From positions 1-64,000 of the forward strand of contig NZ_BMLV01000006.1 of NCBI RefSeq assembly GCF_014645495.1: a stretch of 64,000 nucleotides of DNA, given 5' to 3'. Below are positions 1 to 64,000 of the stretch, piece after piece. Made by a program: the position numbers and the translations under genes. How positions within the stretch are numbered: the stretch's first letter is position 1; each line of letters begins with the position of its first letter. The notes beneath the pieces are model-generated. The model was not told the origin of the DNA, made no database searches, and worked only from the letters and a program-made list of their open reading frames with translations. The DNA comes from Cloacibacterium rupense (GTDB taxonomy: Bacteria > Bacteroidota > Bacteroidia > Flavobacteriales > Weeksellaceae).

Positions 1-177
1 ATTTAAGGGTGCTAAGGCATCAATGCTTCGCTAAGCTCAACGTTTTATCAATAGTGCCTGTTTTGAAATTTATTCTTTTTTTTATCATTAAAGTTATCGA
101 ATGGGAAGGTTTTAAACGCAAAGGTTCTTTTGGTGCATGCATATTTAAGGGTGCTAAGGCATCAATGCTTCGCTAAG
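1..177. repeat. Direct repeat pair, 35 nt, at 1-35 and 143-177
   Basis: Two identical 35-nt copies start at 1 and 143, separated by 107 nt of AT-rich DNA. Each copy contains a small palindrome, GCAT-CA-ATGC. No gene is visible in 1-259. The first copy touches the window edge, so the element may extend further left. It looks like a dispersed intergenic repeat; no coding or transposase sequence is associated with it. Confidence 0.75.
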
Positions 178-259
178 TTGATTGTCACTTTCAATTAAAA
201 CAGTTATTTTTTAGTCTTTATGGTAAGTTCGTGGCCTTGTTTTTATCTTTAACACATAA

Positions 260-293
260 AAAAAGTCGCTAAAATTACTTTTAGCGACTTTTT
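260..293. terminator. Intrinsic terminator 3' of gcvP
   Basis: A perfect 15-bp stem (260-274 with 279-293) has a 4-nt loop and A-rich/T-rich flanks. It sits 19 nt past the gcvP stop and can act in both directions. Confidence 0.85.
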
Positions 294-311
294 CAATATA
301 GGTAAGAATTT

Positions 312-3170
312 TTATTGATAAAATTCTATTGGTTCACAAGTACACACTAGGTTTCTATCTCCGTAGGCTTCTTCTACTCTAGACACCGAAGCGAAGAATT
401 TATGAGTTCTCACCCACTCTAGAGGATAAGCTGCTTTTTCTCTGCTGTAAGGTTTGTCCCAAGTATCAGAAATTACCACTTGCTCGGTGTGTGGTGCATT
501 TTTCAAGACGTTGTTTTGTGCATCTGCTTTACCTTCTGCAATCTCTTCTATTTCTGATTTGATGGAAATTAAAGCTTCTGCAAAACGGTCTAGTTCTTCT
601 TTGCTTTCAGATTCTGTAGGTTCTATCATCAAAGTACCAGCCACAGGGAAACTTACGGTTGGCGCGTGGAAACCATAGTCCATTAATCTTTTGGCTACAT
701 CTGCTACTTCTATACCAAGTGGTTTGAACTGGCGGAAATCTACAATACATTCGTGGGCTACTCTACCGTTTTGGTTGGCGTATAAAATAGGGAAATGTTC
801 TGCCAAGATTTCTTTCAGGTAATTGGCATTTAAAATGGCGTGGGCTGTTGATTTTTTAAGTCCATCTGTTCCTAGCATTTTGATGTAAGCATAAGAAATA
901 TTAAGTACTAATGCAGAGCCATAAGGCGCTGAAGAAATGGCATCAATCCCTTGTGCACCACCTGTAGGAATATTAGGGTTTTTCGGCAAGAAAGGCACTA
1001 GGTGTTTAGCCACACAGATTGGGCCAACACCTGGGCCACCACCACCGTGAGGGATGGCAAAAGTTTTGTGTAAATTAAGGTGACAAACATCTGCACCGAT
1101 GTTTCCTGGTGAAGTATAGCCTACCTGAGCGTTCATATTGGCACCATCCATATAGACTTGACCACCATTTTCGTGGATAAGGTCTGTAATTTCTTTTACG
1201 TTGGCATCAAAGAAACCATAGGTAGAAGGATAGGTAATCATAAAAGCAGATAAATTGTCTTTGTGCTCTTCTACTTTAGCTTTTAAATCTTCGAAATCTA
1301 TTTCGCCGTTTTCTAGATTTTTCACTACCACCACTTTTAGTCCTGCGATAACGGCAGAAGCTGGATTGGTACCATGAGCAGATTGAGGGATAAGACAGAT
1401 ATTTCTGTGACCTTGTCCGATTGATTTTTGATAAGCTCTAATCACCATTAGCCCAGCATATTCTCCTTGTGCCCCAGAATTGGGTTGAAGGGAAGTTCCC
1501 GCAAAGCCCGTGATTTCGGCTAGGTATTTTTCTAAAGATTTGATTAATCTTTGGTAACCTTGTGCTTGTTCTACTGGCACAAAAGGGTGAATAGCGCCCC
1601 AATTTTCCCACGAAAGAGGAATCATCTGCGTAGCCGCGTTCAACTTCATGGTACAAGAACCTAAAGAAATCATAGAATGGGTAAGACTAAGGTCTTTTCT
1701 TTCTAGACGTTTGATGTAGCGCATCAAATCTGTTTCTGTATGGTATTTATTGAAGACCTCTTCGGTTAAGATTTCGTCATTTCTCAATAAATTTTGAGGA
1801 ATAGCATATTCTTCTTTAAGGATGATTTTGAATCCTTGTTTTTGTTTGTAATGCGCTAAAGAGTTCACCAATTTATTAATCTTGTCTATGGTAGTAGTCT
1901 CATTGATAGAGATACTCACCACTCCTTCTGAGAAGTAGTTCAAATTAATTTTATGGTCTAATAAGAATCTCTTAAGGTTTAGTTTTTCGGATTCTGAGAA
2001 ATTAAATTTAACGGTATCAAAAACCGGTTCTTTAACCACATCATAACCTAAAATTTGGAGAGCCTCTCTTAGAGCATTGGTTTTATAATGAATTTGGTCT
2101 GCGATATATTCTAAACCTGCTTTACCGTGATAAACGGCATACATACCCGCCATAACAGATAGTAAAACCTGTGCAGTACAAATGTTAGAAGTCGCTTTTT
2201 CACGTTTGATGTGTTGTTCTCTGGTTTGCAATGCCATTCTGAGGGCACGTTTGCCATACATATCTTGAGAAACCCCGATAATTCTACCTGGGATATCGCG
2301 TTTATACTCTTCTTTACAAGCAAAAAAAGCAGCGTGAGGTCCACCATATCCTAGAGGAATCCCAAATCTTTGGGTAGTTCCTATGGCACAATCTGCACCC
2401 ATCTCTGCTGGAGATTTTAATTTAACTAAAGCTAGAGGGTCGCAAGCAACGGCTACTTGAAGGTTTTGAGACTTTACTTTTTGGATAAAATCTGTATAGT
2501 CTAAAACGATTCCGTTTTTACCAGGATACTGCAACAGAACACCGAAGAAGTCTGTCTCTGCAGAGAAGGTTTCGTGGTCTCCTACTACAATTTGAATTCC
2601 TAGTCCCACTGCTTTGGTGGTAAGCACGGCAATGGTCTGAGGCAGTACCAATTCTGAAACGAAGAATTTATTGGCTTCTGCTTTTTTCTGGTCTTTGGTT
2701 CTATTGCTGAAGAACATGCTCATGGCTTCTGAAGCTGCAGTAGATTCATCTAACAAAGAAGCATTAGCCAAAGCGAAGCCTGTAAGATTGGTGATTAAAG
2801 TTTGATAGTTGAGTAAGGCTTCTAATCTCCCTTGAGCAATTTCTGCTTGGTAAGGGGTATAAGCGGTGTACCAACTAGGATTTTCTAGAATATTTCTTTG
2901 GATAGCACTTGGTAAAATACTGTTGTGATAGCCAAAACCGATATAGGTGTCGTAATCTAAATTTTTCTCTGCCAATTCCTTAGAACGCTGAAGCATTTCG
3001 TACTCTGAAAGAGGTTCTGGAATATCCAAATCTTTAGAAAGTCTGATAGCATCTGGAATGGTTTGGGAGATGAGTTCATCTATAGAAGAAACGCCAATTT
3101 TAGAAAGCATAGCGTCTTTGTCTGCATCATTTAGATTAATGTGACGATTTACAAACTGCTGTGTGTTCAT
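312..3170 (-). CDS. gcvP: Glycine dehydrogenase (aminomethyl-transferring), P protein
   Basis: P protein of the glycine cleavage system. It decarboxylates glycine through pyridoxal phosphate and loads the aminomethyl group onto lipoylated H protein, in the cytoplasm. The 952 residues match the usual length of single-chain GcvP, with the two homologous halves fused. The PLP lysine lies in NLHKTF at Lys702, followed by the glycine-rich PHGGGGPGVGP loop. The N terminus keeps the typical RHI-LN--D--AML pattern. It stands alone: gcvT and gcvH are not in the window, as is common when the system is dispersed. A good promoter lies at 3213-3244 and a terminator at 260-293, so it is probably monocistronic. 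Confidence 0.97.
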   Translation of the reverse strand: MNTQQFVNRHINLNDADKDAMLSKIGVSSIDELISQTIPDAIRLSKDLDIPEPLSEYEMLQRSKELAEKNLDYDTYIGFGYHNSILPSAIQRNILENPSWYTAYTPYQAEIAQGRLEALLNYQTLITNLTGFALANASLLDESTAASEAMSMFFSNRTKDQKKAEANKFFVSELVLPQTIAVLTTKAVGLGIQIVVGDHETFSAETDFFGVLLQYPGKNGIVLDYTDFIQKVKSQNLQVAVACDPLALVKLKSPAEMGADCAIGTTQRFGIPLGYGGPHAAFFACKEEYKRDIPGRIIGVSQDMYGKRALRMALQTREQHIKREKATSNICTAQVLLSVMAGMYAVYHGKAGLEYIADQIHYKTNALREALQILGYDVVKEPVFDTVKFNFSESEKLNLKRFLLDHKINLNYFSEGVVSISINETTTIDKINKLVNSLAHYKQKQGFKIILKEEYAIPQNLLRNDEILTEEVFNKYHTETDLMRYIKRLERKDLSLTHSMISLGSCTMKLNAATQMIPLSWENWGAIHPFVPVEQAQGYQRLIKSLEKYLAEITGFAGTSLQPNSGAQGEYAGLMVIRAYQKSIGQGHRNICLIPQSAHGTNPASAVIAGLKVVVVKNLENGEIDFEDLKAKVEEHKDNLSAFMITYPSTYGFFDANVKEITDLIHENGGQVYMDGANMNAQVGYTSPGNIGADVCHLNLHKTFAIPHGGGGPGVGPICVAKHLVPFLPKNPNIPTGGAQGIDAISSAPYGSALVLNISYAYIKMLGTDGLKKSTAHAILNANYLKEILAEHFPILYANQNGRVAHECIVDFRQFKPLGIEVADVAKRLMDYGFHAPTVSFPVAGTLMIEPTESESKEELDRFAEALISIKSEIEEIAEGKADAQNNVLKNAPHTEQVVISDTWDKPYSREKAAYPLEWVRTHKFFASVSRVEEAYGDRNLVCTCEPIEFYQ

Positions 3171-3212
3171 AGAATTAATTAAGTGTTGATTTTTTACTTT
3201 TATTAGGGTCCG

Positions 3213-3244
3213 TAAAAATACAAAAACTTTATGTAATGCTCAAA
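3213..3244 (-). promoter_or_regulatory. Bacteroidota-type promoter for gcvP
   Basis: On the minus strand, TTTG (3241-3244), a 20-bp spacer and TATTTTTA (3213-3220) match the TTTG-N19-21-TAnnTTTG consensus with one change. It ends about 42 nt upstream of the gcvP ATG. Confidence 0.55.
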
Positions 3245-3440
3245 TTTAGAACATTGATAACAAATGGTTTGATTGATAGAAAAATAAAATAATAATAGGG
3301 GTAAAAAATTGATTTTTTAAGAGGATTTTTTCAGAAATTGTGAATAATTGTTTTCTTGGTCGATGGGAGAATAAGTAAGAAATAATGAAAAGTTTCTAAA
3401 AAAACAGTCGAATTATGTGATATTTACAAAAGCAAAAAGA

Positions 3441-3508
3441 CATTGCGTTCCTATGGAACGCTCTTAGTTGTATGCTTACTTTGCTACACACATTGCGTTC
3501 CTATGGAA
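3441..3508. repeat. Two copies of a GTTCC-TAT-GGAAC palindromic repeat
   Basis: CATTGCGTTCCTATGGAA occurs at 3441 and again at 3491. Its core is the inverted repeat CGTTCC-TAT-GGAACG (complete in the first copy, decayed in the second). Related copies lie at about 22067, 22115 and 22847. The rest of the gap 3245-3618 is AT-rich and I see no gene in it. Confidence 0.7.
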
Positions 3509-3618
3509 TTGCAAATGCACAGGTAATTAAATGTAGCATGTTATTGACTCTGATGAACAAGAAATTCTTACCCATTTATTAGCGGGATGAAAAAGATGGT
3601 GATAAATCGCAAAAGGTA

Positions 3619-4263
3619 TTAAGCTTTTTCAGAGAAGTAAATGGCGATGGCCGCAATGATGAGAAGTATTAAAAAAACGAACCATCTTTTTGAAAATTCA
3701 TGGGTAGGTATTTCTGGTTTTGCTTGGGTATTAGCGGCAGAAAATTCTTGAGGATTGACCTTGATATTTTCTTTAGAAGTTTCGAAAATAGTGATGCCTT
3801 GCACAACCGTTTTATTCAAGAAAGTATTGGTAGCATGCAAAATGACTTGGAATTTCCCTTCCTTATCAAATTCTTTGATTCTGAAAGTTCTTTCGCCCTG
3901 AGGTTTTTCTAATCCGAAAGGCGTAATCTTCACCAAATCTGCATCATACGTTTGCCAATACAAGGTAATTTCAGTGCCTTTTTCGGCTCTTATTGTACTG
4001 GCGTGAAAGTTCTTTATTTTAGGAGGAAGCACCGATTTTTGACTTCTAAGGAATTGTCCAAAACTTTGGTCATAAATTCTGCGCCTTTCTGTATCAATTA
4101 ATGTTTCGTAAGCTTCCTGAATTTCCCTAAACCTTTGGGTAAAAAAATCATCATTTTCGTTTTTATCAGGGTGGTATTTGAATGAGAGTTTCCTGTACGC
4201 TTTTTTGATATCGTCTTCCGAAGCGTTTGGCTTAATCCCGAGAAAATAATAATAGTCTTTCAA
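3619..4263 (-). CDS. J-domain protein with C-terminal membrane anchor
   Basis: Putative Hsp40-type co-chaperone for DnaK. The J domain fills residues 1-65, with the HPD motif at 31-33 that stimulates Hsp70 ATPase. A middle region of about 100 residues looks beta-rich. One hydrophobic segment (about 194-210) is at the C terminus, so it is tail-anchored with the J domain probably cytoplasmic. There is no G/F region or zinc finger, so it is not DnaJ itself. The start is TTG at 4261-4263; it gives the canonical MKDYYY N terminus and there is no in-frame ATG upstream before the promoter. A heptanucleotide repeat fills the short leader. Client unknown. Confidence 0.85.
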
Positions 4264-4303
4264 TGGATGAATGATGATTGATGATTGATTGAGGACAAAA
4301 ATA
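4264..4303 (-). promoter_or_regulatory. Promoter -7 box and heptad-repeat leader of the J-domain gene
   Basis: TATTTTTG on the minus strand (4296-4303) fits the -7 consensus. The leader between it and the TTG start consists of degenerate GATGATT heptads (plus-strand reading, 4265-4290), like those before the next gene upstream. Confidence 0.45.
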
Positions 4304-4391
4304 GGAAAATTTATTTTTTAAAGCATCTATACATTTAATAGATTAATAGAGTGCAAGGATGAACAAGTTATCAAATAAAAAAGGAAACTTT

Positions 4392-4805
4392 TTAGTTCCC
4401 TTCTGTATATTCTTTGAATTGGTTTAAGATGCTTTGCCAACCTTGTTCTTGCATTTCTAGCGCATTGATATGCTCTGGTTCGAAGCGCTCGAAAATTTCT
4501 GTGGTATTTTCATCAATGGCATTGAAAAAAACTTCCACTTTTCTACCATCTTCTATATGATATTCAATTTTCTGATGCAGAACAATTTCTGTATAAGTTC
4601 CGTGAAAAACAAATCTTGCAGATTGATCTTTTGCTGCCATGGTGTAGAAAAATTCACCGCCAATTTCTAGATTATTTTCGGCTTTTGGGCAATGCCAACT
4701 TTCGTGGGCAAAATTCCAGTTGGTGATATGTTCTGCTTGGGTAAATAATTCCCAAACATGTTCTACGGGAGCATTGATGGTGGCTGTGACGATGAGGGGT
4801 TCCAT
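4392..4805 (-). CDS. SRPBCC / AHSA1-type START-like domain protein
   Basis: 137-residue single-domain protein of the Bet v1/START superfamily (AHSA1-like). It opens with the typical I-V-TATINAPVEHVWELFT stretch and has the conserved W-NFA--SWHCP and GG-F-Y-M segments. Such proteins bind small hydrophobic ligands or, in the Aha1 family, Hsp90; the ligand here is unknown. A second family member lies at 20450-20875. A run of six heptanucleotides directly precedes the ATG, so its expression may depend on repeat number. It lies just upstream of the J-domain gene in the same direction but that gene has its own promoter box. Confidence 0.85.
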   Translation of the reverse strand: MEPLIVTATINAPVEHVWELFTQAEHITNWNFAHESWHCPKAENNLEIGGEFFYTMAAKDQSARFVFHGTYTEIVLHQKIEYHIEDGRKVEVFFNAIDENTTEIFERFEPEHINALEMQEQGWQSILNQFKEYTEGN

Positions 4806-4806
4806 T

Positions 4807-4848
4807 GATGAGTGATGAGTGATGAGTGATGAGTGATGATTGATGATT
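4807..4848 (-). repeat. Heptanucleotide tandem repeat (GATGAGT)4 (GATGATT)2 before a start codon
   Basis: Six contiguous 7-nt units begin one base from the start codon of the AHSA1-like gene. Four are identical GATGAGT and two are GATGATT (plus-strand reading). This is a simple-sequence repeat in the 5' leader that could vary by slipped-strand mispairing. Confidence 0.85.
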
Positions 4849-4871
4849 GATTCAAAAGAATATTAAAAAAG

Positions 4872-5324
4872 TTATTTAGAGTTGTCGAAATACGTGTAAT
4901 CTTTAGTGATTTTGCCGTTTTCTATGGTGAAAATGGTACAAATAGGAAGTTCAAATGTTGATTGATCTGGAAGAGTCCCTTTTGAAACAAATTCTACAAT
5001 TACGTTTTTTTCTCCCGAAGGATAAACAGCTACCACAGAATCTTGCACATCGGGAAACTGATTTTGTAATTCTGTATATTCTTTTACGATTTGAGCTTTT
5101 GTTTTTTGATGCGCTACCATTCCAGAAGAAGGTTCTTTGAATTCTGCATTTTCTGTATATAAATCTGCCATTTTTCGCCAATCGTGGTTATTAAAATGCA
5201 CAAAAAGTTCTTTGGCTATTTTTTCGTTTTGGGTGAAATTATTTTCCGGAATGATGGTTTTCTCTTCGTTTTGTTTGCAAGAAACGATGGTAAAGACCAA
5301 TGCAAATAAAAAAATGTTTTTCAT
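4872..5324 (-). CDS. NTF2/SnoaL-like lipoprotein
   Basis: Secreted small protein with a nuclear-transport-factor-2/SnoaL fold: KIAKELFVHFNNHDWRKMADLY, then a NAEFKEP turn and a C-terminal beta sheet ending in FTIENGKI. The start at 5324 gives a lipoprotein signal peptide, MKNIFLFALVFTIVSC, with lipid attachment at Cys16; the longer reading frame to 5408 adds an unlikely 28-residue leader. Mature length about 134. NTF2-like proteins may be polyketide-cyclase-like enzymes or ligand binders; no specific activity can be assigned. It neighbours other small stress-type genes on the same strand but lies about 105 nt from the DoxX gene. Confidence 0.8.
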   Translation of the reverse strand: MKNIFLFALVFTIVSCKQNEEKTIIPENNFTQNEKIAKELFVHFNNHDWRKMADLYTENAEFKEPSSGMVAHQKTKAQIVKEYTELQNQFPDVQDSVVAVYPSGEKNVIVEFVSKGTLPDQSTFELPICTIFTIENGKITKDYTYFDNSK

Positions 5325-5429
5325 AACAATTAATTTTAGTACATGACTATTTTTTTTTAAACTATTTCTAACCCCAAATCGAAGATTAGACGAGGTGAAA
5401 TGTAACAAAAGATATCTTTCTCCGTTTAT

Positions 5430-5801
5430 TTAATTCAAAACACCTTTAATTTTAGTCCAATTGTCTACCATCATCCAAATATTGATTAGAAACAATACCC
5501 CAGCAATCGCTAGGCCTTCTGGCATAAAGGTAGCATTGTGACATAAAATCCCTATTAAAACTGGGAAAATCATTAAAGCGCCAAGGGTTCTGGTTTTAGG
5601 AAACAGCACTAAAATCCCAGCCAATAATTCTACAAAACCCACTAATGGCATTACCCATTTTAAAGTAACAATGGCGTCAAAAATCTTTTTCATCTCATCT
5701 TCCATTGGAGGCATTGGCATATAATGTAAAAATTTATCTAATCCGGCATTAATAAACATCAAGCCAAATAACACAAAAAGAATCGTTTTAAAAATTTTCA
5801 T
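5430..5801 (-). CDS. DoxX family membrane protein
   Basis: 123 residues with four predicted membrane segments (about 5-22, 46-68, 72-92, 97-113), the size and pattern of the DoxX/DoxD family. FV-LLAGILVLFPKTRTLGA is a typical central segment. DoxX-type proteins act in the cytoplasmic membrane and are linked to quinone, redox or sulphur functions; the exact role is unknown. It starts 5 nt after the VOC gene stop on the same strand, so the two are probably co-transcribed and may share a detoxification role. Confidence 0.85.
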   Translation of the reverse strand: MKIFKTILFVLFGLMFINAGLDKFLHYMPMPPMEDEMKKIFDAIVTLKWVMPLVGFVELLAGILVLFPKTRTLGALMIFPVLIGILCHNATFMPEGLAIAGVLFLINIWMMVDNWTKIKGVLN

Positions 5802-5806
5802 ATCAT

Positions 5807-6199
5807 TTATTTTATTGAATGTAAACCTATCATATTTCCTTCGGTATCAAAAAACAAAGTCACAAAACCGTGTTCACCAATCGACATTTTGGGTCTAAAG
5901 ATTTTGCCTCCAGCCGCTTCTACTCTATTTTCCTCGGTGGTACAATCTTCACTGGCAAAATAGATGATGGTACTGTTGGCCCCAGCATTTACACCTGTCA
6001 TTTTAACTAAAGAACCTGCGGTGTCTTGGCTACCCATTTCGTAAGGAAAAACCACCATTTCTAGTTCGTCTGTTGTAGGATTTGGCATGGGGAACATTTC
6101 CATTTGAAAAACCTCTTCGTAGAATTTTTTTGCTCTTGGCATATCATCTACATAAATTTCGAACCACGCTACGGGATTCATTTTTTTGTAAGTTTCCAT
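5807..6199 (-). CDS. VOC family protein (glyoxalase/bleomycin-resistance fold)
   Basis: 130-residue vicinal-oxygen-chelate protein. NPVAWFEIYVDDMPRAKKFYEEVF begins the first beta-alpha-beta-beta-beta module and a second module runs to the C terminus (GFVTLFFDTEGNMIGLHS), with the final Glu at the usual metal-ligand position. It may be a dioxygenase, lyase or drug-binding protein. It forms a two-gene unit with the DoxX gene 5 nt downstream. Confidence 0.88.
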   Translation of the reverse strand: METYKKMNPVAWFEIYVDDMPRAKKFYEEVFQMEMFPMPNPTTDELEMVVFPYEMGSQDTAGSLVKMTGVNAGANSTIIYFASEDCTTEENRVEAAGGKIFRPKMSIGEHGFVTLFFDTEGNMIGLHSIK

Positions 6200-6253
6200 A
6201 ATTTTGTGTTTTTAATTTCATCAAATATAACAAATAATTGTATTGCATATTCC

Positions 6254-6284
6254 ATAAAAAAACCTTTTCACGAATGAAAAGGTT
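6254..6284 (-). terminator. Terminator of tpx
   Basis: The stem AACCTTTTCA (6261-6270) pairs with TGAAAAGGTT (6275-6284) around a 4-nt loop. The plus-strand A tract at 6254-6260 becomes the U tract for minus-strand transcription. Confidence 0.8.
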
Positions 6285-6315
6285 GATATTTTTGGTAAAT
6301 ATTACGAATTGCTTA

Positions 6316-6813
6316 TTATTTCACGGCTTCTAAAGCAGCTTCGTAATTAGGTTCTTGTACAATTTCTGGTACTTGTTCTGTATATTTTACGGTTCCGTTT
6401 TCGTCTAAAACAATTACGGCTCTGCTTAATAATCCTTGCAATGGAGAATCTGTGATGGTAAGACCATAAGTTTCACCGAAGTTAGTTCTGTAATCAGATA
6501 AATTAATCACATTTTTAAGTCCTTCTGATGCGCAGAATCTACCAAGAGCAAATGGTAAATCCTTAGATATATTGACCACTACTGTATTCTCTAAAGCACT
6601 GGCTTCTTCGTTAAATTTCCTTGCTGAAGCTGCACAAATGCCTGTATCAATACTTGGGAAAATGTTAAGAACTACTTTTTTTCCTGCGAAATCAGAAAGA
6701 GATTTTTCTGATAAATCTTCTGCTACTAATGTAAAGCCTTTAGCTTCTGAACCTACTTCTGGTAAATTACCTGTAGTATGAATTTCGTTACCTTTTAATG
6801 TAATGTTTGCCAT
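6316..6813 (-). CDS. tpx: Thiol peroxidase (2-Cys peroxiredoxin, Tpx type)
   Basis: Reduces hydrogen peroxide and organic peroxides, recycled by thioredoxin. The 165 residues match the Tpx family. The peroxidatic cysteine is Cys60 in SIDTGIC and the resolving cysteine Cys94 in GRFCASEGLKN, in the positions of E. coli Tpx Cys61 and Cys95. The N-terminal MANITLKGNEIHT is a family signature. Divergent from icd, with 142 bp between the starts and a -7 box at 6832-6839. Together with katG it supplies peroxide defence. Confidence 0.96.
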   Translation of the reverse strand: MANITLKGNEIHTTGNLPEVGSEAKGFTLVAEDLSEKSLSDFAGKKVVLNIFPSIDTGICAASARKFNEEASALENTVVVNISKDLPFALGRFCASEGLKNVINLSDYRTNFGETYGLTITDSPLQGLLSRAVIVLDENGTVKYTEQVPEIVQEPNYEAALEAVK

Positions 6814-6831
6814 ATTTTATATTTTACTAGC

Positions 6832-6839
6832 CAAAGATA
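6832..6839 (-). promoter_or_regulatory. -7 box of the tpx promoter
   Basis: TATCTTTG on the minus strand matches TAnnTTTG exactly and ends 19 nt from the tpx ATG. I find no convincing -33 TTTG at the usual spacing. Confidence 0.45.
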
Positions 6840-6884
6840 GATTTTTTTATTCAAAATAATTAACAGTATTTATAAATAGGTTGT

Positions 6885-6915
6885 TTTCATATTTTCTATA
6901 AAAACCGTAAATTTG
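6885..6915 (+). promoter_or_regulatory. Promoter of icd
   Basis: TTTC (6885-6888), a 19-bp spacer and TAAATTTG (6908-6915) match the Bacteroidota promoter with one change. It lies 40 nt upstream of the icd ATG. Confidence 0.5.
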
Positions 6916-6955
6916 CTAACTTCTGAATTTTAAACAAATAAAAACTGAAAAATAA

Positions 6956-9172
<2,217 letters not shown>

Positions 9173-9176
9173 AATT

Positions 9177-9280
9177 CCCCTCCTTTGGAGGGGTGGATTC
9201 AAAAATTTATAATTTTTGAAGACGGGGTGGTTACCTAAATACATAACAAACTCCCGAAAATTTCGGGAGTTTGTTATGTA
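9177..9280. repeat. Cluster of three palindromes after icd
   Basis: Three inverted repeats follow each other: CCCCTCC-TTT-GGAGGGG (9177-9193); a 10-bp perfect stem with a 3-nt loop (9198-9207 with 9211-9220); and a 20-bp perfect palindrome with a single central base (9240-9259 with 9261-9280). The first two are joined to GACGGGGTGG. The last can fold as a strong hairpin, but no T tract follows. They may terminate icd or form a dispersed intergenic element. I see no gene in 9281-9499. Confidence 0.75.
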
Positions 9281-9499
9281 TTGGCTAAAATCAATGGATT
9301 TTCTATCTTATTTAAGTTGGATAAAGTCTTTTCTTATTGAACGAATTAATTTGATGATTTCCATAGAAAAACTTCAATACTTTGAATGATGAAGGCAAAA
9401 ATATACTGCTATGAAGATAAATATTACTTTAAATTCTATGATTAATTAATTTTACAATATAAATCATATAAAAATTTCAAATTAAATTGAAGTTTTTTT

Positions 9500-9507
9500 T
9501 ATTTTTG
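9500..9507 (+). promoter_or_regulatory. -7 box upstream of a lipoprotein gene
   Basis: TATTTTTG matches the -7 consensus and ends 25 nt before the ATG at 9533. No clear -33 TTTG at the right distance. Confidence 0.35.
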
Positions 9508-9532
9508 ACAAAATTTTCACTTAACAAAAACC

Positions 9533-10804
9533 ATGAAAAACATTATTCTATTATTCAGCTTACTGTTTATTTTATCTTGTAGAAATGAATCTAGTCCAGA
9601 GCCTGAACAAACTCCTATTGAAAAAATTACACTCAATTCTCCTATTGTTATCAATGAAAATACGATACAACTCAATTGGACAACGACAGGATTAAAAAAT
9701 TATCAAAGTTTTCAAATATTAAAAAGAACTTCTGAAAAAGGAAGCGCAACCTATCTGAATCAAGTTGATGGGAAAACATTTATCAAAATTGACGATAAAG
9801 TAGAATATATTCCTTATGTGGATTATCAAATTTTAGGTTATACAACGACGGGCGAACAAATTTTGAGTAATCTGGTAACGTACAAAAGACCAGAAATAAA
9901 ATTACTCGGAATAAAACCAGTAGACGCTATTATGGATAGTGAATTAGGAAACATCTATATTTTTGATTTGAATGGAGGAATACACCTTTACAATATAGCC
10001 CAAAACAAAATCACTCTTAGCATTAGCAGCAATGCAAAATTAGGTTTTGCTGATCTTGGCACCTACAATGGAAAAAAAGAATTGTATGTTCCAAGAAATG
10101 ACGGTTGGGTTTATGTTTATGATGCCAACAATTTAAATCTGATAGATCAAATCAGTTTCAAATCAGAAATTGAAAGTGTTGTTTATAATAACAATGTACT
10201 ATATGGAGCAACAAAAGACATTAGTAATAAATCAATTAAAAGTATCAGTAGAAGTACCAAGCAAATCATCTCAGAATCTGGTTTTTACCAATCAGGCCGA
10301 TTAAAAAGATTAAATAACACTCAGGTTAAATTTTTCTGGATTAGTTCAGGAATATCGCCTACCGATTTAGGTTTATTCAATTTTGATGCAAACGGAAATC
10401 TTATTGATAAAATGTCGGACAGTTATCATGGTGACTACCCACTAAATCATAGAATTTTTGAAAATTTTCCAGATGGTAAAAGAATGATCACTTCTAATAC
10501 AGGAACGATCTATGACGACAAACTAAAAGTTGTATCTGGATTACCAAAAGGTAATTCAGAGCTTACCTCTTTTAGTTTTGACAGCAATTATATTATTGCA
10601 GGTACTATGAGTAAAACAATTGATTTTTATGACATCAATTCTTATTTAAGGATAAAATCAATTAATACCATTAGATACCCTTTTCGTGTCTTTAGTTATG
10701 GGAATAAGATTATCAGTTTAAGTTCTACCAACTCTTTTTATGCTGGTGATTATTATAGTGACAATACACCAAAAGATCTCATTATTGAGATTTTTGATAA
10801 GTAA
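9533..10804 (+). CDS. Lipoprotein with FN3-like and beta-propeller-like regions
   Basis: 423 residues beginning with a lipoprotein signal, MKNIILLFSLLFILSC (Cys16). The residues after the cysteine include several acidic ones (RNESSPEPE), compatible with surface export in Bacteroidota. Residues about 30-115 look like one fibronectin-III-type module (IQLNWTTTGLKNYQSFQI ... YVDYQILGYTT). The rest is made of repeated short beta stretches such as LGNIYIFDLNGGIHLYNI and GWVYVYDANNLNLI, as in WD40/PQQ-like propellers. I do not recognise a specific family. The architecture resembles the curli-operon lipoprotein at 46279. It has its own terminator. Confidence 0.75.
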   Translation: MKNIILLFSLLFILSCRNESSPEPEQTPIEKITLNSPIVINENTIQLNWTTTGLKNYQSFQILKRTSEKGSATYLNQVDGKTFIKIDDKVEYIPYVDYQILGYTTTGEQILSNLVTYKRPEIKLLGIKPVDAIMDSELGNIYIFDLNGGIHLYNIAQNKITLSISSNAKLGFADLGTYNGKKELYVPRNDGWVYVYDANNLNLIDQISFKSEIESVVYNNNVLYGATKDISNKSIKSISRSTKQIISESGFYQSGRLKRLNNTQVKFFWISSGISPTDLGLFNFDANGNLIDKMSDSYHGDYPLNHRIFENFPDGKRMITSNTGTIYDDKLKVVSGLPKGNSELTSFSFDSNYIIAGTMSKTIDFYDINSYLRIKSINTIRYPFRVFSYGNKIISLSSTNSFYAGDYYSDNTPKDLIIEIFDK

Positions 10805-10810
10805 TCTAAA

Positions 10811-10840
10811 AAAGAGGCTGTCTTTTAAGACAGTCTCTTT
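10811..10840. terminator. Terminator after the FN3/propeller lipoprotein gene
   Basis: A 12-bp stem with one G-T wobble (10811-10822 with 10829-10840), 6-nt loop, ends in TTT. The following stretch to 11035 contains no gene that I can see. Confidence 0.75.
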
Positions 10841-11035
10841 ACGTTAAATTCATTTCTGCTAAAAAGACATTGTCCCAACGCTAAGGTTAACTTGTTTTAC
10901 ACCCACTGGGTTCCTTCTGAACATTTTACAAAATCTACCACAATCTTTTCACATTCCTAGAGATACAATGGTTGTAAAATACAAAAAAGAGGCTTTCTAA
11001 AAAATTATTGAGAACAATATAAGATATAAGATTTC

Positions 11036-11524
11036 TTAAGCATAGGCTGCGGTGTCTGAGCTGGCATTGAAATAATTAACCACGTGTAGGATTCCTAAAA
11101 TGGTAATTGGTAAAAGAGCGTCATCTTCCAAAACAATTTCATAATAATATTTAAAATCTTTCCATTTGAAATTTCTTTTGATTTTTAGAATAGTTTTTTC
11201 GGTTTCATCTTTCATTTCAAAAATATCATTGTACCATTTTTCCTTATTAATTTGAAAATGCCTTTCCCCATTGTTGAAATCAGTTACAACAATATTCCCA
11301 GACCAGCTCATTTTGAATTTCATAAGTACATTTTCTTGTTTAACAACTTCTATAGAGGTGGTCCAAAAACCTTTGGCTTTTATTTTATAAGTTTGAGCAT
11401 CTGTATGAATTTCTGCATTGGTAGAATACCATTTTGGGTAAACAATATTTCCTAGGAGAACTTCGTTTTCATCAAAAAGCTCGAAATTCCTTGAATTGAT
11501 TGATTTTGCGATAAGGGTTTTCAT
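11036..11524 (-). CDS. Unknown beta-rich protein, third gene of the sigma-factor operon
   Basis: 162 residues, no signal peptide and no clear membrane segment except a mildly hydrophobic stretch near residue 140. It is built of alternating beta strands (FELFDENEVLLGNIVYPKW, YKIKAKGFWTTSIEVV). The pattern is reminiscent of the LURP-one/Tubby-C fold, but I cannot establish that by eye. It overlaps the previous gene by 4 nt (ATGA), so it is translationally coupled to the sigma operon. Confidence 0.65.
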   Translation of the reverse strand: MKTLIAKSINSRNFELFDENEVLLGNIVYPKWYSTNAEIHTDAQTYKIKAKGFWTTSIEVVKQENVLMKFKMSWSGNIVVTDFNNGERHFQINKEKWYNDIFEMKDETEKTILKIKRNFKWKDFKYYYEIVLEDDALLPITILGILHVVNYFNASSDTAAYA

Positions 11525-12105
11525 AATAATTCTTTTAAAATCTTATCAATTTGAATGATGTATTTTCCATAAAAATAATTGAACCACCATTTCCCAATAA
11601 GGTATAAAAATGTAATTCCTAAAAGAACGGTAAGGCCAAACATCAATATAAAAACCATATCATTGTGATTTTTGTAAGAGGGCAAATATTCAAATAATAC
11701 AATATAAGAGCTCACAATAATTGGCACAAATGCAATGTAATAAGAAATGTAATATTGTTTATTGAGTTCAAACTGATGCATTAATGTTTTTAGAGAATCT
11801 TTGGTATTGAAGGTTTGAAAAATAATTTCTTTGTACAAAGAAAAGAATTTAAGGTAATAAAATGCAGATACCAAAACTGCTGTAAGGGTAAGAATAACAG
11901 CATAAGTTTTTAGTTTCAAATTATCAATAGTGAAGATTAAAAAGAAAATAATGATAAATGTAAACATGTTGCTCCAAAATTCCATTTTCATATTTTTTCT
12001 AATCTTCTGTAGAGGATTATTGATTTTGTGCTGATGGTCGAGAGAAATTTCTGGAGCAGACACTTCTTCGCTTTGCCATTTTTTTTGTAATTCATCAAAA
12101 TTCAT
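11521..12105 (-). CDS. Putative membrane partner of the ECF sigma factor
   Basis: 194 residues: a short cytoplasmic N terminus beginning MNFDELQKKWQSEE, then four hydrophobic segments (about 43-60, 66-84, 122-141, 151-170). The N-terminal pattern and position directly after a sigma-70 gene, with an 11-nt overlap, suggest an anti-sigma or sigma-modulating role. No zinc-binding HxxxCxxC anti-sigma motif is present, so this is inference from context only. Confidence 0.7.
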   Translation of the reverse strand: MNFDELQKKWQSEEVSAPEISLDHQHKINNPLQKIRKNMKMEFWSNMFTFIIIFFLIFTIDNLKLKTYAVILTLTAVLVSAFYYLKFFSLYKEIIFQTFNTKDSLKTLMHQFELNKQYYISYYIAFVPIIVSSYIVLFEYLPSYKNHNDMVFILMFGLTVLLGITFLYLIGKWWFNYFYGKYIIQIDKILKELL

Positions 12106-12595
12106 AACCGTATTTTTTAATGATTTGTTGTAATTTTTCTTTGGTTCTATTGAGTTTTACTCTTGCATTCACTTCAGAAATCCCTAGATTTTGAGCAATT
12201 TCTTTATGACTTTGACCTTCTAGAAACAAAAAAATCAAAGCTTTTTCTACAGAATTAAGTTCTTGAACAGCTTTATACAGAAAATCTATTTGTATTTCTT
12301 TTTGTTGGGTTTCTTCTTCTGGCAGTTCTAGGTTTTCGTGTAAAAAGGCATTATCTGGTTTTCTTTTTTCGGTTTTCAGAAAAGTAAGGGCTGTGTTTAG
12401 ACTTACTCTGTACAACCATGTAGAAAACTGACTTTTACCTTCGAATTTTTGGTAAGATTTCCACAGCTGAAATACAATTTCTTGGTAGAGGTCTTCTCTA
12501 TCATCTTGGTTGTCTACATACATTTTAGAAATTTTGAAAATCATGCCTTTATGATTTTCTATTTTTTCTAAAAATTCTTGTTGTAGATTTTCCAT
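12095..12595 (-). CDS. RNA polymerase sigma factor, ECF sigma-70 family
   Basis: 166 residues with the two ECF domains. Region 2 (about 10-80) contains DREDLYQEIVFQLWKSYQKF and FSTWLYRVSLNTALTFLK. Region 4 (about 105-160) carries a helix-turn-helix, GQSHKEIAQNLGISEVNARVKLNRTKEKL. It directs RNA polymerase to alternative promoters. First gene of a three-gene operon with overlapping reading frames. The signal is unknown. Its neighbour katG is on the same strand upstream but separated by a terminator. Confidence 0.93.
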   Translation of the reverse strand: MENLQQEFLEKIENHKGMIFKISKMYVDNQDDREDLYQEIVFQLWKSYQKFEGKSQFSTWLYRVSLNTALTFLKTEKRKPDNAFLHENLELPEEETQQKEIQIDFLYKAVQELNSVEKALIFLFLEGQSHKEIAQNLGISEVNARVKLNRTKEKLQQIIKKYGYEF

Positions 12596-12658
12596 TTTGT
12601 TGTTTCTACTGAGTTAGTATAAAAGTAAATAAATTGTTACAATTTAATTGAAAAAAAA

Positions 12659-12689
12659 ATCCTTCAAAGTTTAAAAAACCTTGAAGGAT
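12659..12689 (-). terminator. Terminator of katG
   Basis: ATCCTTCAA (12659-12667) pairs with TTGAAGGAT (12681-12689). The plus-strand A tract to its left gives U residues for minus-strand transcription. Confidence 0.7.
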
Positions 12690-12713
12690 ACCGAAAAAAT
12701 ATTAGAGAGAAAA

Positions 12714-15021
<2,308 letters not shown>

Positions 15022-15157
15022 ACATTAAAAATTTAGACTTAAAAAATTGATACTCGTTATAGATAACATATATTGATAATTTTATCTTAATTTAAGAAAT
15101 CTATTAATCTATTCTATTTTGAAAGAATCCTTCAATGAAAACAAAGCATATTTTTGC

Positions 15158-15165
15158 TATTTTTG
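15158..15165 (+). promoter_or_regulatory. -7 box before the S41 peptidase gene
   Basis: TATTTTTG lies 16 nt before the ATG at 15182, and a second identical copy at 15149-15156. Their position inside the longer reading frame supports the downstream start. Confidence 0.35.
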
Positions 15166-15181
15166 GATGATGAAAGACACT

Positions 15182-16702
15182 ATGAAAAAAACATTATTCC
15201 TAATTATTTCTCTTATCCTTTGGTCTTGTGTTTCTGTAGAACAACACAACAAGAAACTAGAAACACCAATTACACCACAACAATTAAAAAAAGATGTAGA
15301 TTTTGCTTATGAAAAGCTACAAAAACTACATCCAAAATTGTATTGGTATGTCTCTAAAGAAAAACTGGATTATAAATTCGATAGTTTGAAGAAAACCATT
15401 AACCAACCTCTAAAACCCAGTGAATTTTTCTTGAAACTTGCTCCTGTGATTGCGGATGTAAAAGAAGGCCACCTAAGACTGGTTCCTCTAGAAAAGAAAT
15501 TGACCAAGAAAGAAACCAAAAGGCTTAAAAACCAAAAAGGAACTCTGGGAAGATTGAATTATGTGATAGAAGACCACCGCCTTTACATAAAAGACAATGC
15601 CGAAAAAATAGGAAATCTAAAAGTAGGCACCGAAATTTTGAAGATAAACGATATACCTGTAACCCAAATATTAGAAAAATACAGACCACTAGTGACCAGT
15701 GATGGTTATAATACGACTTATCACAAATATTCATTGGCTAGAAGGTTCAATACTTTTTTCAGCTTAGAATATGGGATTTTGGATAGTGTAAAGGTAGAGG
15801 CCCAGCACAAAGACAGTCTGAAAACCATTGTTCTGAAAAGAGAAACCAAAACAAAGACCGAAAAGAAAAAGGAAAAACAAGACCAAAAACTCACCGAAGA
15901 AAAGAAGACCAAAGGCTATAATCCTGTTACCAAAAGCTACAATAGAGATTTACAATTTTTGGATAAAGACAGCAGTATTGCTTACATGAAAATTAAGACA
16001 TTTTCTGGGACTTACTCTAAAAAGTTTTATAAGAACAGCTTTGCTCTTTTAAAAAAAGCAGGAACAGAAACCCTTATCATAGACATTAGAGATAATTTGG
16101 GTGGCTCATTGGTAGAAATTAATAATCTGTACAGTTACTTTGCCAAAGAAAAATTCAAGTTTATAAAAGATATAGAAGTCAGCAGCCGAACTTCTATTTT
16201 GACTACGGACTATCTAAAAAACTTCCCCACGGTTACTAAACCTTTGGGAGTCATTTCTTATCCTATCTACATGTTGGTTTCGGTGATTGGCACTAAGAAA
16301 AAAGACGGAAAATATTATCTTATGGATTTATTTCCCTCTAAAAAACCAAAAGCCGATGCTTTCTATGGAAAGACTTATGTATTGATTAACGGAAGTAGTT
16401 TTTCGGCATCTTCTATCATTTCTGCAAAATTTAAAGCGGATGGATTGGCCACTTTGGTAGGCGAAGAAACTGGTGGTGCAAATGATGGAACCGTAGCTGG
16501 AATTTATTCTACACAAAAACTCCCCAATTCTAAAATGAAACTTCCGATTGGGCTCTTCTTGATTCAACCGAATATCGAAATGACCAACACCATGAAAGGC
16601 GTAACTCCCAATGTAGAAATCATCCCTACTTTAGATGAAATTTTAAGGAAAAAAGATGTACAGTTGGATTGGGTTTTGAAAGATATTAGCACTAAAAAAT
16701 AA
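15182..16702 (+). CDS. S41 family (C-terminal-processing-like) peptidase lipoprotein
   Basis: 506 residues from the chosen start, which gives a lipoprotein signal, MKKTLFLIISLILWSC; the frame upstream to 15119 adds 21 unlikely residues. The middle (about 140-210) resembles a PDZ-like module (LKVGTEILKINDIPV). The S41 core follows, with SIAYMKIKTFSG, LIIDIRDNLGGS and the Ser-containing VLINGSSFSASSII segment expected to carry the nucleophile, then GEETGGANDGT. It probably acts in the periplasm on proteins or peptides; substrate unknown. It is convergent with the TonB receptor gene and shares a terminator. Confidence 0.88.
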   Translation: MKKTLFLIISLILWSCVSVEQHNKKLETPITPQQLKKDVDFAYEKLQKLHPKLYWYVSKEKLDYKFDSLKKTINQPLKPSEFFLKLAPVIADVKEGHLRLVPLEKKLTKKETKRLKNQKGTLGRLNYVIEDHRLYIKDNAEKIGNLKVGTEILKINDIPVTQILEKYRPLVTSDGYNTTYHKYSLARRFNTFFSLEYGILDSVKVEAQHKDSLKTIVLKRETKTKTEKKKEKQDQKLTEEKKTKGYNPVTKSYNRDLQFLDKDSSIAYMKIKTFSGTYSKKFYKNSFALLKKAGTETLIIDIRDNLGGSLVEINNLYSYFAKEKFKFIKDIEVSSRTSILTTDYLKNFPTVTKPLGVISYPIYMLVSVIGTKKKDGKYYLMDLFPSKKPKADAFYGKTYVLINGSSFSASSIISAKFKADGLATLVGEETGGANDGTVAGIYSTQKLPNSKMKLPIGLFLIQPNIEMTNTMKGVTPNVEIIPTLDEILRKKDVQLDWVLKDISTKK

Positions 16703-16711
16703 TCCATCAAA

Positions 16712-16744
16712 AAACCTTCAAGGATTAAGAGCCCTTGAAGGTTT
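16712..16744. terminator. Bidirectional terminator between S41 peptidase and TonB receptor
   Basis: AAACCTTCAAGG (16712-16723) pairs perfectly with CCTTGAAGGTTT (16733-16744), between two convergent genes. Confidence 0.85.
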
Positions 16745-16752
16745 GTATTTTG

Positions 16753-19137
16753 TTAAAACTCAAAGATAAATCCGAAATAAGGAAGCGGAATGTTTCTATC
16801 TGCAGTACCTATATCTAATAGATAATACTGTTGGTTTTGCGGGTCAGAAAGATTGGCAATAATTCCGTTATCATTGGCATCCCTTTGCAGATTCACCACT
16901 GGCAACGCGGAAGGGTTTTTAGAGCCATAGACATTTACCACATCCATATAAGCTGTTAACTGCCATTTTTTAAAAATCCATTTTTTTTCTGTTCTTATGT
17001 CTAACTGATGAGCGGTGTTTCCTCTGAGCGTATTAAGTAATGTATAATCTTGAACGGGGCCATTTGCTACGTTCCAAATATCCACCAAAGCACTTCTGTT
17101 CAGATCATACGGAGTTTCTGGCAGACCAGATTGCATTCTAAATCTAGCACTAAGGTTCCAATTTCTCTTGAAATATTTACCTGCAGTAAGGGTAAGAATG
17201 TGTCTAGAATCCCAGCTGGAAGGAGAAAATACATTATTGACATCAGAAAATTTAGAATATCCAAAAGTATAAGCTGCAATTCCGTAGAAATTATTGATGG
17301 TTCTCTTCTGTACCAAAAACTCAAGTCCGTAAGTTTTTCCTTTCCCTCTAGAATCTACTGGTTCTGCACCTACGACACCGAAATCTCCGCCTAAATTGGC
17401 TAAAGAAATTTGATTTCTAAGTGAGAACGGATAATTAGAATATCTCTTATAGTAGGCTTCTGCGGTAATTCTAAGATTATCTTTTCCGTTAAATTCTATT
17501 CCACCCACAATCTGAGAATTTCTGATGTATTTCAATGTGTTTTTATTCACCAAAACATCATTTACCTGAAATCCTAATGAAGTATAAGGTGGCAGTTGGT
17601 AATAAATACCACTGTTCATATTCAATGCAAAAGCGTCATTTAATTTCAGTCTTAAAGAAATTCTTGGTGAAAATTGCTCTAGAGGATTGTTGGTTCTGTC
17701 TGAATAATTGCTGGCATCTATTCTAGCTCCTAAAGAAACCTGAAGAAGGTCATCGAAATATTTTTTGGCAGATTGTAGGTATAAACCGTATTGCATAAAA
17801 TTGATTTCGGATAGGTAATTATCAAAATCAATCGCTCCTTGATTCACTTGTTTTACAATAGACCTGTTGTAATATTTTGCAAAATTGATATTGGCACCTG
17901 CACTCAATTGATATTCTCCAAAGCTAAGATTTCTATCAATTCTAATTTTATTTTCCGCTTCTTTAGAGTCATAATCAGCTAATAAATTGGCGGGGGTTTC
18001 TATATTTCTGTAATATTTAATCGCTTTGTTGTCTAGCATATTTCGACTGAGGGTAAACAACCAGTTTCCGTTTTCTACCAAATGCCTATAGCCCGCACCA
18101 AAGGTATAATTCCATTGAGAATTCTTTGGCAGTCTATCGATGAGCGTAAGGTTGTAAAGTGTTTTTTCGGCATCTGTATTGAATTTAAAATCATCAATAG
18201 CTCCTAAACCGATGAAATACAATTCGTCTCCAGATTTATATTTTTTAGAAACTTTAAAATTAGCATCATAGTAGCTCGGTAAAAAAGGTAAGCCCAGTCC
18301 TTTGAAGAGCAATTGTAAATTAGATTTTCTCACACTGAAAAGTCCACTCCATGATTGGTCTTTGCTTAGCGGACCATCTGCCATCAATTGTAAATCGTCT
18401 AAACCAATAATCGCTTTATACCCAATTTTGTCTTTACGGGCTTGTTTTAGATTAAATTCAAAAAGCGAAGACAATACACCATTTCTTCTGGCAGGAAACG
18501 CACCACTATAAAAATCTACATCTTTGATAAAATCTACGGTGATAATCCCTCTAGGGCCACCACTTGCACCTTGCGTTTGGAAGTGATTGATGACAGGAAT
18601 TTCGATACCATCGATATAAAATTTGTTTTCGGCAGAGCTACCACCTCTTATAAAAAGGTCATTTCTAAAAGTTGCAGTACTCCCTACACCTGGAAAACTG
18701 AGAATGGCTTTAGAAACATCACGGTTAGAACCTGCATTTTTTTGCACTTCTTCGGCGGTGATATTTCTTAGTGAAACTGGACTTTCAGCCGTTGTTTTGT
18801 ATAATTTTTTAGAAATGGTGACTTCTTGAATTTGCTTAGCAGACTTATTTAACCCGATGGAGAAGGTAAGATTCTGGTTCGGAACCACATTAATATCATT
18901 AAGAAAACCCACGTCATAGCCCTCAGAAGAAATTTCGAAATTGTAATTTCCGGACATTAAATCTGTCACTGAGACGCTTCCATTTCCGGTATAAGTTTGC
19001 TCTATGTTTTGAATTTTAATGGTTGCAGCAATTGGCTTTTTAGAAAAGTCATCAAACACATTGATGGTTACAGAACCTACTTGTGCCAACACCAACGTAG
19101 AAACCAATAAAAACAAGTAACTGAGTAATTTTTTCAT
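16753..19137 (-). CDS. TonB-dependent receptor with carboxypeptidase-regulatory-like domain
   Basis: Outer-membrane transporter of 794 residues. Signal peptide (1-18), then a CarboxypepD_reg-like beta sandwich (about 22-90), a plug domain (about 115-220, with NDLFIRGGSSAENKFYIDGIEIPV) and a 22-strand-type barrel ending in FGFIFEF with a C-terminal Phe. No SusD partner is adjacent, so it is probably not a classical glycan-uptake SusC; the ligand is unknown. No TonB box could be recognised with confidence. It is separated from the upstream fasciclin gene by a terminator. Confidence 0.92.
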   Translation of the reverse strand: MKKLLSYLFLLVSTLVLAQVGSVTINVFDDFSKKPIAATIKIQNIEQTYTGNGSVSVTDLMSGNYNFEISSEGYDVGFLNDINVVPNQNLTFSIGLNKSAKQIQEVTISKKLYKTTAESPVSLRNITAEEVQKNAGSNRDVSKAILSFPGVGSTATFRNDLFIRGGSSAENKFYIDGIEIPVINHFQTQGASGGPRGIITVDFIKDVDFYSGAFPARRNGVLSSLFEFNLKQARKDKIGYKAIIGLDDLQLMADGPLSKDQSWSGLFSVRKSNLQLLFKGLGLPFLPSYYDANFKVSKKYKSGDELYFIGLGAIDDFKFNTDAEKTLYNLTLIDRLPKNSQWNYTFGAGYRHLVENGNWLFTLSRNMLDNKAIKYYRNIETPANLLADYDSKEAENKIRIDRNLSFGEYQLSAGANINFAKYYNRSIVKQVNQGAIDFDNYLSEINFMQYGLYLQSAKKYFDDLLQVSLGARIDASNYSDRTNNPLEQFSPRISLRLKLNDAFALNMNSGIYYQLPPYTSLGFQVNDVLVNKNTLKYIRNSQIVGGIEFNGKDNLRITAEAYYKRYSNYPFSLRNQISLANLGGDFGVVGAEPVDSRGKGKTYGLEFLVQKRTINNFYGIAAYTFGYSKFSDVNNVFSPSSWDSRHILTLTAGKYFKRNWNLSARFRMQSGLPETPYDLNRSALVDIWNVANGPVQDYTLLNTLRGNTAHQLDIRTEKKWIFKKWQLTAYMDVVNVYGSKNPSALPVVNLQRDANDNGIIANLSDPQNQQYYLLDIGTADRNIPLPYFGFIFEF

Positions 19138-19190
19138 TCTTTTTTCACTTTTTGCAAATGTATAAATGTAATCCTTAATATGAAAGAAAA

Positions 19191-19217
19191 AAAGGCGTTC
19201 AAAAAATAAACGCCTTT
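19191..19217 (-). terminator. Terminator of the fasciclin gene
   Basis: AAAGGCGTT (19191-19199) pairs with AACGCCTTT (19209-19217) around a 9-nt loop, with an A tract on the left that gives minus-strand U residues. Confidence 0.8.
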
Positions 19218-19238
19218 GAATAAACTAACAATAAACTT

Positions 19239-20192
19239 TTAAGGTAATATGACTTTGTCTAAGACATGGATTATTCCGTTGGCACACTGTACATCTGTAG
19301 CAACAATATTGGCTACTCTAGAGTTGGCATCGGTAATTTTGGCTCCGCCAGTAGTGGTAATGGTAAATTTACCCCCTTGGAAAGTAGTAACCTGTAAACT
19401 AGCAGGCAAGTCTGAAGAAGCTACATTAGCCCCAGCTACAACGTGATATTTCAAAGTATTTTCTAGGGTAGCTGTAGGAATAGCAGCTAAGTTGGCTAAC
19501 TTAAGCTCTGTTAAAAGCGCTCCGAATGCATTATTGGTAGGAGCAAAAACAGTAAATGGTGAACTGGCAGTGCCACTTAAAATTCCTACAAAATTAGGCA
19601 TATCACTTCTGGTAAGAGCAGCAACTAAAGTAGAAAAATTAGGATTAGCAGCAGCATGAGTAACAATGGTAGGCAAGCCGATAACAGCATTCACTTTATG
19701 AATTACACCGTTAGTAGCCCCTATATCTGTTTGGGTTACCGTAGAAACACCGTTGATTTTGACACCTGAAGTTGCATCAATATACATGCTAAGATTTCTG
19801 GTAGAAGAAGCAGCTCCTTTGGCTAAAGTAGAAACATAACCTGTAGAAACTTGTGCTGCCATCACTTTGGTAGATAAAACATGGTTCAAGAGAACTTCTT
19901 TTAATACTGCAGTAGGAACAGCGTCTAAATTGGCAAATCCACTGTCTTTTAAGAATTTTGTAAATGCATCATTAGATGGGGCAAAAACGGTAAAAGCACC
20001 ATTGTTGCTTAAAACTGTAGACAATCCTGCTTTGTCTATAGCAGCTTTCAGAGAGGTAAGATCCGAATCAGCAGCTACTTGTTCGTATACGGTTTTAGGC
20101 ATTACCATTGTATCATCATCATTATCATCACATGAAATGAATAAAAACATAGATGAGAAAACCATCACTAGATTTAGAAACAAATTTTTCAT
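19239..20192 (-). CDS. Fasciclin (FAS1) domain lipoprotein, two domains
   Basis: 317 residues with a lipoprotein signal, FLFISC (Cys21), followed by DDNDDDT, an acidic stretch of the kind that targets lipoproteins to the cell surface in Bacteroidota. Two FAS1 domains follow (about 38-175 and 180-316), each with the pattern GAFTVFAPSNDAF / PFTVFAPTNNAF and a terminal NGVIHKV / NGIIHVLDKV motif. FAS1 proteins mediate adhesion or matrix contact. Monocistronic with hairpins on both sides. Confidence 0.94.
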   Translation of the reverse strand: MKNLFLNLVMVFSSMFLFISCDDNDDDTMVMPKTVYEQVAADSDLTSLKAAIDKAGLSTVLSNNGAFTVFAPSNDAFTKFLKDSGFANLDAVPTAVLKEVLLNHVLSTKVMAAQVSTGYVSTLAKGAASSTRNLSMYIDATSGVKINGVSTVTQTDIGATNGVIHKVNAVIGLPTIVTHAAANPNFSTLVAALTRSDMPNFVGILSGTASSPFTVFAPTNNAFGALLTELKLANLAAIPTATLENTLKYHVVAGANVASSDLPASLQVTTFQGGKFTITTTGGAKITDANSRVANIVATDVQCANGIIHVLDKVILP

Positions 20193-20289
20193 AATTTTTA
20201 ATTTTTTTGGTTGTCCAAATCTAGTAAGTTAATTAACCAATATCACAACAATTAGTATAATATATTACTATATAATTTATAGATAAAAA

Positions 20290-20314
20290 TAATGAGACTA
20301 AAACAGTCTCATTA
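20290..20314. terminator. Hairpin upstream of the fasciclin gene
   Basis: TAATGAGACT and AGTCTCATTA form a perfect 10-bp stem with a 5-nt loop, 98 nt upstream of the fasciclin ATG. It may be a second terminator for the SRPBCC gene or a leader structure. Confidence 0.55.
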
Positions 20315-20424
20315 TGAATGTAAATTTTCTTATTAAGTTTAAAATATGGTCACACTAATTCTTTCCTTATTAAATATCAAAACTGATCTTATTTTTATTT
20401 TTAAAAAAAATAATTATAAAAAAA

Positions 20425-20441
20425 TCCTCAAATAATGAGGA
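20425..20441 (-). terminator. Terminator of the SRPBCC gene
   Basis: TCCTCA-AATAA-TGAGGA stem with an A-rich plus-strand left flank, 9 nt past the stop of the gene at 20450. Confidence 0.65.
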
Positions 20442-20449
20442 GTTGAATT

Positions 20450-20875
20450 TTATTTTTCTGCCAATTCTTTTACTTTTTCTAAAGCTTTTGGGAAAGCTTC
20501 AGCAAAATACGGGATATAATCTTCGGGAACATTCATTGTAACAGTGAGTTCAATTTTCCCCTCTTTTTCTACCAAATCGTATTGTTCTATTGCATCTTCA
20601 CCAAAGCTTCCTTCTTGTTTTTCGCCATCTTTATATTCGCCAAGATGCAGAAAATGCATTTTTTCGTTGGGAACTAATTTTTCTATTTTAGCATACATCC
20701 CACTTTTTTCTGGACCTAGAAAAAGAATTTCGCTTCCTTCATGCAAATCAGATTCGTAATGAGAACCTTCGTGAAAAACGGAAGTCCAGTTTCTGTAATT
20801 TTGGTCTTCCCAAAGTGCATCCCAAACTTTTTCTTTGGTTGTATAAATTTCGATGGTGAATTGTAGTTTTTTCAT
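20450..20875 (-). CDS. SRPBCC / START-like domain protein
   Basis: 141-residue single-domain Bet v1/START-superfamily protein. KLQFTIEIYTTKEKVWDALW and WTSVFHEGS match the AHSA1-like group; EDAIEQYDLVEKEGKIELTV forms the C-terminal sheet. It is a relative, not a close copy, of the gene at 4392. Ligand unknown, cytoplasmic. Monocistronic by spacing. Confidence 0.85.
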   Translation of the reverse strand: MKKLQFTIEIYTTKEKVWDALWEDQNYRNWTSVFHEGSHYESDLHEGSEILFLGPEKSGMYAKIEKLVPNEKMHFLHLGEYKDGEKQEGSFGEDAIEQYDLVEKEGKIELTVTMNVPEDYIPYFAEAFPKALEKVKELAEK

Positions 20876-20920
20876 TTTATTAATTTTATGTTTCCGAAAT
20901 TTAATAAAAATAAATAGAAC

Positions 20921-21649
20921 TTAAATTCTCTTATAAACCTCCTCAAAAGGAACTCTATATCGCTCTCCCCAGATTCCTTCGTTACCTTTTCTTTTGCCAC
21001 AAGAGATTATCATGTTGATTTCTGCACCACTGGGTAAATTCAAGATGTTTTTCACTCTTTTGCTGTCGAAACCTTCCATCGGGCAAGTGTCATATTCTTC
21101 ATTCGCCATCGCAATCATAAAGGTTTGTGCAGCTAAACCACAACTTTTGTGTGCTACTACTCTAGCGTCGCTCTCAGAAACTTGCAACATCATCGGCCTA
21201 AAAAAACCGACAGGAACAGCTATCAATTTTCTAAAAAAACCTAAAACTCCAAAAAAACGAGCGTACAAAAACGGCATTATTTTTCCGTAATAGAGTTCAC
21301 GGTCTTTGATGCGTTTTTCTTGTCTTTCAGCAGGGCTATTTCTGCGAATATTTTCTTTTTCAAATTGGAGAACAGCTTGAGAACGTTTTTTGTACAAATC
21401 TTGTCTCACCACAAAAACCACCATTTCTTGCGCCGTAGATGCCGCCGTTTGGTCGAAACACGCTACAGAAAGCTTTTTCAGTGTTTCGGGATGGGTAATA
21501 TGGTAAAATTCATAGAGTTGCATATTAGACGAACTTGGTGCTAAAGTAGAAAGCTCCAAACATTTTTTTACAACTTGTGTATCTATTTTTTGCGCTTCAT
21601 CATACACACGAACCGAACGACGAAATTCTAAAACTTCTTGTAAATTCAT
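20921..21649 (-). CDS. Nitroreductase family protein
   Basis: 242 residues with the FMN-binding nitroreductase fold. The N-terminal FRRSVRVYD motif binds the phosphate of FMN, and LSTLAPSSSNMQLYEFY is the second family motif. LAAQTFMIAMANEEYDTCPMEGFD is the C-terminal signature (Gly/Cys-Pro-Met-Glu-Gly). Probably an NAD(P)H-dependent oxidoreductase of nitro compounds or quinones. A central region of about 50 residues (100-150) rich in Arg, Phe and Lys is longer than in minimal family members. Confidence 0.9.
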   Translation of the reverse strand: MNLQEVLEFRRSVRVYDEAQKIDTQVVKKCLELSTLAPSSSNMQLYEFYHITHPETLKKLSVACFDQTAASTAQEMVVFVVRQDLYKKRSQAVLQFEKENIRRNSPAERQEKRIKDRELYYGKIMPFLYARFFGVLGFFRKLIAVPVGFFRPMMLQVSESDARVVAHKSCGLAAQTFMIAMANEEYDTCPMEGFDSKRVKNILNLPSGAEINMIISCGKRKGNEGIWGERYRVPFEEVYKRI

Positions 21650-21697
21650 AGGTTTATTTTTTCTAAAGACGAATGAGTGGGAGTTTTACTTTAAAGA

Positions 21698-22060
21698 TTA
21701 TTTAAATATTGTTTTAATCAAATTTAAGGACAAGTAAAATAACATGAAATCTTGAATAAAATTAAGATATTTAAATTCTTGAATGAAAATCTCAATACAA
21801 AATGGTCCTCCAAAAGGTCTTTTTTCTAAATAAAAAAATTTGGGAAAACCATAAGTTTTTACAATCCAATCTTTTGAATGTGAAATTTCAGAATAAAATA
21901 ATCCCAAAAAGGTAAAAGCTAAAGCCAATAAAATCAATTTCCAATTGAACAATTCTCTCCAATCTCTTTTTCTGAATTTAAAAATCAAAAGATTTGCAAC
22001 CAGAAAAATGATTGAAAAAACAATAAAATGGTTAAAGGTAAATTGATTATGAATATTCAT
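21698..22060 (-). CDS. Unknown membrane protein
   Basis: 120 residues, not recognised. Two to three hydrophobic segments (about 11-28, 39-57 and 98-115) flank a short polar middle. Flanked on the promoter side by the CGTTCCTACGGAAC repeat at 22067. The next gene upstream also encodes an unknown membrane protein, separated by 89 nt that contain two such repeats. Confidence 0.5.
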   Translation of the reverse strand: MNIHNQFTFNHFIVFSIIFLVANLLIFKFRKRDWRELFNWKLILLALAFTFLGLFYSEISHSKDWIVKTYGFPKFFYLEKRPFGGPFCIEIFIQEFKYLNFIQDFMLFYLSLNLIKTIFK

Positions 22061-22066
22061 TTCTTT

Positions 22067-22133
22067 CGTTCCTACGGAACTCTTTTTTTATCGGTTATCT
22101 TTTCCTACAAACCTTTCGTTCCTACGAAACGAA
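22067..22133. repeat. Two palindromic GTTCC-type repeats between unknown genes
   Basis: CGTTCC-TAC-GGAAC at 22067-22080 and a diverged copy, TTTCGTTCCTACGAAACGA, at 22115-22133. Same family as those at 3441 and 22845. Confidence 0.65.
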
Positions 22134-22149
22134 AAAATCTATAAAAAGA

Positions 22150-22767
22150 TTATTTATCTTTTAGAAAATCACTTTTTATTTTACAAAACAATAACAAAAC
22201 AAAAAATTCTGTTTCACTAATATTAAAATCAGATAACATAAATTCCGAATATTTATCTTCTGAGCCAAAATATAGTTTAACAATTGAACTCCTCTTATCT
22301 CTTGGGTTAAAAATTAATCCCCAATTTGTAATTTTGGAAATAGAATATTCCAATTTATTAACATAAACAGAATCTATACTAAATCTCAATGTACTTAATT
22401 TTTGTCCAAAAAATTTCCCTACATATTCAATTTTCAAATCCTCATTTTTTACGAAATCATCAATGCTAATTTCTTTAATTTCATCAAAAACAGATTTATT
22501 AAACATATAAGGTTTCTGCTTTTTAAGCATAAATTCAATCTCAGAAATTAAGTTTTTAAATCGAATCTTACTATGAAAATAATTTAAAATTCTGCTGTTG
22601 TTTAAAAATAAAAGTGTAGTAAAAATACCTAAAACCCCACAAATCCATAATGTAGAAATTCCATTTTGAAACTTTAAAATCAATAAATATATAATAGATA
22701 AAAGTAAAGCCCCAATTAAAAGGTTATACAAATTAACTATCAAAAAATACTTTTTTTTTGGCCACAT
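22150..22767 (-). CDS. Unknown membrane-anchored protein
   Basis: 205 residues, not recognised. Two hydrophobic segments near the N terminus (about 12-30 and 38-54) are followed by a soluble region of about 150 residues with mixed helices and strands, such as NKSVFDEIKEISIDDFVKNE. Preceded by a GTTCC palindromic repeat. Function unknown; it may be paired with the gene at 21698 by orientation only. Confidence 0.55.
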   Translation of the reverse strand: MWPKKKYFLIVNLYNLLIGALLLSIIYLLILKFQNGISTLWICGVLGIFTTLLFLNNSRILNYFHSKIRFKNLISEIEFMLKKQKPYMFNKSVFDEIKEISIDDFVKNEDLKIEYVGKFFGQKLSTLRFSIDSVYVNKLEYSISKITNWGLIFNPRDKRSSIVKLYFGSEDKYSEFMLSDFNISETEFFVLLLFCKIKSDFLKDK

Positions 22768-22844
22768 TACATACTCTTCTTAAAACAAACCTTCATTTAC
22801 AAAATTTATTTTTTTGATTAGAATAAATTCCAATCCTATAAAAT

Positions 22845-22922
22845 CGTTCGTTCCTATGGAACTCTCTACAACGAGTCGCAGAGCGACGAAGCATTATCTA
22901 TACCTTGGAATTCATTCCAAGG
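22845..22922. repeat. GTTCC repeat, GTCGC hairpin and hutU terminator
   Basis: The stretch holds another GTTCCTATGGAAC palindrome (22849-22861), a GTCGC-AGA-GCGAC hairpin (22875-22887) and a perfect 8-bp stem with a 4-nt loop, CCTTGGAA/TTCCAAGG (22903-22922). The last lies just past the hutU stop and probably terminates it. Confidence 0.65.
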
Positions 22923-22923
22923 A

Positions 22924-24909
22924 TTAAAACAGACTCTCATCCACAAAATTCGGCAGAGTAACCATTAAATTCGGTTCTGCTTCCATCGCCCGTTTTATCG
23001 CAAAAATTGCACCTTCATTTCTTGCCCAACTTCTGCGGGAAATTCCATTGTTTACGTCCCAAAAAAGCATGGATTTTAGTCTTCTGTCTGCATCTTCAGT
23101 TCCATCAAGTAACATTCCGAAACCGCCGTTAATCACTTCGCCCCAACCAACACCGCCACCATTGTGAATAGAAACCCAAGTTGCCCCTCGGAAACTATCC
23201 CCAATTACATTGTGAATGGCCATATCTGCTGTAAATCTGCTTCCGTCATAAATATTAGAAGTTTCACGATAAGGCGAATCTGTTCCCGAAACATCGTGAT
23301 GGTCTCTACCTAAAACTACAGGTCCTATTTCTCCATTTTTGATGGCTTGATTGAATTTTTCAGCAATTTTCATCCTTCCTTCTGCATCGGCGTACAAAAT
23401 TCTGGCTTGTGAACCGACTACCAAATTATTTTCTTGCGCACCACGAATCCAAGTAATATTGTCTTGCATTTGCTGTTGAATCTCAGAAGGAGAATTTTTC
23501 ATCAATTCTTCTAAAACTTCACAAGCTATATCATCGGTTTTTTGTAAATCTTCAGGTTTTCCTGATGCACAAACCCATCGAAACGGTCCAAAACCATAAT
23601 CAAAACACATGGGGCCCATAATATCTTGAACATAACTAGGATATTTAAACTCTCTTCCCAAGGTAGGATTTTCAGCCAAAACATCAGCTCCTGCTCTAGA
23701 ACATTCGAGGAGAAAAGCATTTCCGTAATCGAAGAAATAGGTTCCTTTTGCTGTATGTTTATTGATGGCAGCAGCGTGTCTTCTTAACGTTTCTTGAACT
23801 TTTTGTTTAAATAATTCAGGATTTTCGGCCATCAAAGTATTAGAATCTTCAAACGAAATTCCGACAGGATAATAACCTCCCGCCCAAGGATTGTGAAGCG
23901 AAGTTTGGTCGGAACCAATATCGATTTTTAGATTTTCTTGGTCAAATTTTTCCCAAACTTCTACCACATTTCCGAGGTAAGCCAAAGAAACGGCTTCCTC
24001 ATTTTCTTGCGCTTTTCGCACTCTGGAAACCAATTCATCAAGGTTTTCATGAATTTCATCTACCCATTTTTGTTCGTGACGAATTTTGGTAATTTTAGGA
24101 TTTACTTCTGCACAAACCGTGATGCAACCAGCAATATTTCCTGCTTTTGGTTGCGCTCCAGACATTCCACCTAAACCAGAAGTTACGAACAGACCACCTT
24201 TTGGCAATTTTTTAATTTTTCTGAAAGCATTGAGAACTGTAATTGTTGTTCCGTGTACAATTCCTTGTGGGCCAATGTACATATAACTTCCTGCCGTCAT
24301 TTGTCCGTATTGCGAAACGCCTAGAGCGTTGAATTTTTCCCAATCATCGGGTTTTGAATAATTAGGAATTACCATTCCGTTCGTTACTACCACTCTTGGT
24401 GCGTCTTTGTGACTCGGAAAAAGTCCCATTGGATGCCCAGAATACATCACCAAAGTTTGTTCGTCTGTCATTTCAGACAAATATTTCATCGTCAATAAAT
24501 ATTGCGCCCAATTTTGAAAAACAGCTCCATTTCCACCATAAGTTATCAGTTCGTGAGGATGTTGCGCCACTGCATAACTCAAATTATTTTGAATCATTAA
24601 CATGATTGCTTTTGCTTGCAAAGATTTTCCTGGATATTCTGAAATTGGTCTTGCAAACATTTCGTAATCTGGACGAAAACGATACATATAAATTCTGCCA
24701 TATTTCTCTAATTCTTCCCTAAATTCAGGTAACAATTCTGCATGAAATTTTGGTTCGAAATAACGTAAGGCATTCTTCAAAGCCAATTTTTTCTCTTCTT
24801 CGTTCAGAATTTCTTTGCGTTTTGGCGCATGATTAATTTGGGATTCGTATGGTTTTGGTTGAGGTAATTCTGTAGGAATTCCTTGCTGGATTTGTTCTTG
24901 GAAAGTCAT
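22924..24909 (-). CDS. hutU: Urocanate hydratase
   Basis: Second step of histidine degradation: converts urocanate to imidazolone propionate with tightly bound NAD as electrophile, in the cytoplasm. 661 residues, at the long end for the family (bacterial HutU is commonly about 550-560) but with full-length similarity. The NAD-binding region is GLFVTSGLGGMSGAQPKAG, and the family pattern GRDHHDVSGTDSPYRET and HNGGGVGWGEVINGGFG is intact near the C terminus. hutH, hutI and hutG are not in the window. Confidence 0.95.
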   Translation of the reverse strand: MTFQEQIQQGIPTELPQPKPYESQINHAPKRKEILNEEEKKLALKNALRYFEPKFHAELLPEFREELEKYGRIYMYRFRPDYEMFARPISEYPGKSLQAKAIMLMIQNNLSYAVAQHPHELITYGGNGAVFQNWAQYLLTMKYLSEMTDEQTLVMYSGHPMGLFPSHKDAPRVVVTNGMVIPNYSKPDDWEKFNALGVSQYGQMTAGSYMYIGPQGIVHGTTITVLNAFRKIKKLPKGGLFVTSGLGGMSGAQPKAGNIAGCITVCAEVNPKITKIRHEQKWVDEIHENLDELVSRVRKAQENEEAVSLAYLGNVVEVWEKFDQENLKIDIGSDQTSLHNPWAGGYYPVGISFEDSNTLMAENPELFKQKVQETLRRHAAAINKHTAKGTYFFDYGNAFLLECSRAGADVLAENPTLGREFKYPSYVQDIMGPMCFDYGFGPFRWVCASGKPEDLQKTDDIACEVLEELMKNSPSEIQQQMQDNITWIRGAQENNLVVGSQARILYADAEGRMKIAEKFNQAIKNGEIGPVVLGRDHHDVSGTDSPYRETSNIYDGSRFTADMAIHNVIGDSFRGATWVSIHNGGGVGWGEVINGGFGMLLDGTEDADRRLKSMLFWDVNNGISRRSWARNEGAIFAIKRAMEAEPNLMVTLPNFVDESLF

Positions 24910-25055
24910 TTTTACTTAAATTGAAAGTTCAAAAATTGAGAGTTGAAAGATATTGAATTTGTCAAAATTTCACAATAGAAAAAAACCTCTCATACAGTTG
25001 TTGTATTTATAATGTAGATGACAAGTCTCATTTTCTGCAATAGAATAAATAATCA

Positions 25056-25063
25056 TAACTTTG
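25056..25063 (+). promoter_or_regulatory. -7 box of the DUF2490 gene
   Basis: TAACTTTG matches the consensus exactly, 13 nt before the first ATG and 19 nt before the second in-frame ATG at 25083, which favours the second as start. Confidence 0.4.
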
Positions 25064-25076
25064 CAACTTCAAAATA

Positions 25077-25820
25077 ATGAAGATGAAAAAAATGTATTTT
25101 TGGGCACTATTCTTTAGTTTGTCTCTATTTTCACAAGAAAAAATCAATCAAAACGAAGGACAAGTTTGGTTGGGGTACATGACCTCCGTAAAACTCAACA
25201 AAGATTTTTCACTTTGGAATGACTTTCATTGGGCATCTGATAATTTTTTTATCGCAAGACACGGAATTACCTATCACCTCAGCAAACAAGTCGCCATAAC
25301 GGGTGGTTATGCTTGGGGCTATTTATCAACTACCAATTCTGAAAAACTTAGCAGAAACGAACAAAGACCTTGGGCACAAATTATGTTTACCTCTAATCTT
25401 GGGGAAGGTTGGCAAACCCAACAAAGAGTAAGATATGATGCCAGATTTAGAGAAAAAATTGCAAATGGAGAAGTGGTAGATGGTGAATATGGTTTCAACC
25501 ACCGTTTGCGATATATGTTCAACATCAGAAAAACTTTAGACGGAAAACCATTCAATAGCCAATCTACATTTTTGTCTTTGAATAATGAGATTTTGGTGAA
25601 TTTCGGTAAAGAAATCACCAAGAATAACCTAGACCAATTTAGAGCAAGTTTGCTTCTAGGGAAAACCTACGATAATATGACTTTTCAGTTGGGTTATATG
25701 TACCGATTTGTGCCGCAAAGTGCTGCCAATACCTACAAGCATTACCATGGACTAACACTTTGGATTAATCATAATTTTAAGTCAAAAAAAGGAACAGATG
25801 AGCTTATAAGAGACAAATAA
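25077..25820 (+). CDS. DUF2490 family outer-membrane-like protein
   Basis: 247 residues with a signal peptide (the likelier start is the second Met, at 25083). The mature part is a series of amphipathic beta strands with aromatic ends, such as VWLGYMTSVKLNKDFSLW and MTFQLGYMYRFVPQS, typical of DUF2490, which probably forms a small outer-membrane barrel. Role unknown. Convergent with the DUF1801 gene with a 1-nt gap between the stops. Confidence 0.82.
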   Translation: MKMKKMYFWALFFSLSLFSQEKINQNEGQVWLGYMTSVKLNKDFSLWNDFHWASDNFFIARHGITYHLSKQVAITGGYAWGYLSTTNSEKLSRNEQRPWAQIMFTSNLGEGWQTQQRVRYDARFREKIANGEVVDGEYGFNHRLRYMFNIRKTLDGKPFNSQSTFLSLNNEILVNFGKEITKNNLDQFRASLLLGKTYDNMTFQLGYMYRFVPQSAANTYKHYHGLTLWINHNFKSKKGTDELIRDK

Positions 25821-25821
25821 T

Positions 25822-26214
25822 TTATTTTAGGCGAAGAAGTTCACCTTTTCTTTTCACGATATTTTTATAATCCCACTGAATTTCTCGGGACTTTTGAAGC
25901 CAGATTTTCAAGTCATTTTCGTTGATTTCTTCCACAGAATTATAAAAAATAGAAGCATCTTGAAACTTTCCACGTAAAATATTGAGTTTTTCTTCTTCAA
26001 AAGTTTTACCGCTCCAAAACATTAATCTTACTCCTGCTTTTTGCTTGCTGTAACCAACAATCGGATTTCCTTCTAAAAACCAAACAGGATGAGCATGCCA
26101 AATCTTATTTTCTGCTTCAGGAAGATTTTCATTGATGATTTTTGACAATTCATTAGCAATTTTAGCATCTTCTTCTGAAAGCTCTAGATTATATTTTTGA
26201 ATTTCTGGGTTCAT
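25822..26214 (-). CDS. DUF1801 domain protein
   Basis: 130 residues of the DUF1801/YdhG-like fold: IWHAHPVWFLEGNPIVGYSKQKAGVRLMFW is the family core. Related proteins have been called iron chaperones by homology to frataxin-like folds, but function here is unproven. Its ATG overlaps the pcm stop by one base (TAATG), so it is translationally coupled to pcm. Confidence 0.82.
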   Translation of the reverse strand: MNPEIQKYNLELSEEDAKIANELSKIINENLPEAENKIWHAHPVWFLEGNPIVGYSKQKAGVRLMFWSGKTFEEEKLNILRGKFQDASIFYNSVEEINENDLKIWLQKSREIQWDYKNIVKRKGELLRLK

Positions 26215-26864
26215 TATTTATTGGTGTTATTCAACATTGGCACAAATTTATACGCCCCAAATTCTTCTTTCTCAAATTCAGTTTCAGAAATTTTCGTAAA
26301 TCTGTAGAGAATTTGTTGGTCTGTTTTCCCCATCGGGATTACCATTTTACCGCCAATTTTCAGTTGTTTCAACAATTCGGTCGGAAGAATTTCTGCTCCA
26401 CAAGTCACCAAAATTTTATCAAAAGGAGCAAAAGTAGGCAACCCTGCAAAACCATCTCCAAAACTTTGAAATTTCGGACGAAGATGCAGTTCACGCAATT
26501 TTTTTTGAGCAAAATCGTGCAACTCTTTTTGGCGTTCTACAGTATAAACCCAAGCATTCATCGCTACTAAGACTGCAGTTTGATAACCGCTTCCTGTGCC
26601 AATTTCTAGAATTTTTTCTTTTTCATTCACTTCCAAAAGTTCGGTTTGTTCGGCAACTGTAGAAGGATGAGAAATGGTTTGCTTCGCCAAAATTGGGAAA
26701 GCACGGTCTTCATACGCAAAATCTTCGAAAACACTTTCTAAAAAAAGATGACGCGGAACTTGGTTGATGGCTTTCAAAACGTTTTCGTCTGAAATCCCTA
26801 CTTTTTCTCGAAGATATTCTACGAGAATTTTTCTTTTTCCTTTGTGAACAAATGAATCGTGCAT
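26214..26864 (-). CDS. pcm: Protein-L-isoaspartate O-methyltransferase
   Basis: Repairs isoaspartyl residues in damaged proteins using S-adenosylmethionine. About 216 residues from the chosen ATG at 26864 (MHDSF); the frame runs to 26891, but that leader lies in an intergenic repeat. The N-terminal VPRHLFLESVFEDFAYEDRAFPI, the catalytic-loop TISHPSTVAEQTELL and the SAM motif I, ILEIGTGSGYQTAVL, are typical. Promoter-proximal gene of a two-gene unit with DUF1801. Confidence 0.93.
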   Translation of the reverse strand: MHDSFVHKGKRKILVEYLREKVGISDENVLKAINQVPRHLFLESVFEDFAYEDRAFPILAKQTISHPSTVAEQTELLEVNEKEKILEIGTGSGYQTAVLVAMNAWVYTVERQKELHDFAQKKLRELHLRPKFQSFGDGFAGLPTFAPFDKILVTCGAEILPTELLKQLKIGGKMVIPMGKTDQQILYRFTKISETEFEKEEFGAYKFVPMLNNTNK

Positions 26865-26880
26865 TTCACAAAAATAGCAT

Positions 26881-27052
26881 TTTAAACGCAAAGGCGCAAT
26901 GAAATTTTTTATTATTGAAGATGTTTTTATGGCGCAAAAAAATCAAAGATTTTCAAATTTGACACATTTTAATTTTTGTGAACTTTGTTCGCAAAACCTT
27001 GCGTCTTAAAAGCGTAATATTTTTAAAATTAATTTTGCGCCTTTGCGCTAAA
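26881..27052. repeat. Palindromic intergenic element with 13-bp inverted ends
   Basis: CGCAAAGGCGCAA (26887-26899) and its exact inverse (27035-27047) bound about 135 bp without a gene. The inner part is AT-rich with further short repeats of TTGCG and AAAGCG. It fills the divergent gap between pcm and the Gfo/Idh/MocA gene. It resembles a MITE-like or REP-like element; no transposase is visible. Confidence 0.65.
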
Positions 27053-27081
27053 GAAGTAAATTTACAAAAACAAAAATTTCT

Positions 27082-28047
27082 ATGTTAAAAGCAGGTTTGG
27101 TAGGTGCTGGCCACCTTGGGAAAATTCACTTAAGACTTCTAAATCAATCAGATAAATACGAATTGGTAGGTTTTCATGATAAAGATGTAGAAAACGGAAA
27201 AAAACTAGAAGCCGAGTTCGGTTATCGATATTTTGAAAATTTTGACGAAATGTTAGAGCAAATAGAGATGCTGGACATTGTAACGCCTACCATTTATCAC
27301 TATGATTATGCCATGAAAGCGATAGAAAAAGGGCTTCATTTTTTCATAGAAAAACCTGTGACGCAAACCCTTCAACAAGCGGAAGAAATTCTTTATAAAT
27401 GTAGAGAAAATGGTATAAAAGCACAAGTAGGACACGTAGAAAGATACAATCCTGCATTTATTGGCGCTAAAGATTACATTAACAATCCGATGTTTATAGA
27501 AATTCATCGTTTGGCAGAATTTAATCCTAGAGGAACAGATGTTTCTGTGGTTTTGGATTTAATGATTCACGACTTAGATATTTTGCTTTCCATTGTAAAA
27601 TCTAAAGTAAGTAACATCCATGCAAGTGGAGTTTGTGTGGTTTCTAAAACACCAGACATTTGCAACGCTAGAATTGAGTTTGAAAATGGATGTGTTGCGA
27701 ATTTGACCACTTCTAGAATTTCGATGAAAGCCATGAGAAAATCTAGATTTTTCCAACAAGACGCTTATATTTCTGTAGATTTTTTAGAGAAAAAAGCAGA
27801 AGTAATCAGAATGAAAGAAGCGCCAGAACACCCTACCGATTTTGATATGATTATTGAAAATGCTGATGGCGAAAAAAATCAAATTATTTTTGAATATCCT
27901 ACTATACAACCAAACAATGCTATTTTGGATGAGTTGAATTCCTTTGCAGATGCTATTACAGAAAATAAAAATGTAGAAGTTTCTTTGGAAGACGGTACCG
28001 AAGCCCTGAAAGTGGCGTTGGAAATCATGAAATTGATTTCTAAATAA
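27082..28047 (+). CDS. Gfo/Idh/MocA family oxidoreductase
   Basis: 321 residues. N-terminal Rossmann fold with GLVGAGHLGKIHLRLL binding NAD(P), then the family motif IEKPVTQTLQQAEEI, and a C-terminal alpha/beta domain with VLDLMIHDLDILLSI containing the usual His-Asp pair. Probably a sugar or inositol dehydrogenase or reductase; the substrate cannot be read from the sequence. It has no operon partner and is divergent from pcm. Confidence 0.9.
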   Translation: MLKAGLVGAGHLGKIHLRLLNQSDKYELVGFHDKDVENGKKLEAEFGYRYFENFDEMLEQIEMLDIVTPTIYHYDYAMKAIEKGLHFFIEKPVTQTLQQAEEILYKCRENGIKAQVGHVERYNPAFIGAKDYINNPMFIEIHRLAEFNPRGTDVSVVLDLMIHDLDILLSIVKSKVSNIHASGVCVVSKTPDICNARIEFENGCVANLTTSRISMKAMRKSRFFQQDAYISVDFLEKKAEVIRMKEAPEHPTDFDMIIENADGEKNQIIFEYPTIQPNNAILDELNSFADAITENKNVEVSLEDGTEALKVALEIMKLISK

Positions 28048-28111
28048 AAGCCTATTCATCGACCTTTTAAACATAATAGCTAAATCTTTTCATATTTTTT
28101 CATAATCTCAT

Positions 28112-28141
28112 TTTGAGACAATGAAATATTTTATATCTTTA
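28112..28141 (+). promoter_or_regulatory. Promoter of the GH5 gene
   Basis: TTTG (28112-28115), an 18-bp spacer and TATCTTTA (28134-28141) fit the Bacteroidota promoter closely. The box ends 14 nt before the ATG. Confidence 0.55.
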
Positions 28142-28155
28142 CAAAAATTTCAACA

Positions 28156-29880
28156 ATGAAAAAATTCGCTATTTCTTCACTGCTTCTATGCACTCAACTT
28201 GTATTTTCGCAAGGTTTTTTAAAAGCTGAAGGACAAAAAATCGTCAATGAAAAAGGAGAAAATGTAGCTTTGAAAGGTCTTGGTTTAGGAGGCTGGATGC
28301 TACAAGAAGGTTATATGCTAAAGACTGCTGATTTTGCAGGTCCACAGTATAAAATCAAAGAAAAAATTGCTGAATTGATAGGCGAAGAGGGTAAAAACGA
28401 ATTTTACAAAGCGTACCACAAAAACGGAATTACAAAAGCTGATATCGATTCCTTAGCAAAATGGGGATTCAATTCTATCAGATTGCCAATGCATTATAAT
28501 CTTTACACCTTACCTATAGAAAAAGAACCTGTAAAAGGAGAGAACACTTGGTTAGATGAAGGTTTTAAAATGACTGATGATTTGCTAAAATGGTGTGCTG
28601 CTAATAAAATGTACCTTATTTTAGATTTACATGCGGTACCTGGCGGACAAGGAAAAGATGCCAATATTTCTGATTATGACCCTAGTAAACCATCCGTTTG
28701 GGAAAGCGAAGAAAATCAGAAAAAAACGGTAGCTCTTTGGAAAAAATTAGCAGAAAGATATAAAAATGAACCTTGGATTGGTGGCTATGACATCATTAAC
28801 GAACCCAACTGGGCATTTACCGGCAAAAACCCAAATGGTACAGACGAAACTTCTAATGCACCTTTAAGAAAATTATCTATTGAAATTACTAAGGCGATAC
28901 GAGAAGTTGACCAAAAACACATGGTCATCATCGAAGGAAATGGTTGGGGAAATAACTACAACGGAATGTTCCCTCTTTGGGATGATAACATGGTCTTGAG
29001 TTTTCATAAATATTGGACTTACAATAATCAAGGTGCTATACAACAAATTTTAGATCTCAGAAAACAATACAACGTACCTGTTTGGTTGGGCGAAACTGGC
29101 GAAAACTCAAACGTTTGGTTCACCGAAATCATAGAACTTTTAGACAAAAATAATATAGGTTGGGCATTTTGGCCGATGAAAAAAATCGACAATATTGCGG
29201 GAGTTACCAACGTGAAAATTACTCCAGAATATCAAAAATTACTTGATTATTGGACAAAAGGAGGAGAAAAACCCTCTTATGATTTTTCTAAAAAAGCATT
29301 AATGAAAATTGCTGACCACTACAAATTACAAAATGTAGAAGTAAAAAAAGATGTTATAGATGCCATGTTCAGACAAATCAATAATAATACGACAAAACCA
29401 TTCAAAAAACATCAACTTCCTGGTAAAATCTACGCTTACGAATATGATTTAGGAAAAATAAACGAAGCCTACTCTGATCAAGATTTTCAAAATCTTTGGG
29501 TAAGTGACCCTAATAAAAGGTCTGAATGGAATGAAGGCAATCAATTGAGAAATGATGGCGTAGATATCTACAAAGACAACAATCAATACTATGTTGGTAA
29601 AACCGAAGCTGGAGAATGGTTGCAATTTACGGTGAATAATAAAATTGCAAAAAACTATACTGTAACCTTAAAATACGCCAATCCTAATAAAACTTCTAAA
29701 CTAAAATTAGTTACCGATTCTGGCGAAGAACTAGGAAGTGTGAGTTTGCCAACTACTGGAAGTTATACCAAATGGCAAACTGCCATTGCAAAAAATATAA
29801 AACTGAAAAAAGGAGAAAATAAAATCAGAATTATTTTTGAAGATGGCGGTGTTAATTTAGAATATTTTGAAATAAAATAA
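28156..29880 (+). CDS. Secreted GH5 glycoside hydrolase with C-terminal CBM6-like module
   Basis: 574 residues. Signal peptide (1-18), then a GH5 (beta/alpha)8 catalytic domain to about residue 370: the acid/base is Glu216 in DIINEPN and the nucleophile Glu313 in WLGETGE; SIRLPMHYN and LILDLHAVPGGQG are family motifs. After a helical linker comes a beta-sandwich (about 435-574: AYEYDLG ... NDGVDIYKDNNQYYVGKTEAGEWLQFTV ... GGVNLEYFEI) matching CBM6/CBM35-type sugar-binding modules. Probably hydrolyses a beta-glucan or mannan in the periplasm or outside. No T9SS sorting domain is present. The beta-lactamase gene follows closely. Confidence 0.93.
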   Translation: MKKFAISSLLLCTQLVFSQGFLKAEGQKIVNEKGENVALKGLGLGGWMLQEGYMLKTADFAGPQYKIKEKIAELIGEEGKNEFYKAYHKNGITKADIDSLAKWGFNSIRLPMHYNLYTLPIEKEPVKGENTWLDEGFKMTDDLLKWCAANKMYLILDLHAVPGGQGKDANISDYDPSKPSVWESEENQKKTVALWKKLAERYKNEPWIGGYDIINEPNWAFTGKNPNGTDETSNAPLRKLSIEITKAIREVDQKHMVIIEGNGWGNNYNGMFPLWDDNMVLSFHKYWTYNNQGAIQQILDLRKQYNVPVWLGETGENSNVWFTEIIELLDKNNIGWAFWPMKKIDNIAGVTNVKITPEYQKLLDYWTKGGEKPSYDFSKKALMKIADHYKLQNVEVKKDVIDAMFRQINNNTTKPFKKHQLPGKIYAYEYDLGKINEAYSDQDFQNLWVSDPNKRSEWNEGNQLRNDGVDIYKDNNQYYVGKTEAGEWLQFTVNNKIAKNYTVTLKYANPNKTSKLKLVTDSGEELGSVSLPTTGSYTKWQTAIAKNIKLKKGENKIRIIFEDGGVNLEYFEIK

Positions 29881-29957
29881 AGTTGTTTTTCATATATTTG
29901 GATTTATCCAAACCTCATAGGTTTTTACTTATGGGGTTTTATTTTAAATACCTGATT

Positions 29958-30869
29958 ATGAAATTTTTAAAAATAATATTACTGCTCATTCCAGCACTTC
30001 TATTGAGTCAAAAATACCATCTTGACGCTCAAATTAGTGAAATCACCAAAGGAAAAAATGCTACTGTAGGTGTTTCGGTCTTGGGAATTGATTTTCCATT
30101 AAGTTATAATAATGCCAATGCTGATAAAAAATTACCCATGCAAAGTGTTTTTAAATTTCACATTGCAATGGCGGTTTTGAATTTGGTGGACAAAGGAAAA
30201 CTGAGTCTAGACCAGAAAGTTTTCATCAAAAAATCGGAATTATTGCCCAATACTTGGAGCCCAATTCGAGAAAAAAATCCTGAAGGAAATTTCGAAATGC
30301 CTATTTCTGAATTAATTCAATATACTGTTGCGCAGAGCGATAATGTGGGTTGTGATGTTTTGTTGAGATTGATTGGAGGAACACAGGTGGTACAAAAATA
30401 TATGGATTCTAAAGGCGCTAAAAATTTCAGAATTGTCTATAACGAAGAAACCATGCAAAGCGCTTGGAAAAACCAATACGAAAATTATCTGACCATGAGG
30501 TCTTCTTCTAAAATTTTAAAAGATTTCTATCAAGGTAAATATTTATCTAAAAAATCAACTCAATTTCTAATGGGTGTGCTCTACTCTACTTCTACAGGCA
30601 CAAATAAATTGATAGAACAATTGCCAAAAAATGTCAAAATAGCTCACAAAACAGGTTCTTCTGGTAAAAACAAAGACGGACTAACTGGTGCTGAGAATGA
30701 TATTGCCATCATTACATTGCCCAACGGAAAACATTACGCTATTTCAGTTTTTGTGAGTGATTCAATGGAAACTTTTGAGGTGAACTGTAAAATGATTTCT
30801 GATATTTCTAAAGCGGTTTATGATGAGCTGAGTAATCCGAAAAATGGGTTCTTTTTTAATTTGAAGTAA
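29958..30869 (+). CDS. Class A beta-lactamase, subclass A2-like
   Basis: Hydrolyses beta-lactams in the periplasm. 303 residues from the start that gives the signal peptide MKFLKIILLLIPALLLS; the frame back to 29883 adds 25 residues unlike a signal. The catalytic Ser63-x-x-Lys66 is SVFK, the SDN loop is present (QSDNVGCD), and KTG is KTGSSGKNKDG. Glu166 (standard numbering) is expected in YNEETMQ, where the residue aligned to position 170 appears to be Gln rather than Asn. The pattern matches the Bacteroidota group of PER/CfxA/CME relatives. No mobile element is near, so it is probably an intrinsic chromosomal enzyme. Confidence 0.92.
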   Translation: MKFLKIILLLIPALLLSQKYHLDAQISEITKGKNATVGVSVLGIDFPLSYNNANADKKLPMQSVFKFHIAMAVLNLVDKGKLSLDQKVFIKKSELLPNTWSPIREKNPEGNFEMPISELIQYTVAQSDNVGCDVLLRLIGGTQVVQKYMDSKGAKNFRIVYNEETMQSAWKNQYENYLTMRSSSKILKDFYQGKYLSKKSTQFLMGVLYSTSTGTNKLIEQLPKNVKIAHKTGSSGKNKDGLTGAENDIAIITLPNGKHYAISVFVSDSMETFEVNCKMISDISKAVYDELSNPKNGFFFNLK

Positions 30870-30900
30870 GTTTGAAATTAAAATTATTAATAATTAAAAA

Positions 30901-31305
30901 ATGAAAAACTTAATAAAAATAATACCATTTTTAGTTCTACTCCTAACTTGCAAGAAAAAAGAACATTTAAACTGTCAAGATGTAAGAGAAATCGCCAAAT
31001 CTGATTTCAAAAAAGGTAAATATCTCTATTATGAATATCAATTTTTAACGGATGATAAAAGTTCTAATGAAGAATTTAGTGAAATTTTGAAAGATAATAA
31101 TATCAAAGTTATTTTCAAAACTAGCTATCCTATCTCAGACCTAGTTGATAAAAAAAATCAAATTGAAGAAAATAAATTTTGTTATGAACAAATGATGAAT
31201 ATTTTAATTAAAGGAAAATTTGGATACAATTATTTTGACAAAATCAGAAAAAAAGCTGATAGCATATCTTCATCAAAAAGTAAAAATTTAAAAGTAATTA
31301 TATAA
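30901..31305 (+). CDS. Unknown small lipoprotein
   Basis: 134 residues starting with a lipoprotein signal (PFLVLLLTC, Cys17) followed by a Lys-rich stretch. The rest is charged and partly helical, with two further cysteines (CQDVRE and FCYEQM) that may form a disulphide. Not recognised. Its stop is immediately followed by the ATG of the next gene, so it may be co-transcribed with it. Confidence 0.6.
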   Translation: MKNLIKIIPFLVLLLTCKKKEHLNCQDVREIAKSDFKKGKYLYYEYQFLTDDKSSNEEFSEILKDNNIKVIFKTSYPISDLVDKKNQIEENKFCYEQMMNILIKGKFGYNYFDKIRKKADSISSSKSKNLKVII

Positions 31306-32196
31306 ATGAAAAACATCGTAGTAATAGGAGCTGGAACTATGGGAAACGGAATTGCCCATACTTTTGCACAGACTGGTTTTAAAGTCAATTTGGTAGATGT
31401 TTCCGAAGAAGCTTTACAAAAAGGTATTTCTACCATTTCTAAAAATCTAGACAGAATTATTGCCAAAGGAAACCTTACCGAAGAACAAAAAGCCGAAACT
31501 TTAGGAAATATTTCAACTTTCACGCAACTTTCTGATGCTTGCGGAAATGCAGAACTTATTGTAGAAGCCGCCACAGAAAACCAAGAATTGAAGTTGAAAA
31601 TCTTCAAACAAATGGATGAATTGGCTCCCGCAAATTGCATTTTAGCAACCAATACTTCATCGATTTCTATCACCAAGATTGCTGCAGCTACGAAACGCCC
31701 AGAAAAAGTAATTGGAATGCATTTTATGAATCCTGTTCCAATAATGAAATTGGTAGAAATCATCAAAGGTTATTCTACTTTAAAAGAAACGTTTGATGCC
31801 ATTTTTGAAATGTCTAAAATTTTAGGGAAAGTTCCGGTAGAAGTGAACGATTATCCTGGTTTTGTAGCGAATAGAATTCTGATGCCAATGATAAACGAAG
31901 CGATTGAAACACTTTACAACGGTGTAGCAGGTGTAGAGGAAATAGACACGGTAATGAAATTGGGAATGGCTCATCCGATGGGGCCATTGCAATTGGCAGA
32001 TTTTATAGGATTAGACGTTTGTCTTGCAATCCTCAATGTAATGTATGATGGTTTCAAAAACCCAAAATACGCCCCAAATCCATTGTTGGTAAATATGGTA
32101 ACCGCTGGTAAATTAGGCGTGAAATCAGGTGAAGGGTTTTATGATTATTCAGAATCTAAAAAGGCTGAAAAAGTAGCCAAAATGTTTATGAAATAA
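31306..32196 (+). CDS. 3-hydroxyacyl-CoA (3-hydroxybutyryl-CoA) dehydrogenase
   Basis: NAD(P)-dependent oxidation of 3-hydroxyacyl-CoA, in fatty-acid or butyrate metabolism. 296 residues: Rossmann motif VIGAGTMGNGIAHTFAQTG, then ATNTSSISITKIA and the catalytic His in GMHFMNPVPIMKLVEII, the VNDYPGFVANRILMPMINEA helix, and the C-terminal DFIGLDVCL dimer domain. This size is the single-function enzyme, not a FadB-type fusion. It starts directly after the preceding lipoprotein stop. Confidence 0.95.
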   Translation: MKNIVVIGAGTMGNGIAHTFAQTGFKVNLVDVSEEALQKGISTISKNLDRIIAKGNLTEEQKAETLGNISTFTQLSDACGNAELIVEAATENQELKLKIFKQMDELAPANCILATNTSSISITKIAAATKRPEKVIGMHFMNPVPIMKLVEIIKGYSTLKETFDAIFEMSKILGKVPVEVNDYPGFVANRILMPMINEAIETLYNGVAGVEEIDTVMKLGMAHPMGPLQLADFIGLDVCLAILNVMYDGFKNPKYAPNPLLVNMVTAGKLGVKSGEGFYDYSESKKAEKVAKMFMK

Positions 32197-32269
32197 GTGA
32201 GTTTCTTAAATTTAATTGATTAATTTAAAGTTATCTTATTAAAATTAACTTTTGATAATTTTATTTTAC

Positions 32270-32277
32270 TAAATTTG
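32270..32277 (+). promoter_or_regulatory. -7 box before the acidic small-protein gene
   Basis: TAAATTTG matches the consensus and lies 29 nt upstream of the ATG; a TTTG at 32251-32254 is 15 bp upstream, closer than usual. Confidence 0.4.
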
Positions 32278-32306
32278 TAAAGAGAAATTATTTAAAACTT
32301 AAAAAT

Positions 32307-32546
32307 ATGAAACTCCCAAAATTTTTGATGGCAGACAATTCTGAGTTTCCAGAAGATTTGTTTGTAGTACACACAGAATATCCTAGGTTTATCTTAAACG
32401 TAGAAGAAGAAGAAGTAGAATGGCTAGATGACTTAGATGGTGATGATGAAGAAACCATAGCTAACGAAGCTACGAAAGTAGTAGAAGAAGCTTTCAAATG
32501 GTGCGATGAAGAATTAGCTAAGTACGATGACGAAGAAGATGAATAA
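32307..32546 (+). CDS. Small highly acidic protein
   Basis: 79 residues, about one third Asp and Glu, with the acidic residues concentrated in the centre (NVEEEEVEWLDDLDGDDEE) and at the C terminus. No signal or membrane segment. Its own promoter box and a strong terminator directly after it make it a real, single gene. I believe similar short acidic proteins occur in other flavobacteria; no function known. Confidence 0.75.
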   Translation: MKLPKFLMADNSEFPEDLFVVHTEYPRFILNVEEEEVEWLDDLDGDDEETIANEATKVVEEAFKWCDEELAKYDDEEDE

Positions 32547-32554
32547 ATAATAAG

Positions 32555-32582
32555 TCCTGAGAAATTTCTCAGGATTTTTTTA
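32555..32582 (+). terminator. Terminator of the acidic small-protein gene
   Basis: TCCTGAGAAA (32555-32564) and TTTCTCAGGA (32565-32574) form a perfect palindrome followed by a run of T. Confidence 0.88.
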
Positions 32583-32638
32583 TTTCTAATTTATTCTGAT
32601 AAACAGTTTTTAAATAGAGATTTTTTAAATAATATCTC

Positions 32639-32646
32639 TATTTTTG
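32639..32646 (+). promoter_or_regulatory. -7 box of gldA
   Basis: TATTTTTG, 45 nt upstream of the gldA ATG. No matching -33 TTTG at the usual spacing. Confidence 0.4.
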
Positions 32647-32691
32647 CGTTGAGATTATAACGTAAATCGAAAATTGTAATTCAAAAACTCT

Positions 32692-33387
32692 ATGTCTTTA
32701 GAAATCATCAACCTCACGAAGAAATTCGGTGAACAAACTGCTTTAAACAACGTCAATATTCAGATTAATAAAAACGAAATCATAGGGCTACTTGGTCCTA
32801 ATGGAGCTGGTAAATCTACCCTGATGAAATCTGTAGTAGGTGCTCTAAAAATAGAGGAAGGACAAATTATCTATGACGGAAAAGACATCACAGAAGATGA
32901 AATTTCTGCAAAGAAAAGCATGGGATTTTTACCTGAAAACAATCCGCTCTACCAAGAAATGTACGTGAAAGAGTATTTGCAATTCGTAGCCAATATTCAC
33001 CAAGTACCGCATGAAAAAGTAGATGAAATCATCGATTTGGTAGGCATAAGCCCCGAAAAATCTAAAAAAATTTCTCAACTTTCTAAAGGATATAAACAGA
33101 GAGTAGGATTAGCACAAGCGATAATACACTCGCCAAATTTACTCATTCTAGATGAGCCAACTAATGGACTAGACCCTAATCAAATCATAGAAATTAGAAA
33201 TGTAATTAAAGAGATTGGAAAAGAAAAAACAGTAATTCTCTCTACTCATATTATGCAAGAGGTAGAGGCACTCTGTACCCGTGTTATCTTGATTCATCAA
33301 GGAAAAGTAGTACAAGATACCGACATTGTAAACTTCAAAGGGAAATTTAAAAATCTAGAAGAAGCTTTCTCTAATTATACCGCTTAA
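32692..33387 (+). CDS. gldA: ABC transporter ATP-binding protein, GldA type
   Basis: 231-residue ABC ATPase. Walker A is GPNGAGKST (about 35-43), the signature is LSKGYKQRVGLAQA and Walker B is LLILDEPTNGLDPNQ; the H-loop is STHIMQEVEAL. Sequence and length are those of GldA, the ATPase of the Gld ABC transporter required for gliding in Flavobacterium, but the gene is also kept in non-gliding relatives. gldF and gldG are not adjacent. Its stop overlaps the stop of the convergent ThrE gene in the sequence CTTAAG. Confidence 0.85.
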   Translation: MSLEIINLTKKFGEQTALNNVNIQINKNEIIGLLGPNGAGKSTLMKSVVGALKIEEGQIIYDGKDITEDEISAKKSMGFLPENNPLYQEMYVKEYLQFVANIHQVPHEKVDEIIDLVGISPEKSKKISQLSKGYKQRVGLAQAIIHSPNLLILDEPTNGLDPNQIIEIRNVIKEIGKEKTVILSTHIMQEVEALCTRVILIHQGKVVQDTDIVNFKGKFKNLEEAFSNYTA

Positions 33388-33890
33388 GCTTTATTTTTTC
33401 TACTTGCAAATTTCAGCATTTTCACACTATCCTGTCTGAAAAGGAGTACCCCAATAGAAATTCCTATCGCCAATGTAAAAAGAAGTGAAGCCGTGAGCAC
33501 TAAATAGTGAAAAGTATTTTCTAAATCTTGAGGAGACCTAGACAGGCCACTTTCGTCTGTTAGTTTGATAAATCCCAACATGGTTTTATAAGCGAACAAT
33601 CCGGGAATCATGGTGATACAAGCAGGCATGGTAAAAACTACAGGTGGGGTATGTACTCTATGTGCTAAAACAATTCCTAGAAGACCAATTAGCACAGTAC
33701 CACATAAGGTAGCGGTAATAAGCCCGAAGCCTAAACCATCATGCAATAAAAACTTGAGTGAATGCCCCAAACTCCCCAACAATCCAGCAATGAGCAATAC
33801 TTTTTTGGGTGTATTAAATAAACTAGCAAAACCTATTGCTACAAAAAAAGCAAAGAAAAAATCTTTTAAAAAGTGAAGTAATAATTCCAT
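33384..33890 (-). CDS. Threonine/serine exporter family, C-terminal half (ThrE_2/YjjB-like)
   Basis: 168 residues with about four to five membrane segments (about 10-28, 48-70, 75-95, 110-125, 139-160) and VFTMPACITMIPGLFAYKTM, the ThrE_2 family core. It pairs with the preceding gene to make the split form of the ThrE amino-acid exporter, as with YjjP/YjjB. The start chosen is the ATG at 33890 (MELLLHF), 4 nt after the stop of its partner; a TTG further upstream overlaps the partner gene. Confidence 0.85.
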   Translation of the reverse strand: MELLLHFLKDFFFAFFVAIGFASLFNTPKKVLLIAGLLGSLGHSLKFLLHDGLGFGLITATLCGTVLIGLLGIVLAHRVHTPPVVFTMPACITMIPGLFAYKTMLGFIKLTDESGLSRSPQDLENTFHYLVLTASLLFTLAIGISIGVLLFRQDSVKMLKFASRKNKA

Positions 33891-33894
33891 AATT

Positions 33895-34683
33895 TTAAAA
33901 ATTATCAATACCGAAAATTAAAATACTAATCGCCATTCCAACTGCTATACAAAGCAATATAAACCCGGCATGAAAACCTCTAGCAAGGCCTGTAGTTACA
34001 TATCCTTCAATAAAATCTGTAACCCCATTGACCAAAGGAACCCCCGGAATAAGATATAAAACAGCAGTAGCCAATCCTTTTTCGGGCATGGCTCCTATGT
34101 TAAAAAAAACATTTACAGAACATACTACACAAGTTACTAATGATGCTAAAATAATAGCAATCATAAGATTAAACTTCTTCTTTATTAATTCTTGTCTGGT
34201 AAATAATCCTAAAAAAGAACCTACCAATGCGAAACTAGCATCTATAATGTCGCCACCAGCCAAAAGACAGAGTGAGGCACAAGCTAGCGCCACCAAAATA
34301 AGGGTCTGATACCTATTATGATGTTTTATTTTTTTTATATTTTCAAATTCTTGGTAAATTTCATCGTAGCTGAGTCCATCACTCACCGCACGCCAAGAAA
34401 GCAAACTGGTCTCTGTAAGTATCCCAAAATGAACTCCGTGAGAAGGAAGTCTTTTGTAATGGGTAGCTTTCTCGGAGGGATTATCTTTCATTTTAGTGGT
34501 TAAGATAATGCCATTAAATGAAAAAAAAGACTCTATGTCTAATCCTAATACATCTGCAATACGTTTGATATTTCTGTCTATTCTACCACAATTGGCACCA
34601 GAAATCATCAAGGTAGAACCTATGTCTAAAAGCAACTCATTGTATTTTTCAATCTGTGGTTTTTCTCTTGCATCAATCTCCAT
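33895..34683 (-). CDS. Threonine/serine exporter family, N-terminal half (ThrE/DUF1212, YjjP-like)
   Basis: 262 residues. A soluble N-terminal region (about 1-120, with LLDIGSTLMISGANCGRIDRNI) precedes about five membrane segments; YLIPGVPLVNGVTDFIEG is the ThrE family signature. Together with the next gene it forms a two-component transporter exporting threonine, serine or similar compounds across the cytoplasmic membrane. The start at 34683 was chosen for MEIDAREK; the frame extends 13 residues further. Confidence 0.87.
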   Translation of the reverse strand: MEIDAREKPQIEKYNELLLDIGSTLMISGANCGRIDRNIKRIADVLGLDIESFFSFNGIILTTKMKDNPSEKATHYKRLPSHGVHFGILTETSLLSWRAVSDGLSYDEIYQEFENIKKIKHHNRYQTLILVALACASLCLLAGGDIIDASFALVGSFLGLFTRQELIKKKFNLMIAIILASLVTCVVCSVNVFFNIGAMPEKGLATAVLYLIPGVPLVNGVTDFIEGYVTTGLARGFHAGFILLCIAVGMAISILIFGIDNF

Positions 34684-34837
34684 TATTTTTTTATTTGTGT
34701 GTGCAAATTTACAAAATACCAAAAACTAAATCTACGAATAAAACCTATTATATGTCATAAATGCAGAATTAGAGAAACGCCGCCAATTAAAGTTGACTCA
34801 ATTACTAATCATATATATGAATTTTACATCCTTCATA

Positions 34838-34999
34838 TCACCCTAATTGACGGCCATAAACACAAATGAAATATATAAAAAAACTCAGCCAAGAAAAAGC
34901 AATATAAATAGCGTGATGGATGAAATATCCATAAAAAGGTAGAATCTTTTTTTTAAAAAGAAATGATTCTATACAACTAGAATCAGTACTTGCTATCAT
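34838..34999 (-). CDS. Possible 53-residue membrane protein
   Basis: An ATG-started frame of 53 residues with a Lys-rich stretch (FLFKKK) then one or two hydrophobic, aromatic-rich segments (about 21-50). No conserved family is recognised and the promoter is not clear. It sits in the 0.5-kb gap 34684-35142 which otherwise holds only an imperfect inverted repeat (GCCG-CAATTA at 34779-34789 and 34844-34854). It may be spurious. Confidence 0.2.
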   Translation of the reverse strand: MIASTDSSCIESFLFKKKILPFYGYFIHHAIYIAFSWLSFFIYFICVYGRQLG

Positions 35000-35142
35000 T
35001 ATTTTGTGTTTTGTTTTTCAAAATTACAACAAGAATTGATTTTCAACAATAATACAAATTACGTATTTCATTATTGATAAATAATTCGTACAAAATATTA
35101 ATATCCTTTATCAATTTTTCAATATAATTTGCAAAAAAAATC

Positions 35143-35164
35143 CTCACTCTAATGAAAGAGTGAG
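35143..35164 (-). terminator. Terminator of the tetR-tolC-RND operon
   Basis: CTCACTCT and AGAGTGAG form an 8-bp stem with a 6-nt loop, with a plus-strand A tract to the left, 51 nt after the stop of the pump gene. Confidence 0.75.
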
Positions 35165-35215
35165 AATTTCAAAATAAACTATTAAAACAAAACTATGAAA
35201 TGGGTAATCAAGCAG

Positions 35216-38200
35216 TTATAAACTACTCAACTCCTCTTTCATTCTGATTTTTTCTAGCTTTTTTGCTCTTCTTTTTATTTTCAACTTACTTACTAAGTAG
35301 AACATTACGGGTACTATAAGTAAGGTTAAAAAGGTAGCAAAAGTCAGACCAAAAATGATCGTCCAAGCTAGTGGCCCCCAAAATGCTACGTTATCACCAC
35401 CCAAAGAGAAGTGTGGATTAAGCGTAGTAAGGAAGCTCCATATATCAAAATTAAGACCTACTGCCAATGGTATTAACCCTAAAACTGCTGTAGTTGCGGT
35501 CAATAAAACCGGTCTCAGTCTGGATTTACCAGATTCTATAATGACTTCTTCTACTTCTTCTATAGATAAATCATCATGAGTTTCCACTCCTTTTTCAGCA
35601 ATTTTCTCATCTAAACGCAGTACAAAGAAGTCCATTAATACAATTCCGTTCTTCACTACTACCCCAGCTAGGGAAATAATCCCCATCATGGTCATCAAAA
35701 TTACGAAATCCATTTTAAATATCGTTAATCCTAGGAAAACTCCACTGAAACTCAATAAAATGGTAGTCATAATAATAAGGGTTTTCGACATCGAATTGAA
35801 TTGAAATACGATAATACCCGTCACCATTGCCATGGCTAAAAATAGAGCCAAGAATAAAAAGTTCTGATTTTTGCCTTGTTCTTCTTGCTCCCCTGCAAAT
35901 TTATAAGAAATTCCGTCAGGAAGCTGATAATTTTTCATATCTTTTTGAAGTTTTTGTACAATTTCATTGGCATTGGCATCTTTTGTAATGTTAGAATACA
36001 CCATAAGGGTTCTTACATTATCTTTTCTCTTGATTTTACTGAAAGTTTTTTCTTGATTAAATCTAGCAAAAGTAGAGATTGGGATTTGCATTAATTCTCC
36101 TCTATTATTTTGGAAAGTTATCGGTTGATTAAAGAGTGCGCTTTGGTTTCTGCGTTGATCCTCTTGTAACCTTACCGCAATTTGATAATCCTCATCTAGG
36201 TCTTTAAAGGTAGAGATGTCTTGTCCGAACATGGCTCTTCTAAGCGTAAGACCAGTATAGGCGGTAGAAACACCAAGATTTCCTGCGGTTTCTCTATCGA
36301 TATCAATAATTAATTCTGGACTGTCTTTATTAACATCTGTTTGTAATTTCTCTATACCCTTGATGTTTTTAGAATTAATAAAGCTGATTAGTCTGCTAGA
36401 TTCTGACAGCAATTTATTATAATCATCACCTTTTAATTCAATAGAAATAGGATAACCTACTGGCGGACCATCTGCTTGTTTTTCTACTGTAATAGAGGCC
36501 CCAGGAATCTGAGGAACCACCTTTCTTATATCTTCTAATACATCTGTGGTGTTAATACCTCTTCGCTCTGCATATTCTACAAAACTAATGGTTATTTTAG
36601 ATTTATAAGGGGTATCAGCTTCTGAACCCGCATCTACCTGAGGATTGATAGCTCCTTTTCCTACTTGGGTAATCATACTTTCAATCAAGAAATTTTCACC
36701 AGTTTTAGAATCTTTGTATTTTTCTAAATATTTTAGAATATCTTTTTCTATCAACTTAGTAGCTTGATTGGTTTTACCAATGTCTGTTCCTTGTGGAAAA
36801 TCCATATATACATACATCTGCTGTGGCATAGTATCTGGGAAGAAAAGCACTTTAGTCCATTTCGTCCCAAAAGCAATTCCCATAATCACGAAAGAAGCAA
36901 TGAGCAATCCAAAAACTCCTAGTAAGGCTTTTACTGGTTTACCATCTAATAATTTTCTTAAGAAATCTTGGTATTTTAATTCAAGATTAGGGAAGAATGT
37001 AGTTTGGAAATGCTGAATTTTGTGGAAGAAATAGTTCTTGTACAACCAAATGGCAGCAATCGCCAAAACAGATAATGTAGAAAGCGCAAAGAATGATTTG
37101 TTCTTAAAAATAAGTCCAAAAGCCAATCCTAAAATACCCACTACCGTAAAAATGATGGTTAATTTTTTATTGGTTTCTGTGGTTAAGTTTTTGTCTTCCA
37201 AGGTCATACTACCTCCAGTCATCGAAGCATTGATTATCATAGCTACGAATAATGAAGCAGAAAGCGTAACCGAAATGGTAATAGGAAAATATTTCATAAA
37301 TGCTCCCATAATCCCTGGCCAAAGCAACATTGGCGCAAATGCTGCCAAAGTAGTCAACGTAGAAGTAATTACCGGAAATGCTATTTCACCAATACCAAAC
37401 TTAGAAGCTTCTGTTCTAGACAATCCTTTTTCCATATTGGCATAGACGTTATCTACCACTACAATACCATCATCTACCAACATCCCAAGTCCCATTACCA
37501 TTGCAAAAAGCACCATGGTATTCAGAGTAATCCCAAAAGCATGCAATACCGCAAAAGCAATGAGCATAGAAAGCGGAATAGCTGTACCTACAAAAAGTGA
37601 GTTTTTCATCCCCATAGAGAAACTTAAAACCGCCATAACCAACAAAATCCCTATGATAATGTGATTGGCCAATTCATTGACTTGGTGCTCTACTTGTACA
37701 GATTGGTCAGAGGTGGCTGTAATTTCTATATCTTTTGGAAGATAGGTTTCCTTAGCTTTTTCTAGTTTTACTTTGGCTTGGTCTATGGCATCTATCATAT
37801 TAGAGCCTGCTCTTTTCTTCAGATTCACCATCACCACATCTTGTCCCATTTCTCTGGCGTAGGTGGTTTTTTCCTTTTCTTTGAAGCTTACTTTGGCTAC
37901 ATCTTTTATTCTTACATTTTGTTTAATGACAAAATTTTCTATTTCATTAGGATTGGTAACTTGCCCTTTTATTCTTACATTGTTTCTATACCCATCAGTC
38001 GTAAGATTACCGCCTGAAATAGTAATGTTTTCATTTTTCACAGCAGAAATTACTTGGTCGAAGCTGACCTGAGCCGCATTCATTTTATATAAATCCAAAG
38101 CAATTTCTACCTCGTTATCATCTACCCCTAATACAACTGCATCTTTGATTTGAGAGATATCTTCCATATCATCCTCTATTTGTTCTGCATATTTTTTAAG

Positions 38201-38701
38201 GGTTTCCTTCGGATAATTACCTTTGATGTTTACATTCAGAATGGGTACTTCTTCAGAAATATTAAGGTCGAAAACAGAAGGTTCTACTTGCGAACCACTG
38301 TCCATATTAGGCCAGTCTGTATCTCCTTTGGCTTCATCTACCTTGTCTTTTATTTTTTGTTTGGCAAGGTTGATGTCATCTTTTTCATCAAAAGTTACTA
38401 TGATTAAACAGTAATCTTGAAACGAATTAGATTCTACTTTGTCTACACCAGAAACATTCTTGAATTTATCTTCTAGTTTTTTGGTGATTAGTTTTTCTAC
38501 ATCTTCAGCAGAGTTACCAGGATAGATGGTAGAAATATATACTTTGTTTTCAACAATTTCTGGGAAACTTTCTCTGGGCATAGAAAAGTAAGCTACAATT
38601 CCTAAAACCACAATAATGAAGGTCAAAAGATAGACCGTAACACGGTTATCTACTGCCCAGCTAGAGAAGAAAAACTCTTTTTTATGATTGTTATGACTCA
38701 T
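35216..38701 (-). CDS. RND efflux transporter, inner-membrane pump subunit
   Basis: 1161-residue AcrB/MexB-superfamily proton antiporter, in a tripartite complex with the adaptor and TolC proteins encoded just upstream. TM4 carries the proton-relay Asp pair in GMLVDDGIVVVDNVYANME. The two large periplasmic loops (about 40-335 and 620-910) and TM8-TM12 are complete. Oddity: between TM6 and TM7 (about 510-560) are two extra hydrophobic stretches, TIIFTVVGILGLAFGLIF and SFFALSTLSVLAIAAIWLY, which lengthen the protein beyond the usual 1030-1050. Substrate unknown; last gene of the operon. Confidence 0.94.
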   Translation of the reverse strand: MSHNNHKKEFFFSSWAVDNRVTVYLLTFIIVVLGIVAYFSMPRESFPEIVENKVYISTIYPGNSAEDVEKLITKKLEDKFKNVSGVDKVESNSFQDYCLIIVTFDEKDDINLAKQKIKDKVDEAKGDTDWPNMDSGSQVEPSVFDLNISEEVPILNVNIKGNYPKETLKKYAEQIEDDMEDISQIKDAVVLGVDDNEVEIALDLYKMNAAQVSFDQVISAVKNENITISGGNLTTDGYRNNVRIKGQVTNPNEIENFVIKQNVRIKDVAKVSFKEKEKTTYAREMGQDVVMVNLKKRAGSNMIDAIDQAKVKLEKAKETYLPKDIEITATSDQSVQVEHQVNELANHIIIGILLVMAVLSFSMGMKNSLFVGTAIPLSMLIAFAVLHAFGITLNTMVLFAMVMGLGMLVDDGIVVVDNVYANMEKGLSRTEASKFGIGEIAFPVITSTLTTLAAFAPMLLWPGIMGAFMKYFPITISVTLSASLFVAMIINASMTGGSMTLEDKNLTTETNKKLTIIFTVVGILGLAFGLIFKNKSFFALSTLSVLAIAAIWLYKNYFFHKIQHFQTTFFPNLELKYQDFLRKLLDGKPVKALLGVFGLLIASFVIMGIAFGTKWTKVLFFPDTMPQQMYVYMDFPQGTDIGKTNQATKLIEKDILKYLEKYKDSKTGENFLIESMITQVGKGAINPQVDAGSEADTPYKSKITISFVEYAERRGINTTDVLEDIRKVVPQIPGASITVEKQADGPPVGYPISIELKGDDYNKLLSESSRLISFINSKNIKGIEKLQTDVNKDSPELIIDIDRETAGNLGVSTAYTGLTLRRAMFGQDISTFKDLDEDYQIAVRLQEDQRRNQSALFNQPITFQNNRGELMQIPISTFARFNQEKTFSKIKRKDNVRTLMVYSNITKDANANEIVQKLQKDMKNYQLPDGISYKFAGEQEEQGKNQNFLFLALFLAMAMVTGIIVFQFNSMSKTLIIMTTILLSFSGVFLGLTIFKMDFVILMTMMGIISLAGVVVKNGIVLMDFFVLRLDEKIAEKGVETHDDLSIEEVEEVIIESGKSRLRPVLLTATTAVLGLIPLAVGLNFDIWSFLTTLNPHFSLGGDNVAFWGPLAWTIIFGLTFATFLTLLIVPVMFYLVSKLKIKRRAKKLEKIRMKEELSSL

Positions 38702-38717
38702 ATTATTGTTCGTGTTT

Positions 38718-38764
38718 CGAGATTAGAGGTTCGAGTTATGATGCTTCTCAGAACTCGTATCTCG
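38718..38764 (-). repeat. Nested inverted repeats between adaptor and pump genes
   Basis: Outer arms CGAGAT/ATCTCG (38718-38723, 38759-38764) and inner arms CGAGTT/AACTCG (38732-38737, 38752-38757) can form one long interrupted hairpin in the 73-nt intercistronic gap. It could affect stability or relative expression of the two genes. Confidence 0.5.
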
Positions 38765-38774
38765 TATCCATAGA

Positions 38775-40019
38775 TTATTGAATTTTAATTTTTTGTCCGT
38801 CTGTTAAAGTTTTAGAACCATCTGTAATCAAGATATCCCCTTTAGATAATCCCTGAGAAATTTCTACTGAATTTTCAGCTTTTTCGCCTTTAGTTACATA
38901 CACTTTCTTAGCTATACCTTCTTTACCATTGATATTTTTAGCCACAAATACAAAAGATTTATACGCTGCATCTTCATAAATATACTGAGACGGAACTACG
39001 ATAGCATTAGGATTGAGATAGTCCTCTATTTTTACTTTTGCCAATAAATTAGGCTTGATCAGTCCATCTGGATTGCTGATTGGCACTTGTATAGTATAAG
39101 TTCTGTTGGTAGGTTCTATATAGTTAGAAGTCAATCTAATTCTAGAATTCACTTTTTTATTAAGCATAGGAAATTCCACCAAAACATTAGTTCCTGCTTT
39201 TATTTTGCTGATGTACGTTTCCGGAACTTTAGCTTCTACTCTCATTAGGCCAAGGCTTATCAATTTAACAATAGGCATCCCTGGTGCAACAATCTGGCCT
39301 GTCTGTTGTAAAACTTGGTCTACAACACCAGAAAATGGTGCTCTGATAGCTGTCTTGGCCAAGTTAGCTGCCACAGCATCTGCTGCTTTTTGAGTAGCAG
39401 CTACCTGACTTTGTACTGCTGCTACTTGTTTTGCACTAGATTCATAATTGGTTTTGGCTTGTAAATATTGAATCTCCGAACCTATTTTTTGCTTCCAAAG
39501 AGAGGCTTGCTTTTCATAAGTAATTTTAGCCAAATCTAATGCTGCTTTTGCTTGTTGCAGCTGAGCACTCACCGCAGAAACTTGTATCTGAGCTTGTTTT
39601 AATTGGTCTGCTATTCCTCCATCTGCTACCCTACCAATTACCTGACCTGCAGCTACTCTTTGCCCTTGTTTTACATACAAACTAAGGGTGCCCGGCAACT
39701 GAGGTTGCACTTGTACATCTTGGTCTGTGGTTACATTTCCCTGAATTTCTACATAATGAGAGAAATTTTCTAATGCTAATGGTTTTACCGATACAAAACC
39801 TTGAGTTTGATTCACGCCAAAACCAGAAAGATTTTGGTCTACAGAAGCCATAACAGCATTAATACTATCAATTTTTTTCTGTTGTTGATCACGGTAAGCC
39901 TGAAGACCTTTTACGTCTTTTTTGGCAATTAAATCTGCTAATCGATCATCTGAAGCTTCTTTTTTACAAGCTACCAATGATAAACCAACAGCCACTGGTA
40001 AAAATATTTTCTTTATCAT
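38775..40019 (-). CDS. RND efflux periplasmic adaptor (MFP) lipoprotein
   Basis: 414 residues from the start giving MIKKIFLPVAVGLSLVAC, a lipoprotein signal (Cys18); the frame runs 15 residues further upstream. The lipoyl half-motifs (GTLSLYVKQGQRVAAGQVIGRV and AIRAPFSGVVDQVLQQTGQIV) flank a long alpha-helical hairpin rich in Gln and Ala; the beta-barrel and membrane-proximal domains follow. It links the inner-membrane pump to TolC. Third gene of the tetR-tolC-adaptor-pump operon. Confidence 0.94.
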   Translation of the reverse strand: MIKKIFLPVAVGLSLVACKKEASDDRLADLIAKKDVKGLQAYRDQQQKKIDSINAVMASVDQNLSGFGVNQTQGFVSVKPLALENFSHYVEIQGNVTTDQDVQVQPQLPGTLSLYVKQGQRVAAGQVIGRVADGGIADQLKQAQIQVSAVSAQLQQAKAALDLAKITYEKQASLWKQKIGSEIQYLQAKTNYESSAKQVAAVQSQVAATQKAADAVAANLAKTAIRAPFSGVVDQVLQQTGQIVAPGMPIVKLISLGLMRVEAKVPETYISKIKAGTNVLVEFPMLNKKVNSRIRLTSNYIEPTNRTYTIQVPISNPDGLIKPNLLAKVKIEDYLNPNAIVVPSQYIYEDAAYKSFVFVAKNINGKEGIAKKVYVTKGEKAENSVEISQGLSKGDILITDGSKTLTDGQKIKIQ

Positions 40020-40075
40020 CGTATTTTCTTTATTCATTAAAAATGGTTGTCTATTTGATTTCATTTGATGTTTTT

Positions 40076-41404
40076 TTAAAGTGTACCTTTTGCTTTGTCT
40101 AGTGCTATTTTAGCCTTTACCAAATCTAGTGCTGACAAATAAAACTGAGACTGCGCTTGGAATAATTGAGTTTCGCTTTGTGAAAGTTCAAAACTGGTCC
40201 CTAAACCTTCTTTAAATTTCACATTTTGTTTTCTGTAGATTTCAGAAGATAGTTTTACCAAATCTTGAGATGTCTTGAAACTATCATAAGCATTTTCGTA
40301 ATCTTTTACCTTCCCAAAATAATCACTTTTCAATTGTTTTTCGGCATCATCTTTATCTAATTTTGCTTTTTCAACTTCTAGTTTTGCTTGTTGAGTTTGG
40401 AAACTTCTTTGCAAACCGCTGAAAACAGGTACATTCAATTGCAATGCAAAAACCGAAGTATTGAACCACTGCTGTTCTCTATCAAAAAATGTGAATTTAT
40501 TGCTAAAACCATTATAGCTAGATGACAATGCAGCAGATAACGATGGCAATGATTTTGATTTTTGGTATTTCAATTGCAATTCACTTATTCTAAGAGCATT
40601 CTCTTTTAATTTTAAATCGATATGGTTGGTGAGGTCTACTTGTGCAGAATGATCTACCAAGATTTGGTTTTTTTGAATCAACTCTTCCATAGAGGTTAAG
40701 AGCTGCAATTCTTCATCTTGTGGATAACCAATAAGATACTTTAGAGCATTGACATACTTTTGTTTGGTTCTTTTCAAATTTTCTAGATTCGTTACTAGAT
40801 TTTTATAAGAATATTCTAATTGTTCTACATTTTGAAGTTCAATAAGTCCAGCTTTATACGTTTCTCTAGTTTCATTTAAAATTTTACCAGATACTTTATT
40901 GTTTTCTTCAAGCGTTTTGATGTTTTCGTCTGTTACTAAAACTGCTGCATAAGACATCATGATAGCCTCCTTAATGGTAAAAACAGTTTTTTCTGTCGCT
41001 AATGCAGACATCTCTCTATACGCTCTAGAACTTTCTAAACCTACAATGTAAGAACCATTAAACAATAATTGTGAAACCGAAACACCTCCTGTAGCACTTT
41101 GTTTTTGCCCAAACTGAACAGGAATATACGTTCCAGCAGGCTGACCTACCAATTCACCAGGCAATAACTGAACGGGAATGTTTAAAAAATAATTGTAAGA
41201 ACCATTTAAATCTATCTGAGGGAGACCTATCCCAATCGTTTCTTTTACTTTTTTATCAGCAATGGTTTGGTCTATCTTGGCTTTTTTCACATTTACATTA
41301 TTTTCATAGGCATATTGTAACGCCTGCTCCATTGTAAAGCTTTGCTGTGCATGCATCTGTGTAGAGATGGCAGTAATGGCAAAAATTTTAATCCATTTAT
41401 TCAT
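40076..41404 (-). CDS. TolC family outer-membrane channel
   Basis: 442 residues with a cleavable signal (no lipobox) and two TolC repeats of long helices and beta strands; FTMEQALQYAYENNVNVKKAKID is the typical N-terminal start and LFQAQSQFYLSALDLVKAKIALDKAKGTL the C-terminal helix. Forms the exit duct of the efflux complex. Its ATG overlaps the end of the tetR gene by 8 nt, so the two are translationally coupled. Confidence 0.93.
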   Translation of the reverse strand: MNKWIKIFAITAISTQMHAQQSFTMEQALQYAYENNVNVKKAKIDQTIADKKVKETIGIGLPQIDLNGSYNYFLNIPVQLLPGELVGQPAGTYIPVQFGQKQSATGGVSVSQLLFNGSYIVGLESSRAYREMSALATEKTVFTIKEAIMMSYAAVLVTDENIKTLEENNKVSGKILNETRETYKAGLIELQNVEQLEYSYKNLVTNLENLKRTKQKYVNALKYLIGYPQDEELQLLTSMEELIQKNQILVDHSAQVDLTNHIDLKLKENALRISELQLKYQKSKSLPSLSAALSSSYNGFSNKFTFFDREQQWFNTSVFALQLNVPVFSGLQRSFQTQQAKLEVEKAKLDKDDAEKQLKSDYFGKVKDYENAYDSFKTSQDLVKLSSEIYRKQNVKFKEGLGTSFELSQSETQLFQAQSQFYLSALDLVKAKIALDKAKGTL

Positions 41405-42002
41405 ACTTTGTCTTTAATTCGTTTAGTCGTTTTTTTCCTTTTTCTGTTACGATGGCCTCTAAATAAAACACTTTCATGGCTATTGAAATAGATTTTTTAT
41501 CTTTTTCTTCCTCAAAAAGTGGCGAAACATCTACTGAAAACAATAAGGTTGTTAAAAATTTGATATATAAATCTATAGGTACATCTTTTCTAAAAAAACC
41601 TAATTCTACTCCTTTTCCGTAATTATTCTTAATAATATCAATAATTTTTACGGAAATAGATTTTTGATGTGCATTAAAAACCTCTGGATAATATTTAAGC
41701 AATTGAAATACAAAAGCGTTTTTTTCGTGACAAGTCACTTCATCTATACGATTTCCAGAGATAAAGAGCACTTCCATAGGGCAGGCAAATTCTTTTCTCA
41801 CTTTTTCTACTTCTGCTAATGCCTCCTGAGATATGTGTTCTAGAACTTCATACAAAAGGTCTTCTTTGTTTTTATATTGCTTATATAATGTTTTTTTAGA
41901 CATTGAAAATTCTTTGGCAATGTCATCCATTGTCAATGTTTTTGCCCCATAAGTGCGAAGCAAAGTGAATAATTTATCTAAAAAACACTTTTTGTTTTCC
42001 AT
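41397..42002 (-). CDS. TetR/AcrR family transcriptional regulator
   Basis: 201 residues. The N-terminal helix-turn-helix (about 25-55: TMDDIAKEFSMSKKTLYKQYKNKEDLLYEV) is classic TetR; the C-terminal ligand domain is unremarkable. First gene of the efflux operon and probably its repressor, acting at the inverted repeat in the promoter at 42027-42053. Start at 42002 (MENKK) chosen as it fits the promoter; the ORF runs four residues further, into which the -7 box would fall. Confidence 0.92.
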   Translation of the reverse strand: MENKKCFLDKLFTLLRTYGAKTLTMDDIAKEFSMSKKTLYKQYKNKEDLLYEVLEHISQEALAEVEKVRKEFACPMEVLFISGNRIDEVTCHEKNAFVFQLLKYYPEVFNAHQKSISVKIIDIIKNNYGKGVELGFFRKDVPIDLYIKFLTTLLFSVDVSPLFEEEKDKKSISIAMKVFYLEAIVTEKGKKRLNELKTKYE

Positions 42003-42011
42003 AAAGTGGTG

Positions 42012-42053
42012 CAAATGTACAAAAGAGGAAACTAAAAAACAAAATAAGTTTCC
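42012..42053 (-). promoter_or_regulatory. Promoter and likely operator of the tetR-efflux operon
   Basis: On the minus strand, TTTG (42040-42043), 20-bp spacer and TACATTTG (42012-42019) are a full consensus match. The inverted repeat GGAAACT (42027-42033) and AGTTTCC (42047-42053), 13 nt apart, covers the -33 region, as expected for a self-repressing TetR protein. Confidence 0.6.
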
Positions 42054-42144
42054 AGGTTTTTTATATTTTTATTTATTATGACGTATAACCCTCTATTTTA
42101 CTTTAAAAAATGGTAAAATTTAAAAAAATGAATTTGATGTCCAA

Positions 42145-42231
42145 TACTACAAATGTAGTAACCAGAAACCGTGATTTAAATAAAATCATCAAATCAAATG
42201 ATTTTTGTCATGTTTTTACGCTATACATTTG
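42145..42231 (+). promoter_or_regulatory. Promoter region of the major curlin gene with two inverted repeats
   Basis: The -7 box TACATTTG (42224-42231) lies 29 nt before the ATG at 42261, with TTTG at 42204-42207 (spacer 16, shorter than usual). A perfect 8-bp inverted repeat, AAAATCAT/ATGATTTT (42182-42189, 42198-42205), touches the -33 box, and TACTAC-AAAT-GTAGTA lies at 42145-42160. These are candidate activator sites. Confidence 0.5.
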
Positions 42232-42260
42232 TACCGTTAACCTATAAAACTTTAAACACC

Positions 42261-43211
42261 ATGAAAAAATTAGTATCAAGTGCTTTTGCACTATTAGCTT
42301 CAGCAACTTTATTCGCACAAGCCAACTCAGACGTTACTACACAAGTTGGAAACCTTAACTTTGCAAACGTAACCCAAGTAGGTTTTCTTAACAGTAATGT
42401 ATTAGACCAATATGGAGATGAAAACACCGCTACAGTTTCTCAAAATGGATGGTTCAATGGAAACTATGCATTACAATGGGGCAACAAAAACGAAGCCATA
42501 ATTACCCAAGTTGGTTTTGGAAATACTAATGAATCTTATTCTGTTGGAAACAGAAACAAAGTAGATGTAGACCAATTCGGAGTAGGCAATACCAGCTACA
42601 TAGACCAATTAGGAAACAGAAACAAAGCAGAAGTTGATCAAGTAGGATTCTTAAACGCTAGCGAACAATACCAAACTGGTAACAGAAACTCTGCTTCTAC
42701 AGACCAAATGGGGGTATCAAACTACAGCTATCAAATGCAAGATGGTAACGACAACACTGCAAGAGCTATTCAAGATGGAGAATCCAACTCTATTTATCAA
42801 TGGCAAACTGGAAACGACAACTTTGCTAGAGCTAAACAAACTGGAGATGGTAACTTGTCTCAACAAGAACAAATTGGTGATGACAATACCGCTAGAGTAA
42901 GACAAAATGGAGACCTCAACTATGCTGGCCAAGGTCAATATGGTGATGGTAACTTTGCTAGAGCAAGACAAGTAGGAGATAGCAACTACAGTATCCAATT
43001 ACAATATGGTTTCGACAACGAAGCTAGAGTAAGACAAGTTGGTGATGGTAACTATGCTGATCAATTCCAATGGGGAGTTGGTAACTGGGCTAAAGACATC
43101 CAATTAGGTAATGATAACTTCAGTTATGTAACTCAAATTGGTGACTTCCACTATCACCTTGGAACTCAAGTTGGTAATAGCAACACTATGTTTGTTTATC
43201 AATCTAATTAG
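42261..43211 (+). CDS. csgA: Major curlin subunit, CsgA-like
   Basis: Amyloid fibre subunit exported through CsgG. From the chosen start it has 316 residues: signal peptide ending ATLFAQ (1-20), seven residues, then 26 uninterrupted units of exactly 11 residues with the curlin pattern Q-x-G-x-x-N-x-x-x-x-x, ending in QSN. This equals thirteen 22-residue curlin repeats (E. coli CsgA has five). From unit 13 to 21 the odd-numbered units carry AR-A/V-R/K (for example DNTARVRQ), so positive charge alternates along the predicted beta solenoid. Its own strong terminator follows. The frame upstream to 42198 would include the promoter, so the start at 42261 is preferred. Confidence 0.93.
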   Translation: MKKLVSSAFALLASATLFAQANSDVTTQVGNLNFANVTQVGFLNSNVLDQYGDENTATVSQNGWFNGNYALQWGNKNEAIITQVGFGNTNESYSVGNRNKVDVDQFGVGNTSYIDQLGNRNKAEVDQVGFLNASEQYQTGNRNSASTDQMGVSNYSYQMQDGNDNTARAIQDGESNSIYQWQTGNDNFARAKQTGDGNLSQQEQIGDDNTARVRQNGDLNYAGQGQYGDGNFARARQVGDSNYSIQLQYGFDNEARVRQVGDGNYADQFQWGVGNWAKDIQLGNDNFSYVTQIGDFHYHLGTQVGNSNTMFVYQSN

Positions 43212-43236
43212 TACCAAATACTACCAAATCTTTACC

Positions 43237-43272
43237 ATGAGAGACCTCGGTCTCTCATTTTTTATTTTTTTT
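43237..43272 (+). terminator. Strong terminator after the major curlin gene
   Basis: ATGAGAGACC-TC-GGTCTCTCAT (43237-43258), a perfect 10-bp stem, is followed by a T-rich tract. It separates the curlin message from the assembly operon. Confidence 0.9.
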
Positions 43273-43295
43273 CATTTTTTATGAAAAATTTTTAC

Positions 43296-43303
43296 TAAAT
43301 TTA
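43296..43303 (+). promoter_or_regulatory. Possible -7 box of the curli assembly operon
   Basis: TAAATTTA, one change from the consensus, 21 nt before the ATG at 43325. Transcription could also read through the terminator upstream. Confidence 0.3.
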
Positions 43304-43324
43304 CAAAAACTAACACAAATAATC

Positions 43325-43750
43325 ATGAAAAAGATACTCATAACTGTTCTTATGCTGTTTATTGAGATATTATATTCACAAAATATAAATTTCGATACAA
43401 TAGACAGTGGTAAAACGTTGTATCTAATCTCTAATTTAGATACTAATACTTTCAATTCGCTCATTGCAGAAAAACCTCAGAATAGTTCTACTTTGCTTTT
43501 ACAAATAGGAAATGAGAATTTTGCAAGTGTAAACTTACTATATGACACTAAGATATCTTCTTTACAAAAAGGAGATCAAAACACTTTCATCTATCAAGAT
43601 TTGTTCAACACAAAATCTAACCCAGAACTTAATGTAAACGCTGTTGGAAATGGAAACTATATTGAAGTATTGGGAAGTAATAGCATTTCTGACGGAATGA
43701 CTATCAAAACGACTGGAAATGATAAAATGATTTTTGTAAGAAATTATTAA
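43325..43750 (+). CDS. Minor curlin-like protein, possible CsgB-type nucleator
   Basis: 141 residues with a signal peptide (about 1-19). The C-terminal half carries four spaced, degenerate curlin-like units: LQIGNENFASV, LQKGDQNTFIY, NAVGNGNYIEV and KTTGNDKMIFV. The spacing is irregular, unlike the major curlin. Position as first gene of the assembly operon suggests a nucleator or minor subunit like CsgB. The assignment is by these motifs and context, not by overall similarity. Confidence 0.6.
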   Translation: MKKILITVLMLFIEILYSQNINFDTIDSGKTLYLISNLDTNTFNSLIAEKPQNSSTLLLQIGNENFASVNLLYDTKISSLQKGDQNTFIYQDLFNTKSNPELNVNAVGNGNYIEVLGSNSISDGMTIKTTGNDKMIFVRNY

Positions 43751-43760
43751 TGAGAAAATC

Positions 43761-44159
43761 ATGAAAAAAATAACATTCATATTATTTTTCTTTACTATGC
43801 TTCCTGTACAACTATTTAATGCGCAAGAAATGATAGAAAACATTAAAGCTAAAATTTCTCATAAGGAGCACAATGGCTTTGTATTTATTGAGAACAATGC
43901 CATCAATGAATCAGAAATTCACTCAGAGTTAGAATATTTATTCATCAGCATTAAAAAAAACAAACAAGGCAATATTTCTTCTAACAAACAATCTGGTAAA
44001 TTTTCTCTTTCGCCGAAAAGCACTCAAAAATTATCAGAAACCACCATTAATTTAGGCCAAGATGATGAACTAAAATGCTACTTGTATTTAAAAGACGAAA
44101 CCACTAAGACACTGATTAGTAAAGATAGCCTCTTAGTAAATGTAAAAAAAAAGTCCTAG
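43761..44159 (+). CDS. CsgH/CsgC-like curli chaperone domain, probably the N-terminal part of a CsgE fusion
   Basis: 132 residues in this frame: a signal peptide (1-21) and an Ig-like beta sandwich resembling the curli-inhibiting chaperones CsgH/CsgC (LFISIKKNKQGNISSNKQSG, then SLSPKSTQKLSETTINL and ELKCYLYLKDE). The frame ends at TAG 44157 two codons after the heptamer A AAA AAG (44147-44153). A -1 shift there joins it without a gap to the CsgE domain and yields a 242-residue protein. The similarity to CsgH is weak by eye. 10 nt after the minor curlin gene. Confidence 0.65.
   Translation: MKKITFILFFFTMLPVQLFNAQEMIENIKAKISHKEHNGFVFIENNAINESEIHSELEYLFISIKKNKQGNISSNKQSGKFSLSPKSTQKLSETTINLGQDDELKCYLYLKDETTKTLISKDSLLVNVKKKS
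44144..44159 (+). other. Candidate -1 frameshift site (A9 G) with following stop codon
   Basis: Nine A (44144-44152) then G. In the zero frame the codons read GTA AAA AAA AAG TCC TAG, containing the X XXY YYZ heptamer A AAA AAG known from dnaX. I see no clear stimulatory stem after it. A homopolymer sequencing error or true indel would give the same picture. Confidence 0.55.
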
Positions 44160-44188
44160 AACCAACTGAAAACAAAGACCCAGACATA

Positions 44189-44488
44189 TTGCTCAACAAC
44201 CTTACCATAGACGAAACCAAAACTAGAGCAGGAAAAGACTTTTATGATATGTTGTATTTGAAAATTAACCAAATGGATAAAAAATATAAAAAAACCATTT
44301 CAATTATAGAACTTCCTACCATGGGTAGAAACACTCAAATACAAGTATTCTTAGAAGACAGAATGATTAACCAATTTATATTAAATCCCTCAGAGGAATT
44401 TTTAGAAGGTCAAGTTAGTTTTACGATTATGTTAATTGATGATATTTTTGCTAAAGAAGCATACATAGAAAAAGAAAAATCTTATTAA
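44189..44488 (+). CDS. csgE: CsgE-like curli assembly domain (frame -1)
   Basis: About 99 residues from TTG at 44189; the frame is open from 44129. DFYDMLYLKINQ, SIIELPTMGRNTQIQVFLEDRMI and QFILNPSEEFLEGQV match CsgE, the periplasmic protein that caps CsgG and brings CsgA to the pore. Read alone it would lack a signal peptide and start inside the first conserved strand (LLNNLT, E. coli LLTNHT), so it should be translated as the C-terminal part of a fusion with the preceding frame. 20 nt before csgF. Confidence 0.8.
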   Translation: MLNNLTIDETKTRAGKDFYDMLYLKINQMDKKYKKTISIIELPTMGRNTQIQVFLEDRMINQFILNPSEEFLEGQVSFTIMLIDDIFAKEAYIEKEKSY

Positions 44489-44508
44489 AAAAAACACAAC
44501 AACGCAAA

Positions 44509-44916
44509 ATGAAAAAATTACCCACTTTAATATGCTTGCTTTTTTCATTAGCAGTATATTCTCAGCAATTTGTTTACAAACCCGTAAACCCAATGTTTGG
44601 AGGAGACACCTTCAATTATCAAATGCTATTAAGTTCTGCAAATGCTCAAAATCCCTTTGATAATAGAGAAAATGATTTGCTTAATTTAAGAGGAACCAGC
44701 ACCCTAGACAATTTTACAGATTCTCTCAATAGACAGATTTTAAGTCAATTATCTCAAAAAATCTTTCAAGAGCAATTTGGCACAGGAGAACTTAAACCCG
44801 GAACTTACAATTTTGGCTCCTTGTACATTGAAATCACCAGTGTTACTGGAGGCCTCTATGTGAACATCCTGAATACCAGTACTGGAGAACAATCAGAAAT
44901 CTTTATACCGCAATAA
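44509..44916 (+). CDS. csgF: Curli assembly protein CsgF
   Basis: 135 residues with a signal peptide (1-18). The mature start QFVYKPVNPMFGGD ... LLSSANAQNPF is the CsgF region that inserts in the CsgG channel; STLDNFTDSLNRQILSQL and the C-terminal strand pair GGLYVNILNTSTGEQSEIFI are typical. In curli systems CsgF couples the secretion pore to surface nucleation. One nucleotide before csgG. Confidence 0.93.
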   Translation: MKKLPTLICLLFSLAVYSQQFVYKPVNPMFGGDTFNYQMLLSSANAQNPFDNRENDLLNLRGTSTLDNFTDSLNRQILSQLSQKIFQEQFGTGELKPGTYNFGSLYIEITSVTGGLYVNILNTSTGEQSEIFIPQ

Positions 44917-44917
44917 T

Positions 44918-46276
44918 ATGAAATGGTTACAAGTCATCTTACTATCCGCAGTAGCCATTTTGCTCAGCAATTGTGCTACATTATTGAAAATCCCTAATGG
45001 TAATTCTGCCCCGCAAATGGGCGAAAAAACCAATTTACAATTCAAGATTAAAAAACTACCACCCCCAAAAGAAAAAATTGTAGTTGGGGTATATAAGTTT
45101 AGAGACCAAACCGGACAATACAAACCCACAGAAAATGGAAGCAGTTTCAGCACCGCCATTCCTCAGGGGATTACTTCTATACTTATCAAAGCTTTAGAAG
45201 ATAGCGATTGGTTTATCCCAATTGAAAGAGAAAATGTCTCTAACCTATTGAATGAAAGACAAATTATAAGAACAACCAAACAAGAATATGCCCAAAGCAA
45301 TAACAAAAACAACAATCAACCTCTTCCACCATTATTGTTTGCTGGGGTTTTGCTAGAAGGAGGGGTAATTTCTTATGATACCAATGTAATGACTGGCGGA
45401 TTGGGTGCTAGATACTTTGGAATAGGCGCTTCTACACAATACAGACAAGACAGAATTTCGGTTTACTTAAGAGCTGTATCTACCCTCAACGGAAAAATTT
45501 TAAAATCTGTATACGTAGACAAAACCATACTTTCTACTACAGTAAATGGTAGCATTTTTAAATATGTAGATACAGAAAGATTACTAGAATCAGAAATTGG
45601 AATTACCCAAAACGAACCTGTCCAAATTGCCGTAAAACAAGCGATAGAAAAAGCAGTGCAAGCACTAATTATTGATGGTATTCAAGATAAAATTTGGGAA
45701 CCAGACCCTAAATACACCAAGGATACCGAAGCTGCCATCAATGCAATAAAAGAAGAACAAAAACAAGTAGATTTCTTAGCCGAAAAAGCGAAATATTACG
45801 ATGTAAAAGGAAAACACTATTCTGTTTTTGGAATGGCAGAAGCCAATGCTATACAAGGTGATTATGAATCTCCAGTACTAACTCCTGGAGTGAGATTTGG
45901 CGTTAAATATCACCTGAATAGATTTTGGAACATCAATCTCAGTTCTGCATTTATGACCTTAGAAAACAAAGAGATTATCAGAAAAAGGTATCAAGCAACT
46001 GACCTTAATATAGAATACCTGATGCTTCCTGCCAATAAATTCTCTCCATTCATTTTCGCTGGAGGTGGTTTTATTGCCAATAGAGAACCTCTAAAATTCA
46101 AATATCAACTTGGAGGAGGCTTTGAATATTTTATAAAAGATTTTTCGTTTAGGCTTCAAGGCCAATACGATTTGGGCTTTGATGATGATTGGGACGATTT
46201 TGTGAATGGAGATTTGAATGATAGAGCTCTAAGAATAGGTTTTGGAATATCTTACCATTTCAGAAAAAAACAATAA
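44918..46276 (+). CDS. csgG: CsgG curli secretion pore lipoprotein with C-terminal barrel-like extension
   Basis: 452 residues. Lipoprotein signal with LLSNC (Cys19). The CsgG domain spans about 45-275: GVYKFRDQTGQYKP, TAIPQGITSILIKALEDSDWFIPIERE, the LLEGGVISYDTN and GIGASTQYRQDRISVYLRAV strands of the pore hairpins and the helix AVKQAIEKAVQALI. E. coli CsgG ends there (277 residues). Here about 175 more residues follow: a short charged linker and alternating amphipathic strands ending in SYHFRKKQ, as in OmpA/OmpX-like outer-membrane barrels. The nonameric pore could therefore carry nine accessory barrels; that is inference. Operon position is between csgF and the propeller lipoprotein. Confidence 0.93.
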   Translation: MKWLQVILLSAVAILLSNCATLLKIPNGNSAPQMGEKTNLQFKIKKLPPPKEKIVVGVYKFRDQTGQYKPTENGSSFSTAIPQGITSILIKALEDSDWFIPIERENVSNLLNERQIIRTTKQEYAQSNNKNNNQPLPPLLFAGVLLEGGVISYDTNVMTGGLGARYFGIGASTQYRQDRISVYLRAVSTLNGKILKSVYVDKTILSTTVNGSIFKYVDTERLLESEIGITQNEPVQIAVKQAIEKAVQALIIDGIQDKIWEPDPKYTKDTEAAINAIKEEQKQVDFLAEKAKYYDVKGKHYSVFGMAEANAIQGDYESPVLTPGVRFGVKYHLNRFWNINLSSAFMTLENKEIIRKRYQATDLNIEYLMLPANKFSPFIFAGGGFIANREPLKFKYQLGGGFEYFIKDFSFRLQGQYDLGFDDDWDDFVNGDLNDRALRIGFGISYHFRKKQ

Positions 46277-46278
46277 CT

Positions 46279-47778
46279 ATGAAAAATTTATTAAAAATAA
46301 TCGCCCTTTTTATACTTACTTTAAGCCTAATTTCTTGTAGAGAAGAATTGGTAGCAAAAAGTAAAACAGCAACCATAAAAGGAATGATCACCAGCAAAGA
46401 ATCAGGCGTGCCTCTTTCTAAAGTAAAAGTCTCTACCGCACCAATCACAGAAACTGTCTTTACAGATGATAGTGGAAATTTTGAAATCAAAAACATCCCA
46501 TTAGGAGATTATTCTTTAAAAGCAGAATTAGATGGGTATGTTACTAAAGCTGTAGGCATTTCTGTTAAAAACGAGGGACAAGTCAACTCTATGACCATTG
46601 AATTGGTAGATGACCTATCTCTTAACTCCCCCCCTAGTGTTCCTGAATTGGTTACTCCAGCAGATAACTCAACCAATCAACCATTAAATATTAACTTTAC
46701 ATGGAATTGTACTGATGCTGACACTAAAGACATCTTAAAATTTAATCTTGTTGTAAAAAACAGTTCAAATAATGATGTTATCGAAATAAAAGATATTACA
46801 GCAAAAAATTATGAACTAAAAAATCTAAAATATGGTTACACCTATTTCTGGCAAATTATTGCCAATGATGGCGTAAATAATGCTGTATATAGTTCTACTA
46901 ACAAATTTACAACCACCAATTCGCCTCTTAATAGATTCCATTATGTACAAAATAACAACGGAGTATTTACATTAGTTTCTAACAATCTAGAGAATAACAA
47001 TCTATTCAACCTTCACGAGAATGCTTGGAGACCAAGAAAAAATAACAATGCTAATCTTTTAGCCTACCTTAAAAACGTTGGCGGAGACATTCATATATTT
47101 AGCAGTAAATTAGATGGCTCTTCTGAATTTAAAATAACTAAAATACCTATTGCAGGATTCAATGCCAAAGAAATAGACTATTCTTGGAATCAGAAAGGAA
47201 CCCAAATTATCTATGCTAACTTTGACAAACTATACAAAGTAAACAAAGATGGTACTGGAACTACACTCCTATATACTGCCCCTTCTGGAGAGTTTATCAC
47301 AGAATGCGACTGGAGTTATGACGAATCTAAAATTGCCATTAAAACCAATAACCTTAGCGGATATAATGGAAATATTAGAATTATAAACATGGTAGGAAAT
47401 ATTCTAAATACCGTAGTTACAAATAGTACAGGTGCTTTAGGTGGAATTAATTTTTCTGTAGATGGCAAAAAACTCTTGTATTGCAAAGACATTTCTAACT
47501 ACCAAGACCAAAATTACAGACAACTAGACACTCATATTTTCTTGTATGACATTGTTGCTGCTACTTCTACAGATTTGTCAGAACTTAGTAAAAAACCTAT
47601 TGGAAGCAATGACCTTGACCCTAGATTTTCTCCAAATAATGCAGAAATAATCTTTACCAATACTTCTAATGATGGAATATCCCAGAAAAATGTGATGAAA
47701 ATAACCTTAGATTTTTCTCTACAAAGCTTACAAAGAACTACCCTATTTATCAATGCAGAAATGCCAGATTGGCAATAA
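46279..47778 (+). CDS. Curli-operon lipoprotein: CarboxypepD_reg, FN3-like and propeller regions
   Basis: 499 residues. Lipoprotein signal TLSLISC (Cys20). A carboxypeptidase-regulatory-like sandwich (about 33-110: GMITSKESGVPLSKVKV, FEIKNIPLGDYSLKAELDGY), an FN3-type module (about 115-215), then a TolB/WD40-like propeller (about 225-499: GSSEFKITKIPI, LYKVNKDGTGTTLLYTAPSG, PRFSPNNAEIIFTN). Two nt after csgG, so co-expressed. It has no counterpart in the E. coli csg operons and may anchor or bind fibres at the surface. The FN3-like module resembles those of the lipoprotein at 56041. Confidence 0.78.
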   Translation: MKNLLKIIALFILTLSLISCREELVAKSKTATIKGMITSKESGVPLSKVKVSTAPITETVFTDDSGNFEIKNIPLGDYSLKAELDGYVTKAVGISVKNEGQVNSMTIELVDDLSLNSPPSVPELVTPADNSTNQPLNINFTWNCTDADTKDILKFNLVVKNSSNNDVIEIKDITAKNYELKNLKYGYTYFWQIIANDGVNNAVYSSTNKFTTTNSPLNRFHYVQNNNGVFTLVSNNLENNNLFNLHENAWRPRKNNNANLLAYLKNVGGDIHIFSSKLDGSSEFKITKIPIAGFNAKEIDYSWNQKGTQIIYANFDKLYKVNKDGTGTTLLYTAPSGEFITECDWSYDESKIAIKTNNLSGYNGNIRIINMVGNILNTVVTNSTGALGGINFSVDGKKLLYCKDISNYQDQNYRQLDTHIFLYDIVAATSTDLSELSKKPIGSNDLDPRFSPNNAEIIFTNTSNDGISQKNVMKITLDFSLQSLQRTTLFINAEMPDWQ

Positions 47779-47801
47779 TAAAGAATTTCAATTAAACCAA
47801 C

Positions 47802-47829
47802 AAAGCCTTTCAGGATTCTGAAAGGCTTT
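47802..47829 (+). terminator. Terminator of the curli assembly operon
   Basis: AAAGCCTTTCAG-GATT-CTGAAAGGCTTT, a perfect 12-bp stem. Nearly the same stem ends the protease operon at 56775-56809. Confidence 0.85.
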
Positions 47830-47872
47830 GCTTGGTAAAAACCATTAATATGTAGAGTGCTGTTGCTGTTTT

Positions 47873-48517
47873 CTATATCATGTTATTCTGCATAGCATAC
47901 CTTACGATTCCTATCGAATTTTTTACATTGAATTTTTGAATTATTTTTTTTCTATGTGTTTCCACCGTATTTATGCTTATAAAAAGTTCTTCGGCTATTT
48001 CTTTACTATTATATCCTTCACAGATAAGCTTTAATACATCAATTTCTCTTGAGGTCAGTTCTTGATATATATTTTGATTCGGTTTGTGATTACCCGTTTC
48101 AAAAAAATCAGAAAATAGTCTTTCTCTAATCGCGGTATCTACATAAATATTACCTTCTACCACAGAAGTGATGCATTTCAAAAGCTCAGAATTGTGAGAA
48201 TTTTTCTCTACAAAACCATTAACTCCGTTTTTGAATAATTTCCTTACTTCCTTAATTTCTAGACCGTCATTTAAAACAATTATTTTTAAATGCTCAAACT
48301 CTCTTCTCAATTCATCCAAAAGAAAATAGGGTTTTGTATTCATTTTGCTTGTCCCAAACAAAATAACATCAGCCTCATTTACTCTTAAAAACTCCATCAA
48401 AAACTCATCATCATTAGAAGTTCCTACGACTTCTAATTCTTGTTGAGAATTAATGAAAAACTGCAGAGTCTCACTGAAAAGCTGCTGCTCTTCGTAGATG
48501 AAAATTTTCGTAATCAT
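47873..48517 (-). CDS. LuxR/NarL-type regulator with atypical receiver, CsgD-like context
   Basis: 214 residues. A receiver-like domain (1-120) and a C-terminal LuxR helix-turn-helix (about 150-205: ELTSREIDVLKLICEGYNSKEIAEELFISINTVETHRKKI). The receiver looks degenerate: the acidic pair is Glu9-Glu10, the phospho-acceptor Asp is Gly55 (DVILFGTSK), and the switch Thr/Ser is Asn83; Lys105 is kept. It is therefore unlikely to be switched by a histidine kinase. Convergent with the curli operon, it is the obvious candidate for a curli regulator similar in role to CsgD, which also has an unorthodox receiver. No partner kinase is nearby. Confidence 0.85.
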   Translation of the reverse strand: MITKIFIYEEQQLFSETLQFFINSQQELEVVGTSNDDEFLMEFLRVNEADVILFGTSKMNTKPYFLLDELRREFEHLKIIVLNDGLEIKEVRKLFKNGVNGFVEKNSHNSELLKCITSVVEGNIYVDTAIRERLFSDFFETGNHKPNQNIYQELTSREIDVLKLICEGYNSKEIAEELFISINTVETHRKKIIQKFNVKNSIGIVRYAMQNNMI

Positions 48518-48714
48518 TTGTGTTCTATGTTTAAAGACAAAATTAAAACTTAAACAACAAAAAAAAAATCAAAACAGCCTCACAACTAAAAAATCATACA
48601 AATTACGTATACACATTTAACATTTCATTAAGATAATGTCTTTATGATAAAAACTTAAACTTTTATAATAAGAAATTCATTATCTAATTAAAATAATAAA
48701 TCATTATAAAAAAA

Positions 48715-48733
48715 ACCGAGACTAAATCTCGGT
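48715..48733 (-). terminator. Terminator of dnaE
   Basis: ACCGAGA-CTAAA-TCTCGGT with a plus-strand A tract on the left, 9 nt past the dnaE stop. The rest of the gap 48518-48714 is AT-rich without a gene. Confidence 0.8.
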
Positions 48734-48742
48734 CACTTATTT

Positions 48743-51700
48743 TTAATTCAAATAAATTTCAAATTTTCCAAATTCATGAATTTTTTCGATGAGTTGATAA
48801 TTAATATTAATGCTTTGCTGCATGGCTCTAGCTTCTATAAAACTATTATCCAAAGGATTTTTGAGGTAAACATTCAGTTTATGTTCGCCTTTTTCTGCTA
48901 ATAATTGGGTTTTAAAAAATTCTAAATCCGTTTTATTAATTTCATTGATAGGAATGACCAAAGAAAGTGATTTAGCATACTTTTCGAAAGCATCTTTTAA
49001 ATCTAAAATATCAGTAACGTTGGTAAAAACTCTTCCTTCTGAACCTTGCGTAAACTTCATCTTCACAATTACAAAACGGTCTTTAGCAATTTTTTCACGG
49101 AGTTTCATATAATCTCTATCTCCCAATCTGAAGCTGTAACTTCCTGTATAATCTTCAAGGGTAATAAAACAGATTTTTTCTCCAGAATTTTTCCCATCTC
49201 GCAAAACCATTTCCGTAATCAAACCAGAAACCGTGTATTCTCTAGCATTATCAAACTGTTTTTGTCTTTCTTTCCAATCTTTTGGCGCTTCAAAAAGATT
49301 TCCCGCAGGAAATGCCTGTTCTTTATAAGCATCTACTTCATCCAAATTCAAGAAATTGAAATTTCCCTTCGGCTCAGCTCTTTTCAGAGGTGTTTCTTCT
49401 ACCAATTCATCTTCCTCAGAAACTTCTAGACTTAAATCAATTTCTTCATCATCTGCTTCTTCTAAAATTTTAGAAGCGATATCGTTTTGATGTTCAACAT
49501 CTTCTTTCTTTTTGTCATCTAGAACAAAATTTCTAGAAAATTCGCCATTCACAAACTGATATTGGAATTTATATTCATCTAAAGGATGCGCTGATAGATA
49601 GAAACCAATGATTTCTTTCTCACGGTTCAGTTTATGCATATTTTGCCATTCTGCACAAGGTAAAAGTTTTGGTCTTTCGATTTGAACTTCATCTGCAAAA
49701 TCAGCAAAAAGTGAATTTTCCACCGAATTTTTATTATCTTGGAACGATTGCCCATAACGCAAAAGCCTTTCTATATTGGTTCTTCCTGCATTATCTACAT
49801 CAAAATATTGCGCTCTGTGATAAGTATCTAATTCATCAAAAGCACCAGCAATTACCAAACTTTCCACTACTCTTTTATTAACTTGCGATGAAGGCATTCT
49901 TTCAAAAAAATCATAAATATCTTTGAATCTTCCGTTCTGCCTTTCCAAGTAAATCGCTTCAGAAGGCGCTTCTCCCATTCCTTTTATTGCTCCCAAACCA
50001 AATCTGATTTGCCCTTTTTCGTTCACCGCAAACTGAAACTGAGATTCATTAACATCTGGTCCCAAAACATCTACTCCAATCGTTCTACAATCTTCCATAA
50101 AAAGCGTAATTTGCTTGGTATTGTTGATGTTATTACTCATTACACTCGCCATATATTCCGCTGGATAATTGGCTTTTAGATATGCGGTATGATACGCAAT
50201 TAAGGCATAACAAGTGGAGTGAGATTTGTTAAACGCATATTCTGCAAACGCTTCCCAGTCTTTCCAGATTTTATTGAGTTTTTCTTCGTCTAGATTATTT
50301 TTCTTACCACCTTCTAGAAATTTCGGGTACATTTTATCCAGAACGTCTTTCTGCTTTTTACCCATTGCTTTTCTCAACGTATCGGCTTCACCTTTAGTGA
50401 AATTCGCCAATTTCTGAGAAAGCAACATCACCTGCTCCTGATAAACCGTAATTCCGTAGGTTTCTTTTAAGTATTCTTCTGTTTCTGGTAAATCGTACAC
50501 AATTTCCTCTAAACCGTGTTTTCTATTGATGAAATTAGGGATGTATTTTATTGGTCCCGGTCTATACAAAGCGTTCATCGCAATTAAATCTGCAAAAACC
50601 GTAGGTTTCAGTTCACGCATATATTTCTGCATTCCCGCACTTTCGTACTGGAAAATCCCAATCGTTCTTCCTTCTTTAAAAAGTTCGTATGTTTTTTTAT
50701 CATCCAACGGAATTTCATCGGTATTGATTTCAATTCCGTGACGTTGTTTGATGAGTTTTATCGCGTCTTTGATAATGGTCAAAGTCCTTAAACCTAAAAA
50801 GTCCATTTTTAGTAAACCAGCACTTTCTGCAACAGAGTTATCAAACTGAGAAACCAAAATTCCTGCATCTTTCGCAGCAATAGAAATCGGAACTAAATTC
50901 GAAATATCTTCTGGCGTAATAATCACACCGCAAGCGTGAATTCCTGTATTTCTGATGCAACCTTCCATTTTTTGCGCCGAAGCCAAAACTTGATGACGAG
51001 AATCACTCGGATTGGCTAAAATGGCTTTCATTTCTTCGGCTAAAGGTTTATCTTCTGGCTTTAATTTTTCTGGCTTGTTGAGAACTTTCGCAATATTCAT
51101 TCCCGGACTTTCAGGAATCAATTTCGCAATGGCATTGGTATCAGGAATGGAAACATCCAGAACTCTTCCCGCATCTTTAATGGCAGATTTCCCTCCCAAA
51201 ACAGAGTACGTAATAATCTGAGCCACGTTCATTTGTCCGTATTTTTCAATTACCCATTTTATGATGGCATCTCTTCCTTCATCATCAAAGTCGATATCAA
51301 TATCGGGCATCGAAATACGCTCTGGATTCAAGAAACGCTCAAAAAGTAAATCATATTTAATAGGATCTACATTGGTAATCCCGATGCAATATGCAACGGC
51401 AGAACCTGCCGCAGAACCACGACCAGGCCCAACTGAAACGCCCATTTTTCTAGCTTCGTTACAGAAATCCTGAACAATCAAAAAGTAACCAGGATAACCT
51501 GTATTGGCAATAACTTCTAGTTCAAAATCTAATCTTTCTCTGATTTCATCGGTAATTTCTTCGTATTTTTTCTTTGCACCTTCATACGTGAGATGTCTTA
51601 AATAGGCATTTTCGCCACGTTTTCCTCCGTCTTTTTCATCTTCTTCACTTTGAAATTCTTCAGGAATATCAAATTTTGGAAGCAAAACATCACGCTTTAA

Positions 51701-53344
51701 AGTATAAGGTTCAAATTTTTGTAAAAATTCAGTATAAGCTTCGAAAGCATCTGGAAACTGACGAAAAGTTTTCTTCAATTCCTCAGGATTTTGAATAAAA
51801 TAATGGTCATTTGCCAATCCTTTTCTTTTCCCAAAACCTTTACCAATTGGTGTAGAAACTCTCTCTCCGTCTTTGATGCAGGTGATGATATCTTGAATTT
51901 TAGAATCTTCTTTCTTGGTATAAAAAGTTTCGTTTTGCGCCAAAATCTTCACCTCGTGTTTATCTGCCAAATCGAGTAAAACTTCGTTTAAATGCTCTTC
52001 GTCTGGTAAATCGTGGTTTTGAATTTGAACATAGAAATCATCTCCAAACTGCTCTTTCCACCAAAGGAAAACCTCTTCACCTCTTTGTTCACCAAAATTG
52101 AGAATCGCATTCGGAACATCGCCGTAAATCCCTGAAGTTACTGCTATTAAATCTTCTTTAAATTCTGCAATTTGCTTTTTAGAAATTCTTGGAACTCCTG
52201 CATAAAAACCGTTGGTAAAACCTAAACTAGAAAGTTTGGCTAAATTTTTATAGCCTTTGAAATTTTTTGCCAAAAGAACCACATTTGTTCTTCTATCGGG
52301 ATCATCTTTGGTAAATTGTTTTTGCTCTGGTCTTTCTGAAATATAAAATTCACAACCCAAAACAGGAATTAATGGAGTTTTGGTAAACTCTTCGCCTTTT
52401 TCTTCGGCTTCGGCTTTTTTCTTTTTAATATCTCCATTGTATTTTTCAACTTCCGAAACAAATTTAAAAGCACCCATCAAATTTCCTAAATCCACCATTC
52501 CAACTGCTTTGAAATCGTTTTCAGCAGCAGCTTTTATCAATTCATTGAAATGAGAGGTTGCGGAAAGCGTAGAGTAAATGGTGTGATTATGAAAATTGAA
52601 ATAATCGCCTATCTCTACCTCATCTGTATCGCCAAAATCTACCGTAGATTTTTTCTTTTTAGAATCTGCAACTTGTCTTCTGATAACAATATCAAAAGGT
52701 TTTATGGGTTCACTCCAAATTTTCTGGAAATTTTGAAATTGCTCATCATTCCAAAGCATTTTTTCTGCTGGAATAATGCGTTGCCTTGCCATTTCGAAGA
52801 AAATCTGCGCCGTTGCATTGACGTCGGCTGCTGCATTATGCGCTTCATCAAATTGATAACCGTACAACTTCTCAAAAAGTTCACCCAATTTTGGAGATTT
52901 ATACCTTCCTCCTCTTCCTCCTGGTAGAGCACAAAAATCGGTACCCAATTCCATCGTATCAGCTTTGGGAATTTCTTGAAGATTATTTTCAATTTCTTTT
53001 CTAAAAAATTCTGCTCCTACAATATTGTAATCAAAAATAATATTGTGTCCGACTCCTACTTTGGTTTTTTCTAATGCTTTTTTAAATTCTTCTAACACCC
53101 AAGCCAAATCTTTACCTTCTTCCATCGCCATTTTGGTAGAAATTCCGTGAATTCTAGTCGCATTGAAGGGGATGTCATAACCTTCTGGTTTTATGATATA
53201 GTCTTGATTTTCAATTAATTTACCATCTTCACCGTGCAATTGCCAGGCAATCTGCACCATTCTAGGCCAATTATCTGAATCTGAGAGCGGTGCGTTAAAA
53301 TTCTGTGGTAAACCTGTGGTTTCAGTATCAAAAACTAAGTACAT
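48743..53344 (-). CDS. dnaE: DNA polymerase III alpha subunit with fused N-terminal 3'-5' exonuclease
   Basis: Replicative polymerase of 1533 residues. Residues 1-185 form a DnaQ-like DEDD exonuclease (motif I FDTETTG with Asp6 and Glu8; motif II around VGHNIIFDYN; motif III HNAAADVNAT). A PHP domain begins near 250 (FNFHNHTIYSTLSATSHF). The polymerase palm carries PDIDIDF, with the metal-binding Asp681 and Asp683; fingers, the tandem HhH and the OB-fold (about 1320-1420) follow. The longer length compared with E. coli DnaE (1160) is due mainly to the exonuclease. This architecture is the norm in Bacteroidota and puts proofreading in the same chain. Confidence 0.96.
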   Translation of the reverse strand: MYLVFDTETTGLPQNFNAPLSDSDNWPRMVQIAWQLHGEDGKLIENQDYIIKPEGYDIPFNATRIHGISTKMAMEEGKDLAWVLEEFKKALEKTKVGVGHNIIFDYNIVGAEFFRKEIENNLQEIPKADTMELGTDFCALPGGRGGRYKSPKLGELFEKLYGYQFDEAHNAAADVNATAQIFFEMARQRIIPAEKMLWNDEQFQNFQKIWSEPIKPFDIVIRRQVADSKKKKSTVDFGDTDEVEIGDYFNFHNHTIYSTLSATSHFNELIKAAAENDFKAVGMVDLGNLMGAFKFVSEVEKYNGDIKKKKAEAEEKGEEFTKTPLIPVLGCEFYISERPEQKQFTKDDPDRRTNVVLLAKNFKGYKNLAKLSSLGFTNGFYAGVPRISKKQIAEFKEDLIAVTSGIYGDVPNAILNFGEQRGEEVFLWWKEQFGDDFYVQIQNHDLPDEEHLNEVLLDLADKHEVKILAQNETFYTKKEDSKIQDIITCIKDGERVSTPIGKGFGKRKGLANDHYFIQNPEELKKTFRQFPDAFEAYTEFLQKFEPYTLKRDVLLPKFDIPEEFQSEEDEKDGGKRGENAYLRHLTYEGAKKKYEEITDEIRERLDFELEVIANTGYPGYFLIVQDFCNEARKMGVSVGPGRGSAAGSAVAYCIGITNVDPIKYDLLFERFLNPERISMPDIDIDFDDEGRDAIIKWVIEKYGQMNVAQIITYSVLGGKSAIKDAGRVLDVSIPDTNAIAKLIPESPGMNIAKVLNKPEKLKPEDKPLAEEMKAILANPSDSRHQVLASAQKMEGCIRNTGIHACGVIITPEDISNLVPISIAAKDAGILVSQFDNSVAESAGLLKMDFLGLRTLTIIKDAIKLIKQRHGIEINTDEIPLDDKKTYELFKEGRTIGIFQYESAGMQKYMRELKPTVFADLIAMNALYRPGPIKYIPNFINRKHGLEEIVYDLPETEEYLKETYGITVYQEQVMLLSQKLANFTKGEADTLRKAMGKKQKDVLDKMYPKFLEGGKKNNLDEEKLNKIWKDWEAFAEYAFNKSHSTCYALIAYHTAYLKANYPAEYMASVMSNNINNTKQITLFMEDCRTIGVDVLGPDVNESQFQFAVNEKGQIRFGLGAIKGMGEAPSEAIYLERQNGRFKDIYDFFERMPSSQVNKRVVESLVIAGAFDELDTYHRAQYFDVDNAGRTNIERLLRYGQSFQDNKNSVENSLFADFADEVQIERPKLLPCAEWQNMHKLNREKEIIGFYLSAHPLDEYKFQYQFVNGEFSRNFVLDDKKKEDVEHQNDIASKILEEADDEEIDLSLEVSEEDELVEETPLKRAEPKGNFNFLNLDEVDAYKEQAFPAGNLFEAPKDWKERQKQFDNAREYTVSGLITEMVLRDGKNSGEKICFITLEDYTGSYSFRLGDRDYMKLREKIAKDRFVIVKMKFTQGSEGRVFTNVTDILDLKDAFEKYAKSLSLVIPINEINKTDLEFFKTQLLAEKGEHKLNVYLKNPLDNSFIEARAMQQSININYQLIEKIHEFGKFEIYLN

Positions 53345-53448
53345 TCTTTAGAAAATTTGTTCAAATTTAATCGAAATTAGTTAATAAAAAAATAGAAAAA
53401 AGAATTTAGAATTATCAAATTATTTAATAGAATTTTATTTGATATCAA

Positions 53449-53456
53449 TATATTTG
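53449..53456 (+). promoter_or_regulatory. -7 box of the subtilase operon
   Basis: TATATTTG, 16 nt before the ATG at 53473. No -33 TTTG at the usual distance. Confidence 0.4.
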
Positions 53457-53472
53457 CAGAAATACTTAACAA

Positions 53473-56034
53473 ATGAAAAAAACAGTACTATTTTTTTTGG
53501 GGGTAGCATCTCTTTATGTAAATGCACAAAATAATGAAAAATTACAAAAGAACTTTAGAGATGAGAACATCAACAACCAAAAGAAATTTGAACGTTACAT
53601 TAAAAACATCAACACTAAACTATCAGAAACACAAATTTCTGAAATGAAAAGTAAATTAGCTGGATTCGCTGGTAACATTCCTCTTTTTCTTACAGGTGAC
53701 GACACCAGAGCCAATGCTAGTGCTAATATAACTCCTTTACAAAATGGCACCTTTTTAACTGGAACTAATATCACAGGTTCTGGCCTTAATATTCTAGTAA
53801 TGGATGGGGGAAGAGTTTTTGACAAACACAGAGAATTCGGAGCTGATGCTTCAGGTATAGTTACCAATCCTAGAATTTTTGACAAAGAAAATGGTAATAC
53901 CTCTTACTCTAACCATCCTACTAACGTAGCAGGTATTATCGGTGCTATTGGATATGGTAATTTTACTACTTATGGAAACGCTGCAGCAAAAGGAGTTTTA
54001 CCAAATGTGACAATTGACAGTTACGCTTTTACTACTACAACATCAGGCACAAATTACCAAAAACTTGAAGCGGCTAATGCAAATATATCTAATCATTCTT
54101 ACGGAATTAATTTAGGCTGGAATTATGTTTCTTCTACCAGCACTACCTACCCTGAAATTGGTTACTATTGGATAGGAAACTATGAACTAAATCACAAAGA
54201 CACTTACAATGGCAGTTATTACACCCAAGATGCTAATTTTGATAAAATTGTCTATAAAAACCCTAATCAAATTGTAATCAAATCAGCTGGTAATTATTTT
54301 GGCACTCACCCTAGCGAAGACCCTACTAAACCAAAATTTAAATATGATAATGCAACCGATAAATATGTTCCATTTGCTGATAGTGATGAACTTCCTCCTG
54401 CTAATTGTAGTCAAGGATACAATTGTATAGGCTGGGGGTCACTTGCAAAAAATATTATAGTAGTAGGCGCTGCCGACCAATTAACAACAGTTGATAATCT
54501 ATATACTAATTCTACTGATGTCGTAAAATCTGATTATAGTAGTGCAGGTCCAAGAAAGGATGGTGCTATAAAACCTGACATATCTGCTGTTGGAACTAAC
54601 ATGCTAATAGCTGGCTACGAAAATGACACTAAATATAACAGTTATTATGTAGGAAGCGGAACATCTTATTCTGCACCAGTAATTTCTGGAATAGCAGGAG
54701 CTATTACACAAGTTAACAGAAGCATCACAGGAAACTCTAGCTTCACCTACAAGGCTGATGAAATGAAAGCGCTTCTTATTCACTCAGCTAATGAAGCAGG
54801 TAGCAATCCTGGTCCTGATGTATGGTATGGTTGGGGGTTTGCAGATGCAAAAAAAGCAGCTCAAATAGTAGTTGACAAAAATAATAACAAAGTTATTTTC
54901 GAAAGAAACTTATTAACCTCAGGTGTAAAATTCACTAAAGAGATTACTGCAAACGGAACAGAACCTCTGAAAGCTACTATTTCTTGGGTAGATCCTGCTG
55001 GTATACCTTTTACCTCAGATAATGATTTACAAAACAATACCTCTTCTAAGTTAGTAAATGATATAGATTTAAGAATCATCGATACAACAAACAATACCAT
55101 ATATTATCCTTGGAAATTAAATGCTATAAATCCTATGGCAGCTGCTACTCAAGGAGATAACACGGTTGATAATGTAGAACAAGTCTTATTAAATACTCCT
55201 GTAGCTGGAAGAAAATATAGAATTGAAATTTCAAATAAAGGAACTCTTGTTGATGATGGTGGTACAGCTTCACCTCAGAATTACGCACTTATAGTAACTG
55301 GCTTAGAAGCATCTAATCTAGCTGAAATTGCTTTTAACAATTTTAACATTGAAGCAAAATCAGAAACTTGTTCAGGCAAAAACAATGGAGAAATTAATAT
55401 CTCGGCGAATCAATCATTCAATTATTCAGCAAAAATTAACAATGGCAACTCCCTGAGCTTTACCAATAACAAATTGAATATTGCAAATTTGGCTCCTGGC
55501 AATTATTATGTTTGCATCTCTGTGGCTAGCATTAATTATGAACAATGCTTCAATATTACCATTCCTAAAGGGGTTACCGCCAGTGCAAGAATTGCTACCA
55601 ACAGCACGTCTAATTTAATTTCTGTAAATGTAGAACAAGGAACCGCTCCTTTTAAAATTTTTGTAAATGGAATTCAAAAACTAGAAACCACAGACAATAA
55701 TTTTTCTATTGAAGCTAGTCAAGGAGATTTAATAGAAGTTAAAACCGCTCTAGCCTGTGAAGGTATAGTTTCTAAAAAAATAGAATTATTATTAGATAAA
55801 GCAACCGCATATCCTAATCCTGCAAAAGACTTTGTTTATATTACCATCCCATCTTCTAAAAAAGAAGTAGAAATTGAATTATATGCTGCTGATGGTAAAT
55901 TAGCTAGTAAACAATTATATACCGTATCAAATGGTGAGGCTAAAGTAGATGTATCAAAATTAAATGATGGTATTTACATCGCAAAAGTTTCTTTGAAAAA
56001 CCCAGTAAACATTAAAATCATCAAAAAACAATAA
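53473..56034 (+). CDS. S8 subtilisin-like serine peptidase with T9SS type A sorting domain
   Basis: 853 residues. Signal peptide (1-18), short pro-region, S8 catalytic domain (about 100-460) with Asp111 (VMDGG), His148 (SNHPTNVAG) and Ser398 (GTSYSAP); the oxyanion Asn is probably in SAGNYF. A beta-sandwich P/PA-like domain follows (about 475-620), one or two small beta modules, then a C-terminal T9SS sorting domain (about 780-853: AYPNPAKDFVYI ... VSKLNDGIYIAKV). It is thus secreted or surface-anchored by the type IX system. Followed after 6 nt by a lipoprotein gene. Confidence 0.94.
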   Translation: MKKTVLFFLGVASLYVNAQNNEKLQKNFRDENINNQKKFERYIKNINTKLSETQISEMKSKLAGFAGNIPLFLTGDDTRANASANITPLQNGTFLTGTNITGSGLNILVMDGGRVFDKHREFGADASGIVTNPRIFDKENGNTSYSNHPTNVAGIIGAIGYGNFTTYGNAAAKGVLPNVTIDSYAFTTTTSGTNYQKLEAANANISNHSYGINLGWNYVSSTSTTYPEIGYYWIGNYELNHKDTYNGSYYTQDANFDKIVYKNPNQIVIKSAGNYFGTHPSEDPTKPKFKYDNATDKYVPFADSDELPPANCSQGYNCIGWGSLAKNIIVVGAADQLTTVDNLYTNSTDVVKSDYSSAGPRKDGAIKPDISAVGTNMLIAGYENDTKYNSYYVGSGTSYSAPVISGIAGAITQVNRSITGNSSFTYKADEMKALLIHSANEAGSNPGPDVWYGWGFADAKKAAQIVVDKNNNKVIFERNLLTSGVKFTKEITANGTEPLKATISWVDPAGIPFTSDNDLQNNTSSKLVNDIDLRIIDTTNNTIYYPWKLNAINPMAAATQGDNTVDNVEQVLLNTPVAGRKYRIEISNKGTLVDDGGTASPQNYALIVTGLEASNLAEIAFNNFNIEAKSETCSGKNNGEINISANQSFNYSAKINNGNSLSFTNNKLNIANLAPGNYYVCISVASINYEQCFNITIPKGVTASARIATNSTSNLISVNVEQGTAPFKIFVNGIQKLETTDNNFSIEASQGDLIEVKTALACEGIVSKKIELLLDKATAYPNPAKDFVYITIPSSKKEVEIELYAADGKLASKQLYTVSNGEAKVDVSKLNDGIYIAKVSLKNPVNIKIIKKQ

Positions 56035-56040
56035 CAAGAG

Positions 56041-56754
56041 ATGAAAAACAATATTCTAAAATTAATTATCCCAAGTTTAATCATAATTTCTTGTAGTGGT
56101 AGTGGTGGAAACGGCGGAGGCGTAGATCCTACTCCTACTCCAACACCTAATTCTGCTCCTACGGTTCCTAGTTTGATATCACCTACCAACCAAAGCCTTT
56201 GTATTAGCAATGCGTTAACATTCAATTGGAACACCTCTACAGACGCACAAAATGATGCCATTACATACCAAATACAAATTGCTACTGACAATCAATTTAC
56301 CCAGATAATCAATAGCTCTACCGTAAACTCTACTTCTTATACATTTACTTTAGATAAAGGAAAAGCTTACTATTGGAGAGTAAAGGCTATCGATAGCAAA
56401 AATGCTTCTAGTGAATTTTCCACTACAAATAGTTTATACACCGAAGCAAACGCCACAACCAACCATTTGCCATTTATGCCTCAATTGGTAAAACCTGCTC
56501 AAGACACTAATGTCAATACCACAGTAGATTTAGAATGGAATGCATCAGATGTTGACACATCAGATGTTTTGAGTTATGATATTTATTGGGGAACTAGCAA
56601 AACCAATCTTACAAACTCAAAAACCAATGTTTCGACCAAAACCACACAAATTACTGGCTTACAAGCTACTACTACTTACTTCTGGAGAGTGGTGGTAAAA
56701 GATAACAAAGGTGGAGAAACTATTGGCCAAATATGGAGCTTTAAAACCAATTAA
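56041..56754 (+). CDS. Lipoprotein with two FN3-like modules
   Basis: 237 residues. Lipoprotein signal (LIIISC, Cys19) followed by a Ser-Gly-rich stretch and a TPTPTP spacer, then two fibronectin-III-type modules (about 39-134 and 142-237), each with an F-W-N/L-E-W-N core and YYWRV / YFWRV at the end. Same module type as in the curli-operon lipoprotein (YFWQI). Starts 6 nt after the subtilase gene; it may hold the protease or its substrates at the surface. Not otherwise recognised. Confidence 0.78.
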   Translation: MKNNILKLIIPSLIIISCSGSGGNGGGVDPTPTPTPNSAPTVPSLISPTNQSLCISNALTFNWNTSTDAQNDAITYQIQIATDNQFTQIINSSTVNSTSYTFTLDKGKAYYWRVKAIDSKNASSEFSTTNSLYTEANATTNHLPFMPQLVKPAQDTNVNTTVDLEWNASDVDTSDVLSYDIYWGTSKTNLTNSKTNVSTKTTQITGLQATTTYFWRVVVKDNKGGETIGQIWSFKTN

Positions 56755-56774
56755 AACCTAATCAAAAACTATTG

Positions 56775-56809
56775 AAAAAGCCTTTCAGAAAATCTCTGAA
56801 AGGCTTTTT
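56775..56809 (+). terminator. Terminator of the subtilase operon
   Basis: A perfect 15-bp stem (56775-56789 with 56795-56809) ending in a T tract, nearly the same as the curli-operon terminator at 47802. Confidence 0.9.
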
Positions 56810-57474
56810 ACATATTAATCCTAAATTTTATTCTTTTTAATTCTATCTAACCTCATAGATAGGATAATAATTTTCTTAATAACAAAACGATGATAATTAC
56901 TCCTACATTCAATTCAGCAATCATGACTTATAAAATGAAAACTTTTCAATCAAGATAAAAATGACAATCCGAAGTCAACCAAAACTTCACTGTATAAATA
57001 AAAGGGAAGAAAAACAATCCTCTTTATCTTGTAAACAAACATTTAAGAAAAGTTAAAAAAAATCTCAAAATATTGAAAAAACAATACAGAAAAATATAAT
57101 TGCAACAATGTTAAAATCACAAAAAATTTTTCAATAAAAGAACAAAATATGAGCAAAATGAGAACAGAAGATTACCTGTAGTAAAATCTATTCATTGTTC
57201 TTTCATAAAGAAAAATTAAAAAAATATATTCTGATTGTTTCTTCTAAAAAATAAAAACTATTTCGTCAAAAATCACCTCTCTGAGTAAAAGCAATCATCC
57301 ATCGTTTTTGTTTCAATAACCAATTATTGTTTATTACCCGAGACAAATATAAGGCGTTTTATTCTAAATATGCAAATTTAAACAAACACCCCCTATTAAA
57401 ATTAACATTAAATTAATATTTATATGTTTTTTTTCAATACACCCCTATTAAAAATAGGGGTGTGTAACAAATAT
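56810..57474. other. Gene-free gap of about 0.7 kb with duplicated ACACCCC motif
   Basis: Very AT-rich; I see no open frame worth calling. Two related stretches, ACACCCCCTATTAAAA at 57386 and ACACCCCTATTAAAAA at 57439, lie 53 nt apart; the second is the left arm of a hairpin ACACCCCTATT-AAA-AATAGGGGTGT (57439-57463) at the end of the second efflux operon. It lacks a T tract in the minus direction. Confidence 0.5.
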
Positions 57475-58881
57475 TTATTTCCAACCTCCGCCAAGTGCTC
57501 TATATAATTCTACACCTGACTGCAATTTTGCGTATTCTGCATTGGCTATATTGAGCTCTGCGTTCAATTGGTTAACATTAGCATTTAATACTTCTATATA
57601 ATTAGCCATGCCATAGTTCACCAACTCTTGAGAATAATCTACAGATTTTTTATAAGCCTCCATTTCCTTTTTTTTAAGGACAATGAATTGATCTTGGGAT
57701 TGATACATTTTTAATGCATTTGAAACCTCATTCCCAGCATTTAAAATAGATTTTTTGAAAGCCAAATAAGCTTTCTCTTGATTGGTCAAACTTACTTCAT
57801 AGTTGGTTTTTATTTCCCTCCTATTCAAAATAGGTTGTGCTAAACCTGCCGCCAAAGAAGCAAATAAAGAATGACTACTAAAAAGATGCTCTATATCTAC
57901 AGATTGCAAACCCGTATTTCCTGATATCCTAAATGAAGGATAAAATTGTGCTTTGGCAGAATTGCTAAGCTCTAAAGCGTTCATCAAACCATATTCAGCT
58001 TGCTTTACATCTGGTCGATTAGACAAAAGCGATATAGGATAACCCAATTTGGTTTCTATGTTCAATTTTTGTTCTGCTAGTGAACTCCTTTCTATAGAAT
58101 GAGGAGACTCTCCCATTAATAATGAGATGGTATTTTCTAGAATTTGTACCTGCACATCTAAACCAATTAAAGACGCCTCTGCATTATACACCAACGCTTC
58201 ACTCTGCTGCACCGCAACCTCTGTCAGCGTACCTGCTTCCTTCAAAGCTTTCGTAGTTTCTAAATTCTTTTTCCGAACTTCTATGGTATTGTTGATGATT
58301 TTCTTTTGCTCATCTAACGATAGCAATTGGTAATAAGCTGTAGCTATTGAAGCTACAATATTACTTTTCACCGCTTGATGCGCCGCCACACTACCCAGAT
58401 AAGAAGACCATTGAGCTTTTTGCTGACCTCTCAACTTGCCCCATATATCAATTTCCCAACTTAAATTGGCAGTAACGTCAAATTGATTAACATATCTTCT
58501 TTCCCCAATTAATTGACCAAATTGAGTATTGAGAGATTGCGTTTGGAAGGTATACCCCGGACCAACTGACAAAGCTGGAACATAAGCGGCTTTAGCTTGC
58601 TTCAAATACGCTTCCGAAGCAGCGATATTCTGCAAGGCAATTCTAATATCTAAATTATTTTCTAACGCTCTAGATATATATTTCTGTAAAGTGGCATCTG
58701 TGAATATTTCTTTCCAAGAAAGTTGAGCAATACTCATGCTATCTTTAGGCAATAAATCTGTTCTATACAATTGGGTATCTGTAAGCTCTTTGGGCCTCTC
58801 ATAGTCTTGTCGCATTTTACATGAGGCAACAAGCACAGATACCAATAAGAGATAGATGAAGCGATGATATGATATTTTCAT
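57475..58881 (-). CDS. Efflux outer-membrane lipoprotein, OprM/NodT-type TolC family
   Basis: 468 residues from the start chosen at 58881 (MKISYHRFIYLLLVSVLVASC, lipobox Cys21); the longer frame to 58956 would overlap the pump gene and hide the lipoprotein signal. Two TolC repeats with LEIRIALQNIAASEAYLKQAKA-type helices; the family landmarks SWEIDIWGKLR and SNRPDVKQAEYGL are present. Forms the outer-membrane channel of the second RND complex. Last gene of the operon, 17 nt after the pump stop. Confidence 0.93.
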   Translation of the reverse strand: MKISYHRFIYLLLVSVLVASCKMRQDYERPKELTDTQLYRTDLLPKDSMSIAQLSWKEIFTDATLQKYISRALENNLDIRIALQNIAASEAYLKQAKAAYVPALSVGPGYTFQTQSLNTQFGQLIGERRYVNQFDVTANLSWEIDIWGKLRGQQKAQWSSYLGSVAAHQAVKSNIVASIATAYYQLLSLDEQKKIINNTIEVRKKNLETTKALKEAGTLTEVAVQQSEALVYNAEASLIGLDVQVQILENTISLLMGESPHSIERSSLAEQKLNIETKLGYPISLLSNRPDVKQAEYGLMNALELSNSAKAQFYPSFRISGNTGLQSVDIEHLFSSHSLFASLAAGLAQPILNRREIKTNYEVSLTNQEKAYLAFKKSILNAGNEVSNALKMYQSQDQFIVLKKKEMEAYKKSVDYSQELVNYGMANYIEVLNANVNQLNAELNIANAEYAKLQSGVELYRALGGGWK

Positions 58882-58898
58882 TTTTTTTACAATTATAA

Positions 58899-61800
58899 TT
58901 ATTCGTCTAAACTTAATTCCAATTTTTGCACTGGCTTTACCTTTTCTTGCAACCATTGGAAAATGACATACAACACCGGTATAACAATTAAACCTAATAT
59001 AGTACCTATCAACAATCCTGTAGCCGCACCTGTAGCAATAGAACGGTTACCTACCGAGCCAATTCCAGAAGCGAAAATCAATGGAAGTAAACCAAAAATA
59101 AAAGCAAAAGAAGTCATCAAAATTGGCCTTAATCTTGCCTTAGCAGCATTAATTGCAGACATTACAATGGTTTCGCCATGATGACGCCTTTGTACCGCAA
59201 ACTCTACAATTAATATCGCATTTTTAGCAAGCAATCCTACCAACATAATAAGTGCTATCTGAAAATACACATTGTTTTCTAAACCTGCTAATTTCTGTCC
59301 TATATAAGCTCCCATTACCCCTAAAGGAAGAGAGATCACAACTACCAATGGTAATATATAACTTTCATATTGTGCCGCTAAAATAAAATACACAAAGATT
59401 AAACTCAATACAAAGATGATTAAAGTCTGTGAACCTGAAGCCAGCTCCTCTCTAGACAATCCTGTAAATTCTACATTGTAATTCTGACTCAATGTTTCTT
59501 CTGCCACTTGTTGCACTGCGCTAATCGCATCCCCCGTACTATACCCCTCAGCATTAGAACCCGTAATTTTAACAGAAGTAAATAAATTGTATCTGCTAAC
59601 AGACTGAGGGCCATAAGTTTTTTCTAAGGTTACAAACTCAGAAATTGGCGCCATAGCACCTGACTTAGTTTTTACAAAAAGACTGTTCAAACTTTGTGGA
59701 TTGCTTCTTGCCTCTGGCAAGGCTTGCACCATTACCCTAAACTGTTTTCCATATTTGGTAAAATCAGCTGTATAAATTCCTCCTATATATCCTTGCATAG
59801 TAGATAAAATACTCGACACAGATACTCCAGCATTTTCTGCTACTGGAACATTAATATTCATCTGATATTGTGGATATTTTGTATTAAAAGAGGTTTGAGC
59901 AAACTCTATTTCGGGTCTTTCTATCAATTTTCCGATAAATTGCTGTGAAACTTTATCCAATTCTGAATATTCACCACCAGATTTATCTAATAGCACCGCT
60001 TCAAAACCCGCACTTGTTCCAAAACCAGGTACTGAAGGCGGCTGAAAGAACACCACTTTAGCATCTGGCACAGTAGCCGCTATGCCAAATAATTTTTTTG
60101 TAATATTTTCAATTTTTTGCTCATCTTCCTTTCTTTCATCAAATGGTTCTAACCTCACAAAAGCAAGTCCATAGTTGCTGCCATTGCCCGATAAAAAACC
60201 TCTACCTGTAGAAATGGTAACATTATTTACTCCAGGTATTTTCAAAGCCTTTTTTTGAATCTGTTTTAAGGCATTATAGGTTCTTTCCATAGATGCTCCT
60301 GCAGGTAATTCTACATTAGCGAAAATGATACCTCGGTCTTCATTGGGCACAAATCCGGTTTTCATAGTAGAAGAACTGAACCATATCAAACCTATTGTGA
60401 TTCCGAAAATAATCAAAGTAACCCACTTGTGACGTATAAGAAAAACAAAAGCTCTACCATATTTATCCGTTGCAGCCTTAAAACCAAGATTAAATCGGTG
60501 GAAAAATCTTCCCATCATTGATTTTTGTTCGTATTCTTTATCATGATGAGCAGGTTTTAAAAACAATGAACACAGAACAGGGCTTAATGTCAATGCATTT
60601 ATCGCTGAGATTAAAATGGCTACAATCAAGGTAATCCCGAATTGTTTGTAAAAAACACCCGTTGGCCCTTGTATGAAGGTAACCGGAATAAACACCGCTG
60701 CCATCACCAAAGTAATAGATATAATAGCTCCCGTGATTTCATTCATAGCTTCTGTGGTTGCTTTTTTCACATCATTGATGCCATGCTCCATTTTAGAGTG
60801 TACAGCCTCCACCACCACTATGGCATCATCTACCACAATCCCTATCGCTAAAACCAACGCAAAAAGCGTTAATAAATTCAAGGAATATCCCAATAAATTC
60901 AAAAAGAAAAACGCCCCAACAATAGAAACCGGAACTGCAATAGCAGGAATTAATGTAGAACGAAAATCTTGTAAAAAAATAAATACAACAATAAACACTA
61001 AAATAAAGGCCTCAAAAAGCGTATGTACTACCTTCTCTATAGAAGCCTCTAGAAACTCATTACTGTCAAAATTGAAAATATAATGTATGCCTTCTGGAAA
61101 CTCTTTTTCTGATGTTTTCAAATAAGCCTTGATATTATTAATGATATCCTGAGCATTAGACCCTGGTGTCTGAAAAACAGCCATACTCACCGCAGGATTA
61201 TCTCCATTTTGTGCAAAACCAGTATAAGACTGCGCAGATAACTCTACTTTGGCTATATCTTTTAACATCAAATTCTGCCCATTCCCAAGAGATTTTATAA
61301 TGATATTGTCATATTGCTCTTTGGTATTATACTTACCAACATATTTGATAATGTACTCAAAAGAACTCCCACTATTTTGCCCTATAGAACCGGCTGCAGC
61401 CTCACGACTTTGCTCACTAATTGCAGTAGTAACATCACTTGGCGTTAATCCGTAGGCAGCAAGTTTAGAGGGGTCTAACCAAATACGCATAGCATAATTT
61501 TTACCCCCAAACACACTCGCATCTCCCACTCCATTAATCCTCTTTAAATTAGGAATCACATTGATATTGAGGTAATTTTGTAAAAAAACATCGTCTAGCT
61601 TTTTATTTTCAGAATAAAAAGACAAATACATCAGCGCACTGGTCTGTTGCTTCTGAGTAACCACACCAGAGCGCGTAACTTCGCTAGGTAGCAATGGTGT
61701 AGCTCTAGCTACTCTGTTTTGTACGTTTACCGCTGCAATATCAGGATTGACACCTTGTTTGAAAAAAATCTGAATATTGGCAGAACCATCATTTCCTGCC

Positions 61801-62042
61801 GATGAAGTTATATAACTCATTCCCTCCACCCCATTAATCTGCTCTTCTAGTGGCACTACCACACTTTTCATAACGGTTTCAGCATTAGCTCCTGTATAAT
61901 TGGCAGAAACCGAAACTGTAGGTGGTGCAATATCTGGATACTGGGTAACTGGCAACATAATTAAACCCAAAATACCTAGTATTACTATAATGATAGAAAT
62001 TACAGTAGATAAAACCGGTCTGTTTATAAAATTCTTTATCAT
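58899..62042 (-). CDS. RND efflux pump, HAE1/AcrB type
   Basis: 1047 residues, the standard length of AcrB-like multidrug pumps. N-terminal MIKNFINRPVLSTVISIIIVILGILG; TM4 has GIVVDDAIVVVEAVHSKME with the proton-relay Asp pair; periplasmic porter and docking domains are complete, and QRRHHGETIVMSAINAAKARLRPILMTSFAFI is the typical C-terminal segment. Exports amphiphilic drugs, detergents or similar compounds. Its ATG shares one base with the adaptor stop (TGATG), so it is translationally coupled. Confidence 0.96.
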   Translation of the reverse strand: MIKNFINRPVLSTVISIIIVILGILGLIMLPVTQYPDIAPPTVSVSANYTGANAETVMKSVVVPLEEQINGVEGMSYITSSAGNDGSANIQIFFKQGVNPDIAAVNVQNRVARATPLLPSEVTRSGVVTQKQQTSALMYLSFYSENKKLDDVFLQNYLNINVIPNLKRINGVGDASVFGGKNYAMRIWLDPSKLAAYGLTPSDVTTAISEQSREAAAGSIGQNSGSSFEYIIKYVGKYNTKEQYDNIIIKSLGNGQNLMLKDIAKVELSAQSYTGFAQNGDNPAVSMAVFQTPGSNAQDIINNIKAYLKTSEKEFPEGIHYIFNFDSNEFLEASIEKVVHTLFEAFILVFIVVFIFLQDFRSTLIPAIAVPVSIVGAFFFLNLLGYSLNLLTLFALVLAIGIVVDDAIVVVEAVHSKMEHGINDVKKATTEAMNEITGAIISITLVMAAVFIPVTFIQGPTGVFYKQFGITLIVAILISAINALTLSPVLCSLFLKPAHHDKEYEQKSMMGRFFHRFNLGFKAATDKYGRAFVFLIRHKWVTLIIFGITIGLIWFSSSTMKTGFVPNEDRGIIFANVELPAGASMERTYNALKQIQKKALKIPGVNNVTISTGRGFLSGNGSNYGLAFVRLEPFDERKEDEQKIENITKKLFGIAATVPDAKVVFFQPPSVPGFGTSAGFEAVLLDKSGGEYSELDKVSQQFIGKLIERPEIEFAQTSFNTKYPQYQMNINVPVAENAGVSVSSILSTMQGYIGGIYTADFTKYGKQFRVMVQALPEARSNPQSLNSLFVKTKSGAMAPISEFVTLEKTYGPQSVSRYNLFTSVKITGSNAEGYSTGDAISAVQQVAEETLSQNYNVEFTGLSREELASGSQTLIIFVLSLIFVYFILAAQYESYILPLVVVISLPLGVMGAYIGQKLAGLENNVYFQIALIMLVGLLAKNAILIVEFAVQRRHHGETIVMSAINAAKARLRPILMTSFAFIFGLLPLIFASGIGSVGNRSIATGAATGLLIGTILGLIVIPVLYVIFQWLQEKVKPVQKLELSLDE

Positions 62043-63226
62043 CAGAAAATTGGTTTTACAGATTCAACTAAACTGTCAAGTTTTACTGGTTTCGGAATGA
62101 TTGCCGTGCCAGGCTTTAATCCACCTATTCCTGAAGCAATGATTTTTTCCCCTTTATTGATTCCAGATTTTACTACAATCATATTATTCACTCTATCTTC
62201 TACATCTATCACATAGTTTTTGGCGGTATCTTTTTCTACTTTAAAGAGATACACTATACCTTGTTGTTCATAAGTAGCACTTTCTGGAACCACCAAAACA
62301 TGATCGTAAACTTTTGGAAATCTTATCGTTCCACTATTTCCATTGCTCAATAATTTGGTGGGATTAGGAAAACCTACCCTAAATTGTATAGTTCCCGTAG
62401 TAGGGTCTATTTGGCCTGTTGCAACTTCTATTTTACCTTTTTCAGGATATAAACTGCCATTAGCCAATTCTAACTCTACCATTGGTAAATTTTTAATTTT
62501 CTCAGGAACAGTAGCTCCGTATGATTTTTCTAAAAAATCTAAATACTGTTTTTCATTTAAAGAAAAATAAGCATATACAGAACGAGTGTCTGAAATAGTA
62601 GTTAAAGGCGTAGCGTCATTTGGCCCTACCAAACTACCCACTTTAAATGGTAATTTTCCTACAGCTCCAGAAATTGGCGCTCTAATAATAGAATAATCTA
62701 TGTTAGCTTGTACAGACTTATAATTGGCAGAAGCCTGTTGTTGTGCAGCAATAGCCTGAGAAAGTTGCGCTTGGCTTCTTGCTAAATTGGCTAAAGCCGT
62801 TTGCAATTGAATATTACTGATGATATTCTTTTCTACCAAAGGTTTTAATTTATTCACCTCTACTTGAGCCGCATTCACCGCTGCCTTTGCCGCTTGCACA
62901 TTAGCCTGAGCAGCACTAATGCCAGATTTTGCAGCATCTGCATTTTCTGTAAGTATATTGGTTTCTATCTTAAATAAAGGTTGCCCTGCATTGACATACT
63001 GCCCCTCATCTACCAAGACCTGAGTTATATATCCTTGAATTTTTGCCCTAACATCATTGTTGACAATCCCTTTTATAGAAGCTGGAAATTTTTCATAACC
63101 CGTTACATTTTTAGCTTCTACAGATACTACAGGATATGGTTTTGGACCGTCTTTTTTTGGTCCTTCTTTTTTACATGACCATAAAGCCAAAAAAGAAAAA
63201 ACAAGCATTAATATTCTATTTTTCAT
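62042..63226 (-). CDS. RND efflux periplasmic adaptor (MFP) lipoprotein, AcrA type
   Basis: 394 residues. Lipoprotein signal with ALWSC (Cys18). First lipoyl half VRAKIQGYITQVLVDEGQYVNAGQPLFKI, a long Ala/Gln-rich helical hairpin, second half SIIRAPISGAVGKLPFKVGSLV, then barrel and membrane-proximal domains. Links the HAE1 pump to its outer-membrane channel. 19 nt after the regulator gene. Confidence 0.94.
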   Translation of the reverse strand: MKNRILMLVFSFLALWSCKKEGPKKDGPKPYPVVSVEAKNVTGYEKFPASIKGIVNNDVRAKIQGYITQVLVDEGQYVNAGQPLFKIETNILTENADAAKSGISAAQANVQAAKAAVNAAQVEVNKLKPLVEKNIISNIQLQTALANLARSQAQLSQAIAAQQQASANYKSVQANIDYSIIRAPISGAVGKLPFKVGSLVGPNDATPLTTISDTRSVYAYFSLNEKQYLDFLEKSYGATVPEKIKNLPMVELELANGSLYPEKGKIEVATGQIDPTTGTIQFRVGFPNPTKLLSNGNSGTIRFPKVYDHVLVVPESATYEQQGIVYLFKVEKDTAKNYVIDVEDRVNNMIVVKSGINKGEKIIASGIGGLKPGTAIIPKPVKLDSLVESVKPIF

Positions 63227-63245
63227 ATCTAAATAAATTTTTTAT

Positions 63246-63707
63246 TCATAATTTTTTTAATGTATCCTCTATATTTTCAATATTACGCTCTAAAAGAGAT
63301 TTGTAGATAATATACCTATCCGATAATTCTTGATTCTGATGGTAAGATTCTCTGTAAGTATTTAATTGTTCCAAAATTTTAATCTCCCTTTTCATACGCT
63401 CTACAATTTCTTGAAACCTAATGCTTATAAATTCTTCATTGACCAAGAAATACCTCTTACGCTCATCAATCTTATTGAGAGGCTTAATTAAATTGGCATT
63501 CAAAAGAAAATTAATACTGGTAGAAACAGAACTCTTACTGGCAGAAAAAACCGTAACCAAATCATCAAAAGAAAGTCCTTTTTTTTCGAAATCAAAAATC
63601 AAATAAGCATATATCTTTGCAGCCAAAGGTGGAAGAGAAAATATTCCTCCGTAAAAATCTACCAATTCTTGATAAATGCCTTGCTCTATTTTTATATTTG
63701 TTTTCAA
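63246..63707 (-). CDS. GbsR/MarR-like transcriptional regulator
   Basis: 153 residues with a winged helix (about 25-85: PPLAAKIYAYLIFDFEKKGLSFDDLVTVFSASKSSVSTSINFLLNANLIKPLNKIDERKRYFLV) of the GbsR/MarR group, and a C-terminal helical dimer region. First gene of the efflux operon and probably its repressor. The start is TTG at 63705-63707: no in-frame ATG lies between the promoter box and conserved sequence. Confidence 0.88.
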   Translation of the reverse strand: MKTNIKIEQGIYQELVDFYGGIFSLPPLAAKIYAYLIFDFEKKGLSFDDLVTVFSASKSSVSTSINFLLNANLIKPLNKIDERKRYFLVNEEFISIRFQEIVERMKREIKILEQLNTYRESYHQNQELSDRYIIYKSLLERNIENIEDTLKKL

Positions 63708-63726
63708 AAAAATTATATTACAGTAA

Positions 63727-63761
63727 CAAATTTAAATATTAGTTCGAAACAAACCGAACTA
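63727..63761 (-). promoter_or_regulatory. Promoter and likely operator of the regulator-efflux operon
   Basis: TAAATTTG on the minus strand (63727-63734) is a perfect -7 box, with TTTG at 63750-63753 (15-bp spacer, short). The inverted repeat TAGTTCG (63740-63746) and CGAACTA (63755-63761), with 8 nt between arms, spans the spacer and the -33 region, a good place for autorepression. Confidence 0.6.
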
Positions 63762-63811
63762 TTTTGCATTGATTTTATCAATCTAAAACAATAAATAAAG
63801 GTTATTTTTGT

Positions 63812-64000
63812 TTACTGAAGTACTTTTTCAAATGCTTTTCTAGCACTTCCCCGAAAATAGACCTCTCCGCAATATTGATAATGAAGCTTTTCTAAAATAT
63901 GAAGCATCGCCAAGTTATCGAAATTAGTATCCACCTTTATACTATATACTTGATGCGCTCTGGCAAAATTTTCTAAGATTTTAAAAAGACCAACTGCTAT
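63812..64000 (-). CDS. GNAT family N-acetyltransferase, C-terminal part (truncated by window edge)
   Basis: The last 62 residues of an open frame that runs off the right edge. SIKVDTNFDNLAMLHILEKL, YCGEVYFRGSARKAFEKVL matches the C-terminal beta-alpha-beta part of GNAT acetyltransferases, where N-x-x-M/A is the usual helix start of motif B. Acetyl-CoA-dependent; substrate unknown. It lies upstream of the regulator on the same strand. Confidence 0.75.
   Translation of the reverse strand: MAVGLFKILENFARAHQVYSIKVDTNFDNLAMLHILEKLHYQYCGEVYFRGSARKAFEKVLQ

Follow-up and report, generated by a model that had tools for sequence, protein, structure and literature searches.

The csgH-csgE gene in the curli operon of Cloacibacterium rupense is divided between two reading frames that meet at a poly-A run, and the division does not look accidental. 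Programmed slippage at this run is the probable explanation, with RNA polymerase rather than the ribosome as the machine that slips, and it would yield two products from one gene: a free CsgH-like protein and a CsgH-CsgE fusion. Judged by comparison across genomes, the two frames recur in several lineages, the run and the stop behind it are conserved, and both coding parts appear to be under constraint.

The gene lies on the plus strand at positions 43761–44488 of the window, by which we mean the whole stretch of 64,000 nucleotides that was analysed. An earlier note made from the letters alone had described two overlapping frames here, and the sequence bears out its coordinates. The first frame, 43761–44159, encodes a CsgH-like protein of 132 residues, the unslipped product, which consists of a hydrophobic leader (recognised by eye) and a seven-stranded domain and ends at a TAG at 44157–44159. 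The second, 44129–44488, is open for CsgE in the −1 register (phase −1 below), with its stop at 44486–44488 and a match to PF10627 at residues 23–109. The frames overlap at a run of exactly nine A (44144–44152) followed by a G at 44153, as the same note had seen; this slip site (44144–44153) includes the heptamer A AAA AAG, whose register is that of the first frame. Across the junction the first frame reads GTA AAA AAA AAG TCC TAG, so that the stop begins five bases past the last A of the run.

The CsgE frame is one base behind the CsgH-like frame, and the two are linked only by a −1 shift at the nine A and the G. Such a shift joins 128 residues, KKK and 111 residues, which agrees with the continuous 242-residue protein that had been predicted, and the residues of the CsgE frame after the slip make up the C-terminal part of that fusion. 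The accompanying rule that eight or eleven A would restore one frame proved wrong. Because the CsgE frame is one base behind, a run with one extra A reads through, and relatives with eleven A are in frame beside sisters with ten A in phase −1.

The heptamer A AAA AAG is by itself unremarkable in the window, with four in-frame copies in 40 ORFs (CsgE gene excluded) against 5.8 expected. Runs of nine A occur at six places on the two strands, two of them overlapping, against 29.9 expected. Such runs are thus rarer than expected, and other species carry the break at the homologous position, which places the junction beyond chance.

CsgE could instead be started separately inside the overlap and function without the CsgH part. 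Among 45 phase −1 genomes, 11 have an ATG, GTG or TTG ahead of the domain in the CsgE frame, an ATG in only four of these, and the other 34 have no such codon there. In the window, the claim that the CsgE frame has no ATG ahead of its domain was correct; the only possible start, and the earliest, is the TTG at 44189. The stretch is also too short for a signal peptide, yet CsgE acts in the periplasm (PMC6050966, excerpt), and we regard a separate start as highly improbable.

Both domains were recognised, with different degrees of ease. The CsgE part passes its family threshold (PF10627, 39.6 bits, cut-off 25) and is the sole CsgE match in the genome. The CsgH-like part has no Pfam family in a Pfam search; against NCBIfam NF041112 it reaches E 1.6e-8 and 34.5 bits, just below the curated score of 35, and all 33 members of our alignment match NF041112 at E up to 0.001. 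An AlphaFold2 model of the 132-residue product, made with 33 sequences, is a seven-stranded sandwich (pLDDT 86.7) in which the last strand ends at residue 126, ahead of the slip codons 129–131. As modelled, the short product is predicted to be the whole domain, with the immunoglobulin-like fold of CsgC and CsgH: Foldseek ranked CsgH (2n59, TM by target 0.69) first and CsgC (2xsk, 0.83) second. In a profile search of the PDB, CsgC came up at no better than E 0.026, and the matches behind it were unrelated and due to chance. CsgH has been defined by two distant cysteines (PMC4838910, excerpt). The window protein has one cysteine, and because the two defining cysteines are absent we write "CsgH-like." The model of a fused, in-frame relative was only fair (mean pLDDT 71.6, pTM 0.43), and Foldseek placed an unrelated protein first, CsgH second and CsgC fifth; the lysines fall within residues 126–144, a region of low confidence with a folded part on either side.

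The surroundings are those of a curli operon, all on the plus strand, in the order curlin-repeat gene, small ORF, csgH-csgE gene, csgF and csgG. The curlin-repeat protein, of CsgA/B type, is encoded at 42258–43211 (PF07012, 140.9 bits; start set at the inner ATG 42258), csgF at 44509–44916 (PF10614, 129.4 bits) and csgG, with 452 residues, at 44918–46276 (PF03783, 227.6 bits). The small ORF directly upstream of csgH (43325–43750) encodes a secreted-looking protein with no Pfam family; it contains GNxN-like stretches and is possibly a minor curli subunit. Past its CsgG domain, the C-terminal part of csgG has a weak match to the outer-membrane barrel PF13505 (E 5.9e-4, below the cut-off), and three bases past csgG there is an ORF (46279–47778) with a carboxypeptidase-regulatory-like domain (PF13620).

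Within the genus of the window, CsgE was found in three of seven genomes, its own included, and all three carry the same frame break. The other two copies, which are nearly identical to each other, have ten A followed by C, and their CsgE is 70% identical to that of the window. The four remaining genomes (G002, G004, G005, G006) have no CsgE match at E 0.001, and curli secretion seems patchy in the genus. In the family, 157 of 320 genomes match the CsgE search and, among the matches listed, all but six have one open frame of 243–286 aa, which fits the size of a CsgH-CsgE fusion. The six exceptions among these listed matches are the three genomes of the window's genus, a genome taken to be Halpernia frigidisoli (G242), a contig-edge fragment (G295) and G036. 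The Halpernia junction reads GAA AAA AAA AAG TAA, with ten A and CsgE in the −1 frame. In G036 (L032), which is Chryseobacterium-like, the frame break lies inside the CsgH part, far from long A runs, and has the look of a chance break. A class-wide search gave 12 matches in 395 genomes, of which the eight outside the order are all in one open frame, as is CsgH-CsgE in most other relatives seen.

In an evenly drawn sample of Flavobacterium, 93 of 398 genomes have CsgE, 41 of them as a short frame (112–129 aa) and 52 in a single open frame (241–278 aa). Phases were called with HMMs from fused proteins for the 71 of 93 loci that were fetched, the other 22 being single open frames of 242–278 aa by table. 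Forty of the 41 short-frame genes are in phase −1 and one is in phase +1 (G1010, twelve A); all 30 of the 30 fetched single-frame genes are in phase 0.

Genomes of named species were then covered by a DNA-pattern scan; a first contig scan with the CsgE protein had found no relative. The pattern returned 61 stretches, 60 of them with CsgE (a match in Helicobacter cholecystus, L141, lacked CsgE). Because the pattern requires a run of nine or more A, the split of 43 records in phase −1 to 17 in frame is not a prevalence, for which the 40 of 93 in the Flavobacterium survey should be taken, and some of these genomes overlap with that first set. All 43 records in phase −1 have ten A, and the 17 in-frame records have nine to eleven. 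The former include F. johnsoniae CI04, F. hibernum, F. pectinovorum, F. frigoris and two chromosome-titled records (L153, L181). Among these 43 loci, csgF is present in 40 and csgG in 37; the six without csgG have at most 596 bases available downstream. Sequence comparison confirms the break as a conserved feature of many species, with dozens of relatives among them.

We placed these states on a protein tree built from the CsgH and CsgE stretches, with the linker omitted. Five duplicate genomes (L051, L055, L057, L058, L061) were removed before counting, as were L034 and L054 (contig-edge fragment; weak CsgH part), and L032, with its break inside the CsgH part, was counted as in frame. The tree has 121 genomes, with 45 in phase −1, 75 in frame and one in +1, so the earlier note's question of whether relatives conserve the frame break has a positive answer. 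The run has ten A in 44 of the 45 and nine in one, the window. The −1 state needs eight changes on this tree, seven of them forced by well-supported branches. In our reading there were separate gains in the window's genus, in Halpernia, in a large Flavobacterium clade and in G855; their number is unsure, since long branches, including that of Halpernia, were flagged when the tree was built. We also read returns to frame inside the large Flavobacterium clade with the run kept: L060 has eleven A and is in frame, against ten A and phase −1 in its sister L090, and L092 and L097 keep ten A with one extra base after the run.

Two further patterns were seen among the junctions. The sisters L101 (G1010) and L100 (G857) have twelve A in phase +1 and ten A in phase −1, respectively, the former being the only +1 case in the 121. 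At almost the same linker position, some Chryseobacterium genes (L010, L013, L019, L023, L025, L161, L189 and similar ones) carry an in-frame run of nine or ten A, and in L020, L021 and L029, sisters of such genes, the run is interrupted by AAG. Such runs may be the device in its in-frame form, or they may reflect drift.

Differences of one or two A between sisters, as in L060 and L090 or L101 and L100, are also what phase variation would produce, with replication slippage changing the run length in DNA and switching CsgE on or off between cells. However, the length is nearly constant, at ten A in 44 of the 45 phase −1 genomes, and the placement of the stop is selected (see below). Random switching also predicts both phases, and only one genome is +1. 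We consider phase variation very unlikely.

Among pairs more than 70% identical, the only ones used, dN/dS of CsgE was 0.046 in phase −1 (156 pairs) against 0.049 in frame (83 pairs). Between the window and its genus relatives, dS is saturated. Unfiltered values were set aside: those for in-frame genes (0.47 for the CsgH part, 0.46 for the CsgE part) were attributed to saturated distant pairs, and those for −1 genes (0.133 and 0.093, respectively) were replaced by the identity-filtered pairs. This purifying selection on CsgE, together with the presence of csgF and csgG, speaks against a decaying pseudogene. As for a sequencing or assembly error, homopolymers are error-prone and one missing A would explain a single case, but the same offset and run appear in many separate assemblies, including the chromosome-titled L153 and L181. 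The earlier note had kept a chance indel or sequencing error as its alternative; because the break recurs in 45 of the 121 genomes of the tree, this is very unlikely, and we give error or decay almost no weight.

The stop behind the run is also telling. In −1 genes, a close stop follows the run in 24 of 25 thinned junctions against 18.2 expected, with as many in 0 of 1000 synonymous shuffles, and in 51 of 52 distinct junctions against 36.8 expected (0 of 300 shuffles); in these and the following counts, row numbers are inflated by relatedness and the synonymous shuffles ignore kinship. Among in-frame genes with at least nine A, stops are likewise in excess in the frame that loss of one A brings in (thinned, 12 of 12 against 7.0 expected, 0 of 1000 shuffles; distinct junctions, 19 of 20 against 11.3 expected, 0 of 300 shuffles). 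For the second shifted frame of these genes there was no stop excess in the thinned set (9 of 12 against 8.7 expected), nor was there one in in-frame genes without such a run (13 of 39 thinned against 13.6; 23 of 60 distinct against 20.1). In the in-frame Flavobacterium genes, part of the excess may be left over from a −1 ancestor. Both products look to be under selection, and comparison across genomes lends strong support to the proposal of a functional change of frame that yields free CsgH together with a CsgH-CsgE fusion.

Several features of the run point to the polymerase. A conserved length of about nine or more A among homologues has been used as a criterion for transcriptional slippage (PMC1088944, excerpt), and the −1 genomes have ten A in 44 of 45 cases and nine in the window; ten A were also taken as a transcriptional slippage signal in dnaX (PMC3711429, excerpt). 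In Flavobacterium, ten A and a G are invariant in 41 of 41 −1 rows, a run longer than the heptamer needs. The ten, eleven and twelve A found in sister genomes are likewise counted in favour of the polymerase. Runs of at least nine A are avoided in the neighbouring genes (three seen against 31.7 expected in 288 genes), where in-frame A_AAA_AAG shows no avoidance (32 seen against 21.6 expected), although neither count is independent because many of these are homologous operon genes. The genes of the window hold two such runs against 9.9 expected. Avoidance of long A runs can also be explained by replication slippage.

The earlier note had proposed a dnaX-type event, that is, programmed −1 ribosomal frameshifting at A AAA AAG, which could act alone or together with polymerase slippage. 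Of 88 phase −1 rows, 86 keep the heptamer in register and two have A AAA AAA instead, and 45 of the 46 out-of-frame genomes are shifted in the −1 direction. In 28 of 29 thinned junctions the base after the run is G, as would suit shifting at AAG, compared with 147 of 353 other linker codons that start with G. The tRNA-Lys was typed only as UUU, in two genes (35 of 37 tRNA matches typed), and in E. coli few motifs are as prone to shifting as A_AA.A_AA.G (PMC4066793, excerpt). However, the same excerpt gives the motif about 0.3% in E. coli without stimulators, and at most about 3.7% in a good context. Folding energy of the downstream 70 nt shows no excess structure (mean z −0.99, n = 30, against −0.72 in controls, n = 42; window, +0.82), and the codons upstream of the run vary among junctions. 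Strong folding past the run is, however, seen in some individual sequences (L063, z −2.39). Ten A exceed what the motif needs, two of the three copies in the window's genus have no AAG codon at the run, which ends with C, and ribosomal shifting leaves unexplained the long-run in-frame genes with their stop excess and the +1 gene with twelve A (L101, one genome).

The heptamer and its register have held up, and ribosomal shifting stays a credible alternative as the mechanism, though a less likely one. Slippage by RNA polymerase is favoured because of the long conserved run, the lack of excess downstream structure in folding energy, the avoidance of A runs and the copies without AAG. We judge it about three times as likely as ribosomal shifting, a share of which may contribute.

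Known systems offer several comparisons. Escherichia coli dnaX likewise has an in-register A AAA AAG where two domains meet, and makes two products. There the ribosome shifts with the help of upstream and downstream stimulators; at csgH-csgE, such stimulators were not found in folding energy or upstream codons, and the A run is longer. Another comparison is the dnaX of Thermus thermophilus, with other two-ORF dnaX genes that have ten A (PMC1088944, PMC5009743, PMC3711429, excerpts): as far as those excerpts go, they share a run of nine or ten A, nearby stops in the slipped frames and a defined ratio between two products. Thermus dnaX differs in encoding a replication protein, in belonging to another phylum and in that slippage was measured there.

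In two type VI secretion genes, tssM1 of Citrobacter rodentium and tssM3 of Yersinia pseudotuberculosis, a poly-A run gives two length variants (PMC4256274, excerpt). According to this excerpt, slippage makes the long form in tssM1 (11 A) and the short form in tssM3, and it was demonstrated by cDNA mass spectrometry, reporters and secretion assays. These are the same two arrangements as in the −1 and in-frame csgH-csgE genes, respectively, and both cases concern genes of secretion systems. The protein family and system are different, however, the csgH-csgE case is known from sequence comparison alone, and its run, unlike that of tssM, separates two whole known domains. Likeness to known curli systems is seen in the two domains, recognised by sequence or fold, and in the adjoining curlin-repeat, csgF and csgG genes. 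In those systems, CsgC/CsgH and CsgE are separate proteins (PMC4838910, PMC5135000, PMC3521004, excerpts), whereas here the CsgH-like and CsgE parts belong to a single gene, which is one continuous frame in most relatives seen and is divided, apparently through slippage, in the −1 species.

We propose the following working. Unslipped messages would terminate just past the run and give the complete, exported, free CsgH-like protein of 132 residues, presumed to be an amyloid inhibitor. Slipping of RNA polymerase would leave a fraction of messages with an A run unlike that of the DNA, putting CsgE in frame. These would encode an exported CsgH-CsgE fusion of 242 residues, the only evident source of periplasmic CsgE in the genome, and the fusion would carry the sole signal peptide that CsgE can use. 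How often slippage occurs would determine how much free inhibitor is made relative to secretion adaptor, the presumed role of CsgE here. CsgE caps the CsgG pore, and CsgC inhibits CsgA far below equal amounts, where CsgE needs equal amounts (PMC6050966, PMC5135000, excerpts); we infer that the ratio of the two products matters and is regulated.

A wider reading, to which we give even chances, is that the run of A between the CsgH and CsgE parts serves amyloid secretion as an evolvable device for setting their ratio, acquired repeatedly. Slight shifts of phase in the DNA would flip the default product between free inhibitor and fused adaptor, and polymerase slippage would supply the other. Our literature search, which covered titles, abstract openings and passages from listings of at most 20 papers each in a library with few subscription journals, found no report of recoding in the curli (type VIII) system. 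If the reading is true, this would be, as far as searched, the first recoding described there and a widely conserved cellular case in functional-amyloid secretion, joining a short list that includes dnaX, tssM, Shigella genes and insertion sequences. It also carries a warning for annotation, as many Flavobacterium csgE genes look truncated or frameshifted in DNA yet are under full purifying selection. For the biology of these bacteria, it offers a testable account of how an amyloid inhibitor and an export adaptor could stay in proportion from one gene.
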